Virus record (IMG/VR): IMGVR_UViG_3300022413_000032
Coordinates: 1 to 32,289 of that record
Direction: 5' to 3' (one strand)
Origin: a virus
Length of the DNA: 32,289 nucleotides
Part shown: positions 1 through 32,289 of the stretch, in pieces
Layout of the letters: every line of letters starts with the position of its first letter
Position numbering within the stretch: the stretch's first letter is position 1
Position numbers and translations under genes: made by a program
The notes under the pieces: model-generated
Told to the model about the DNA's origin: nothing
Seen by the model: only the letters and a program-made list of their open reading frames with translations
Databases searched by the model: none

Positions 1-663
1 AAATCGACTGTTAAGGGTCAGCGTGCCAGCAGGGAATTGAAATCTGGTCTCCGTGCCGCCCTGTCCCAGCAAAATATAGCCGCTCAAGGCATCAGTACCG
101 GAGAAGTTGTAATTGCCGATGAACTGGAGCGTGTTGAATCCGTTAGTGGTAGCGACGGACTGCGCGTCGTTAACATCATCAGCGGGGGCCAGCGGCGAAG
201 CCACAGGATACTCGGTGCCGAGATTGCCGCTGCCCTGATCTACCCATGCAGCATTTTGATAGACCGCAAATCGCAGGTTGTCTCTCATTTCCGGTATGAC
301 GTTCTGCGTTACGGGCTGGAGACCGAAAATAGCCGCCGTGAATGCGCCGTCAGTCGGAATAACGGATGGTCTGGTAACGTCTTCCAGCGCGAGATTGCCG
401 GTCAGCAAGATAGTGATATCTTCCTCGGGTGGCTTCAGTCGCCAGCCATCGACGTTGTTCAGGAAGAAGTAAGAACCCGCTTGAATAACCGAAGTAAGCG
501 GGTCGCCGCCTACCGGCCTGAACGCTTGCGGGTACTTTAAATTTTCGGGGTTGCCGAGCAGCCAGTCCTTCCAGCCTTCGTACAGGTCTTCGCGCACATC
601 AACTTCGGTCACACCGGAATCCAATGTGATAACAAGGTTTACTCCATCGAAGTCAATTGCCAT
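1..663 (-). CDS. Virion/tail-type protein, partial (C-terminus off left edge)
   Basis: An open frame reads leftward from an ATG at 663 through the left edge with no stop, giving about 221 residues. It starts MAIDFDGVNLVITLD and contains VREDLYEGWKDW and a GSYFFLNNVDGWRL segment near residues 63-76, in a beta-rich, low-lysine sequence. This style of N-terminus is common in phage tail or tail-fibre associated proteins, but I cannot name a family with certainty. It lies 2 bases downstream of the 549-residue virion protein gene, with an SD-like GGATAACC just before the ATG, so it is probably co-transcribed with the other leftward structural genes. The function is inferred from position and composition only. 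Confidence 0.7.
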   Translation of the reverse strand, partial: MAIDFDGVNLVITLDSGVTEVDVREDLYEGWKDWLLGNPENLKYPQAFRPVGGDPLTSVIQAGSYFFLNNVDGWRLKPPEEDITILLTGNLALEDVTRPSVIPTDGAFTAAIFGLQPVTQNVIPEMRDNLRFAVYQNAAWVDQGSGNLGTEYPVASPLAPADDVNDAQSVATTNGFNTLQFIGNYNFSGTDALSGYILLGQGGTETRFQFPAGTLTLNSRF

Positions 664-665
664 GG

Positions 666-2315
666 TTATCCTTTAAACGGTAATGCGTCAACTTGGTTGA
701 TCGCGAAATCCTGACTCACGGTAAATGACACATTCTCAATTCTTACCGGAACGTGAGCGTCATTGGTGTCCTCAGAGGCTTCCAGTACCACAATATCTAC
801 CGCTATGCTTGCCCCGACGGAGAAAGCCCAAGAAGCGCCCGTGTTGGTGTTTTCCTGTACCAGTGTGCTGGTTCCTGTCAGATAAACGCTCGCAGTTGAT
901 CCCACAATGAGAGGCGTCAATGTGATAGTTACGGCAGCAACATCATCCGAAGTCGCGGACGCGCCGTTACGGAAGCTCGGCTGCGTGCCGCCACCAGAGC
1001 GATTGAATGTTCTTGCCGCCGCAGCATTGTTATAGATCATAGCGTCGGTTGATCCGCTTGAGGCAACCAGATTGTCCCCCGGTGTGCCGCCAAACGCGCC
1101 AAGGAATGTGTTCCCCACATTGTTCTGGCTGGAAGGGCCGCCTGATAAAATCTCAACGCCATGACCATCTGAAAATGTGAATGTGCAATTTGCAATGTCG
1201 CCAATATCATCGGTGTCCATAAATGCAACACCATCAGCCGTGTTAGGAGTTACAATTTGGCAAGCAACCTGTGCGGAGTTGCTGACGTGGGCCTTATTAC
1301 AGTTGACATAAGCCACTGACGCGCAAACAACAGCCGGGTCGTCCAGATCAAAAATCTCACCGCCAATAAAAGTACAGCCGCCAAAATTTGCAGAATCAAT
1401 ATCTACGTCAGTGCTGAAATCCATGAACCAACGTGGGCCACCAGTGGTAACAGTGAGTCCCTGCGAACCCGAGCGGTCGTTGCCCGTACCGGCAATTACC
1501 CCGAAGGTCACATCCATCTGGCCCGTACCGGCTACTCCTGAGAAGCCGTAGAATCCATCGGGTACGTTATTATCTTCCCATCCGAGAACCTCGTTGGTAT
1601 CTTCGAACTCGTCTACCGTGGCGTCATTCGCGCCGAATTGGATCGGGGTATTAATCGACACCGTGCCGTTCGCAAGTCGCTCGATGGTTCCCCACGCCTT
1701 GTTTACGTCATTCACATCAGCCGCATCAATGATGTCCTGCACCGTCCACGGGATAGAGCCAGTGTTCTGGCCCGCCACGATGATGCCGGGAGTATTCGCG
1801 GCCAGTGACCATGAAGAATCCACGAAGAAGTTCGGGTCGGCACCAGCAGCCGTTGCCGTGGTGGTGACAACAACACCCACTCGCTGAATCGCCGTAATTG
1901 CCGGAGGGGTGCCGTTGGTGTTATGCGATGCTGTCTTGGCGACACTGGCGTCCACCACGATCATCTTCCAGCCACCAGCGTAATTATCGCTGCCCAAAAC
2001 CTCGATATCGAACCAGTCGGTCGCTGTTGCACCGGTAAAGCGGACAGTAACGCCACTTGCTGCTGTGGTCGCCAGCACTTTCGCCGCTGTACAGTTGAAC
2101 CAGAAGTAGAAAACTACATTTGTCAGGTCTTGAGCTGAACCGTAATTCCAGAGGATACCGTCAGTTGACTTGGTAGAGCGACCTTGAATGGAGCCGGTGC
2201 CGGTGATGAAGTTGTTGGTACCAGCGGACACGCCCATCGTGCCGCCAAGCTCGTCTTCCCACGAACCCAGAGTATCCGCGTTGCTGATCAGCGTTCTGTT
2301 GTCAGTTATTGCCAC
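666..2315 (-). CDS. Large beta-rich virion protein (tail fibre/appendage candidate)
   Basis: The protein has 549 residues with very few Lys or Arg and is rich in Thr, Ala, Gly, Asp and Val, typical of secreted or virion beta-structured proteins. The first about 180 residues contain alternating hydrophobic/Thr segments and an aromatic stretch (VFYFWFNCTAAK) resembling a jelly-roll or lectin-like domain. Residues about 300-440 contain short repeating strand-turn units (SANFGGCTFIGGEIFDL, VAYVNCNKAHVSNS, IANCTFTFSDGHGVEIL) that suggest a right-handed parallel beta-helix, as in phage tailspikes. The start is GTG at 2315 behind an AGGTGGA SD. It overlaps the end of the 151-residue upstream gene by 14 bases. 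The appendage role is inference; a host-surface-binding role is possible. Confidence 0.75.
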   Translation of the reverse strand: MAITDNRTLISNADTLGSWEDELGGTMGVSAGTNNFITGTGSIQGRSTKSTDGILWNYGSAQDLTNVVFYFWFNCTAAKVLATTAASGVTVRFTGATATDWFDIEVLGSDNYAGGWKMIVVDASVAKTASHNTNGTPPAITAIQRVGVVVTTTATAAGADPNFFVDSSWSLAANTPGIIVAGQNTGSIPWTVQDIIDAADVNDVNKAWGTIERLANGTVSINTPIQFGANDATVDEFEDTNEVLGWEDNNVPDGFYGFSGVAGTGQMDVTFGVIAGTGNDRSGSQGLTVTTGGPRWFMDFSTDVDIDSANFGGCTFIGGEIFDLDDPAVVCASVAYVNCNKAHVSNSAQVACQIVTPNTADGVAFMDTDDIGDIANCTFTFSDGHGVEILSGGPSSQNNVGNTFLGAFGGTPGDNLVASSGSTDAMIYNNAAAARTFNRSGGGTQPSFRNGASATSDDVAAVTITLTPLIVGSTASVYLTGTSTLVQENTNTGASWAFSVGASIAVDIVVLEASEDTNDAHVPVRIENVSFTVSQDFAINQVDALPFKG

Positions 2316-2757
2316 GAGTCCACCTGTCGTGCATCACGATGGTCGCGGTCATAATCGCCCACATACCCCATTGGGTTTTGTCGGACATGGGTACCATTAC
2401 CCAGTCCGCTTTCGGTGGTCGATAGGTTTCGATCCCCCCGCTGTCAGGCCCAAAGCAGTAAATAACATCACCTTTGGGATGTCGGTAGTCGGGTAACGGG
2501 GTGGGATCAGCCTGCCCTTGGCGCTCTACCATGACGTAGTGCGCGTCAGGATAAGCCTCGAATATATCGACAAAATTCTGGAATATCTCGGCAGGATGAT
2601 TTGGGTCTTCAGCCGGGGCAAAGCAGGGGATGCCTACCTTGTCGATAACCAGTTGTCGGTCAATATCGAATGTGCGGCACAGCGATAGCCACATTTCAGT
2701 GTGGTTCTGCTTGCCGCACGAATTACGGTTTTCTGCAAAAAATGCAACACCGATCAT
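2302..2757 (-). CDS. Unknown 151-aa phage protein
   Basis: The reading frame is intact, with ATG at 2757 and a CGGAG SD about 8 bases upstream. The product is a soluble protein of mixed charge with four Cys and several Trp. A YCFGPDSGG stretch near residue 105 faintly recalls the glycine-rich cofactor loop of SpoU/TrmL RNA methyltransferases, but the other family motifs are missing, so I do not assign that function. It sits between two large virion protein genes and overlaps the downstream one by 14 bases, so it is probably expressed late with them. It might be a virion assembly factor or a moron-like gene; neither is shown by the sequence. Confidence 0.65.
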   Translation of the reverse strand: MIGVAFFAENRNSCGKQNHTEMWLSLCRTFDIDRQLVIDKVGIPCFAPAEDPNHPAEIFQNFVDIFEAYPDAHYVMVERQGQADPTPLPDYRHPKGDVIYCFGPDSGGIETYRPPKADWVMVPMSDKTQWGMWAIMTATIVMHDRWTRGNN

Positions 2758-2800
2758 TTAATAGTCTCCGCACGTCGCGCTTCGACATGTTGTCGATAGT

Positions 2801-5521
2801 TTACGTTGTTACGTTAAGCTCACCTTGAGCAACCAGCGGTATGATAAGCGGTGCTGTCGTAATTGTCTGTATTGTTGATTCAGTATATTGGGCAGTCTCG
2901 CGACCAACCGCCTTGGCAATAACCTTGGCAGGCGTGCCGCCAGTGCGTCCGCCCTGACTGTTGTTCGAATAATCGAAGCTGAAGGCGAAGTCCACTTGAA
3001 TCGGAACCATGACGATCTGATCCACGGTAACGCTCGGGCCGGTAGCCTGAGTTGTAATCAGGAGTCCGGTCGCGCTTTGTACCGTGATTTCGTCTGCGAC
3101 TGCGACACTGGTTACTTCCCAGAGTCCGTCGTTCAGACCGGAGGTTGAACCAATAACCTCAACCCAGTCACCAACCGAGAACACGCCGTTGATGCCGGTC
3201 TGCTCGATCAGGTTGCCTGTTGCGTTGAAGCTGATATCCGTACCGGACACGCCGATATTGGTATGCACGATAATCGCGTCGGGTGAATCCACCGGATGCT
3301 CGTCGATGCTCGCAGCCTCGCCCGTGGTCGTAACGATGGTGGCACCGTCCACGCGGGTAACATCCCATGACGAGGTAGAGGTCAGCGCGGTAACTTGGTA
3401 GATACCGTTCATCGGCGCATTCGCGCCAGTCAGACCAACCACTTCAACGTAGCTGTTGACGCCGCCATCCAGAGAAGCCGGGAACTGGGCAGTCGATACA
3501 AAGGTACCAGTGTTGCCGGTGCCAGCCGTAACGACGAAGGTCGCATCGACCGCATTCTCGATGGTGTTCTTGAAGAACAGGGTCGCATCCGAAACAGGGT
3601 CGCTGTTCAGGGTGTCGTTGCCGTCCAGAGTAACCGATACAGAGGTCGGCTTGAGGCGACCAATTCCCAGAGAATCGAAGAAGACAACTGAGTTGTCGTC
3701 CGCCGAGTTCAGGTTATCGATGTACAGACCGGGGCCGCCGCCATCAGGTGATACGGTTTGGGTCAAGCCACCATCGGCTGAGCCAACCTCAAGAGTGTCA
3801 CCAACGAAACGTGCCAGCAGGCCGATAGTACGACCGATGTTTACATCGCCATCGTTATCGATGTCGGTCAACTGGCGCAGCAAGTGCTGAATGTAAGTAA
3901 AACACTCTTCCTTGGTGCCGCCATTGCCGTCGAGGATGAAGCCGAAGTTGTACGGGCCGCCAACCAGAACACCGCCACCGCCGCGTGCTTGCGGAGTTGC
4001 GTACATGGTCAGGGTCATTCCCGTATAAGGCGCGGCCGCGATGTCAGCGGCTTTGTCGGTAATCTTCAGGTCGGAACCGGTCGCCAGCGGGAACTGGAAT
4101 ACGAAGTTACCCAGTGACGGTTTGTTGATTGAGTTCAGGTCGGCCTGTGCGAAAGTTGAGCCGAAGGCATCAGCGTCGTCGCGCTCGCGCATGCCAAGAC
4201 GGAACAGGTTATCGTTGTTCACCGCCAGAATCGCAGTGGTGTCGTCCGCGTTAACCGTCAGGCCGGTTGTGGTCAGCACTGTGGCTGAAACCGCTGTCAG
4301 GACATGGGTGCCGTTGTTGCCAGCATCTTCCGCGTTACGGATGGTGACCTGACCACCGACAACATAGCCCTCAGTGATAAATGAGCCGCCTACTCGCGTG
4401 ATAGTAGTAGCAGTAATCGCGAGATCAGTCTGCGGCTGCTCTTGGAAGAAGTTGATCGCTTCGTTTACAGGGCCGGGGAACGTCAGGTCAAAAGTATTAT
4501 CAACCGTGGTATCCGTGCCGAAGTAACCAAACGCGGTATCGGTAAGCGCGTTCTCCACGGCGTCAACTGACAGCGCGCCGAAGTAACGAGCGATGATGTT
4601 GCCGCTAGAGTCAAATTCGTTCCAGCCACCGTTACGGACCATCTTGCGGGTACGAATACCGAAGGTGCCGTTGGGGAAGTCCGCGTCGTCTGCGGGCAGC
4701 CAGCCAGAGTTGTTGCCGTTCGCGTCCTGACCAAACAGGTATTTACCAGCGTCAGAGTCGATGGCACGCATCGGGAACGGGGCATTTGCTCGCAGGAAGC
4801 CATCATCCAGCCAGTCGATCATTGCCTTGGAATAAATTGCCTGACCGGATACACCGGCAGCGTCGATGCCGCCTTGCTCCAGAACCGCCCAGCGCTTCGA
4901 AGGAGTATCCCAGTGGATAGTCTTCTTCTCGGTCGTGGTATCAGCAGATTCAGCAACGGCGTTGTTCGGCTCATTGGCGTTACCAAGGGCCGTTCCGAGC
5001 AGTTTGGTACAGGTGTAGTCATCCTGAACAGTGTTAATCAGAAGGACTTCGTATGCGCCGTTGTTGTCGGCGTCAGAGTGATTGAAGACCTCGAAGCGCT
5101 CACCAACTGCCAGAATCGGAAGCTGTGAGGTCGCGGAGGTAATATCAACTTGGTTGGGCGAGGTCGCTGTCGCGGGAGTAGTATTGGCGAAAGCCATGTT
5201 GCTGACCACGGTGTCGAGGCTTGAGAAAACCTCGATTGCCTGTGCGCTCGCGTCATTCGCGGGGTTCGCACCCGTGACCTTGTCTGCAATGGCCGCTGTT
5301 GCGACCGTGCCGCCTGCGTCATTGACCTGATACAAGCCGTTGTTGTTCGCGTTGGTAGCGTCGCGAATCTCGAAAAATTCGTTGTCGGCCATCACCGGCA
5401 GGTTTGCGCCTGCGCTGGATATGGTGATCTGATTGCCAGTCTGTGAGCCAAATGTGGCGTCCGACACATTGACTAAGTTGCCCTGACTTAATCCCGACGG
5501 ATCATTACACTGTCTGCTCAT
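2801..5521 (-). CDS. 906-aa modular virion protein with repeated beta domains
   Basis: The protein is very acidic and Thr/Asn/Ala-rich, with almost no Lys. ATG at 5521 has an AGGAG SD. The sequence repeats a module built around a phrase like 'VEV...NNGxYxV': FEIRDATNANNNGLYQV near residue 48, FEVFNHSDADNNGAYEV near 142, VTIRNAEDAGNNGTHVL near 388, VEVVGLTGANAPMNGIYQV near 700 and VEVIGSTSGLNDGLWEV near 790. A non-repeated part around residues 200-330 contains KRWAVLEQGGIDAAG and TFGIRTRKMVRNGGW. Such domain repeats are typical of tail, decoration or fibre proteins. The position downstream of the portal/lysis block fits a structural role, but which part of the virion it forms cannot be told. 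Confidence 0.8.
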   Translation of the reverse strand: MSRQCNDPSGLSQGNLVNVSDATFGSQTGNQITISSAGANLPVMADNEFFEIRDATNANNNGLYQVNDAGGTVATAAIADKVTGANPANDASAQAIEVFSSLDTVVSNMAFANTTPATATSPNQVDITSATSQLPILAVGERFEVFNHSDADNNGAYEVLLINTVQDDYTCTKLLGTALGNANEPNNAVAESADTTTEKKTIHWDTPSKRWAVLEQGGIDAAGVSGQAIYSKAMIDWLDDGFLRANAPFPMRAIDSDAGKYLFGQDANGNNSGWLPADDADFPNGTFGIRTRKMVRNGGWNEFDSSGNIIARYFGALSVDAVENALTDTAFGYFGTDTTVDNTFDLTFPGPVNEAINFFQEQPQTDLAITATTITRVGGSFITEGYVVGGQVTIRNAEDAGNNGTHVLTAVSATVLTTTGLTVNADDTTAILAVNNDNLFRLGMRERDDADAFGSTFAQADLNSINKPSLGNFVFQFPLATGSDLKITDKAADIAAAPYTGMTLTMYATPQARGGGGVLVGGPYNFGFILDGNGGTKEECFTYIQHLLRQLTDIDNDGDVNIGRTIGLLARFVGDTLEVGSADGGLTQTVSPDGGGPGLYIDNLNSADDNSVVFFDSLGIGRLKPTSVSVTLDGNDTLNSDPVSDATLFFKNTIENAVDATFVVTAGTGNTGTFVSTAQFPASLDGGVNSYVEVVGLTGANAPMNGIYQVTALTSTSSWDVTRVDGATIVTTTGEAASIDEHPVDSPDAIIVHTNIGVSGTDISFNATGNLIEQTGINGVFSVGDWVEVIGSTSGLNDGLWEVTSVAVADEITVQSATGLLITTQATGPSVTVDQIVMVPIQVDFAFSFDYSNNSQGGRTGGTPAKVIAKAVGRETAQYTESTIQTITTAPLIIPLVAQGELNVTT

Positions 5522-5552
5522 TACCTTTAACTCCTAAATTAACGCAAATTCT

Positions 5553-6023
5553 TCATGGTTGAATAATTGATTCAAGTGTTGAAAGGCGCTCAGAATTTGC
5601 GATTACTTTCCCCTCAACAGTATTGTCGCCCCGTGATCGCTGCGAAGCCAGTCTTTTTTCCAGTTCGTCCATCGCGCCACGTATCGCCTCGATGTCGGCA
5701 GTATTGACATCAATAGCGGCTTTCTGTGACGTGAGCGATATATCAACCTGCCCTTGCCACACCACACTCGGGGCCGCTGGGTCCGGTGTGAGAGTTTGAC
5801 CGGCAGGGATAGTGGCTTCACCGCCAGCTATCTCAGAGACCCTGTGGATAACTTCCGGGGCCGCGATGGTACCGGTGACCAACGCGATAACCAGCGCGAC
5901 CACCTTGTAGATGGTTGGCAGGTTCATCAGGAACAGGCGCATGGCCTTGAACCAGTTTATTCGAGCCTGCTTTACCTCTACTTCGGTAATCTCGTCATGA
6001 TCGTCTGTAGACCGTCGCTTCAA
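5553..6023 (-). CDS. Single-TM protein with C-terminal coiled coil (lysis cassette)
   Basis: A charged N-terminus of about 27 residues is followed by a hydrophobic segment around residues 28-56 (KVVALVIALVTGTIA), a Pro/Thr-rich linker and a heptad-like C-terminal helix (residues about 105-155, AIRGAMDELEKRLASQRS). This is the layout of a membrane-anchored periplasmic coiled coil, as in i-spanins, but no lipoprotein partner is recognised. Its start overlaps the upstream gene's stop by 4 bases. A consensus DnaA box lies in the coding sequence at 5843-5851. A role in lysis is inferred from neighbours (holin-like genes) and topology. Confidence 0.7.
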   Translation of the reverse strand: MKRRSTDDHDEITEVEVKQARINWFKAMRLFLMNLPTIYKVVALVIALVTGTIAAPEVIHRVSEIAGGEATIPAGQTLTPDPAAPSVVWQGQVDISLTSQKAAIDVNTADIEAIRGAMDELEKRLASQRSRGDNTVEGKVIANSERLSTLESIIQP

Positions 6024-6490
6024 TTACCACCGCCCAGCAAGATTGTAGCGCCGCCGTGCACATAGTCATTACCGTCGTAAATATCCGGTGTAAAGCCAAC
6101 ATGCCAGAGCGCGTTTGGTACCCAGCTATCTTTGCCGAATTTTTTGCCTATCGCAAAAGAAAAGTTCGTATCGGAATCCCAGTCGCTGGTAGTTGTGGCA
6201 CCTGTAATGCTTAGCTGCCATCGAGTCGTTACCCAGTCGAATTGATGTGATCCGCCAGCCAGAGTCGATCCAATGATATCGTTCATGTCGCCATCGGACA
6301 GGGAATCGGTAAGACTCCAGTTCTCGATCTCATTGACCTCAGTAGTGTAGTTTGTAACACACTGATAACACTCGACATTGTGGTTGTTGCCAGCGTCAGC
6401 CGTAACCGCATAGCCGATCAAAGCTACCCAGATGACAACCGCAGCTACCACATCCCGTCTGATCTTTTTACACTGATTGTTGCATTTCAT
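6020..6490 (-). CDS. Exported protein, candidate small outer-membrane/periplasmic protein
   Basis: The 156-residue product begins with a basic stretch (KCNNQCKKIRRD) followed by a hydrophobic core at about residues 14-30 ending near ADAG, consistent with a signal peptide or anchor. The mature part has alternating aromatic and polar residues and ends in strands (FSFAIGKKFGKDSWVPNALWHVGFTP, then GGATILLGGGN), which looks like a beta-barrel or surface-exposed beta protein. It overlaps the next gene by 4 bases in the cassette downstream of the holin. It could act in lysis or alter the host envelope. No family is recognised. Confidence 0.65.
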   Translation of the reverse strand: MKCNNQCKKIRRDVVAAVVIWVALIGYAVTADAGNNHNVECYQCVTNYTTEVNEIENWSLTDSLSDGDMNDIIGSTLAGGSHQFDWVTTRWQLSITGATTTSDWDSDTNFSFAIGKKFGKDSWVPNALWHVGFTPDIYDGNDYVHGGATILLGGGN

Positions 6491-6705
6491 AGGTATCCCA
6501 CCAATTCAATAATAGCCACAACTGCAGCAGAAGCGCCGCCCAGCCACAGCAGCATTTTAAACCCCCACGCCATGCTGGTTACGCCAGTAGCGATAGGGTC
6601 CAGCTTTTCATTGATGCCGTGGATATCCTTACCCAGCTTGACAAATTTGCCTTCATGCTCGATTAGTTTGTCCATCAATTGTCCATGATCCACATCATCA
6701 TTCAT
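6487..6705 (-). CDS. XhlA-like small membrane protein (holin-associated)
   Basis: This 72-residue protein has an amphipathic N-terminal helix (residues about 9-35, LMDKLIEHEGKFVKLGKDI) and a C-terminal transmembrane segment (residues about 46-70, WGFKMLLWLGGASAAVVAII). The order resembles the haemolysin XhlA/holin-accessory type of protein found beside phage holins. It overlaps its neighbours on both sides (4 and 8 bases), so translation is coupled with the holin. The assignment to XhlA is by topology only. Confidence 0.65.
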   Translation of the reverse strand: MNDDVDHGQLMDKLIEHEGKFVKLGKDIHGINEKLDPIATGVTSMAWGFKMLLWLGGASAAVVAIIELVGYL

Positions 6706-7132
6706 CTTTCTTCATCGCTCTTACAATGTGCGCCCCGAAAAAGAACGCGCCAATACCAAGAACAAAGTAGCCAATTGGGTCATCAATGACCAGATCACGG
6801 ATAAATTTTGCGTCTTCGGTCCATCCGCACAAATGCAGGACACCAGAAAGGGTCAGCATTGCCAGCGCCCAGCGCATGACAAGCAGGGCGATTTCTCGTC
6901 TGGCCTTCGAGCGCTCGGTGTTTTCGCTGACAGAGTTGGCCATGAAAGAATCCATGTGGCCGATAAGCTTGACGTTGTATTCAGACTGTTCCTGCTTCGT
7001 GAACTTCTGCTCGTCAATAAAGTTACCCACACCCTTGGCCACCGTCATGACGTTATCCACACCCTTGCCGGTAGAAGAGCCAAGGCCGAGCACCATTTTG
7101 GCACCGGCCCATAGTCCAGATAGAATCCCCAT
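6698..7132 (-). CDS. Holin, GTA 3TM family
   Basis: The 144-residue protein has a glycine-rich hydrophobic N-terminus (GLWAGAKMVLGLG), a charged middle with FTKQEQSEYNVK, then a RREIALLVMRWALAML segment and two C-terminal hydrophobic helices (about residues 84-103 and 114-135), ending in KKDE. This pattern matches the 3TM holin family first named from gene transfer agents, which forms lesions in the inner membrane for host lysis. ATG at 7132 has a GGAG SD just upstream. A terminator lies just upstream of the gene (7147-7171), so lysis genes may have their own promoter or depend on read-through. A DnaA box is at 7053-7061. Confidence 0.8.
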   Translation of the reverse strand: MGILSGLWAGAKMVLGLGSSTGKGVDNVMTVAKGVGNFIDEQKFTKQEQSEYNVKLIGHMDSFMANSVSENTERSKARREIALLVMRWALAMLTLSGVLHLCGWTEDAKFIRDLVIDDPIGYFVLGIGAFFFGAHIVRAMKKDE

Positions 7133-7146
7133 GATCCGCTCCTAAA

Positions 7147-7171
7147 TTAAAAAAGCGACCCGAAGGCCGCT
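7147..7171 (-). terminator. Rho-independent terminator, leftward
   Basis: On the minus strand AGCGGCC, a TTCG loop and GGTCGCT form a 7-bp stem (one G-T pair) followed by a run of Ts. It follows the stop codon of the 72-aa gene (7177) and separates the portal/terminase transcript from the holin cassette. Confidence 0.8.
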
Positions 7172-7176
7172 ATTTG

Positions 7177-7395
7177 TTAAGCGGCTGTGAGGCCGTCGTC
7201 TGCCGCCAGCCAGTTGGTTCCGTTACTGACCGCAATATTGCCTGCAGGAGTCGCGTCACTGATGCGAATCAGATGACCTTCCCATGCGGCCGCGTCAGGG
7301 ACGGTTGCCAGTGTAAATACGGGTATTTCGAGAGGGGCAGGATCGCCCGTTTTCGGAATAATCTTGGTTACTTGTAACAATTCACGCCATGCCAT
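7177..7395 (-). CDS. Small virion-type protein (72 aa)
   Basis: ATG at 7395 follows a strong AGGAG SD. The C-terminal half reads HLIRISDATPAGNIAVSNG followed by TNWLAADDG, a phrase typical of small domains found in phage head or tail proteins, where a surface-exposed beta hairpin carries SNGTNW. No catalytic residues are seen. It lies directly after the portal gene and before a terminator, so it ends the packaging/head transcript. It may be a decoration or fibre-type protein. Its exact function is unknown. Confidence 0.65.
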   Translation of the reverse strand: MAWRELLQVTKIIPKTGDPAPLEIPVFTLATVPDAAAWEGHLIRISDATPAGNIAVSNGTNWLAADDGLTAA

Positions 7396-7466
7396 GGTTT
7401 AACTCCTGTTGTCAGTTACTGCTTGGGTCACTACCCTTGTTGTAAAAAAATGTCGCATTCCGGATA

Positions 7467-9884
7467 CTACGCCGTAGTTTCCTCACTTTCAAGTGACTCC
7501 ATTTTGTCGTTTTTGTCCCGGTTGATCTTGATCTTCTTTTTGACCACGCCGCCCTTGTTATCCACAATAACGGTCAACTCCATGGGCTTAGACTCTTTTT
7601 CCTTGCCATCGTTCGACTTATCCACAGCCGCCTGCTTGGTTGCTTCGGCAGCAGTTTCAGCCTGCTTTTCGGCAATCTCCTGATCTTTTTCTTTCAGCTC
7701 CATTTCCATGGCATGCTTCTCGGCATCGACCTCGGCATTGATTTCATGCCGTTCGATAATGCGCGCGGTCTCTTCTTGCATCAGGCGGATTTTGGAAGCC
7801 TCGTCGCGGCGCTGTTTGTCCAGAGCAATTTCCTTGCGGGCTTCGATCTCAGCCATGCGCTGCTGGTGAAGCTGCTGATCCTTCTCTTTGTCTGCCTCCG
7901 CCTGCTCAGCCTTGAACTCAAGCTCGATCTGCAGTCGCTCGTTGGTACCCTGCTCCTTAATTTGCAGTAGCTGTGCGTCGGCCTGAGCCTTGATCTGCTC
8001 GGGTGAAGGTGGTGGGTTTTCGGCTTCCTGCTGGAGTCTGGCGCGCATATCGTCGCGGCTCGGCACGATGCCTTCGAGATCGAAGTCCTTGGCAACTTGG
8101 CGCAGGATGTTCGCGCGACCCTCTTTGCCGATGACGCTCATATCAAGCTCGTTGCCGGTCAGGCTCAGGAACTCGATTCGACGTTGCTGTGCCATATCGC
8201 GCAGAAGCAGTGCGTTCGCGCCTCTGGCGTTAACTTGCGCATCGCCTTTGATGCTTTGATCGGTGCTGGTCATCATGTTGTAGTAATACAGCATTTCGAT
8301 AGCCGGACGCGTCACGCCGTAATCGAAGTGGCCGATAGCGGCCTTGATCGACTTGGCAGCCGACTGCATCAACATGCTCAGTCCGGATGCGGTCGTACCG
8401 GCACCACCTACTTTTTCATTGCCATGGGAGTATCGGGGAATGCTGGTGGCGTCGTCGGCTTTGATTTCAAATCGCTCGTAGACAGCCATAAGCTCTTGTG
8501 CGTTGGAGTCAGGCTGGAAGAACTGCACAGTATTTCCGGCTCCGACTTCAGCCCCACGGGTTTGCCATATTTTCCATGGGTGTATGTCAAGTTCGTTTTC
8601 CAGCGGCGAGAGTCTTTCATAATTGATCTCGATCATCGGCCCGGAGGCCATAGCCATGTTATTCACAAGCGCCCGTGCTGTGGCGTTGCAAAGCTCCTGA
8701 ATGTCGTTCATCAGGTAACGAATTGAATTTCCCCAGAACGCACCCGGTATCGGGTCGTAGCAGGCTTTCATGTAAGGACGGCGCGCCAGCGGGTCGTTAT
8801 TAATCTGGCATCGGATGATATACTTGCCAATCAGGATGGCGTCAACTTGGTACTCAGCCAGTGAATCGGGAACCTCGATGCCCCACTCCATCAACTTTGT
8901 GCCTTGGACGGAACCCCAGTAATGAAGACCATCGATCAGCCCGTTTTTGTTATCGCGCCACCAGTGGAACTTATTTTCATTCTCGTTCCGTTCAGTATCC
9001 TGCCACAGCCACTCGCGAAGCCCCTCGGAATACTCATCAAGAACATTGCGAATCTCCGTGTCTTTATATCCGGGGACACCGATCATATTGTAAAGCTCGC
9101 CGCGCTCGAACCGGATATGCTCGATCAGGTGCATATCGTTGATGTCCTCGGCTTGCGGGGACGGGTAGATATCAAACGGCGAAACCCGCTGATACTCCGG
9201 TACAAGCTCCTCGGTCATCGACGGGCTGACACCACCAAACTCGGACTTCCAGCCGAGCCGTTTCCGTTTTTTCAGGAACGGACCCTTGAGTACGCAGCAA
9301 CTAAAAGTTGTGAAGTCATCGATCAGCTCGTTGATGACCTTCCCCCACTTCGCCTCGGTTAGCTGGTCCTCGATCTTGAGTTCCATTGCCTCGGCGGAGC
9401 GAACCGCCTGATTCTGTATTTCGAGCGCCAGTTTCTCGCGCAACTCCATGAACTCGGCCTCGCCGCCACCCATTTGCTCGATGCGCTGAACAACCGCCTT
9501 TGTCGCCCACTCCGGCAACTCTGGCATTGGTGTCGGGTCAATGCCCCACGCCTTCTCGTCCTGTGGTAAAAGGATGTCTTTGATCCATGCTGCAGCCGCG
9601 CGTATCTTCGTCGCGGTGATCATCATGTAAATTTCGGAGCCGCCTTGCTGGCGAATCTGCATCAGTTTGTTCGGGTGATACTCGCCATTTTTCGCGCGCA
9701 GGTCATCCAGCAAACCCTCTTCGATGCGAAGCTTTGCGTTGCGGTTGGTCTCCCAGTGGCGACGAATGTGCCGGGTCAGCTCCGACTCGATAGTGTCATC
9801 GGTAGTCCAGTTGACCGGAACATTGCTATCTTCGGCCGCCTGTAGTTCGGAGCCGGGGACAACCTTTAGTAACCCGTACGACAT
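7467..9884 (-). CDS. Portal protein
   Basis: The 805-residue protein starts at ATG 9884 behind an AGGAGCT SD. Residues about 30-130 (HIRRHWETNRNAKLRIEE, later ITATKIRAAAAWIKDILLP followed by PTPMPELP) match the N-terminal region of large podovirus-type portals, the dodecameric ring through which DNA is packaged and tails attach. The middle contains the clip/wing-like region with the receptor-like phrase PGAFWGNSIRYLMNDIQEL near 380. The C-terminal 180 residues are a long charged coiled coil (about 610-745), comparable with the barrel helix of P22-type portals, ending in a short beta segment. DnaA boxes are at 7558 and 7618. It follows TerL and a 88-aa protein, the usual gene order. Confidence 0.88.
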   Translation of the reverse strand: MSYGLLKVVPGSELQAAEDSNVPVNWTTDDTIESELTRHIRRHWETNRNAKLRIEEGLLDDLRAKNGEYHPNKLMQIRQQGGSEIYMMITATKIRAAAAWIKDILLPQDEKAWGIDPTPMPELPEWATKAVVQRIEQMGGGEAEFMELREKLALEIQNQAVRSAEAMELKIEDQLTEAKWGKVINELIDDFTTFSCCVLKGPFLKKRKRLGWKSEFGGVSPSMTEELVPEYQRVSPFDIYPSPQAEDINDMHLIEHIRFERGELYNMIGVPGYKDTEIRNVLDEYSEGLREWLWQDTERNENENKFHWWRDNKNGLIDGLHYWGSVQGTKLMEWGIEVPDSLAEYQVDAILIGKYIIRCQINNDPLARRPYMKACYDPIPGAFWGNSIRYLMNDIQELCNATARALVNNMAMASGPMIEINYERLSPLENELDIHPWKIWQTRGAEVGAGNTVQFFQPDSNAQELMAVYERFEIKADDATSIPRYSHGNEKVGGAGTTASGLSMLMQSAAKSIKAAIGHFDYGVTRPAIEMLYYYNMMTSTDQSIKGDAQVNARGANALLLRDMAQQRRIEFLSLTGNELDMSVIGKEGRANILRQVAKDFDLEGIVPSRDDMRARLQQEAENPPPSPEQIKAQADAQLLQIKEQGTNERLQIELEFKAEQAEADKEKDQQLHQQRMAEIEARKEIALDKQRRDEASKIRLMQEETARIIERHEINAEVDAEKHAMEMELKEKDQEIAEKQAETAAEATKQAAVDKSNDGKEKESKPMELTVIVDNKGGVVKKKIKINRDKNDKMESLESEETTA

Positions 9885-10132
9885 AGCTCCTGTCTCCGTG
9901 CGAGCGCCTTCTGGCGCAGTGCGTGAATATCTTCCATCATGCCGTCAAAATACTTCTTGTTGGTCAGCATCTGCTCGCCATCGATGGTGATATGAAGGTC
10001 GGACTCGACATCGAGTTGCACGACCAGCTTGAATTTACCCGCGTTCTTTCCGGTGCCACGGAACGTGCGGACCATGCCGATATTGCTAAATATGGCCTTC
10101 AGCTTGGTCGCGATATGGGAGATATCGACCAT
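9866..10132 (-). CDS. Small protein between terminase and portal (88 aa)
   Basis: I chose ATG at 10132 because AGAAAGAAG lies just upstream; an in-frame upstream start at 10168 would overlap the terminase gene and has no better SD. The product starts MVDISHIATKLKAIFSNIG and contains VVQLDVESDLHITIDGE, then a basic helical C-terminus. It overlaps the portal start by 19 bases. Proteins of this size in this place are often head-completion or scaffold accessories, but no motif identifies it. Confidence 0.65.
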   Translation of the reverse strand: MVDISHIATKLKAIFSNIGMVRTFRGTGKNAGKFKLVVQLDVESDLHITIDGEQMLTNKKYFDGMMEDIHALRQKALARRQELCRTGY

Positions 10133-10158
10133 CGTCACTTCTTTCTGATTGAGAAAAC

Positions 10159-11622
10159 TTAGGTCCATCCTGCTGCGCTCCGCCGCTTAACTTGTCTTGG
10201 TCCGGGTTTTGATGACTTCATACCATGGCGCAATCTTACACACAAATACTGTAGTGCGTCATGCGGATGGGAAAATTTGTTCTTGGCTGGCTGCTCTTTA
10301 AAACGCTCTTCGCCCACGATCTGGACGCGTTCGTACTTGTAGCCGCCGTTGAATCCGCGTCGCAGCGTCTTGCATTCCGGCGAGATAATGAAGGCCGGAC
10401 CGCCCTCGCGGGACATGCCTTTCATGTAGAACCTGACCGCGTCAGTACGCGCAATCGGCTCGTTGGTGTCGGCTTCCTCGGTCGGTATCTTCTCTTCAGC
10501 CAGAATCTGCATACAGGATGTTTGCTCGGTTTCCGAGCGGGTCTTACCGGCCGGGTCACCGACTGAGAAGATCGTCATGCCCGGAAACAGGTTGGTCAGG
10601 TCTGGTTTGACGATATCACGCGCAAACTCGCGGATCGCCATGTCATCGGTGCACCACTCCTTCAGGATGCGCAGTTGGCCATGCGGTGATAGCTGGCCAG
10701 CAACACACGCCGGGGTGAGGCCGTAGTCCCAGCCGAGATAGATCGGCAGGCCGTTGTAGACCTCCAGCTCGTCTTTTGCGACATGGATGGTATCGTTGAA
10801 CTCGGAGTAGACAGGCTTGCCATCGAAGATAGAGCCGTACCGGCCCATGATGTAAACCTCGATCCAGTCCTTGTCTTTACCGCCAGTTTGCCGCAGCCAG
10901 TAATTGTAGCCAATTGGTTGATTTATAACGTTTTCTGCGTCCGGGTTCGGAACGTAAACCCCGCTGTCCTCGATCTCAAGAAGCGCGGGCGGCTGCTGGA
11001 AAAACGCCCATTGGTCGGGCTTTTCCTCTTCTGCCAGCCGGTAATACCAGTGATCGTCGTCCGGGGGGTTGGTGTCCATGATGACGCCTGACCATGTCGG
11101 GCCGCCGCGACGCTTGGCCGGATAACGGGCAACACGGCCGGTTGCGCCGTCGAGTATCTGCTTCGGTATCTCACGAACCTCGTTCAGCCAGCAGCCGGTG
11201 AGTTCCAGAGAAAGTAACTTTTTCACATCTTTCGGCTGGTCGAGGGCCAGAAACAGGACTTCCATTTCGATCCGGGTGCCGTCAGGTAGCGGCATCTTCA
11301 GCCGCCCGGTGATAGGTGGTGCCCAGTTAATCTTGCATATTTCGGCCGGGAACCAGTCCTCGAAGGTTTTGATTGTGGTCGATTTCAGTTCGGGGTAGGT
11401 GTTACGCACAGCCGCCCATCGGGACGCTCGGACGCCATTGAATGGCTCCTGCTGCATGGCTTTCGAGAACATTTCCAGCGTGCATGCCACCGACTTTCCG
11501 CTTCCAATCGGACCCATGATGCCCCGAACAAAAGCCTCTGACGCATGGAATCTGGCGGGCGTCGGTTCCGCGTTGTAGGCGATATCAACCTTTTGTGCCG
11601 TCACGCGAGAAATTCCCCTCAA
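10159..11622 (-). CDS. terL: Terminase large subunit (ATPase and nuclease)
   Basis: TerL drives DNA into the prohead and cuts the concatemer. Visible motifs are Walker A GPIGSGKS (residues 37-44), an adenine-motif-like RNTYPELK (73-80), Walker B region CWLNEVRE (144-151) and the RNase H-like nuclease acids D299 (YLGWDYG), D356 (FSVGDPAG) and D455 (SHPHDAL). At 487 residues it is of normal length and has both domains complete. The first ATG (11622) overlaps the small terminase gene by 38 bases; a GTG six codons later is an alternative start. The gene lies in the expected order TerS-TerL-portal. Confidence 0.95.
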   Translation of the reverse strand: MRGISRVTAQKVDIAYNAEPTPARFHASEAFVRGIMGPIGSGKSVACTLEMFSKAMQQEPFNGVRASRWAAVRNTYPELKSTTIKTFEDWFPAEICKINWAPPITGRLKMPLPDGTRIEMEVLFLALDQPKDVKKLLSLELTGCWLNEVREIPKQILDGATGRVARYPAKRRGGPTWSGVIMDTNPPDDDHWYYRLAEEEKPDQWAFFQQPPALLEIEDSGVYVPNPDAENVINQPIGYNYWLRQTGGKDKDWIEVYIMGRYGSIFDGKPVYSEFNDTIHVAKDELEVYNGLPIYLGWDYGLTPACVAGQLSPHGQLRILKEWCTDDMAIREFARDIVKPDLTNLFPGMTIFSVGDPAGKTRSETEQTSCMQILAEEKIPTEEADTNEPIARTDAVRFYMKGMSREGGPAFIISPECKTLRRGFNGGYKYERVQIVGEERFKEQPAKNKFSHPHDALQYLCVRLRHGMKSSKPGPRQVKRRSAAGWT

Positions 11623-12130
11623 TCACGGGGCGCGGATTGCCTTCAGCATCGGCCCCCAAGTTGATATTGATGCTCACACTAGTACCGCCAGCGTCGGTTT
11701 TGTCGGAAAACATCTTCATGTGCTTGCCGATCAATTCAAGCGCCTTGGTGGCTCCGCCAGCGTCAAATTTGTAATAGATGGGTTCAGGCACCCTTTCCGG
11801 GTCATCGTCGTCCTGTGCAGAGCCATCCCGGCCGTATACAGGGACTGCTTGCATGCAGCGGTCGCAGATATCGCGAAGCCTGCCAATTACCCAGTCCTCG
11901 TCCATTTCCATGCGCTTTTGCCGCTCTTCGAGCAGCTTGCCGATGTACTCACGAACTTCGGGTTTTGCAAGGAAACGACCGGCTTGGACAAGCGCAGACT
12001 TGCGTTTCACGCCCGGAGCCACCTTCATATACGCGGCTGTCTCGTTCATTTGCGGATCGGCCACCAGATAATGGCAAAAGCTATGCTCGCTCGGTGGTAA
12101 CCCGCTTGCTGTTAGTTGAACCAAATGCAT
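11585..12130 (-). CDS. terS: Terminase small subunit
   Basis: The 181-residue protein carries the terminase-2 type N-terminal helix-turn-helix: LPPSEHSFCHYLV, MNETAAYMKVAPG and AGRFLAKPEVREYI (residues about 11-61), which in the family binds the packaging site. The C-terminal third is acidic and glycine-rich with an oligomerisation-type helix TKALELIGKHMKM. The SD before ATG 12130 is poor. A 28-codon open frame with a better SD overlaps the start, so coupling is possible. It sits directly upstream of TerL. Confidence 0.88.
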   Translation of the reverse strand: MHLVQLTASGLPPSEHSFCHYLVADPQMNETAAYMKVAPGVKRKSALVQAGRFLAKPEVREYIGKLLEERQKRMEMDEDWVIGRLRDICDRCMQAVPVYGRDGSAQDDDDPERVPEPIYYKFDAGGATKALELIGKHMKMFSDKTDAGGTSVSININLGADAEGNPRPVIEGNFSRDGTKG

Positions 12131-12167
12131 CTGTATTCTGACTCAAGCCGGTCCAGTCTCCGGCCAT
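12081..12167 (-). CDS. Possible 28-aa leader ORF overlapping TerS start
   Basis: ATG at 12167 follows AAGGGG at a good distance, and the frame (starting MAGDWTGLSQNTDAFG) stops at 12081, inside the small terminase gene in another frame. Because the TerS start itself has a weak SD, this short frame could couple translation onto it. There is no family support and it could be chance. Confidence 0.3.
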   Translation of the reverse strand: MAGDWTGLSQNTDAFGSTNSKRVTTERA

Positions 12168-12195
12168 CGCCAATCCCCTTACACCCACTTTGAGT

Positions 12196-12639
12196 TTAGT
12201 CGTTGTCTATATATTCGATCATCAGCTTTTCTTGCTTCGCCTCTTCGATGACCATCTTGTACAGCTTTTCGTATGCGATACGACTCATTCCGACACTCAT
12301 ATCGCCTTTCGCAATGGTTGCCTGTTCGCCCGTGAGCAAGCAGCCAGCCGTGTGATCGTCAGTGTTCCCGGTGTGGATAAGTATATACTCAAACCCCGGA
12401 ACGTTTTTAACCTGCAGCATCCCCTGATGCCAGTTGTATCTGGCCGAATATCGACCATGGAAACCGCCCTCACGGCGCAGGCGTATCATGTACGTCCCTG
12501 CCGGAATGCGCGTTTCGTTCGCTACCTTGTGTTCGCGGTACTCGTCTTCGAGACCGAAACAAACAAATTCGCCGTCAACCAGTATCCGGCTGATCGTGGT
12601 GTCGTCGTCCGACGTAAACCTGTCAACCGTGATCTTCAA
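12196..12639 (-). CDS. DUF5675 family protein
   Basis: The 147-residue product matches the DUF5675 pattern closely: a short start (ISRILVDGEFVCFGLEDE), RIPAGTY at 44-50, GGFHGRY at 58-64, KNVPGFEYILIHTGNT at about 78-93 and AGCLLTGE near 98-105. The conserved His and Cys suggest a catalytic or ligand-binding pocket. The family is widespread in phages and bacteria and has been suspected of acting on cell wall, but no activity is established to my knowledge. As no endolysin is recognised in the window, a lysis role would be a reasonable guess. It overlaps the upstream gene by 4 bases. A DnaA box is at 12372-12380. Confidence 0.8.
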   Translation of the reverse strand: MKITVDRFTSDDDTTISRILVDGEFVCFGLEDEYREHKVANETRIPAGTYMIRLRREGGFHGRYSARYNWHQGMLQVKNVPGFEYILIHTGNTDDHTAGCLLTGEQATIAKGDMSVGMSRIAYEKLYKMVIEEAKQEKLMIEYIDND

Positions 12640-13148
12640 ATTCCACCCGCTGCGCTGCCACCGGGCGCGCCACCTGTGCCGCTGCCACCAGAAGGTGCAC
12701 CGGGTCCACTGCCTGATGATGATGATCCGCCACCGGGTCCGCCAAAACCGCGACCGGGGTTTGAGCCATCAGGATCATCGCCACCGTAGTCCGCACCCTG
12801 AACACCGCTTTCTGAGTCCGCTCCGAGACCCGGTCCCTGATCGGTTGCGTTGTGTGCTGCCATCGCTTTCTGGTTAGCGGTTTCGACGCCCTTGGCCATC
12901 AAGTTGCCCAGCCCCGGCGCGATAGCGTTACCGATAGCCTTCGTCGCACCGAGGGCAAGACCCAGTGATTTACCTGTCATCGGCTCGCCTGATCCTTTTG
13001 TTGCACCGGCCTGCTCACCTTCACCGCCGCCAGCTTCGATATCCCGGTCCTGCTTTGATTTGGCCTTTATCTTGTTCGGAACCCCGCGTATACCAGCAAT
13101 TTTGTTGCTTCTGGTCTTACGGTTATATCCTTGATAAGCGTAGCTCAT
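12636..13148 (-). CDS. Gly/Ser-rich protein, paralogue of the adjacent gene
   Basis: The 170-residue product starts MSYAYQGYNRKTRSNK, nearly the same as the start of its upstream neighbour (MTYAYQGYRRKSTSGK). The basic N-terminus is followed by an Ala/Gly helix (GLALGATKAIGNAIAPGLG) and a long low-complexity Gly/Ser/Pro tail (residues about 115-170). The two genes overlap by 4 bases and probably arose by tandem duplication. Their place just before the terminases suggests virion or assembly proteins. No family is recognised. Confidence 0.65.
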   Translation of the reverse strand: MSYAYQGYNRKTRSNKIAGIRGVPNKIKAKSKQDRDIEAGGGEGEQAGATKGSGEPMTGKSLGLALGATKAIGNAIAPGLGNLMAKGVETANQKAMAAHNATDQGPGLGADSESGVQGADYGGDDPDGSNPGRGFGGPGGGSSSSGSGPGAPSGGSGTGGAPGGSAAGGI

Positions 13149-13552
13149 TGGGAGCCTTCACCGGCATTCCCGTGGCCGCCACTACCTGTATCGCCACCAC
13201 TGGAAGAAGCGCCTGCACCGGGAGCACCCATACCGCCCCGGCTGGTAGGACCGGATTGCATACCGGTACCCGCTGTCGCGCCCCGGCTTGCGCCAGAGCT
13301 GTGACTTGCCGCACTTTTCCCCGTCAGGGCTGATTTGGCCTTTGCTTCCATGGCTGGAGTGATGCCCATCATGCCTTTGAGCATGCCGCCTATTTTTGCA
13401 CCCAAGGGGGTGTCGGTCTCGGCCAGACCTTCATGAGCCACGTCCGTACCTGTTCTGGCATCTGCGGCTTTTGACATCGCAGACTTGGACCGCACACCAG
13501 CGCGCTTGCCACTGGTAGATTTGCGGCGATAGCCTTGGTAGGCGTAGGTCAT
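13145..13552 (-). CDS. Gly/Ser-rich protein, paralogue of the downstream gene
   Basis: This 135-residue protein has the shared N-terminal MTYAYQGYRRK box, a basic stretch with repeated KSAxS units, a short helical segment (IGGMLKGMMGITPAMEAKAK) and a Gly/Ser/Ala-rich tail. It is the upstream member of the tandem pair and overlaps both neighbours by 4 bases, so it is translated in a coupled chain. The composition suggests a flexible, DNA-contacting or internal virion protein, but this is inference. Confidence 0.65.
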   Translation of the reverse strand: MTYAYQGYRRKSTSGKRAGVRSKSAMSKAADARTGTDVAHEGLAETDTPLGAKIGGMLKGMMGITPAMEAKAKSALTGKSAASHSSGASRGATAGTGMQSGPTSRGGMGAPGAGASSSGGDTGSGGHGNAGEGSQ

Positions 13553-13749
13553 TTTCCTGAGCCGGTCTGCCGTACCCCGCCACCGAGTTTTTGGTCAGAC
13601 ATCAGCACCGCGTCCGAATCGTCCGCACGCATGCGGGTCTTCAAATACGGGTCTTTGTAGCATTTGCCGATGTCCTTGACTTTCTGGGGTTGGAACGACT
13701 TGCCTTGACGGTTGGGGATTTTCTTATCCCCCGGTCCAAACGCTGACAT
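13549..13749 (-). CDS. Small basic protein (66 aa)
   Basis: ATG at 13749 (MSAFGPGDKKIPNRQGKSF) follows an AGGAGGTTAACC SD and overlaps the next gene by 4 bases. The protein is basic, Gly-containing and without hydrophobic segments, similar in style to its Gly/Ser-rich neighbours. It probably belongs to the same virion/assembly set. No known family is seen. Confidence 0.65.
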   Translation of the reverse strand: MSAFGPGDKKIPNRQGKSFQPQKVKDIGKCYKDPYLKTRMRADDSDAVLMSDQKLGGGVRQTGSGK

Positions 13750-13751
13750 GG

Positions 13752-14030
13752 TTAACCTCCTGCCTCTTTAATGGTTTTGTCTTGCTTCTGCTTGCGGCTT
13801 TTGGCTAATCGTCCGGAACCGGCTTTGTCGGTACCCATCGCCTGCCGCCACCATTTCTTGGCGTCAAGTTTCGTGGCCTTCTTGACATGCTTACCCGTCG
13901 AACGGTCATACGTCGTCTTCGACTTCTTGACGTTCTTCTGTTCCGGTTCATCGGAGTAAAAACCATCAGGACCAACCGGGCGTACTTTATGCCTTGTGCC
14001 GACCGACTTTGCGCTTTTTGCCTTTGCCAT
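13752..14030 (-). CDS. Highly basic protein (92 aa)
   Basis: ATG at 14030 has a GGAGAAATTGG SD. The protein is strongly basic (many Lys, e.g. NVKKSKTTYDRSTGKHVKKATK) with WW at about residues 65-66, and no membrane segment. Such Lys-rich proteins next to terminase genes may bind DNA during packaging. This is inferred from charge and place only. Confidence 0.65.
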   Translation of the reverse strand: MAKAKSAKSVGTRHKVRPVGPDGFYSDEPEQKNVKKSKTTYDRSTGKHVKKATKLDAKKWWRQAMGTDKAGSGRLAKSRKQKQDKTIKEAGG

Positions 14031-14115
14031 CCAATTTCTCCGCGAAAGCCGCCCGTCGATCAGCCCGGTCTTTTTTACGGACTTGGGCTAATCGCTTAAG
14101 GACGGCGGACGGCAT
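13987..14115 (-). CDS. Probable 42-aa basic protein
   Basis: ATG at 14115 directly follows the TAA of the upstream gene (TAAATG), so re-initiation is possible although no strong SD is present. The product, MPSAVLKRLAQVRKKDRADR and onward, is one basic helix ending KKRKVGRHKA. It overlaps the 92-aa gene by 44 bases, which is unusual, so it may be a chance frame; its basic composition matches the neighbours. Confidence 0.45.
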   Translation of the reverse strand: MPSAVLKRLAQVRKKDRADRRAAFAEKLDGKGKKRKVGRHKA

Positions 14116-14280
14116 TTAGCCGTGGCACTTGTACTTGGTATCAGATTTCGCTGATTTGCCACCCGAAGTCTTTTCCTTGACGCTCGAAGCATCAGGAGCG
14201 CCATTGGCAGACTTGCCAAAGCCGATTTTCGAATTGCCGCGAGTGCCACTTGATTTGTGACCGCTTCCACCACCTTTCAT
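14116..14280 (-). CDS. Small Gly/Ser/Lys-rich protein (54 aa)
   Basis: I place the start at ATG 14280 (MKGGGSGHKSSGTRG) because AGGAG lies 9 bases upstream; an upstream in-frame codon would lack an SD. The product is basic and glycine-rich throughout, ending KYKCHG. It is the first gene after the promoter at 14334-14361 and heads the leftward virion/packaging transcript. Confidence 0.65.
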   Translation of the reverse strand: MKGGGSGHKSSGTRGNSKIGFGKSANGAPDASSVKEKTSGGKSAKSDTKYKCHG

Positions 14281-14333
14281 AATAGTAACTCCTAAAGTTT
14301 GAAATAGGTCGCCCACAGGCAACCCTACCCCGG

Positions 14334-14361
14334 ATTATATATACAGGCAGGGGTTTAGCAA
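14334..14361 (-). promoter_or_regulatory. Sigma70-type promoter for the packaging/virion genes
   Basis: Read leftward: TTGCTA (14361-14356), 16 bases, then a perfect TATAAT (14339-14334). A transcript would start near 14327 and carry the 54-aa gene and the head genes. The -35 box overlaps the stop of the preceding small gene. Confidence 0.65.
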
Positions 14362-14573
14362 GTCGGGATTTCGGGGTCGAACTCGAAGCCAGCGGGGATT
14401 TCTTCAATGAACTCGCCATCGACGCAACCGGAAATATCGCAATCGATCAGCATGTGCACGGCATCAATATGGTCTTCGCACTCGAATCGCACGCCATATT
14501 TCTTGCCGGATTTACCCTTTAGGGTGAGCAGGTAGGTCTTGATTTCGTCGGTCTCCGCGCATGAGATACGCAC
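14355..14573 (-). CDS. Unknown small protein (about 72 aa)
   Basis: The best start is GTG at 14573, but no good SD is visible, so the start is uncertain. The product is acidic with a mixed beta/alpha look (EIKTYLLTLKGKSGKKYGVRF, then DAVHMLIDCDISG) and four Cys. It overlaps the upstream gene by 62 bases, so one of the two starts or ends is unusual. Last gene of the leftward early operon. Confidence 0.55.
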   Translation of the reverse strand: MRISCAETDEIKTYLLTLKGKSGKKYGVRFECEDHIDAVHMLIDCDISGCVDGEFIEEIPAGFEFDPEIPTC

Positions 14574-14706
14574 TTGATCGGAGCGTCAGCCCCAAGTTAT
14601 CCACAATCGCATTCTCGATGCGAACAATAGCGTCGGCGTAGTTGATCTTGTCCATTTTGAAATCGGTCAGGACATCGGCGACATCATCTTCGAATTTACT
14701 CGCCAT
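14512..14706 (-). CDS. Unknown small acidic protein (about 64 aa)
   Basis: ATG at 14706 (MASKFEDDVADVLTDFKMD) overlaps the stop of the 31-aa membrane peptide gene; a GTG at 14730 is an alternative start. The sequence is an amphipathic helical protein with no known motif. A DnaA box at 14597-14605 encodes IVDN. The gene belongs to the coupled leftward operon. Confidence 0.55.
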   Translation of the reverse strand: MASKFEDDVADVLTDFKMDKINYADAIVRIENAIVDNLGLTLRSSAYLMRGDRRNQDLPAHPKG

Positions 14707-14791
14707 GGGTTTTGCGGTGCTCCCGGTCACCCAGCCACAGGTAAATCCAGATCACAGCGGCGCAAAAAGTTATCCACAGGAGAATCTTCAT
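14696..14791 (-). CDS. 31-aa single-TM peptide
   Basis: ATG 14791 overlaps the upstream stop in the classic ATGA form. The product MKILLWITFCAAVIWIYLWL plus a basic tail is one transmembrane helix of about 20 residues followed by GDREHRKTHGE. A consensus DnaA box (14770-14778) lies inside the helix codons (LWIT). The tight overlap and the clear membrane topology support it as a real gene. Confidence 0.6.
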   Translation of the reverse strand: MKILLWITFCAAVIWIYLWLGDREHRKTHGE

Positions 14792-14976
14792 GGGTTCATG
14801 ATGTCGTCAGTGTCGATGAAGAAGCCCTTGATGACGGCATCGCGGCCGAGCCAGTATAGAGCTTCCTCCAGCTTGGTCTTCACCAGCGCCATTTCGCGGC
14901 TGGAGTTACCGTTCTGTTCGACCTCCGCCTGACCGTGGGCCATCTGAAGGTGTTTCAGGATGTTGTCGTGTTGCAT
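14788..14976 (-). CDS. Acb2/Tad1-hairpin-like small protein, candidate anti-CBASS
   Basis: ATG at 14976 follows GAGGAACC. The 62-residue protein has two predicted helices. The second, SREMALVKTKLEEALYWLG (residues about 26-44), resembles the signature helix of the Acb2/Tad1 hairpin family (an R-E, a T-K-LEEA and a WL). In that family, small phage proteins bind cyclic nucleotides and shut off CBASS (and for some, Thoeris) immunity. Whether this protein has the cyclic-nucleotide pocket is not visible by eye. It lies in an operon of small early genes, a usual place for anti-defence genes. Confidence 0.5.
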   Translation of the reverse strand: MQHDNILKHLQMAHGQAEVEQNGNSSREMALVKTKLEEALYWLGRDAVIKGFFIDTDDIMNP

Positions 14977-15109
14977 TTGGTTCCTCGCTTTTGAAATTTT
15001 TTCCCGGCAGTTTCGTAAAGTTCCCCTTTATCTTAACGGGCTTGCCAGTGTATACCCGTCGAAAATTCTGATCGCCCTTCAAATTCGGCTTGTTACGACC
15101 GTATATCAT
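14906..15109 (-). CDS. Small basic protein (67 aa)
   Basis: ATG 15109 overlaps the upstream stop (ATGA). The product is basic (MIYGRNKPNLKGDQNFRR) and has a disordered C-terminus rich in Pro, Ser, Gly and Arg. It overlaps the Acb2-like gene by 71 bases, in a different frame. The coupling supports translation; the function is unknown. Confidence 0.55.
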   Translation of the reverse strand: MIYGRNKPNLKGDQNFRRVYTGKPVKIKGNFTKLPGKNFKSEEPNATRQHPETPSDGPRSGGGRTER

Positions 15110-15288
15110 GCCTTCTTATGCTCCCCGCACCACATATCTTCCTTCCCGGCCGGTGGAAACGGACTGACATTAGCGTCTAAATGCCCAAGAGCAACAACCT
15201 CCGGGGGATTGCGACGGCAGGTTCCGGTGTATCCGGGCCATGGAACCGGCTCCGGCTTGAAGAATTTACAATTAATGCAAGTGTTCAT
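15106..15288 (-). CDS. Cys-rich, zinc-binding miniprotein (60 aa)
   Basis: The protein starts MNTCINCKFFKPEP and has the cysteine pattern CxxC near the start, one Cys in GTCRRNPPEV and one in MWCGEH, a likely single zinc site. This C-I-N-C-KFF type of phage miniprotein is common but has no known function. ATG 15288 has GGAGAGG upstream, and the stop overlaps the next ATG. Confidence 0.65.
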   Translation of the reverse strand: MNTCINCKFFKPEPVPWPGYTGTCRRNPPEVVALGHLDANVSPFPPAGKEDMWCGEHKKA

Positions 15289-15595
15289 CTAATGCCCTCT
15301 CCATGCACTCCCGGCCATCAGCCGAGTTGTGGATAACTATTACCGCCGCGCCTTCGCCGGGTTCGACCTCCGGTATGCACCAGCAGCTAACATTCTCCCA
15401 GTGGTCCCTGATATCGCCGATTGGCAGGACATGGTACTCGTCGTTGTATAATTCGGTCGTCTTCCAGCGCGCACGGGTGAGCAGGTCCATCCGCAGTTCC
15501 AGCTTGCGGTTACGCTCGTCCTCGATCATCAGGCGAATAACCAGCCCGAAAGCAACTGCAGTCGCAGCGATAGTACTTACAATCCACCAGTTCAT
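15272..15595 (-). CDS. N-terminally membrane-anchored protein (107 aa)
   Basis: One transmembrane helix lies at residues about 2-24 (NWWIVSTIAATAVAFGLVI), followed by a charged, probably cytoplasmic helix and a small domain with CWCIPEVEPGEGAAVIVIHN. It overlaps both neighbours. A DnaA box (15328-15336) encodes the VIH in VIVIHN. No family was recognised. Confidence 0.65.
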   Translation of the reverse strand: MNWWIVSTIAATAVAFGLVIRLMIEDERNRKLELRMDLLTRARWKTTELYNDEYHVLPIGDIRDHWENVSCWCIPEVEPGEGAAVIVIHNSADGRECMERALDEHLH

Positions 15596-15807
15596 GGTCT
15601 CAACTCGTTTCGTTCGTATCCTTCACGGCCGCGTGGCAGGCCGCAACTCTCAAGATTATCCAGCGCGTCGGTCAGCACATCGTAATACGGCTGAATCTCG
15701 GTATGCTCCGGCAGCGTCTGCGGGGCTGCTTTCGACGCAATTCGCCACTGTGAATAAAAATACTGGCAGGCGCGGGCCAATCGGATATATCTGATCAAAT
15801 CAATCAT
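15592..15807 (-). CDS. Unknown helical small protein (71 aa)
   Basis: Starts MIDLIRYIRLARACQYFYSQ at ATG 15807, overlapping the upstream stop by 4 bases, and its own stop overlaps the next start by 4 bases. Mostly alpha-helical with a C-terminal charged segment. Only the context of the coupled early operon can be given. Confidence 0.6.
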   Translation of the reverse strand: MIDLIRYIRLARACQYFYSQWRIASKAAPQTLPEHTEIQPYYDVLTDALDNLESCGLPRGREGYERNELRP

Positions 15808-15980
15808 GTAGTTTTATTCCAGTAGTCGCAGTCGCGATCAATAAAATAGCTGTCGGTCTCCGGAGGCTCGGGGTCTTCCCCGCCACCGCAGTGCGGACAC
15901 TTGTTGTCCTTCAGGTACTCGCCGCAGTGATAGCACTCGGGTTCATCGGGTGGGTCTTCCCAATACGACGGATTATTCAT
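15804..15980 (-). CDS. Zinc-ribbon miniprotein (58 aa)
   Basis: I prefer ATG 15980 because GGAAG sits about 9 bases upstream of it; ATG 15989 would leave no room for an SD. Residues about 16-32 carry CYHCGEYLKDNKCPHCGGG, a typical two-CxxC zinc ribbon, and the rest is acidic. Phage zinc ribbons of this kind are often adaptors for protein or nucleic-acid binding, but none is proven here. Confidence 0.7.
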   Translation of the reverse strand: MNNPSYWEDPPDEPECYHCGEYLKDNKCPHCGGGEDPEPPETDSYFIDRDCDYWNKTT

Positions 15981-16329
15981 GTCGGGCATCTTCCAACTCG
16001 CGCCCCATGGTGACCAACTCAGTTTTCATGCGCTGGCACTCGTCGAACAAATCAACAGCGGCTCGCGACTGTTCCTCGGCTCTTCGCTTCAACCCGTCAT
16101 GGTGGGTCATCAGCCAGCAGATCAAGAAACCCTGATCGGGCCACGTCATATCATTGCCGGGGTTCTCTTCCTGCCACAATGCGATCCCCCGTTGGCCAGC
16201 CTCCCAGTAGAGATTGAACGACTGCTCGTAATCCCTGATCTCGCGGCGGGCTTTCGCAAGCGCATTGGCCAGCAGCCCGATGGGCAGCAGCAGAACAATA
16301 ATGGCGACCATGTAATAGATTTCGTTCAT
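15973..16329 (-). CDS. Membrane-anchored coiled-coil protein (118 aa)
   Basis: Residues about 4-25 (IYYMVAIIVLLLPIGLLANA) form a transmembrane helix, followed by long charged helices with an SFNLYWEAGQRGIALWQEE segment and a C-terminal coiled coil. The topology resembles early phage membrane proteins or spanin-like proteins. ATG 16329 overlaps the upstream stop (ATGA). Confidence 0.65.
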   Translation of the reverse strand: MNEIYYMVAIIVLLLPIGLLANALAKARREIRDYEQSFNLYWEAGQRGIALWQEENPGNDMTWPDQGFLICWLMTHHDGLKRRAEEQSRAAVDLFDECQRMKTELVTMGRELEDARHE

Positions 16330-16442
16330 TTATTCATCCACGGATTCAGCCGGTACATCTTCGACAGCCACAGGTATTGCTCCAGCAGCGTCAGGCGGGA
16401 ATGGAACTTGATCACCTTCTTATTGAGATCGATGCAAACCAT
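16326..16442 (-). CDS. First gene of leftward operon, 38-aa protein, possibly leaderless
   Basis: The product begins MVCIDLNKKVIKFHSRLTL and is basic and helical, ending NPWMNK. I choose ATG 16442 because it lies exactly 6 bases downstream of the -10 box TACTAT (16454-16449), so a transcript would begin at or next to the start codon, with no SD. An in-frame ATG at 16460 would lie upstream of that -10 box. The same arrangement is found at 26480. The stop overlaps the next gene by 4 bases. Confidence 0.6.
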   Translation of the reverse strand: MVCIDLNKKVIKFHSRLTLLEQYLWLSKMYRLNPWMNK

Positions 16443-16448
16443 AACTCG

Positions 16449-16478
16449 ATAGTAAAGCATATCTTTAACATCTGTCAA
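16449..16478 (-). promoter_or_regulatory. Promoter of leftward early operon
   Basis: TTGACA (16478-16473), an 18-base spacer and TACTAT (16454-16449) read leftward. The spacer contains TTAAAGATAT, also present in the leftward promoter at 26487-26515. An operator-like GTTTACCCT copy (16487-16495) lies just upstream of the -35 box. Confidence 0.6.
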
Positions 16479-16482
16479 CTAT

Positions 16483-16556
16483 AGCGGTTTACCCTGATAC
16501 GGTCTGAGAACGAAAAAAAATTTATTCTGGGCGGGCCATGGAGCGGTTTACCCTGA
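16483..16556. repeat. 15-bp direct repeats with GTTTACCCT (operator candidates)
   Basis: The sequence AGCGGTTTACCCTGA occurs twice, at 16483-16497 and 16542-16556. Its GTTTACCCT core is found again at 16813-16821 within the rightward promoter, at 20385-20393 next to the 20358 promoter, and inverted at 17153-17161. The placement suggests binding sites of a phage regulator. Confidence 0.55.
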
Positions 16557-16662
16557 GTCGAAAGTTGTGCGTGTGATATGGGTATAGTAGACCCCCCGTG
16601 GTCTGACAAGCGTTTCCGGGGTCCGGGGTCGGCCTTTCAGGATTCGGATTTGCCTGTCCCAC

Positions 16663-16760
16663 GATCATCCGGTTCCATGCCCGGTTCGTGGTCATCCGTC
16701 GGCCGATGTCGTCCGTGTGCGTGCGTGCGCAGGCGAGCGTCATCCGTTGTAGGTCGTCCG
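16663..16760. repeat. Iteron-like GTCRTCCG repeats
   Basis: GTCRTCCG occurs at 16691, 16708, 16739 and 16753, with a related GATCATCCG at 16663, all in the same direction, within about 100 bases of untranslated sequence. Together with a CCGGGGT tandem pair (16616-16629) they fill the divergent control region. The role is unknown: operator array, iterons or transcript structure. Confidence 0.45.
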
Positions 16761-16801
16761 CGTCTGCAGGGGAATGATCATCTATTAGTATAAAGAATAA
16801 C

Positions 16802-16829
16802 TTGACACTATTGTTTACCCTGCTATAGT
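16802..16829 (+). promoter_or_regulatory. Rightward early promoter
   Basis: TTGACA (16802-16807), 16 bases, TATAGT (16824-16829). The spacer contains the GTTTACCCT motif, so a protein bound there would block the polymerase. It drives the small-gene operon from 16888. Confidence 0.75.
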
Positions 16830-16887
16830 TAGTGGCATGGATACGACGCGCGACATACACCTACCAACCACACCGGAGGCGAACCAC

Positions 16888-17052
16888 ATGCGATCAGCAA
16901 TAGACACCGACAAGATTCAATATCTATTAAAGCTGCTGGCTCACTCCACTAGCGAGGCAGGGCGTCAACAAGTGATTCGAGTACTTAATAGAACTATCAC
17001 TTATATCCATATAACCACCACTACTATAGAGGCGACAAACAACCACCAATGA
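16888..17052 (+). CDS. Unknown small protein (54 aa), first rightward early gene
   Basis: ATG 16888 follows a strong CCGGAGG SD, so I prefer it to the in-frame ATG at 16837, which lies only 7 bases from the -10 box. The product (MRSAIDTDKIQYLLKLLAHS) is one long helix with a Thr-rich end. Its TGA overlaps the next ATG. Confidence 0.6.
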   Translation: MRSAIDTDKIQYLLKLLAHSTSEAGRQQVIRVLNRTITYIHITTTTIEATNNHQ

Positions 17053-17159
17053 AAACATTCATCTATATCATGCATTCAATTACTGCTCTTATGGGTCTAT
17101 TGGTCCTTTGGCAGATCATCGACATCTTTCAAGCTATTGCTGTTAAGTTTGGAGGGTAA
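17049..17159 (+). CDS. 36-aa single-TM peptide
   Basis: ATG 17049 overlaps the upstream stop (ATGA). The product starts MKTFIYIMHSITALMGLLVL and continues with a hydrophobic segment to about residue 32, so it is one membrane helix. It lies in a continuous chain of coupled genes. The function is unknown; small early membrane peptides may alter host membrane or exclusion. Confidence 0.55.
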   Translation: MKTFIYIMHSITALMGLLVLWQIIDIFQAIAVKFGG

Positions 17160-17162
17160 ACG

Positions 17163-17369
17163 ATGTACTACTCAATATTCATCCGCGACGGGTATCTGCA
17201 ATACCATGTTTCGTCTGTTCAATCAGAGTGCGAGCAAGGTCAATCAATGTCACGTCGCATTCGTTTATCTTCTATCCCGGCTGACAATGTTGCTGCTGCT
17301 GTTGAGCAGTGGCATCTTGACGCCGCGTTCCATCGTTGCATTCCCGTTATCTACAATAAGGGGTCTTAA
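17163..17369 (+). CDS. Unknown protein (68 aa)
   Basis: ATG 17163 follows GGAGGG. The product starts MYYSIFIRDGYLQYHVSSVQ, a beta-like start, followed by an amphipathic helix (DNVAAAVEQWHLDAAF). Its SD overlaps an inverted copy of the GTTTACCCT motif at 17153-17161. No family is recognised. Confidence 0.6.
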   Translation: MYYSIFIRDGYLQYHVSSVQSECEQGQSMSRRIRLSSIPADNVAAAVEQWHLDAAFHRCIPVIYNKGS

Positions 17370-17371
17370 TC

Positions 17372-17779
17372 ATGAGTATGCAATCGATAGCATGGCAGCT
17401 TATGTCCGAGGAAGAATACGCCGCGTTCATGGAAGAGCGCATCGAGTGGATTACTCCACGCATCCGCAAGACGTTCCGTTATAACGCTGATTGGTCGCAC
17501 CTTGACGAGTGGGAAGACGCTGTCTGGAGTTATGCGATTGTTAATCAGTCCGAGCAACACGACGGCGATCTTGAAGAGGGCGTGCGAGTCATTGCAACCA
17601 TCATGACCGATAACGCTGTCAATAAAGACGAAATTGAGGCTGCGTTCAGGGGTGAACTGGTCAAGGGCTGTTCCTGTGAGCATGATTGCTGTGGTCATTA
17701 CTTCGGCGGCCTTTCCAATGTAACGCAATTGTCCCGGCTGGAGTGGCGAATCACTGCCGCTTATAGCCGCAATTACTAG
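17372..17779 (+). CDS. Unknown early protein with CxCxxxCC motif (135 aa)
   Basis: ATG 17372 lies behind AAGGGG. The protein is acidic and helical, with a Trp-rich first half (HLDEWEDAVWSYAIVNQS) and a Cys/His cluster KGCSCEHDCCGHYFGG near residues 98-113, which probably binds a metal. Similar short proteins are frequent in phage early regions without known function. Confidence 0.65.
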   Translation: MSMQSIAWQLMSEEEYAAFMEERIEWITPRIRKTFRYNADWSHLDEWEDAVWSYAIVNQSEQHDGDLEEGVRVIATIMTDNAVNKDEIEAAFRGELVKGCSCEHDCCGHYFGGLSNVTQLSRLEWRITAAYSRNY

Positions 17780-17791
17780 GGGAATTATACC

Positions 17792-17998
17792 ATGTCTGAC
17801 CCACAATACCGAGTAACAATGCAAGGCAAGAGCCGAGTCATCAGCGCGCAAGCGCTGGCGGCTTTCTGTCTCGAAATATGCGGTGGCGGATACTCTGACA
17901 AACAAGTCATTGACGCCATGCACATGCAACGCAAAGCAATCGAGACCGGCAAGCTGACCGCAAACATCAACCTGACTGTTGAAGAGGTCAAATCATGA
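17792..17998 (+). CDS. Unknown protein (68 aa)
   Basis: ATG 17792 follows AGGGGAATTATACC. The product (MSDPQYRVTMQGKSRVISAQ) ends with a helical segment and overlaps the next gene by 4 bases. No motif is recognised. Confidence 0.6.
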   Translation: MSDPQYRVTMQGKSRVISAQALAAFCLEICGGGYSDKQVIDAMHMQRKAIETGKLTANINLTVEEVKS

Positions 17999-18225
17999 GC
18001 GCTTACATCGATTACAGCATTCTCGACACTGACGAGGACCGCGAGAGCTTCAAGGCGCTGCTACTGCTGGCGCATGATAAGCCCATCAGCTATGCAAATA
18101 TCCTGACTTCAACCGAGGCCAACGATTTGATCGCAAAGCTGACGGTCGCGCAGATAGTTGCAATGCCACACGAACACGACCGCATTCAACTGTTTCAATT
18201 CATCAATCAACTGCTACACAACTAA
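17995..18225 (+). CDS. Unknown acidic helical protein (76 aa)
   Basis: ATG 17995 overlaps the preceding stop (ATGA). The sequence MSAYIDYSILDTDEDRESF is followed by leucine-rich helices, suggesting a small helical bundle. Coupled translation in the early operon; the function is unknown. Confidence 0.6.
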   Translation: MSAYIDYSILDTDEDRESFKALLLLAHDKPISYANILTSTEANDLIAKLTVAQIVAMPHEHDRIQLFQFINQLLHN

Positions 18226-18237
18226 GGAGTTATCCAC

Positions 18238-18537
18238 ATGAAAGCACACCAACAAGCAATCGACTGGGCCTTGGCCAAGAACTATCGCTGTTCCGTTTGG
18301 GACGGCGAAGAGTGGGCCTTGTGCCTGTCGCCTGATCGGAAAGCAATCATCGACGCAATTGAGTCGGTCGAGTTCGCCACGGTCAACATCCGTGAACTGG
18401 GGCAGGCTGACATTATCGTTTCGCTGGACCTGATCCCGTACGGCGTCGGTGACACTGAAACCATCAGTGATTATTACCCGGCCGATGGCGAGTTCAACGA
18501 CTGGTTTGATCAACGCAATGCGGAGGACTGGAAGTAA
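18238..18537 (+). CDS. Unknown protein (99 aa) with DnaA box in its RBS spacer
   Basis: ATG 18238 is preceded by GGAGTTATCCACATG, so the SD-to-start spacer is a perfect DnaA box (18230-18238). The protein starts MKAHQQAIDWALAKNYRCSV and has an alpha/beta look; it is acidic. The stop overlaps the next ATG (TAATG). Confidence 0.65.
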   Translation: MKAHQQAIDWALAKNYRCSVWDGEEWALCLSPDRKAIIDAIESVEFATVNIRELGQADIIVSLDLIPYGVGDTETISDYYPADGEFNDWFDQRNAEDWK

Positions 18538-18716
18538 TGAGCGAATTTAGACTTTGGATGAAACAAGTGGACGCCGAGTTGGATGTAATCTGCGGGCTGT
18601 CGTCTGGTGATCTGGGCGACATCTGCTATCGCGATATGTTCAACGATGGCTGTGATCCCGAGGAAGCCGCGCTCGAATGCCTTGAACAATCGGATTTCCC
18701 TATGGAGCTGGTGTAG
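18537..18716 (+). CDS. DUF5419-like small protein (59 aa)
   Basis: ATG 18537 overlaps the previous stop. The pattern FRLWMKQVDAE, ICGLSSGDLGDICYRDMF and DGCDPEEAALECLEQ matches a widespread family of 50-60 residue phage proteins (DUF5419 type: W, V-D-x-E, G-L-S, D-L, Y-D, G-x-x-P-x-x-A-A). No function is known. It is a well-conserved accessory protein of phage early regions. Confidence 0.65.
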   Translation: MSEFRLWMKQVDAELDVICGLSSGDLGDICYRDMFNDGCDPEEAALECLEQSDFPMELV

Positions 18717-18781
18717 GGCAGCAAGTAGCGTCTTTTCGAGGGCGCTACCTGATGCATGTGCATCTAACTGGAGACAATCAA

Positions 18782-19210
18782 ATGGGTTACACACATTACT
18801 GGTCACATAACGGCATCAAGGACGAGCAATGGGCCGACGTTTGTCGGTTTGCCGCTGATGCTATCGAGTTACGCAAGGACATCATCCGCGACGGAAGCGG
18901 TCAACCTGACTCGGTTGCGTACGTTGGCGAGGATAGCGTTCACTTCAACGGGGCCGAGGAAGAAGCGCACGAAGACTTTTTCCTGTCCAAAGAGGCGCAA
19001 TCGCAGTTCTGCAAGACCGAGCGCAAACCTTATGACGTTGTTGTTGTCGCGGTGCTGCTGTTCTGCTACGCACATGTTGATAACTTCGGGCTGTCATCTG
19101 ATGGCGATATCTTCGGCGAGAAGCCAACCGATCCGCACAATGAGCACACCGACGCGCTTAACCTGCTGTATTCAATCGTCGATATTCCGCCAATCAAGAT
19201 ACCGGCCTGA
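18782..19210 (+). CDS. 'MGYTHYW' family phage protein (142 aa)
   Basis: I choose ATG 18782 (MGYTHYWSHNGIKDEQW) because the motif is the usual N-terminus of this family and GGAG lies 9-12 bases upstream; an ATG at 18752 would add ten unrelated residues. The protein is acidic, with VAVLLFCYAHVDNFGLSSDG in the C-terminal half. The family is common in phages and prophages; its role is unknown. Confidence 0.7.
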   Translation: MGYTHYWSHNGIKDEQWADVCRFAADAIELRKDIIRDGSGQPDSVAYVGEDSVHFNGAEEEAHEDFFLSKEAQSQFCKTERKPYDVVVVAVLLFCYAHVDNFGLSSDGDIFGEKPTDPHNEHTDALNLLYSIVDIPPIKIPA

Positions 19211-19249
19211 TCTTCCACGGCCACGGACGGCCAAACTGGAGTTATCCAC

Positions 19250-19693
19250 ATGAAACCATTAATCATCACTGCAATCTGGCTACTGTTCTGCGCTGCTGTT
19301 ATCACCTATCCCGTGAAAGCCAGTGAGGGCCGCTATGGCATTATGCCGACAAGTGAGCACTTCGATGATGACGAGTGGAACGAAGTGCATCACGGCTTTT
19401 TCTATGAGCATAGGCTGTCCGACGTTAACTGGGTCGGGGCGCTGCGCTATGAGAACAGCGTCGATGATCTTTCGTTTGCTGTCTACGGCACCAACGAGAC
19501 CTTTTTTAAATCAACCGAGCATCTTGATCTTGGCGTTATGTACGGTGGCGTCACTGGCTACAATTGGCTGGTGACTCCGTTTGCTGTACCGATGGCAACT
19601 ATCAAGCTAATCAAAGCCGAGAGCGTCGCAGGTAATATCCGCCTGATTTACTTCGTTACCGGTGCGACCGCTCAATACTATCTGGAGTTCTGA
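19250..19693 (+). CDS. Exported protein, candidate small outer-membrane beta-barrel
   Basis: ATG 19250 is preceded by GGAG and a DnaA box (19242-19250), the same 18-base block as at 18226. Residues 1-24 (MKPLIITAIWLLFCAAVITY, then PVKA) form a signal peptide with a likely cut after KAS. The mature part (about 120 aa) alternates aromatic/polar strands (GFFYEHRLSDVNWVGALRYE, LRYENSVDDLSFAVYGTN, LDLGVMYGGVTGYNW) and ends in YYLEF, an aromatic C-terminus typical of outer-membrane barrels. It could block superinfection or change the envelope, as some phage-encoded barrels do; this is inference. A Gram-negative host is implied. Confidence 0.65.
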   Translation: MKPLIITAIWLLFCAAVITYPVKASEGRYGIMPTSEHFDDDEWNEVHHGFFYEHRLSDVNWVGALRYENSVDDLSFAVYGTNETFFKSTEHLDLGVMYGGVTGYNWLVTPFAVPMATIKLIKAESVAGNIRLIYFVTGATAQYYLEF

Positions 19694-19695
19694 AC

Positions 19696-19872
19696 ATGAG
19701 CCAATTTCAAGACAAACCCCGCGATTACGCACTCGAACTAGTCGAGGAAGGAATCATCACCTATGAATATATGGTGACCGCCTGTCTCAAATACATGTCG
19801 CACGATGATGTTCGCGATATGCTCGACTGCAACGAAATGTCTCCCCGGCATCTGTACCTAAAAGACGAATAG
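19696..19872 (+). CDS. Conserved small phage protein (58 aa)
   Basis: ATG 19696 is 2 bases after the upstream stop. The pattern PRDYALELVEEGI, a helix to CLKYMSHDDVRDML and the end DCNEMSPRHL is well known from many phages as a short conserved protein of unknown function. The KYMSHDDVRDML helix is the hallmark. Confidence 0.65.
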   Translation: MSQFQDKPRDYALELVEEGIITYEYMVTACLKYMSHDDVRDMLDCNEMSPRHLYLKDE

Positions 19873-19901
19873 CTTTAGACATAAAGCCAGGATTTATACT
19901 T

Positions 19902-19976
19902 ATGAACTACACGCCAACCGTTCTACTGTTCACAACTATCATTTTCATCCATGTTTTACTCTGGGCGATAGGATAG
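19902..19976 (+). CDS. 24-aa single-TM peptide
   Basis: ATG 19902 follows CCAGGA at a good distance. The product starts MNYTPTVLLFTTIIFIHVLL and ends WAIG; it is a single transmembrane helix. It is too short for family assignment, but SD, topology and tight placement support it. The 128 bases after it hold no gene I can see. Confidence 0.45.
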   Translation: MNYTPTVLLFTTIIFIHVLLWAIG

Positions 19977-20104
19977 CGATTCGATTTAAGCGGCGATAAT
20001 TTAGGCCATCCAATCATAAAGGCCAACTTGAGATCGTCGCTTAGATCGCAATCTGTGAGGTCAAATTTTGAAAGAACACCCATATTTTACAGGAAAACAC
20101 TGAT

Positions 20105-20353
20105 ATGAGCGAGAGATTAAGCGAATTTAGCAAACACCAGAACAAGGCCACTCTGATTAGATTGCAGGCCGTTATGGATCAATACGACCTAAAGCGAGTG
20201 CATGTCGCTCGACTGCTGGACGTGTCCCGGTCATTAGTCAGCCGATGGTTTGCCCATCATAAGAAATGCCCGGATAAATACCCTGAACTGCTGAGATCAA
20301 AGATGGATATCATGGGCAAGGACACCATAAAGGACATCATTAGCCCTAAATAA
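20105..20353 (+). CDS. HTH transcriptional regulator (82 aa)
   Basis: ATG 20105. The middle shows a helix-turn-helix, LKRVHVARLLDVSRSLVSRW (residues about 30-49), of the XRE/Cro-like type, after an N-terminal helix. A basic C-terminus follows. It lies just before the promoter at 20358-20386, whose operator-like GTTTACCCTAAAC palindrome it could recognise. The target is inference. Confidence 0.65.
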   Translation: MSERLSEFSKHQNKATLIRLQAVMDQYDLKRVHVARLLDVSRSLVSRWFAHHKKCPDKYPELLRSKMDIMGKDTIKDIISPK

Positions 20354-20357
20354 TATC

Positions 20358-20397
20358 TTTACATGAAGCGTTAATACTATTATAGTTTACCCTAAAC
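20358..20397 (+). promoter_or_regulatory. Rightward promoter with palindromic operator
   Basis: TTTACA (20358-20363), 17 bases, TATAGT (20381-20386), followed by the palindrome GTTTA-CCC-TAAAC (20385-20397) that overlaps the -10 end and start point. It would transcribe the gene at 20411 onward. The GTTTACCCT part is the same motif as at 16487, 16546 and 16813. Confidence 0.65.
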
Positions 20398-20410
20398 AGG
20401 ACAACACACT

Positions 20411-20839
20411 ATGAAAGACCGAGAGATCAAAAAGAAATTCAACGACGGACACGATGCGATTGTGGATATCGTTGGCCACATGCCGCCATCACTGGGTTTT
20501 GCGGTTCTAATGTCAATCACTGAAAAGATGTTGGAAGCGCTGAGCGAAGTTAAAGAGGACCGCGAGCATTATCAGGGGCAAGTCCGATTGTTCGGCAACC
20601 TGATGATTGCCACTGGCCAGAAGTTCGCGCCGGAGAGCACGGTAAAGACCAAGGTCCAGACCCCCGAGGACATCTGCCGCACCGCTGCGAAGTTCATGAA
20701 GTGCGACACCATGGAGGCCGCTGAGTTTTTCGGAAGCGAGGCTGGCCATTTTGCATCACTGAGCGAGGACAAGCAGATTTGGTTCTGCCCGAAGTTCGCA
20801 TTTAGCCTGCTCATGCACATACTTGAGGTAAAGGAATGA
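20411..20839 (+). CDS. Unknown protein (142 aa)
   Basis: ATG 20411 lies behind CAGGACAACACACT. The protein is helical with a first half like MKDREIKKKFNDGHDAIVDI and a more hydrophobic C-terminus with FCPKFAFSLLMHI. It heads a new transcript of small coupled genes. The function is unknown. Confidence 0.65.
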   Translation: MKDREIKKKFNDGHDAIVDIVGHMPPSLGFAVLMSITEKMLEALSEVKEDREHYQGQVRLFGNLMIATGQKFAPESTVKTKVQTPEDICRTAAKFMKCDTMEAAEFFGSEAGHFASLSEDKQIWFCPKFAFSLLMHILEVKE

Positions 20840-21033
20840 ACAACCCAACCGTTAAAGAAGAGCATCTGCACTATCTCGACCGACTGCGCGTATCTGGCGA
20901 AACCAACATGTACGGGGCTGGCCAGTACCTGCAGCGCGAGTTCGGTGTGGATAAACACGACGCCAACTTCATCCTGCAGCACTGGATGAACACCTTTGGC
21001 GACCGCAAGGAGCGGGGAGAGTTAGCCACATGA
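20836..21033 (+). CDS. Conserved small phage protein (65 aa)
   Basis: ATG 20836 overlaps the preceding stop. Contains LHYLDRLRVSGETNMYGAGQ, then YLQREFGVDKHDANFILQHW, a pattern found in many phage genomes as a short helical protein of unknown function. A DnaA box (20946-20954) encodes VDK. Confidence 0.65.
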   Translation: MNNPTVKEEHLHYLDRLRVSGETNMYGAGQYLQREFGVDKHDANFILQHWMNTFGDRKERGELAT

Positions 21034-21329
21034 GCTACGACTTCCACATTGGGGATAAGTCATTCAACCACACCTTCAACTGCGCACCGATGTTTCAAGC
21101 TGCAGCCCACAGCCCGGAGGGAATCAAGATCATTCAAGGATTACGTGGTCGGCTGGCGGTCATGAAGCTCCGGTCGATGCGTATGTACTTTGAAGACCAC
21201 AGGCAGGCACTAATGATGCTGAATCCCAAGAACAACTGGGGCAGCTACGCCACAGCCTATCAACTGTTGAGTGATCTAATACTGGCGTCACTCGAAAATC
21301 CTGACGATATCTGGGAGGTATTCTATTGA
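21030..21329 (+). CDS. Conserved phage protein of unknown function (99 aa)
   Basis: ATG 21030 overlaps the preceding stop (ATGA). The pattern MSYDFHIGDKSFNHTFNCAP, MFQAA and GLRGRLAVMKLR resembles short phage proteins that share an FN-x-T-x-N-x-x-P-M-F motif. It is followed by a region with NPKNNWGSYATAYQLLSDLI. The function is unknown. Confidence 0.65.
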   Translation: MSYDFHIGDKSFNHTFNCAPMFQAAAHSPEGIKIIQGLRGRLAVMKLRSMRMYFEDHRQALMMLNPKNNWGSYATAYQLLSDLILASLENPDDIWEVFY

Positions 21330-21574
21330 AAACATTCATGCCAATTGATGACGATCCATCCATCATCGAAGAAGAGGTCACGCTTGCGAAGGCGCAACAA
21401 CTTGTCGAGGGATGGGTCGAAGTTATCCACATGCCGATGCACGATGCGCAGATACTGATGAACGAAGAGGGCAGGCTTAAGAACATGCAGCCCAACCTTC
21501 CCGCCACCATGGCGGCTGGTCAATCAATCGTTGGCCCTGCTATCTTGCTGACTGGTGAGGACAAGTGGACCTGA
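21326..21574 (+). CDS. DUF3846-like protein (82 aa), TTG start
   Basis: I take TTG 21326 as start because GGGAGG lies 8-13 bases upstream; an ATG at 21338 is possible. The pattern GWVEVIHMPMHDAQILMNEE, GRLKNMQPNLPATMAA and QSIVGPAILLTGED matches DUF3846-type proteins of phages, with the conserved N-E-x-G-K/R-L, N-x-x-A-T and G-P-A. No activity is known. A DnaA box (21423-21431) encodes VIH. Confidence 0.65.
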   Translation: MKTFMPIDDDPSIIEEEVTLAKAQQLVEGWVEVIHMPMHDAQILMNEEGRLKNMQPNLPATMAAGQSIVGPAILLTGEDKWT

Positions 21575-21822
21575 GAGCATTTCTCGAAAGCCAAGGCTAC
21601 GAGCACTTGCGTGAGATACCCGGCGTCGGATGGTGCGGCGTCGGGCGTTTCATCTTCACATGCGGCGTCTGCTTCGGGTTGACTGAAACCGGGGTTCGAG
21701 GCCGCTTCTGTTTTGATACACACGCCTGCGCAGCGCTGTTCCTACGCGATTGGGACGGTAAGACCTACCCAAGTGTCGGATTAGATGGCTGCACCGCTAT
21801 AAAGGGCGTTCTTACCGAGTAA
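21565..21822 (+). CDS. Unknown Cys-rich protein (85 aa), GTG start
   Basis: GTG 21565 with AGGA just upstream overlaps the previous gene by 10 bases. Five cysteines occur in GWCGVGRFIFTCGVCFGLTE, RFCFDTHAC and DGC, which may bind metal. The function is unknown. Confidence 0.6.
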   Translation: MDLRAFLESQGYEHLREIPGVGWCGVGRFIFTCGVCFGLTETGVRGRFCFDTHACAALFLRDWDGKTYPSVGLDGCTAIKGVLTE

Positions 21823-22073
21823 TGATGATGTCCAATAACAACCGCGCCAACTATGTGGTGCTCGAAGATAAGCCGAACCACATGTTAATCCTTGATCTCG
21901 GCCCGTGGGACGAGTATAAAACCGTCACCAACGCTGCCGAGACCGTGGTTAAAGAACTGGCAGAGCAATTAAGCGGCCGTCGCTTATACTATGTCGATTC
22001 GGACAACCAGATAGATGAAATTGTACACGAAAACGGTGAGTTTGTCCGCTTCGCACCCGGAGGTCCACACTAA
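21822..22073 (+). CDS. Unknown protein (about 83 aa)
   Basis: ATG 21822 overlaps the previous stop (TAATG); two more ATGs follow at once. The product has a beta/alpha/beta look (ANYVVLEDKPNHMLILDLG, a helix, then RRLYYVDSDNQIDEIVHENG). The function is unknown. Confidence 0.6.
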   Translation: MMMSNNNRANYVVLEDKPNHMLILDLGPWDEYKTVTNAAETVVKELAEQLSGRRLYYVDSDNQIDEIVHENGEFVRFAPGGPH

Positions 22074-22333
22074 TGCCAAGCCTTAACACCACACCATCCA
22101 GCAACGCTGAAGTGATGCGCAAAGTCTGGGAAATCATTGAGCGCTACCAAGGCACCTGTAACTCAATGGATGACGAGGACCGCGACTGGCTCGAAGGCAA
22201 CGACATGTGCGATTACTTCGACGGCGAGCTATTCGAATGTGAAATGTGCGGCTGGTGGTACGAGACCTGCGAGCAGGCCGATGATGTTACCCACATGCAG
22301 ATGTGCGAAGGCTGCCACGACGAGGAAGAATGA
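22073..22333 (+). CDS. Zinc-binding miniprotein (86 aa)
   Basis: ATG 22073 overlaps the preceding stop. The C-terminal half has the pattern CEMCGWWYETCEQADD, with HMQMCEGCH further on, four or more Cys/His ligands of a zinc ribbon, in a strongly acidic protein. It may be an adaptor; its function is unknown. Confidence 0.65.
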   Translation: MPSLNTTPSSNAEVMRKVWEIIERYQGTCNSMDDEDRDWLEGNDMCDYFDGELFECEMCGWWYETCEQADDVTHMQMCEGCHDEEE

Positions 22334-22527
22334 TGCAAGTTATCCACAAGATGCCAGTGACCGAATACATTGTGCTGGTCGAGAACTCAACCAATGCGCT
22401 GTGTTACTCGGTAATGCAGCACCTGAACAGTGGCTGGCAACCGCATGGCTCGATGACCACTGCCAAAATTGGCGACGCAATCGAATACATCCAGCCCATG
22501 GTCAAGTTTAAATCAATGCAATCCTGA
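22330..22527 (+). CDS. DUF1737-like protein (65 aa)
   Basis: I choose ATG 22330 because it overlaps the upstream stop and has GAGGAAGA; an in-frame start at 22303 lies inside the previous gene. The pattern EYIVLVENSTNALCYSVMQ, LNSGWQPHG and EYIQPMVKF corresponds to DUF1737, a small beta-alpha domain of unknown function. A DnaA box (22340-22348) encodes VIH. It converges with, and overlaps by 20 bases, the leftward DUF1064 gene. Confidence 0.7.
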   Translation: MMQVIHKMPVTEYIVLVENSTNALCYSVMQHLNSGWQPHGSMTTAKIGDAIEYIQPMVKFKSMQS

Positions 22528-22864
22528 CCCCGTATTGTGCCTCGACGATTGCTCGCTTGAGGCGCGAAACCGGGGTGTCCATTCCCTTCACGTCTTCAAC
22601 CACAGTTTTACCGGTTATCAGGCATTTGTATCTGAAGTCAGCGATGTAACTGGCGCGCCTGCCGTTCGGGTATCCCCTTGATCTGATCAATACCGGGGCT
22701 TCATCCGTGCCGAGTAGATACTTTGGCTGCAACTCAAGGTCGTCGATCTCTTTCAGGGTGTCCCTGCGCCACAGTAGATCGACATAACGCTTCGATTCCT
22801 TCTTGCTGGCGAACCTGATGCCGTCAACTACTGTAGCTTTGGCGTTAAACTTATGTCGGCGCAT
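22508..22864 (-). CDS. DUF1064 endonuclease-like protein
   Basis: The 118-residue protein (ATG 22864) shows the DUF1064 pattern: KFNAKATVVDGIRFASKKE (E about 23), DDLELQPKYLL, YIADFRY (D about 76) and VVEDVKG (E and K about 90-93). This is a PD-(D/E)XK-type nuclease core, so it probably acts on branched or other DNA intermediates, as a Holliday-junction-resolvase-like enzyme. It is the last gene of the leftward recombination/replication operon. The activity is inferred from the motif. Confidence 0.8.
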   Translation of the reverse strand: MRRHKFNAKATVVDGIRFASKKESKRYVDLLWRRDTLKEIDDLELQPKYLLGTDEAPVLIRSRGYPNGRRASYIADFRYKCLITGKTVVEDVKGMDTPVSRLKRAIVEAQYGVRIALI

Positions 22865-23154
22865 CAATTTGGTTGCGGTGGCTGCTGATCAATATCAACT
22901 ATGGGTACGTTTGTTGGTTTGTTCAACTGGCTGATCGCCTGCAAGTGATTGTTCATCGCCTGAAGAATCAACTGGCGCGCGGGTGTGGATAAGTCGAATC
23001 TACCAGTGGTAATTATACCATGCGTGGATGACATTTGAACAAGGTATCGCCCGTTGCTGGGCATGGCATGAAAAGCGTACTCGAAGTCCCTGTCTGCACA
23101 AAGCGCTACGATGGTCTGCCCAATGTGTCCAACATCAATCTCCAAATCTCTCAT
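22864..23154 (-). CDS. Unknown protein (96 aa) of the recombination operon
   Basis: I place the start at ATG 23154 (MRDLEIDVGHIGQTIVALCA) because GGGAG lies 8 bases upstream and a longer frame to 23388 would fully overlap the Ref-like gene in another frame. The last part is Pro/Gln rich. Two residues of beta sheet-like content (EYAFHAMPSNGRYLVQMSS) suggest a small folded domain. It overlaps the next start in the TGATG form. A DnaA box is at 22984-22992. Confidence 0.65.
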   Translation of the reverse strand: MRDLEIDVGHIGQTIVALCADRDFEYAFHAMPSNGRYLVQMSSTHGIITTGRFDLSTPARQLILQAMNNHLQAISQLNKPTNVPIVDIDQQPPQPN

Positions 23155-23431
23155 GCAGTAATCTCCCGACTTCAGCGAGTAGGTCGTCCTCGGTTCCGAA
23201 GTCATGTTCGAACCGTTTCTTGTAAGGGTGTCGGCTGACGAAACCGCCAGAACCATCACCGCCACCCCTGTGATGTGGAAAACAAAGCGGGAGAACAAAC
23301 TTGTGACCCTTGCGTCGCCCACCATCGAGTATGTGGTGGATTTCTGCCGGAGAATACACCCCCAGCCCACGACACGCAATGCAACCAAGCTGCTGCACCC
23401 GGTCTAAATGAAGCTCTTCGTCTTTGGTCAT
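23135..23431 (-). CDS. Ref-like RecA-dependent HNH nuclease
   Basis: The 98-residue protein has CIAC near residues 17-20, IHHILDGG (H32-H33), GHKFVLPLC (H43, C50) and FPHHRGG (H53-H54), the metal-binding/HNH arrangement of the Ref family. The end FGTEDDLLAEVGRLLHERFG is also typical. Ref of phage P1 cuts DNA at RecA-made D-loops. It is shorter than P1 Ref, which has an extra N-terminal basic part. Here it belongs to a leftward operon with DUF1064 and DUF1367, the usual company. Confidence 0.75.
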   Translation of the reverse strand: MTKDEELHLDRVQQLGCIACRGLGVYSPAEIHHILDGGRRKGHKFVLPLCFPHHRGGGDGSGGFVSRHPYKKRFEHDFGTEDDLLAEVGRLLHERFGD

Positions 23432-23853
23432 CCGGCGTAACTCGCAATCTGGCTGACGTATTCATCAAGCTCTGCACGGGTAACGCTCGGCAGGAACTCG
23501 GTCAGAGCGAACTCAACCGCCCGGTTGTAGAACGCATCAAACTCTATCTCGTCCATGGCGGCGAAGGATATCGACTTCGGAATCTTAACCACCAAATCTT
23601 CCATGAAGATGGTGTCGCAGTGATCAAGCTCTACCTTGAAGACGTTCAGCACCGATTCGAATGTCTGGTACTTCTCCTGATTGCTGTAAACGACGCGCAC
23701 CATCGACATGAACTTGTTGTGGAAAAGTGGGTTGCGGGGCTTCTTGTAATCGACATAGATTATCTGGCCCTCTTTCACCCGGCGCATATTATCGGCGTCG
23801 TTTTGCGACAGTGGGCGGAAGTGATCACCCTCTCGAATCATATAAATTTTCAT
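23428..23853 (-). CDS. DUF1367 family protein
   Basis: The 141-residue product has the DUF1367 hallmarks: LSQNDADNMRRVKEGQIIYV, the KKPRNPLFHNKFMSM box (R, N, F-H-x-K) and a C-terminal helical half. The family is usual in recombination or replication regions of temperate phages (next to Ref-like and NinB-like genes), with unknown biochemical function. Overlap with neighbours is 4 bases each side. Confidence 0.8.
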   Translation of the reverse strand: MKIYMIREGDHFRPLSQNDADNMRRVKEGQIIYVDYKKPRNPLFHNKFMSMVRVVYSNQEKYQTFESVLNVFKVELDHCDTIFMEDLVVKIPKSISFAAMDEIEFDAFYNRAVEFALTEFLPSVTRAELDEYVSQIASYAG

Positions 23854-23981
23854 ATCAGTATCCCGTAGATCATGTGGATAAGTTCGGAAAATATAGCGCC
23901 AAGGATGTAATACCCAACCGCAGCGCCAATGGCGACAGAGCCAAGCAGTCTACATCCGTGAAATAACACGCTCAATGGCAT
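23850..23981 (-). CDS. Small membrane protein (43 aa)
   Basis: ATG 23981 ([20 protein letters not shown]) was chosen because it lies in the ordinary position near the end of the J-domain gene; longer in-frame starts up to 24041 overlap that gene further. Two hydrophobic segments (about residues 12-30 and 32-43) suggest one or two membrane helices. DnaA box 23873-23881 encodes LIH. The start is uncertain. Confidence 0.5.
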
Positions 23982-24591
23982 CGCGATCCATCGCGGCACG
24001 GTCGGTAGCATTTGGTGCGTCAAAGTCGTAATCGTAATCATCCATTAGCTCCAGCATCAGGTTGTACATCGTGATGTCTTCTTTGAAAGAGGTTACCTTG
24101 CCCTTCTCCAGTCGAGTCTGCTCCGCGATGACGTTCTCCATTATTTTCGGCTTCCTTGAGCGACGGTTCTTGCGCTTCAGTTTCTTGGTCACTTTGGCAT
24201 ATTGGGCGATTGCCTTCTCGGCTTTCTTCTTTAGCCTTTCAGGCTCCCGGCGCGCACTCGTCACCTTCTCCCGCATGAACTTGAAGATATCGATCCGGTG
24301 AATGTTATCCACATTCTCGGTCAGGATGGCTGTGAATAACCCGGCCAGATTCTCATACGCCATCTGGGTCGCGGTCGGCTTGGTTCTGTGGCCGTCTTCG
24401 CCAGTGCGATCATAATCGGCACGCGCCCGGTCGTCATATAGCACCATGTAGGCATGCTGCACTTCCTGAAACGCCTCTTTGTCACCGCCTTCGCGGTCGG
24501 GGTGTAGTTTTCTGGCCAATTTTCGGTACGCCTTTTTTATCTCGGCTTTGGTCGCGTCCTTCGCGATGCCGAGGGTTTCGTAGAGGTCCAT
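23950..24591 (-). CDS. J-domain (DnaJ-like) co-chaperone
   Basis: The 213-residue protein begins with a complete J domain: [38 protein letters not shown] with HPD at residues 30-32, and [19 protein letters not shown]. The rest is a charged helical region with a very basic [14 protein letters not shown] stretch near 135-150, with no zinc centre or C-terminal peptide-binding domain. J proteins stimulate host DnaK (Hsp70). In a lambda-like replication setting, this could help free DnaB helicase from the P-like loader. The phage-encoded J protein next to a P-like gene supports that, but it is inference. A DnaA box is at 24305-24313. Confidence 0.85.
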
Positions 24592-24597
24592 TAGCTT

Positions 24598-24870
24598 TTA
24601 ATGCGAGACATCGATCAAGTCCCCGCCCTTCACGCGTGTGTGTTTGTTCATGGCCCGGAACTTTTCAATAGCTTCCTCGTAGCCGTCGAGTTCGCCATCC
24701 TTCGGGAAACGAAGCGACAGGTCGGCGTTGAAAATGTGCGCTTCCTCGCAGTAGCGACAAATCGAAACGTCGCCTTCGACCGGTTTGAGGTCCATGTCGA
24801 GCGGGTCCGACGCGCAGGTATGTGGTTGTCCACAGGTCGGGCAGGGTGTTGGGTCAAGTTTAATTCTCAT
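24598..24870 (-). CDS. Zinc-binding protein (90 aa)
   Basis: I choose ATG 24870 (MRIKLDPTPCPTCGQPHTC) since an upstream start would run far into the neighbouring gene. It has CPTCGQPHTC and CRYCEE, a two-site zinc-ribbon pattern, then a helical acidic C-terminus. The place between zinc finger and J-domain genes suggests a nucleic-acid or protein adaptor in replication. The function is unknown. Confidence 0.65.
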   Translation of the reverse strand: MRIKLDPTPCPTCGQPHTCASDPLDMDLKPVEGDVSICRYCEEAHIFNADLSLRFPKDGELDGYEEAIEKFRAMNKHTRVKGGDLIDVSH

Positions 24871-25102
24871 GCTTCGCCTCGATGTGTTGATCCAAGCCAG
24901 TGCGGTGGACCGACTTTCCACACTGCGGGCAATTAACGCGGTCCGCTTTTCGGTCTGCCTTCAGATGCTCATAAGTCTCTTCAGCGGCTTGGTCGGCCTG
25001 ACAGGCTGGACAGAAACCCGGATACCCTAGCGATGGCTCAAGTATCTCGCCACAGGTCTGGCACATTTCGCCCTCAAGCATCATGTCAGCTATCTCGCCC
25101 AT
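24860..25102 (-). CDS. Double zinc-finger protein (80 aa)
   Basis: The first half has CQTCGEILEPSLGYPGFCPACQ, a CxxC...CxxC ribbon, and the second half CPQCGKSVHRTGLDQHIEAK followed by H, a C2H2-type finger. C2H2 fingers are unusual in phages but known in small regulatory proteins of proteobacteria (e.g. Ros-like). A DNA-binding role is possible. It overlaps both neighbours. Confidence 0.7.
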   Translation of the reverse strand: MGEIADMMLEGEMCQTCGEILEPSLGYPGFCPACQADQAAEETYEHLKADRKADRVNCPQCGKSVHRTGLDQHIEAKHEN

Positions 25103-25332
25103 TACTGCTTCACCTTCAGGTCAGCCAGATGGACGATGAACTCCGGGTCCAGAGAAAAGATATCCACAAGCTGACGGATCACGATCATCGCGTCGGCGTG
25201 GTCGATACCCACGTTCTGGCCAACGAAGCGCTCTTCTTCGCGGCTGAAGTAAACGGCCAGCAGGCCATCTTCATCGGCTGTCGCCTCAAGCGCCAGTGCA
25301 TCAATTTTTTTCTTTGCGTCTTCGCAATTCAT
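25102..25332 (-). CDS. Unknown acidic protein (76 aa)
   Basis: Starts MNCEDAKKKIDALALEATAD at ATG 25332, overlapping the previous stop by 4 bases. It has an alpha/beta look (DGLLAVYFSREEERFVGQN) and no metal motif. The function is unknown. Confidence 0.6.
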   Translation of the reverse strand: MNCEDAKKKIDALALEATADEDGLLAVYFSREEERFVGQNVGIDHADAMIVIRQLVDIFSLDPEFIVHLADLKVKQ

Positions 25333-25541
25333 AGGTCAGGATTCTCCAAGCACCATTGTTGAACTTCATCGGCCACCGCCAGATACTCGGACGACGGGTC
25401 TTTTCGTATCTCCTGTCCCGGCACGTAGGTTGCCCAGATCGCATCGCGCAATCGCTTCGGCAGCTTATACCAGTGCGTTTTACAGCCCCACATCTTTGGC
25501 GGAACTTCGATCTTGCAGGTCGGGAAGTGACATTTATGCAT
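25329..25541 (-). CDS. Conserved phage protein with Cys/His cluster (70 aa)
   Basis: ATG 25541 was chosen over an adjacent GTG. The pattern KCHFPTCKIEVPPKMWGCKT and HWYKLPKRLRDAIWATYVPG is a known type of small phage protein with C-x4-C-x-x-V-P-P-x-x-W-G-C-x-x-H-W, a probable zinc site. It is often found next to replication genes. The function is unknown. Confidence 0.7.
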   Translation of the reverse strand: MHKCHFPTCKIEVPPKMWGCKTHWYKLPKRLRDAIWATYVPGQEIRKDPSSEYLAVADEVQQWCLENPDL

Positions 25542-25550
25542 CACAGGTAC

Positions 25551-26234
25551 TCACTCAGCAGGAAGATTATCAGGATCACCATCAGCAGCCGGAGCATCAG
25601 GCTGTGTGCTTTTTGTTGGTTCATTTTTCGCCTCTCGTATGATTCGTTGGGCTTCCGCCAGTGCACTGAGCGCTATGTCCGGGTTGCTTGGTGGTTTTGG
25701 CAGTGCTGGGGGATGCTCTTCCTCGAACGTCTTTGAGCAGTACTCGCAGAACTTCGGGAATCCCGGTGGAAATTCCGATCCTGACTCCATGGTGCGACGC
25801 AGGCCGCGCTTGATCCTGACTTCCGGCAGCCGCGACAAAAATTTTGTCCAGATTTGATTCGGCTTTTCGCCATGCTTGTTTATCCATGCCTGACCGTACA
25901 TCCCAACCATCGAAGCCCAGACGAAATCAGCGTTCGTGGCGTCCGGGGCGCGAGTTTGATCGACCACTCGATCCTTGGCTGTCTTTTCCTCGGCAATGTC
26001 GTCGTTCCACATCGCGTTATTGAGGAAAGTAGCCGGGTGAGGTACGAGCTTCGGGTTTTTCCACTGCGGATTATGCAGCTTCTGCCATAAGGCACCTTGA
26101 ACGGCATTGAACTTGTCCATATCAGACAGCTTGTTCCACGCGCGTTCAGCAGCGGGACGTTTAGCTTTTCTGGGGTAGGCAACATCATAGAAGTAATCGA
26201 ACGTTACCTCGATGTTAACCGGCAGTTCGTTCAT
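25551..26234 (-). CDS. Phage lambda P-like replication protein (helicase loader candidate)
   Basis: The 227-residue protein has an N-terminal domain (residues about 12-80, FDYFYDVAYPRKAKRPAAER, then HPATFLNNAMW) of the type seen in replisome organisers, and a C-terminal domain with VWASMVGMYGQAWINKHG, IWTKFLSRLPEVRIKRGL and FPPGFPKFCEYC, resembling lambda P. Lambda P binds host DnaB and loads it at the origin. No O-like partner is recognised next to it; many DnaA boxes in this genome may instead recruit host DnaA. The assignment rests on the C-terminal pattern; a Pro/Ala-rich tail follows. Confidence 0.65.
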   Translation of the reverse strand: MNELPVNIEVTFDYFYDVAYPRKAKRPAAERAWNKLSDMDKFNAVQGALWQKLHNPQWKNPKLVPHPATFLNNAMWNDDIAEEKTAKDRVVDQTRAPDATNADFVWASMVGMYGQAWINKHGEKPNQIWTKFLSRLPEVRIKRGLRRTMESGSEFPPGFPKFCEYCSKTFEEEHPPALPKPPSNPDIALSALAEAQRIIREAKNEPTKSTQPDAPAADGDPDNLPAE

Positions 26235-26394
26235 TCAGCTTCTCTATGGCCTTGCGGATATCGACAACAAACAACGCGCCGGGGTCACCGCTTACGCCCG
26301 TAAATATGCTGGCAGGGTAATGGGTCAACCACTCTTCAGTAATTCGGATGTAGTCTTCCCAGCCATCAGCCACGTAGGGTTCGTTTTCGTCCAT
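26215..26394 (-). CDS. Unknown acidic protein (59 aa)
   Basis: ATG 26394 (MDENEPYVADGWEDYIRITE) overlaps the stop of the 28-aa membrane peptide gene (TAATG); an upstream in-frame start at 26421 lies inside that gene. The protein ends in a helix and overlaps the replication gene by 20 bases. The function is unknown. Confidence 0.6.
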   Translation of the reverse strand: MDENEPYVADGWEDYIRITEEWLTHYPASIFTGVSGDPGALFVVDIRKAIEKLNERTAG

Positions 26395-26480
26395 TAAGCT
26401 TTCGGGCCTTTCGGCTTGCAAACCCAGTAAAAGCCGTAAATGAGCAAACCGGTAACGATATATGCGAATAATATTTCCAT
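26394..26480 (-). CDS. 28-aa single-TM peptide, probably leaderless
   Basis: The product MEILFAYIVTGLLIYGFYWV, then a short basic tail, is one membrane helix. ATG 26480 lies 6 bases from a -10 box, so the message probably starts at the ATG; no SD is possible. The same layout is found at 16442. It heads the leftward replication/recombination operon. Confidence 0.55.
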   Translation of the reverse strand: MEILFAYIVTGLLIYGFYWVCKPKGPKA

Positions 26481-26486
26481 AATTCG

Positions 26487-26515
26487 ACTGTAAACTATAT
26501 CTTTATAACAGTCAA
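26487..26515 (-). promoter_or_regulatory. Promoter of the leftward replication operon
   Basis: Leftward: TTGACT (26515-26510), 17 bases, TACAGT (26492-26487), then CGAATT and the ATG at 26480. The spacer has ATAAAGATATAGTT, shared in part with the promoter at 16449-16478, so both operons are probably co-regulated. Confidence 0.65.
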
Positions 26516-26832
26516 GGTAGGCTTTATGTTAATTAGCTATTCGAAGTAGATTCGGAGCAAAGTTCACCCAAGGCCAACCTTGCGGCTGACCGAGAACGAG
26601 TTTAGCTAAACGAAGTGAGTTCGTCGCGTCGTCCACCAGCATCTGACGGCTCCATGCCGAGTCTTCTACCTTACCGACGTTCTGGATAAACCCTATCGGC
26701 AGGTCGCTTTGATTCAGGCGGAACTGAGAACGAAAATCCCTGTGACTGCTACACCTGAGTGCTGATGGAGCCAGATTTTGGCGGATTTAGGTCCAAAAGT
26801 GTCGAGATTTCGACAGTTTGGTCCAGATTAGC
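26516..26832. other. Intergenic region without a convincing gene
   Basis: About 317 bases with no ORF that has both a start and an SD. Visible are a 12-base palindrome GTTTAGCTAAAC (26600-26611), an open but start-less minus-strand frame (stop at 26529, open to about 26786), and a palindrome at 26800-26815 listed separately. Confidence 0.5.
26800..26815. promoter_or_regulatory. 16-bp palindrome TGTCG-N6-CGACA (copy 1)
   Basis: TGTCGAGATTTCGACA. The reverse complement of copy 2 (27066-27081) differs from it by one base. It is centred about 60 bases upstream of the proposed start of the first small RNA, an activator-like position. Confidence 0.6.
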
Positions 26833-26861
26833 TTGACAGTGGTACCAATTTTGACTATATC
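26833..26861 (+). promoter_or_regulatory. Promoter of first small RNA
   Basis: TTGACA (26833-26838), 17 bases, TATATC (26856-26861). Nothing coding follows before the terminator at 26963-26999. Confidence 0.65.
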
Positions 26862-26867
26862 TGTCGC

Positions 26868-26999
26868 CATAAGGCGAGAGCGTTGTACCGGATATTGCTG
26901 CAGCTAATGTAAATGGTCTATCCGTCCGCGATGTTGCTCCAACAACAAAGCCTGAATAGAATAAGCCCCGGTTGGGTCCAGTGTCAACCGGGGCTTTTT
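26868..26999 (+). ncRNA. Candidate small RNA 1 (about 130 nt)
   Basis: It is bounded by a good promoter and a very strong terminator. No ORF with an SD is seen within it. Near the 5' end GCC-ATAA-GGC can pair (extended to TCGCC/GGCGA if the start is at 26864), and GTTG-CTC-CAAC near 26931-26943 forms a further hairpin. It lies in the same orientation as two further noncoding transcripts. The start point is inferred from the -10 box. Confidence 0.5.
26963..26999 (+). terminator. Strong rho-independent terminator
   Basis: AAGCCCCGGTTG (26963-26974) pairs over a 10-base loop with CAACCGGGGCTT (26985-26996), and a T run follows. A 12-bp stem makes this one of the strongest in the window. Confidence 0.9.
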
Positions 27000-27065
27000 C
27001 ATTTTTATCCTCGATTGTTTACCTTCTTGTGCCTGAGTGTTGTCAGCAACCACTACATGTTGTGG

Positions 27066-27081
27066 TGTCGGAATCTCGACA
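27066..27081. promoter_or_regulatory. 16-bp palindrome TGTCG-N6-CGACA (copy 2)
   Basis: TGTCGGAATCTCGACA. Its reverse complement, TGTCGAGATTCCGACA, matches copy 1 at 15 of 16 positions. It is centred about 64 bases upstream of the proposed start of small RNA 2. Confidence 0.6.
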
Positions 27082-27103
27082 CAAATTAATTTTAAAATAA
27101 AGT

Positions 27104-27131
27104 TTGTATTTATGCCGGAATATGAGATAAT
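27104..27131 (+). promoter_or_regulatory. Possible promoter of second small RNA
   Basis: TTGTAT (27104-27109), 16 bases, GATAAT (27126-27131). The -35 box is weak, which would fit dependence on an activator at the palindrome upstream. Confidence 0.45.
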
Positions 27132-27137
27132 TCGGTC

Positions 27138-27227
27138 GTTGGTAGCTATCCCCATGGTTGCCAACGTGTCGCCCACTTTGAGCGGCCTTGGTTTCCTAAC
27201 TCCTTACCTCGGCCGCTCATTTTTTTC
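27138..27227 (+). ncRNA. Candidate small RNA 2 (about 90 nt)
   Basis: A hairpin CGTTGG (27137-27142) / CCAACG (27161-27166) is followed by a terminator with TGAGCGGCC (27179-27187) and GGCCGCTCA (27211-27219) and a run of 8 Ts. No ORF with an SD is present. The 5' end is inferred. The stretch 27228-27398 that follows shows nothing I can identify. Confidence 0.45.
27179..27227 (+). terminator. Rho-independent terminator of small RNA 2
   Basis: A 9-bp stem TGAGCGGCC/GGCCGCTCA with a 23-base loop, then TTTTTTTT. Confidence 0.75.
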
Positions 27228-27398
27228 GGGCCAGAGCAGCGGACGAAACGTACACAGTCCATCATGAGGCGCGGAGCGAGACCGGTCTTGTCGTAGCCCG
27301 CCAAGCAACAGTGTGAAAACAGCGTGCGTGACAGGAGGGAGAGACCCCAGAAACTATCCCCAATATAAATCTTTTTTCAATCTATAGTAAATTTATAC

Positions 27399-27426
27399 TT
27401 GACACTCTAACGTAATACGTTATCAT
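27399..27426 (+). promoter_or_regulatory. Promoter of the large structured RNA
   Basis: TTGACA (27399-27404), 16 bases, TATCAT (27421-27426), preceded by an A/T-rich stretch (27361-27398) that could act as an UP element. The start would be near 27433. Confidence 0.75.
27408..27422. promoter_or_regulatory. Palindromic operator in the promoter spacer
   Basis: TAACGTA-A-TACGTTA is a perfect 7-bp inverted repeat lying between the -35 and -10 boxes, so a bound dimer would block transcription of the large RNA. Confidence 0.55.
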
Positions 27427-27867
27427 GCGCCTCCGCTTCGGGAAGATACCACCGGGTAACCGGTGTAAAAGGGGGGAATCCTACTCAACCCCCGCCATTT
27501 AGCTTCGGCTATTTGGTCATCCGAAAGCAAGCTGAGCCGCCGGGGTATGCCCCGGAGATTCCATTCAGGTGGGATATGCGCAGCGAGTGATTAGAGTCGC
27601 TTTAGGGAATAACCAAAACCCCAGCCAGTCGTAAGGCTGGCGCGACATGAAAGCAAGCTGGTAAGAGGTAAAGGGTAGAGCGGTAGTCCAAGCAGGAATG
27701 TGAGGGCATCGCTTAGGTCAATCGATAGTGGTCGAAGGGTCACGCGTCGAGAAGGTCAGTCAAGTAGCCGTCGGGTGAAGACATGTGGTGTGTGGCATTT
27801 CGCAGGGGCAACCCAGTGAAACCACAGAGGCCAGCACATCATGGTAGGTTGTAGACGCTAACCCGTC

Positions 27868-27941
27868 TGCCTTATAGCTCAGTTGGTTAGAGCATATCAC
27901 TTATAATGATACGGTCGCTGGTTCAAATCCGGCTAAGGCAA
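27868..27941 (+). tRNA. tRNA-Ile (anticodon UAU)
   Basis: A full cloverleaf: acceptor UGCCUUA (27868-27874) / UAAGGCA (27934-27940) with discriminator A; U8 A9; D stem GCUC/GAGC; anticodon stem UAUCA/UGAUA with loop CUUAUAA (anticodon UAU at 27902-27904); T stem GCUGG/CCGGC with loop UUCAAAU. The first pair is U1-A72, and CCA is not encoded (CCU follows). It would read AUA codons. It lies inside the large structured RNA, so it must be cut out by RNase P and 3' processing or remain part of that RNA. Confidence 0.88.
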
Positions 27942-28294
27942 CCTCTGAAGGGTTGTTAAAACGCAAAGACTGGCCTCGGTGGAATGACGAAAGTCGCGTA
28001 ATTCTGCAGCCCTCGGGTAATGCAGAACCATGAAGCTCGCAAGGCCGATTGGTTTGATGTAGAGCGCACTCACGGAGTCGTACAGCTACGTGGAGAAGCG
28101 AAGCATCGAGTCGTCATCCAGCACGGACTACCGCATGTCCTTAAACTGCCGTGATGACCTTGTACAGTGGTGAGATTTTTCTGCCGCTGTGGATAAGTCA
28201 GTAACTGTCGGCTGCAACCGGTAGGTACGCTGATGAAAGCAGGGTCGCGGTATCCATAGTCTCAGGATGCTGGTCTACTACAGACCCGTTAAAG

Positions 28295-28316
28295 GCCCAC
28301 TTCGGTGGGCTTTTTT
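28295..28316 (+). terminator. Terminator of the large RNA
   Basis: GCCCAC-TTCG-GTGGGC followed by six Ts: a stable UUCG-capped terminator. Confidence 0.92.
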
Positions 28317-28326
28317 CGTTGTGGAT

Positions 28327-28356
28327 AAAAAAAGCCCCGGCTAGTTGCTCCGGGGC
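28327..28356 (-). terminator. Leftward terminator after the repressor gene
   Basis: On the minus strand GCCCCGG (28356-28350) and CCGGGGC (28340-28334) pair over a 9-base loop, followed by seven Ts. It stops leftward transcription from the repressor gene before the large RNA, back to back with that RNA's own terminator. Confidence 0.8.
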
Positions 28357-28390
28357 AAATTGGTTAGTCTATAACCAAAAGGAGGACATC

Positions 28391-28432
28391 GTGAGTCTCG
28401 CAACACACGGAACCACACTATCACTCATATAG
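28391..28432 (+). CDS. Possible 13-codon ORF behind a perfect SD and a hairpin
   Basis: AAAGGAGGA precedes GTG 28391 (VSLATHGTTLSLI when read with Val) and a stop at 28430. A 7-bp hairpin TTGGTTA/TAACCAA (28360-28378) ends just before the SD. There is no clear promoter, so the frame may be chance; leader peptide or SD-bearing decoy are alternatives. Confidence 0.25.
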   Translation: MSLATHGTTLSLI

Positions 28433-28672
28433 TAGTGGATCAACCTTCTTTGGGTCTATTTCAAGAATGGCCGCCAAATGCCTGACCCAGTAGGGTGGCA
28501 CGATACCTCGCAATCGCCATTCATTTATTTTCTGTGGATAACAATCGACTTTGGCCGCGTCAGCTATTTGTCGTGCTAGCTCAGCCTGTGAGCCACACTT
28601 TTTGATAGCCTTCTCAATTAAGCGACCGTTGTTTTTGATCTGGAATTTCTTCGGATGGTCAGTGAATGACAT
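28421..28672 (-). CDS. YdaS/Cro-like repressor (83 aa)
   Basis: The pattern LIEKAIKKCGSQAELARQIA, QKINEWRLRGIVPPYWV and HLAAILEIDPKKVDPLLY is the helix-turn-helix arrangement of Cro/YdaS-type DNA-binding proteins. It is transcribed away from the replication/recombination operon at 28736/28895, as a phage repressor or Cro would be. A/T-rich DNA (28673-28733) between them holds the promoters. ATG 28672 has GGAAA upstream. A DnaA box (28533-28541) is inside the gene. No integrase was seen, so lysogeny is not shown. Confidence 0.75.
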   Translation of the reverse strand: MSFTDHPKKFQIKNNGRLIEKAIKKCGSQAELARQIADAAKVDCYPQKINEWRLRGIVPPYWVRHLAAILEIDPKKVDPLLYE

Positions 28673-28894
28673 GTAGTGTTTCCATATAAATAAAATATTT
28701 GCTTTATATAGATTGATACATTAACATATCCCGTTATGTGGGACAAGTCCGAAGAAATTGATTACGGTGAGCATCCGAGTGATGATGCTCTCCGGGTTCG
28801 CCCACAAGACCAGACCATTGAAGAGTGGCTGGCCGACTACGACAGGTTTAAAGACCTACCACAAAATGAGTTTAGAGACTCCGAGGAAATTGAA

Positions 28895-29623
28895 ATGAAA
28901 GTAAGAGAAGGCGCAGTTGTTGATTTTGATCCGGCACCCATCGGCATGCATGTATCTCGATGCATTCGCATTATCGATCTGGGAACGGCTGTGGATAACA
29001 TGTACGGAAAACCGAAGCACGACGTTTTCTTTATGTGGGAGATTCCCGGCCAGTTGAAGACCTACACCAAGAAAGGTGAAAACGGTCAGGCGGATCAGGA
29101 GATCACCGAACCATTCACGGTCTCCAAGTACTACAACGCCACGCTGACGGATGGCTCGCATCTGCGAACCGATCTGGAATCATGGCGCAGCAAGCCATTC
29201 ACCGAGCAGGAACTGCAGGGATTCGAACTCCGAAACGTTATCGCAGCACCCTGTATGATCAATGTTATCCACAAGCCCCGCAAGAACAAGCCGGGACAGG
29301 TGAATGCAGTGGTCACCACCGTTACCCCTATGCCCAAGATCGACGGCATGGTCTGCCCTCCGCAGGCACATCCATCGGTTTTCTTTTCGCTCGATCCGGA
29401 AGAGTTCGATCCGCAGATATACGAGTCACTGTCGCAGGGCTTGAAAGCCCGCGTCATGCAGTCCGACGAGTACAAGTATCTGCTGTCGCTGGGCAAGATA
29501 CCGAATACCCCGGCTCAGGGTCAGGCACCACAAACTGACTACTCGCAACCACAGCAGGGCGCGGTTGGCATGAATGAGAACCAGCCTCCGGTTGACGATG
29601 GATTTGACGACATCCCGTTCTGA
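28895..29623 (+). CDS. Phage single-stranded DNA-binding protein (SSB-like)
   Basis: I choose ATG 28895 because AGGA lies at the right distance, giving 242 residues; the frame is open back to an ATG at 28736, which would add 53 acidic residues. The domain (KVREGAVVDFDPAPIGMHVS, CIRIIDLGTAVDNMYGKP, HLRTDLESWRSKPFTEQELQ) is that of phage OB-fold-like DNA-binding proteins with a T-S-K-Y-Y-N-A-T-L region. The C-terminus is a flexible Pro/Gln tail ending DDGFDDIPF, the acidic tip by which SSBs bind partner proteins. It is the first main gene of a rightward operon. DnaA boxes at 28990 and 29265. Confidence 0.8.
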   Translation: MKVREGAVVDFDPAPIGMHVSRCIRIIDLGTAVDNMYGKPKHDVFFMWEIPGQLKTYTKKGENGQADQEITEPFTVSKYYNATLTDGSHLRTDLESWRSKPFTEQELQGFELRNVIAAPCMINVIHKPRKNKPGQVNAVVTTVTPMPKIDGMVCPPQAHPSVFFSLDPEEFDPQIYESLSQGLKARVMQSDEYKYLLSLGKIPNTPAQGQAPQTDYSQPQQGAVGMNENQPPVDDGFDDIPF

Positions 29624-29934
29624 TGTTTTTCAATACCATCAAAGTCCGGGGCCAGCAGTTGCATGCCTATGAAGCAAAGACTCAGTTTCAGGAAGACATG
29701 ATCGCTGAGTTTTTCCAGCGCCAGCCGGGTGTTGATATCACTCCTGAAGATATCCACAAGCATCACCCCGGCTTCAGCGCAACCCCGATCACGTCGATTC
29801 GACGGGCTTTCACCAATTTGGCGGCAGTCGGTGTTATCGAAAAGACAGATTTACAGATCGAGGGTATGTATGGGATGCCGATCCATTGCTGGCGGCTGAA
29901 AGACTCCACGCAGGCTGATTTATTTGGCGGCTAA
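29623..29934 (+). CDS. Small winged-helix-like protein (103 aa)
   Basis: ATG 29623 overlaps the upstream TGA (TGATG). The part EDMIAEFFQRQPGVDITPED, ATPITSIRRAFTNLAAVGVI and EKTDLQIEGMYGMPIHCWRL has the helix-helix-wing order of winged-helix domains, so it may bind DNA or control its own operon. This is by eye only. Confidence 0.6.
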   Translation: MFFNTIKVRGQQLHAYEAKTQFQEDMIAEFFQRQPGVDITPEDIHKHHPGFSATPITSIRRAFTNLAAVGVIEKTDLQIEGMYGMPIHCWRLKDSTQADLFGG

Positions 29935-30133
29935 ACTGGAGTGGAAGAAACTTGTCGCTGGTCCGCACAAATCAGCTCGGGCCAGCGACAAAAATGGCGG
30001 CTATTACGCCTTACATAAGAGCGGAGACATCGACATTACCACGTATCACATGAACCCATTCTACCGGATCGGCGTTTACAAGAGCGTAGCGAACGCGATG
30101 TCGGTCTGCCAGTGGTTGTCGGATCACTCATGA
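29924..30133 (+). CDS. Unknown small protein (69 aa), TTG start
   Basis: The only early start in frame is TTG 29924, which overlaps the previous gene by 11 bases. The product is beta-like (DKNGGYYALHKSGDIDITTY). It ends with an overlap of 4 bases with the next gene. The function is unknown. Confidence 0.55.
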   Translation: MAAKLEWKKLVAGPHKSARASDKNGGYYALHKSGDIDITTYHMNPFYRIGVYKSVANAMSVCQWLSDHS

Positions 30134-30414
30134 GCGTATTTATCCAGCTAACCGACGAACTCGTCATCCGCACCGACCAGCATAACTGGATGTTGTGCAA
30201 GCCGCGAGGCACCAACAAAGATGGCACCATCAAGTGGACCGGGTTTATCTTCTGCGGCACCCTTGAGCAACTGGTCAAAGCCACCGGGGAATACATGCTC
30301 CGCGATTGCAACGCGTCGAGCTACCACGATTTGGTTAAAGCGGCAGAGGAAATATCTCTGCTGTTGAGTCAAAAATTTACCGCTTCTGCAACCGTAACAT
30401 TGAGGACATTATGA
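30130..30414 (+). CDS. Unknown protein (94 aa)
   Basis: ATG 30130 overlaps the preceding stop (ATGA), and I prefer it to the in-frame start at 30112. It starts MSVFIQLTDELVIRTDQHNW and has a beta/alpha order with a helix HDLVKAAEEISLLLS near the end. It resembles small DUF5405-type phage proteins in layout, which is not a firm match. Confidence 0.55.
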   Translation: MSVFIQLTDELVIRTDQHNWMLCKPRGTNKDGTIKWTGFIFCGTLEQLVKATGEYMLRDCNASSYHDLVKAAEEISLLLSQKFTASATVTLRTL

Positions 30415-30602
30415 TCGATTTAATCATACCAATACAACAAACTGCCGCCCTTGTTCTGGCTTGCTGTCTCGGCATCGGCTGGCTGATGGAGCAAGCCGGG
30501 GTCGATAACATTAGCGACCCGGTTGGCTGGACGTTTACCATCCTGCTGGGAGGGTCGATAGTTGTTACTGTCGTCGCCACACTGGTGCGGATATGGGTTT
30601 AG
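30411..30602 (+). CDS. Small membrane protein with two TM segments (63 aa)
   Basis: ATG 30411 overlaps the preceding stop. Hydrophobic helices at about residues 4-25 (IIPIQQTAALVLACCLGIGW) and 38-61 (VGWTFTILLGGSIVVTVVAT) form a hairpin-like membrane protein. The function is unknown. Confidence 0.6.
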   Translation: MIDLIIPIQQTAALVLACCLGIGWLMEQAGVDNISDPVGWTFTILLGGSIVVTVVATLVRIWV

Positions 30603-31090
30603 TTCTCTGCATTGGTGGCTGTCTCGACGGCCAACGTGTTGACGAGCAGGGCCAATACATTCGCTGGCACGTCCCGCAGAGAATGCCCCTGACGTATGAT
30701 GATCCCGGCAGCAAGGTGAATTACGTCGATGTTCACGAATACCGGCTCGAAGAGGTTCGCACCGCGCAATACACGATTCTGGTTTACGTCTGGGTGAAGG
30801 AACGCGGCGACTGGATCATCAAATTATTTGAAACCTATATGCGCCACACCGACAGAATGGCATCGGTAGCAGGGCGACCGGGGCCGGACCCACGTATCCA
30901 CCACCGGGATGACCGGGTTGACGCGATGCGCTACATGATGGAACGCGAAATTAACTTCCCGCCCAAGATGCCGCCTGTGGATAAACCGGTTGTGGATAAA
31001 AAACCCACTCCGCCACCGGTAAAGATAGGGAAAGTCGAGTTTTCCACAGCCAGTTCAGAGCCAAAGACCGGTAAAAAGCTGGCCAAATGA
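30593..31090 (+). CDS. Unknown protein with Pro/Lys linker (165 aa)
   Basis: ATG 30593 overlaps the upstream stop. Residues 1-118 form a folded domain (MGLVLCIGGCLDGQRVDEQG, HEYRLEEVRTAQYTILVYVW). Then a Pro-rich linker PKMPPVDKPVVDKKPTPPPV contains two in-frame DnaA boxes (30976 and 30991) that code for VDK twice. The C-terminus is basic (KPKTGKKLAK-like). The family is unknown. Confidence 0.6.
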   Translation: MGLVLCIGGCLDGQRVDEQGQYIRWHVPQRMPLTYDDPGSKVNYVDVHEYRLEEVRTAQYTILVYVWVKERGDWIIKLFETYMRHTDRMASVAGRPGPDPRIHHRDDRVDAMRYMMEREINFPPKMPPVDKPVVDKKPTPPPVKIGKVEFSTASSEPKTGKKLAK

Positions 31091-31713
31091 ACGACGACGA
31101 CACAGATGTAAAGCGCCGTGGCTCGAAACAATGGGGCCACGGATACGTGACCGGCATTCACGCTGGTCTCCAACTAGCGAAGGAGCTAACCATGCAACAA
31201 GCAAAACTCGATAGGCTAACCAACCAACTTACCATCATCGCGAAGCACGTTCTCGACTGTGTCCCAACTCTCGAAACCGCCACAAAAAACCAGATACTGG
31301 TCGCTTATAAAAAGAAAGGTCGGTCAATGGCGCAAAACGAACTCTACGGCGTGCTCGCCAACCTGACAAACCATGGCCTGATCAAAGAACCGACCAAGGG
31401 CAACTTCATCAAGGTAACCGCAGCCGCTCCGGCGCTGTCATCAGTACCTGAAGCCAAGGACATCAAATACGTTGACGATATTGGCGAAGAAGCAACTGTA
31501 ACCCTACCGGTTACATCGCCAGCGGAGACAATCACCGTGACAAAAAAGCCCCGCGACCCGATGGACATCATTGTTGAAATGCGCGAGCAGTTCGAGAAAG
31601 CGATGTACGAACTATGCGAATACTACGAAGCTGAGAAGCTGAAAACCGACAAGAAAATGAAACAACTGTCTCACTTCAAGCAATTGATGGAAAGCCTGCA
31701 TGAAGATAACTAA
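31087..31713 (+). CDS. Unknown protein, possibly DNA-binding (208 aa)
   Basis: ATG 31087 overlaps the previous stop (ATGA). Residues about 60-115 (LETATKNQILVAYKKKGRSM, AQNELYGVLANLTNHGLIKE) look like a winged-helix domain. A Pro/Thr linker and a C-terminal coiled coil (about 160-208) follow. A regulatory or accessory function in the recombination operon is plausible, not established. Confidence 0.6.
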   Translation: MNDDDTDVKRRGSKQWGHGYVTGIHAGLQLAKELTMQQAKLDRLTNQLTIIAKHVLDCVPTLETATKNQILVAYKKKGRSMAQNELYGVLANLTNHGLIKEPTKGNFIKVTAAAPALSSVPEAKDIKYVDDIGEEATVTLPVTSPAETITVTKKPRDPMDIIVEMREQFEKAMYELCEYYEAEKLKTDKKMKQLSHFKQLMESLHEDN

Positions 31714-32289
31714 CGAGCAGCGACTGCCGAAGGCAGTTGTTCACGCGGTCACGACCGACCGCTACGAAGCCGGGGATGGTGACGTGTCATGCACGACGCT
31801 CATCGCCCCGGCGCAAGCCTTTCAACTGACCAACGAGCACAAGGACGAAATCGTCGAAGATGCTGTTGACCGAATCTGGTCGATGATGGGATCGGCCGTA
31901 CATTACGTGCTGGAAAATGCCGTCATGGACCTGAAGGCGAAGGGTGAATATACCGACAAGCACATATCGGAGCGGCGCTTCTACTGGACCGTTGGCGGCA
32001 AGCGAATCTCTGCCCAGATCGACCTTTACGAAGACGGCGAACTGAACGACTTCAAGCTGACCTCGGTATGGGCCATCAAAGATGCCGTGCTCAACGGCAA
32101 GGATGACTGGACCGCGCAGCTAAATATCCAGCGTTACCTGATGGTGAAGAACGATTTGCCTGTGGATAAACTGTTTATCGTGGCAATCGCCCGAGACTGG
32201 AACCGTTCCGGCGCTCTGCGCGACCCGCAGTACCCACCGAGAGCGGTCAGAATTAATATTCCGGTGTGGAGCATGGAAAAGACCGAGGC
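31700..32289 (+). CDS. RecB/Cas4-like PD-(D/E)XK exonuclease, partial
   Basis: ATG 31700 overlaps the upstream gene by 14 bases in another frame. The 196 codons to the right edge contain MGSAVHYVLE (H68), AQIDLY (D108), LNDFKLTSV (D117-F-K119) and WTAQLNIQRY (Q140, Q144, Y146), which is the H...D...DxK...QxxxY series of Cas4/RecB-type nucleases used by phages for end resection and recombination. The gene is cut by the window edge. A DnaA box (32161-32169) codes for VDK. Confidence 0.78.
   Translation, partial: MKITNEQRLPKAVVHAVTTDRYEAGDGDVSCTTLIAPAQAFQLTNEHKDEIVEDAVDRIWSMMGSAVHYVLENAVMDLKAKGEYTDKHISERRFYWTVGGKRISAQIDLYEDGELNDFKLTSVWAIKDAVLNGKDDWTAQLNIQRYLMVKNDLPVDKLFIVAIARDWNRSGALRDPQYPPRAVRINIPVWSMEKTE

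Follow-up and report, generated by a model that had tools for sequence, protein, structure and literature searches.

An intergenic stretch of about 885 nt in a 32,289-base IMG/VR phage record (hereafter the window, meaning the whole stretch of DNA that was analysed) is, to judge from its sequence, almost certainly a divergent GOLLD RNA. It holds a tRNA in its linker. The class itself is known, and tRNAs in the linker of some GOLLD members have already been mentioned (PMC12286853). What is new here is that a strongly supported branch has the GOLLDs with a linker tRNA all on the same side, and that the acceptor tops of these tRNAs are mostly broken and CCA is absent. Of these results, the lineage with worn acceptor ends most deserves to be pursued. 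A fixed-site, tRNA-shaped module whose charging end has been worn away narrows what the GOLLD cage might do.

The RNA locus and its boundaries

The phage record carries terminase, SU10-like portal and NinB genes, together with a gene (23950–24591) whose product has a DnaJ domain at its N terminus (PF00226, E 1.6e-21). Its large terminase subunit and portal share less than 60% identity with their closest named relatives. The leftward genes end on one side of the RNA stretch, and on the other is a convergent gene on the minus strand (28421–28672), which encodes a small Cro/YdaS-like DNA-binding protein with a weak Pfam match to PF15943.

On the plus strand, the stretch is preceded by a promoter-like site, TTGACA-16-TATCAT (27399–27426, an 11/12 match), whose spacing and place are the same in a sister phage (L097). 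A perfect palindrome with 7-bp arms, TAACGTA-A-TACGTTA (27408–27422), lies between the promoter hexamers and reaches into them, which suggests a putative operator. The GOLLD 5′ domain (27433–27784) and 3′ domain (27785–28268) follow on the same strand, and a UUCG-capped intrinsic terminator hairpin with a T run (28291–28314, folding z −4.3) closes the locus. The first-pass annotation had described such a promoter with a palindromic operator and such a terminator, enclosing about 885 nt with strong helices and a complete tRNA but no convincing open reading frame, and all of this is borne out. The stretch has no open reading frame of at least 60 amino acids, the longest short one reaching 50; its predicted fold beats 20 of 20 shuffles (z −4.7); and the Rfam tRNA model and tRNA prediction both place a full tRNA-Ile with anticodon UAU at 27868–27943 on the plus strand (72.7 bits).

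Upstream of the RNA, about 1 kb of the window (26422–27398) is without convincing genes and holds two strong terminator-like hairpins, at 26963–26996 (z −5.9) and about 27179–27227 (z −5.3). The sister phage likewise has two terminator-like stretches 5′ of its GOLLD promoter, and short noncoding transcripts may arise upstream of this promoter.

Assignment to the GOLLD class

At default Rfam cut-offs the tRNA alone was reported in the window, and GOLLD was seen after sub-threshold matches had been listed. The covariance model RF02032 matches the 3′ domain end to end (positions 1–416 of 416) with 117.8 bits and an E-value of 6.5e-32. This score, like that of the sister RNA (113.4 bits), is below the curated gathering cut-off of 150 bits, which is a search threshold and no structural feature; a default Rfam scan consequently misses the window GOLLD, and divergent GOLLDs are overlooked at such thresholds. 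The ROOL covariance model, by comparison, gave no match in the window at E ≤ 10. ROOL is also a large cage-forming phage RNA that is often found near tRNAs (PMC12286853), and the earlier annotation had proposed membership of the GOLLD and ROOL class, with a search by both models as a check, or else a new class. The RNA falls in the known class GOLLD, so that the proposal of a new class is discarded.

Reading the RF02032 pairs on the sequences gave 83 of 90 canonical pairs in the window and 83 of 92 in the sister phage. Fitting the alignment to RF02032 favours pairing, though not to the extent observed: with partners slid by 1–3 columns, the window keeps 27–38 pairs in the 3′ half. Between the window and the sister, 28 model pairs of this half have changed on both sides and are still paired, compared with 1–5 two-sided changes in the slid controls. 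The RNA has further features of the class, namely a structured, less conserved 5′ domain next to the conserved and covarying pairs of the 3′ domain, a total length above 800 nt, a location in a phage with terminase and portal genes, and a tRNA, here inside the linker as published for some members. In spite of the low score, the tree described below and the pair counts group it with GOLLDs above the cut-off. It stands apart from other GOLLDs by its divergence and by its small phage fragment, in which there is no tRNA array.

The score below the curated cut-off could be taken to mean that the locus is hairpin-rich intergenic DNA plus a tRNA gene, unrelated to GOLLD. We regard this as practically excluded: it is refuted by the end-to-end match and the 83 canonical pairs, and it is further contradicted by the compensatory changes in both halves of the RNA and by a sister RNA at the equivalent place.

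The sister phage and the 5′ half

The sister phage (IMGVR_UViG_3300023279_000679) has a large terminase subunit 79% identical to that of the window. Its GOLLD lies at the equivalent place, 3′ of a TTGACA-16-TATTAT promoter, and is followed by a Cro-like gene 64% identical to that of the window (L098) and then by a gene with an SSB-like tail. The two RNAs align from the promoter through the 3′ end. This includes the 5′ half, which lies outside every Rfam model and is collinear between the two phages. RNAalifold predicted 85 pairs for the 5′ half, 19 of them with changes on both sides, against 1–4 in slid controls; since the two sequences were themselves the source of this structure, the percentage paired is not independent and the compensatory changes are the evidence. 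Covariation, which had been named as a check in the earlier annotation, thus comes from both halves.

In the sister linker no tRNA is recognisable, and two hairpins stand at that place instead, so the RNA does not depend on a linker tRNA. Just beyond the 3′ end of the sister GOLLD, on the opposite strand, is a tRNA-Tyr gene.

Linker tRNAs among relatives

A DNA pattern for the conserved 3′ end matched 118 viral loci. We tested 83 records, of which this pattern supplied 80 and another pattern 3; 76 of the 83 passed the GOLLD cut-off, which indicates that GOLLD is widespread in phages. The suggestion that the window RNA extends the class to another phage lineage is therefore weaker: it is a divergent member, but of a class that is already widespread and for which linker tRNAs are already published. 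Other searches were less productive. A first DNA pattern matched 14 contigs, all without GOLLD, and a second one matched the sister contig plus three others that lack GOLLD. Protein searches with the neighbouring gene returned one distant locus and the sister again, and a pattern for the 5′ domain gave no new relatives among viral and genome contigs upon profile check.

The window tRNA falls in the variable linker of RF02032, around model positions 90–108, and its 3′ end is 325 nt before the GOLLD 3′ end. ARAGORN placed a tRNA within the linker in L117, L127, L170, L181 and L216, with the tRNA 3′ end 323–344 nt before that of the GOLLD, and covariance models added L113 and L142. The site is fixed, and the Rfam tRNA matches of 38–73 bits extend across very distant members. 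The linker of L333 gave no significant tRNA match. In L127 (6491–6565) and L142 (about 6755–6826) the linker tRNAs have an apparent CUA anticodon and would read the amber stop codon; a further CUA tRNA of L127 lies at 2835–2913.

Many other GOLLDs adjoin a downstream tRNA, which starts about 8 nt after the RNA 3′ end (L104, L113, L128, L138, L148, L162, L163 and others). Processing of this downstream tRNA could set the GOLLD 3′ end.

To place these RNAs, we built a tree from the last 325 nt of GOLLD, with the tRNA excluded. A branch with 100/98 support separates all eight linker-tRNA GOLLDs in the tree, together with the sister, from 56 others. The window RNA is thereby joined to tRNA-bearing GOLLDs. 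For an unrooted tree with long branches and a sampled set, this suggests a single origin of the linker-tRNA GOLLDs.

Isolated phages with the same arrangement

The 3′ part of the window matches phiCbK-group phages of Caulobacter, and L127 matches Phaeobacter phage MD18 and phage DSS3_MAL1. These have full-length RF02032 matches of 160–171 bits with tRNAs inside. In phiCbK, the GOLLD 3′ domain lies at about 105042–105528 of JX163858.1 (from locus L330). The records of these phages have the tRNA annotated and the surrounding GOLLD unannotated. The GOLLDs of phiCbK, CcrKarma, RBC57, MD18 and DSS3_MAL1 resemble that of the window in the full-length match and in the equivalent place of the tRNA. 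They differ in residing in large phages of 150–220 kb and in their tRNAs, which are annotated as Gly, Lys or Arg and have broken acceptor tops. In the sequences compared, the tRNA bodies of phiCbK (Gly anticodon) and CcrKarma (Lys anticodon) are otherwise the same and differ at the anticodon loop. The presence of the arrangement in phages of Caulobacter laboratory strains opens it to direct tests.

L330, L332 and L334, from phiCbK-type phages, also have a permuted tmRNA match near the GOLLD, at 237–555 on the minus strand (RF04321, 71–72 bits, cut-off 47), which is unannotated in those records.

Acceptor ends of the linker tRNAs

Among 10 independent linker tRNAs (phiCbK and CcrKarma counted once, as were MD18 and MAL1), 8 have mismatches in acceptor pairs 1–3, with acceptor strands assigned by visual inspection (uncertain for L142), and none encodes CCA. 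Stand-alone tRNAs on the same loci show such mismatches in 1 of 35 cases, in a set of mostly full-length Rfam matches that is biased toward intact ones, and CCA is encoded by 14 of the 16 stand-alone tRNAs on L127, L117, L335 and L331. A Fisher test run with 7 versus 2 gave 7e-6; the actual count of 8 versus 2 is more extreme. The window tRNA is an exception and the best preserved of the linker tRNAs compared: its acceptor stem is paired at 7 of 7 positions and ends in A73-C74-C75-U76, hence without a full CCA. Overall, the worn acceptor tops suggest a built-in domain rather than an excised tRNA, though the window copy is intact.

Models for the linker tRNA

The solved GOLLD, env-38, is a 14-mer homo-oligomeric cage whose cap is built from the 5′ half and whose ring is built from the 3′ half; the linker is disordered and lies inside the cage (PMC12286853). 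A tRNA has also been predicted inside GOLLD in earlier work, in which the Mycobacterium case was called a pseudo-tRNA and its expression was not detected (PMC6582537). In a Lactobacillus brevis prophage, GOLLD builds up during lytic growth and is not required (PMC7567579), and a rise of expression during lytic growth is published for other GOLLD members (PMC12286853; PMC7567579).

For the window RNA we infer transcription, cage assembly and a tRNA that is left uncut. The whole stretch would be transcribed as one noncoding RNA, and by homology with the solved structure it would assemble into a homo-oligomeric cage, capped by the 5′ half and with a ring made by the 3′ half, an assembly that we consider quite likely. 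The linker carrying the tRNA-Ile(UAU) would then point to the interior, where many copies of the tRNA would be displayed as a built-in domain; whether the tRNA stays in the RNA is an evenly balanced call. The best overall explanation, on balance a probable one, is thus a divergent GOLLD cage RNA that keeps its tRNA as an inward domain. The view of the tRNA as a retained domain rests on the worn acceptor tops, the absent CCA, the fixed site and the change of anticodon on a constant body.

Excision is still conceivable for the window RNA because its own tRNA is intact; with its paired acceptor and A-C-C, this tRNA could still be processed. Host tRNA-processing enzymes would then release a working tRNA that decodes AUA, and GOLLD would be a precursor that is split into halves, which may still assemble. 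Such a role is in keeping with AUA usage in 19 window genes (7.5 per 1000 codons, 12.8% of Ile codons), with the published description of the GOLLD halves as separate domains (PMC12286853) and with the many GOLLDs that adjoin a tRNA downstream. We nevertheless consider it unlikely, since the acceptor tops are broken in most linker tRNAs of the relatives, CCA is encoded by no linker tRNA, in contrast to many of the neighbouring tRNAs, the anticodon changes on one constant body between phiCbK and CcrKarma, and the sister phage has no recognisable linker tRNA. Folding also predicted a helix that clamps the window tRNA, but pairing of the tRNA flanks was not above chance (140 of 300 shuffles were as low).

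The broken acceptor ends, the two hairpins in place of a tRNA in the sister phage and the L333 linker would suit a decaying passenger in a tolerant loop, with the RNA working just as well without it. The linker is, moreover, variable and, in the solved structure, disordered (PMC12286853). Mere decay, however, should not spare the tRNA body so widely, and both the fixed site and the persistence of tRNA matches across very distant members make this account rather improbable to us. Returning to the retained domain, the linker-tRNA GOLLDs may even be a distinct lineage in which the tRNA body is a lasting cage module with a changeable anticodon, and in which loss of the acceptor top and CCA blocks maturation and charging. 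Many such tRNA mimics would then be displayed within the cage, where they could, for example, capture the ribosome or an enzyme that recognises tRNAs. We put this forward tentatively, as a possibility that is more doubtful than probable.

Control regions and neighbouring genes

In the sister phage (L097, reverse complement), 16 identical bases, AAATATTTGCTTTATT, occur near 757–773 at the GOLLD promoter and near 1946–1962 in the control region of the Cro-like gene, a 16-nt share that was reached in 0 of 5000 shuffles. This sequence match suggests that GOLLD and the Cro-like gene are under shared control in the sister phage. In the window, the sequence shared between the GOLLD promoter and the Cro-like gene was not above chance.

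The window also encodes a 295-amino-acid protein (28736–29623) that no family match names. Its C-terminal DGFDDIPF resembles the acidic tip of single-strand DNA-binding proteins, and its relative in L098 is 55% identical and ends in EFDDIPF.
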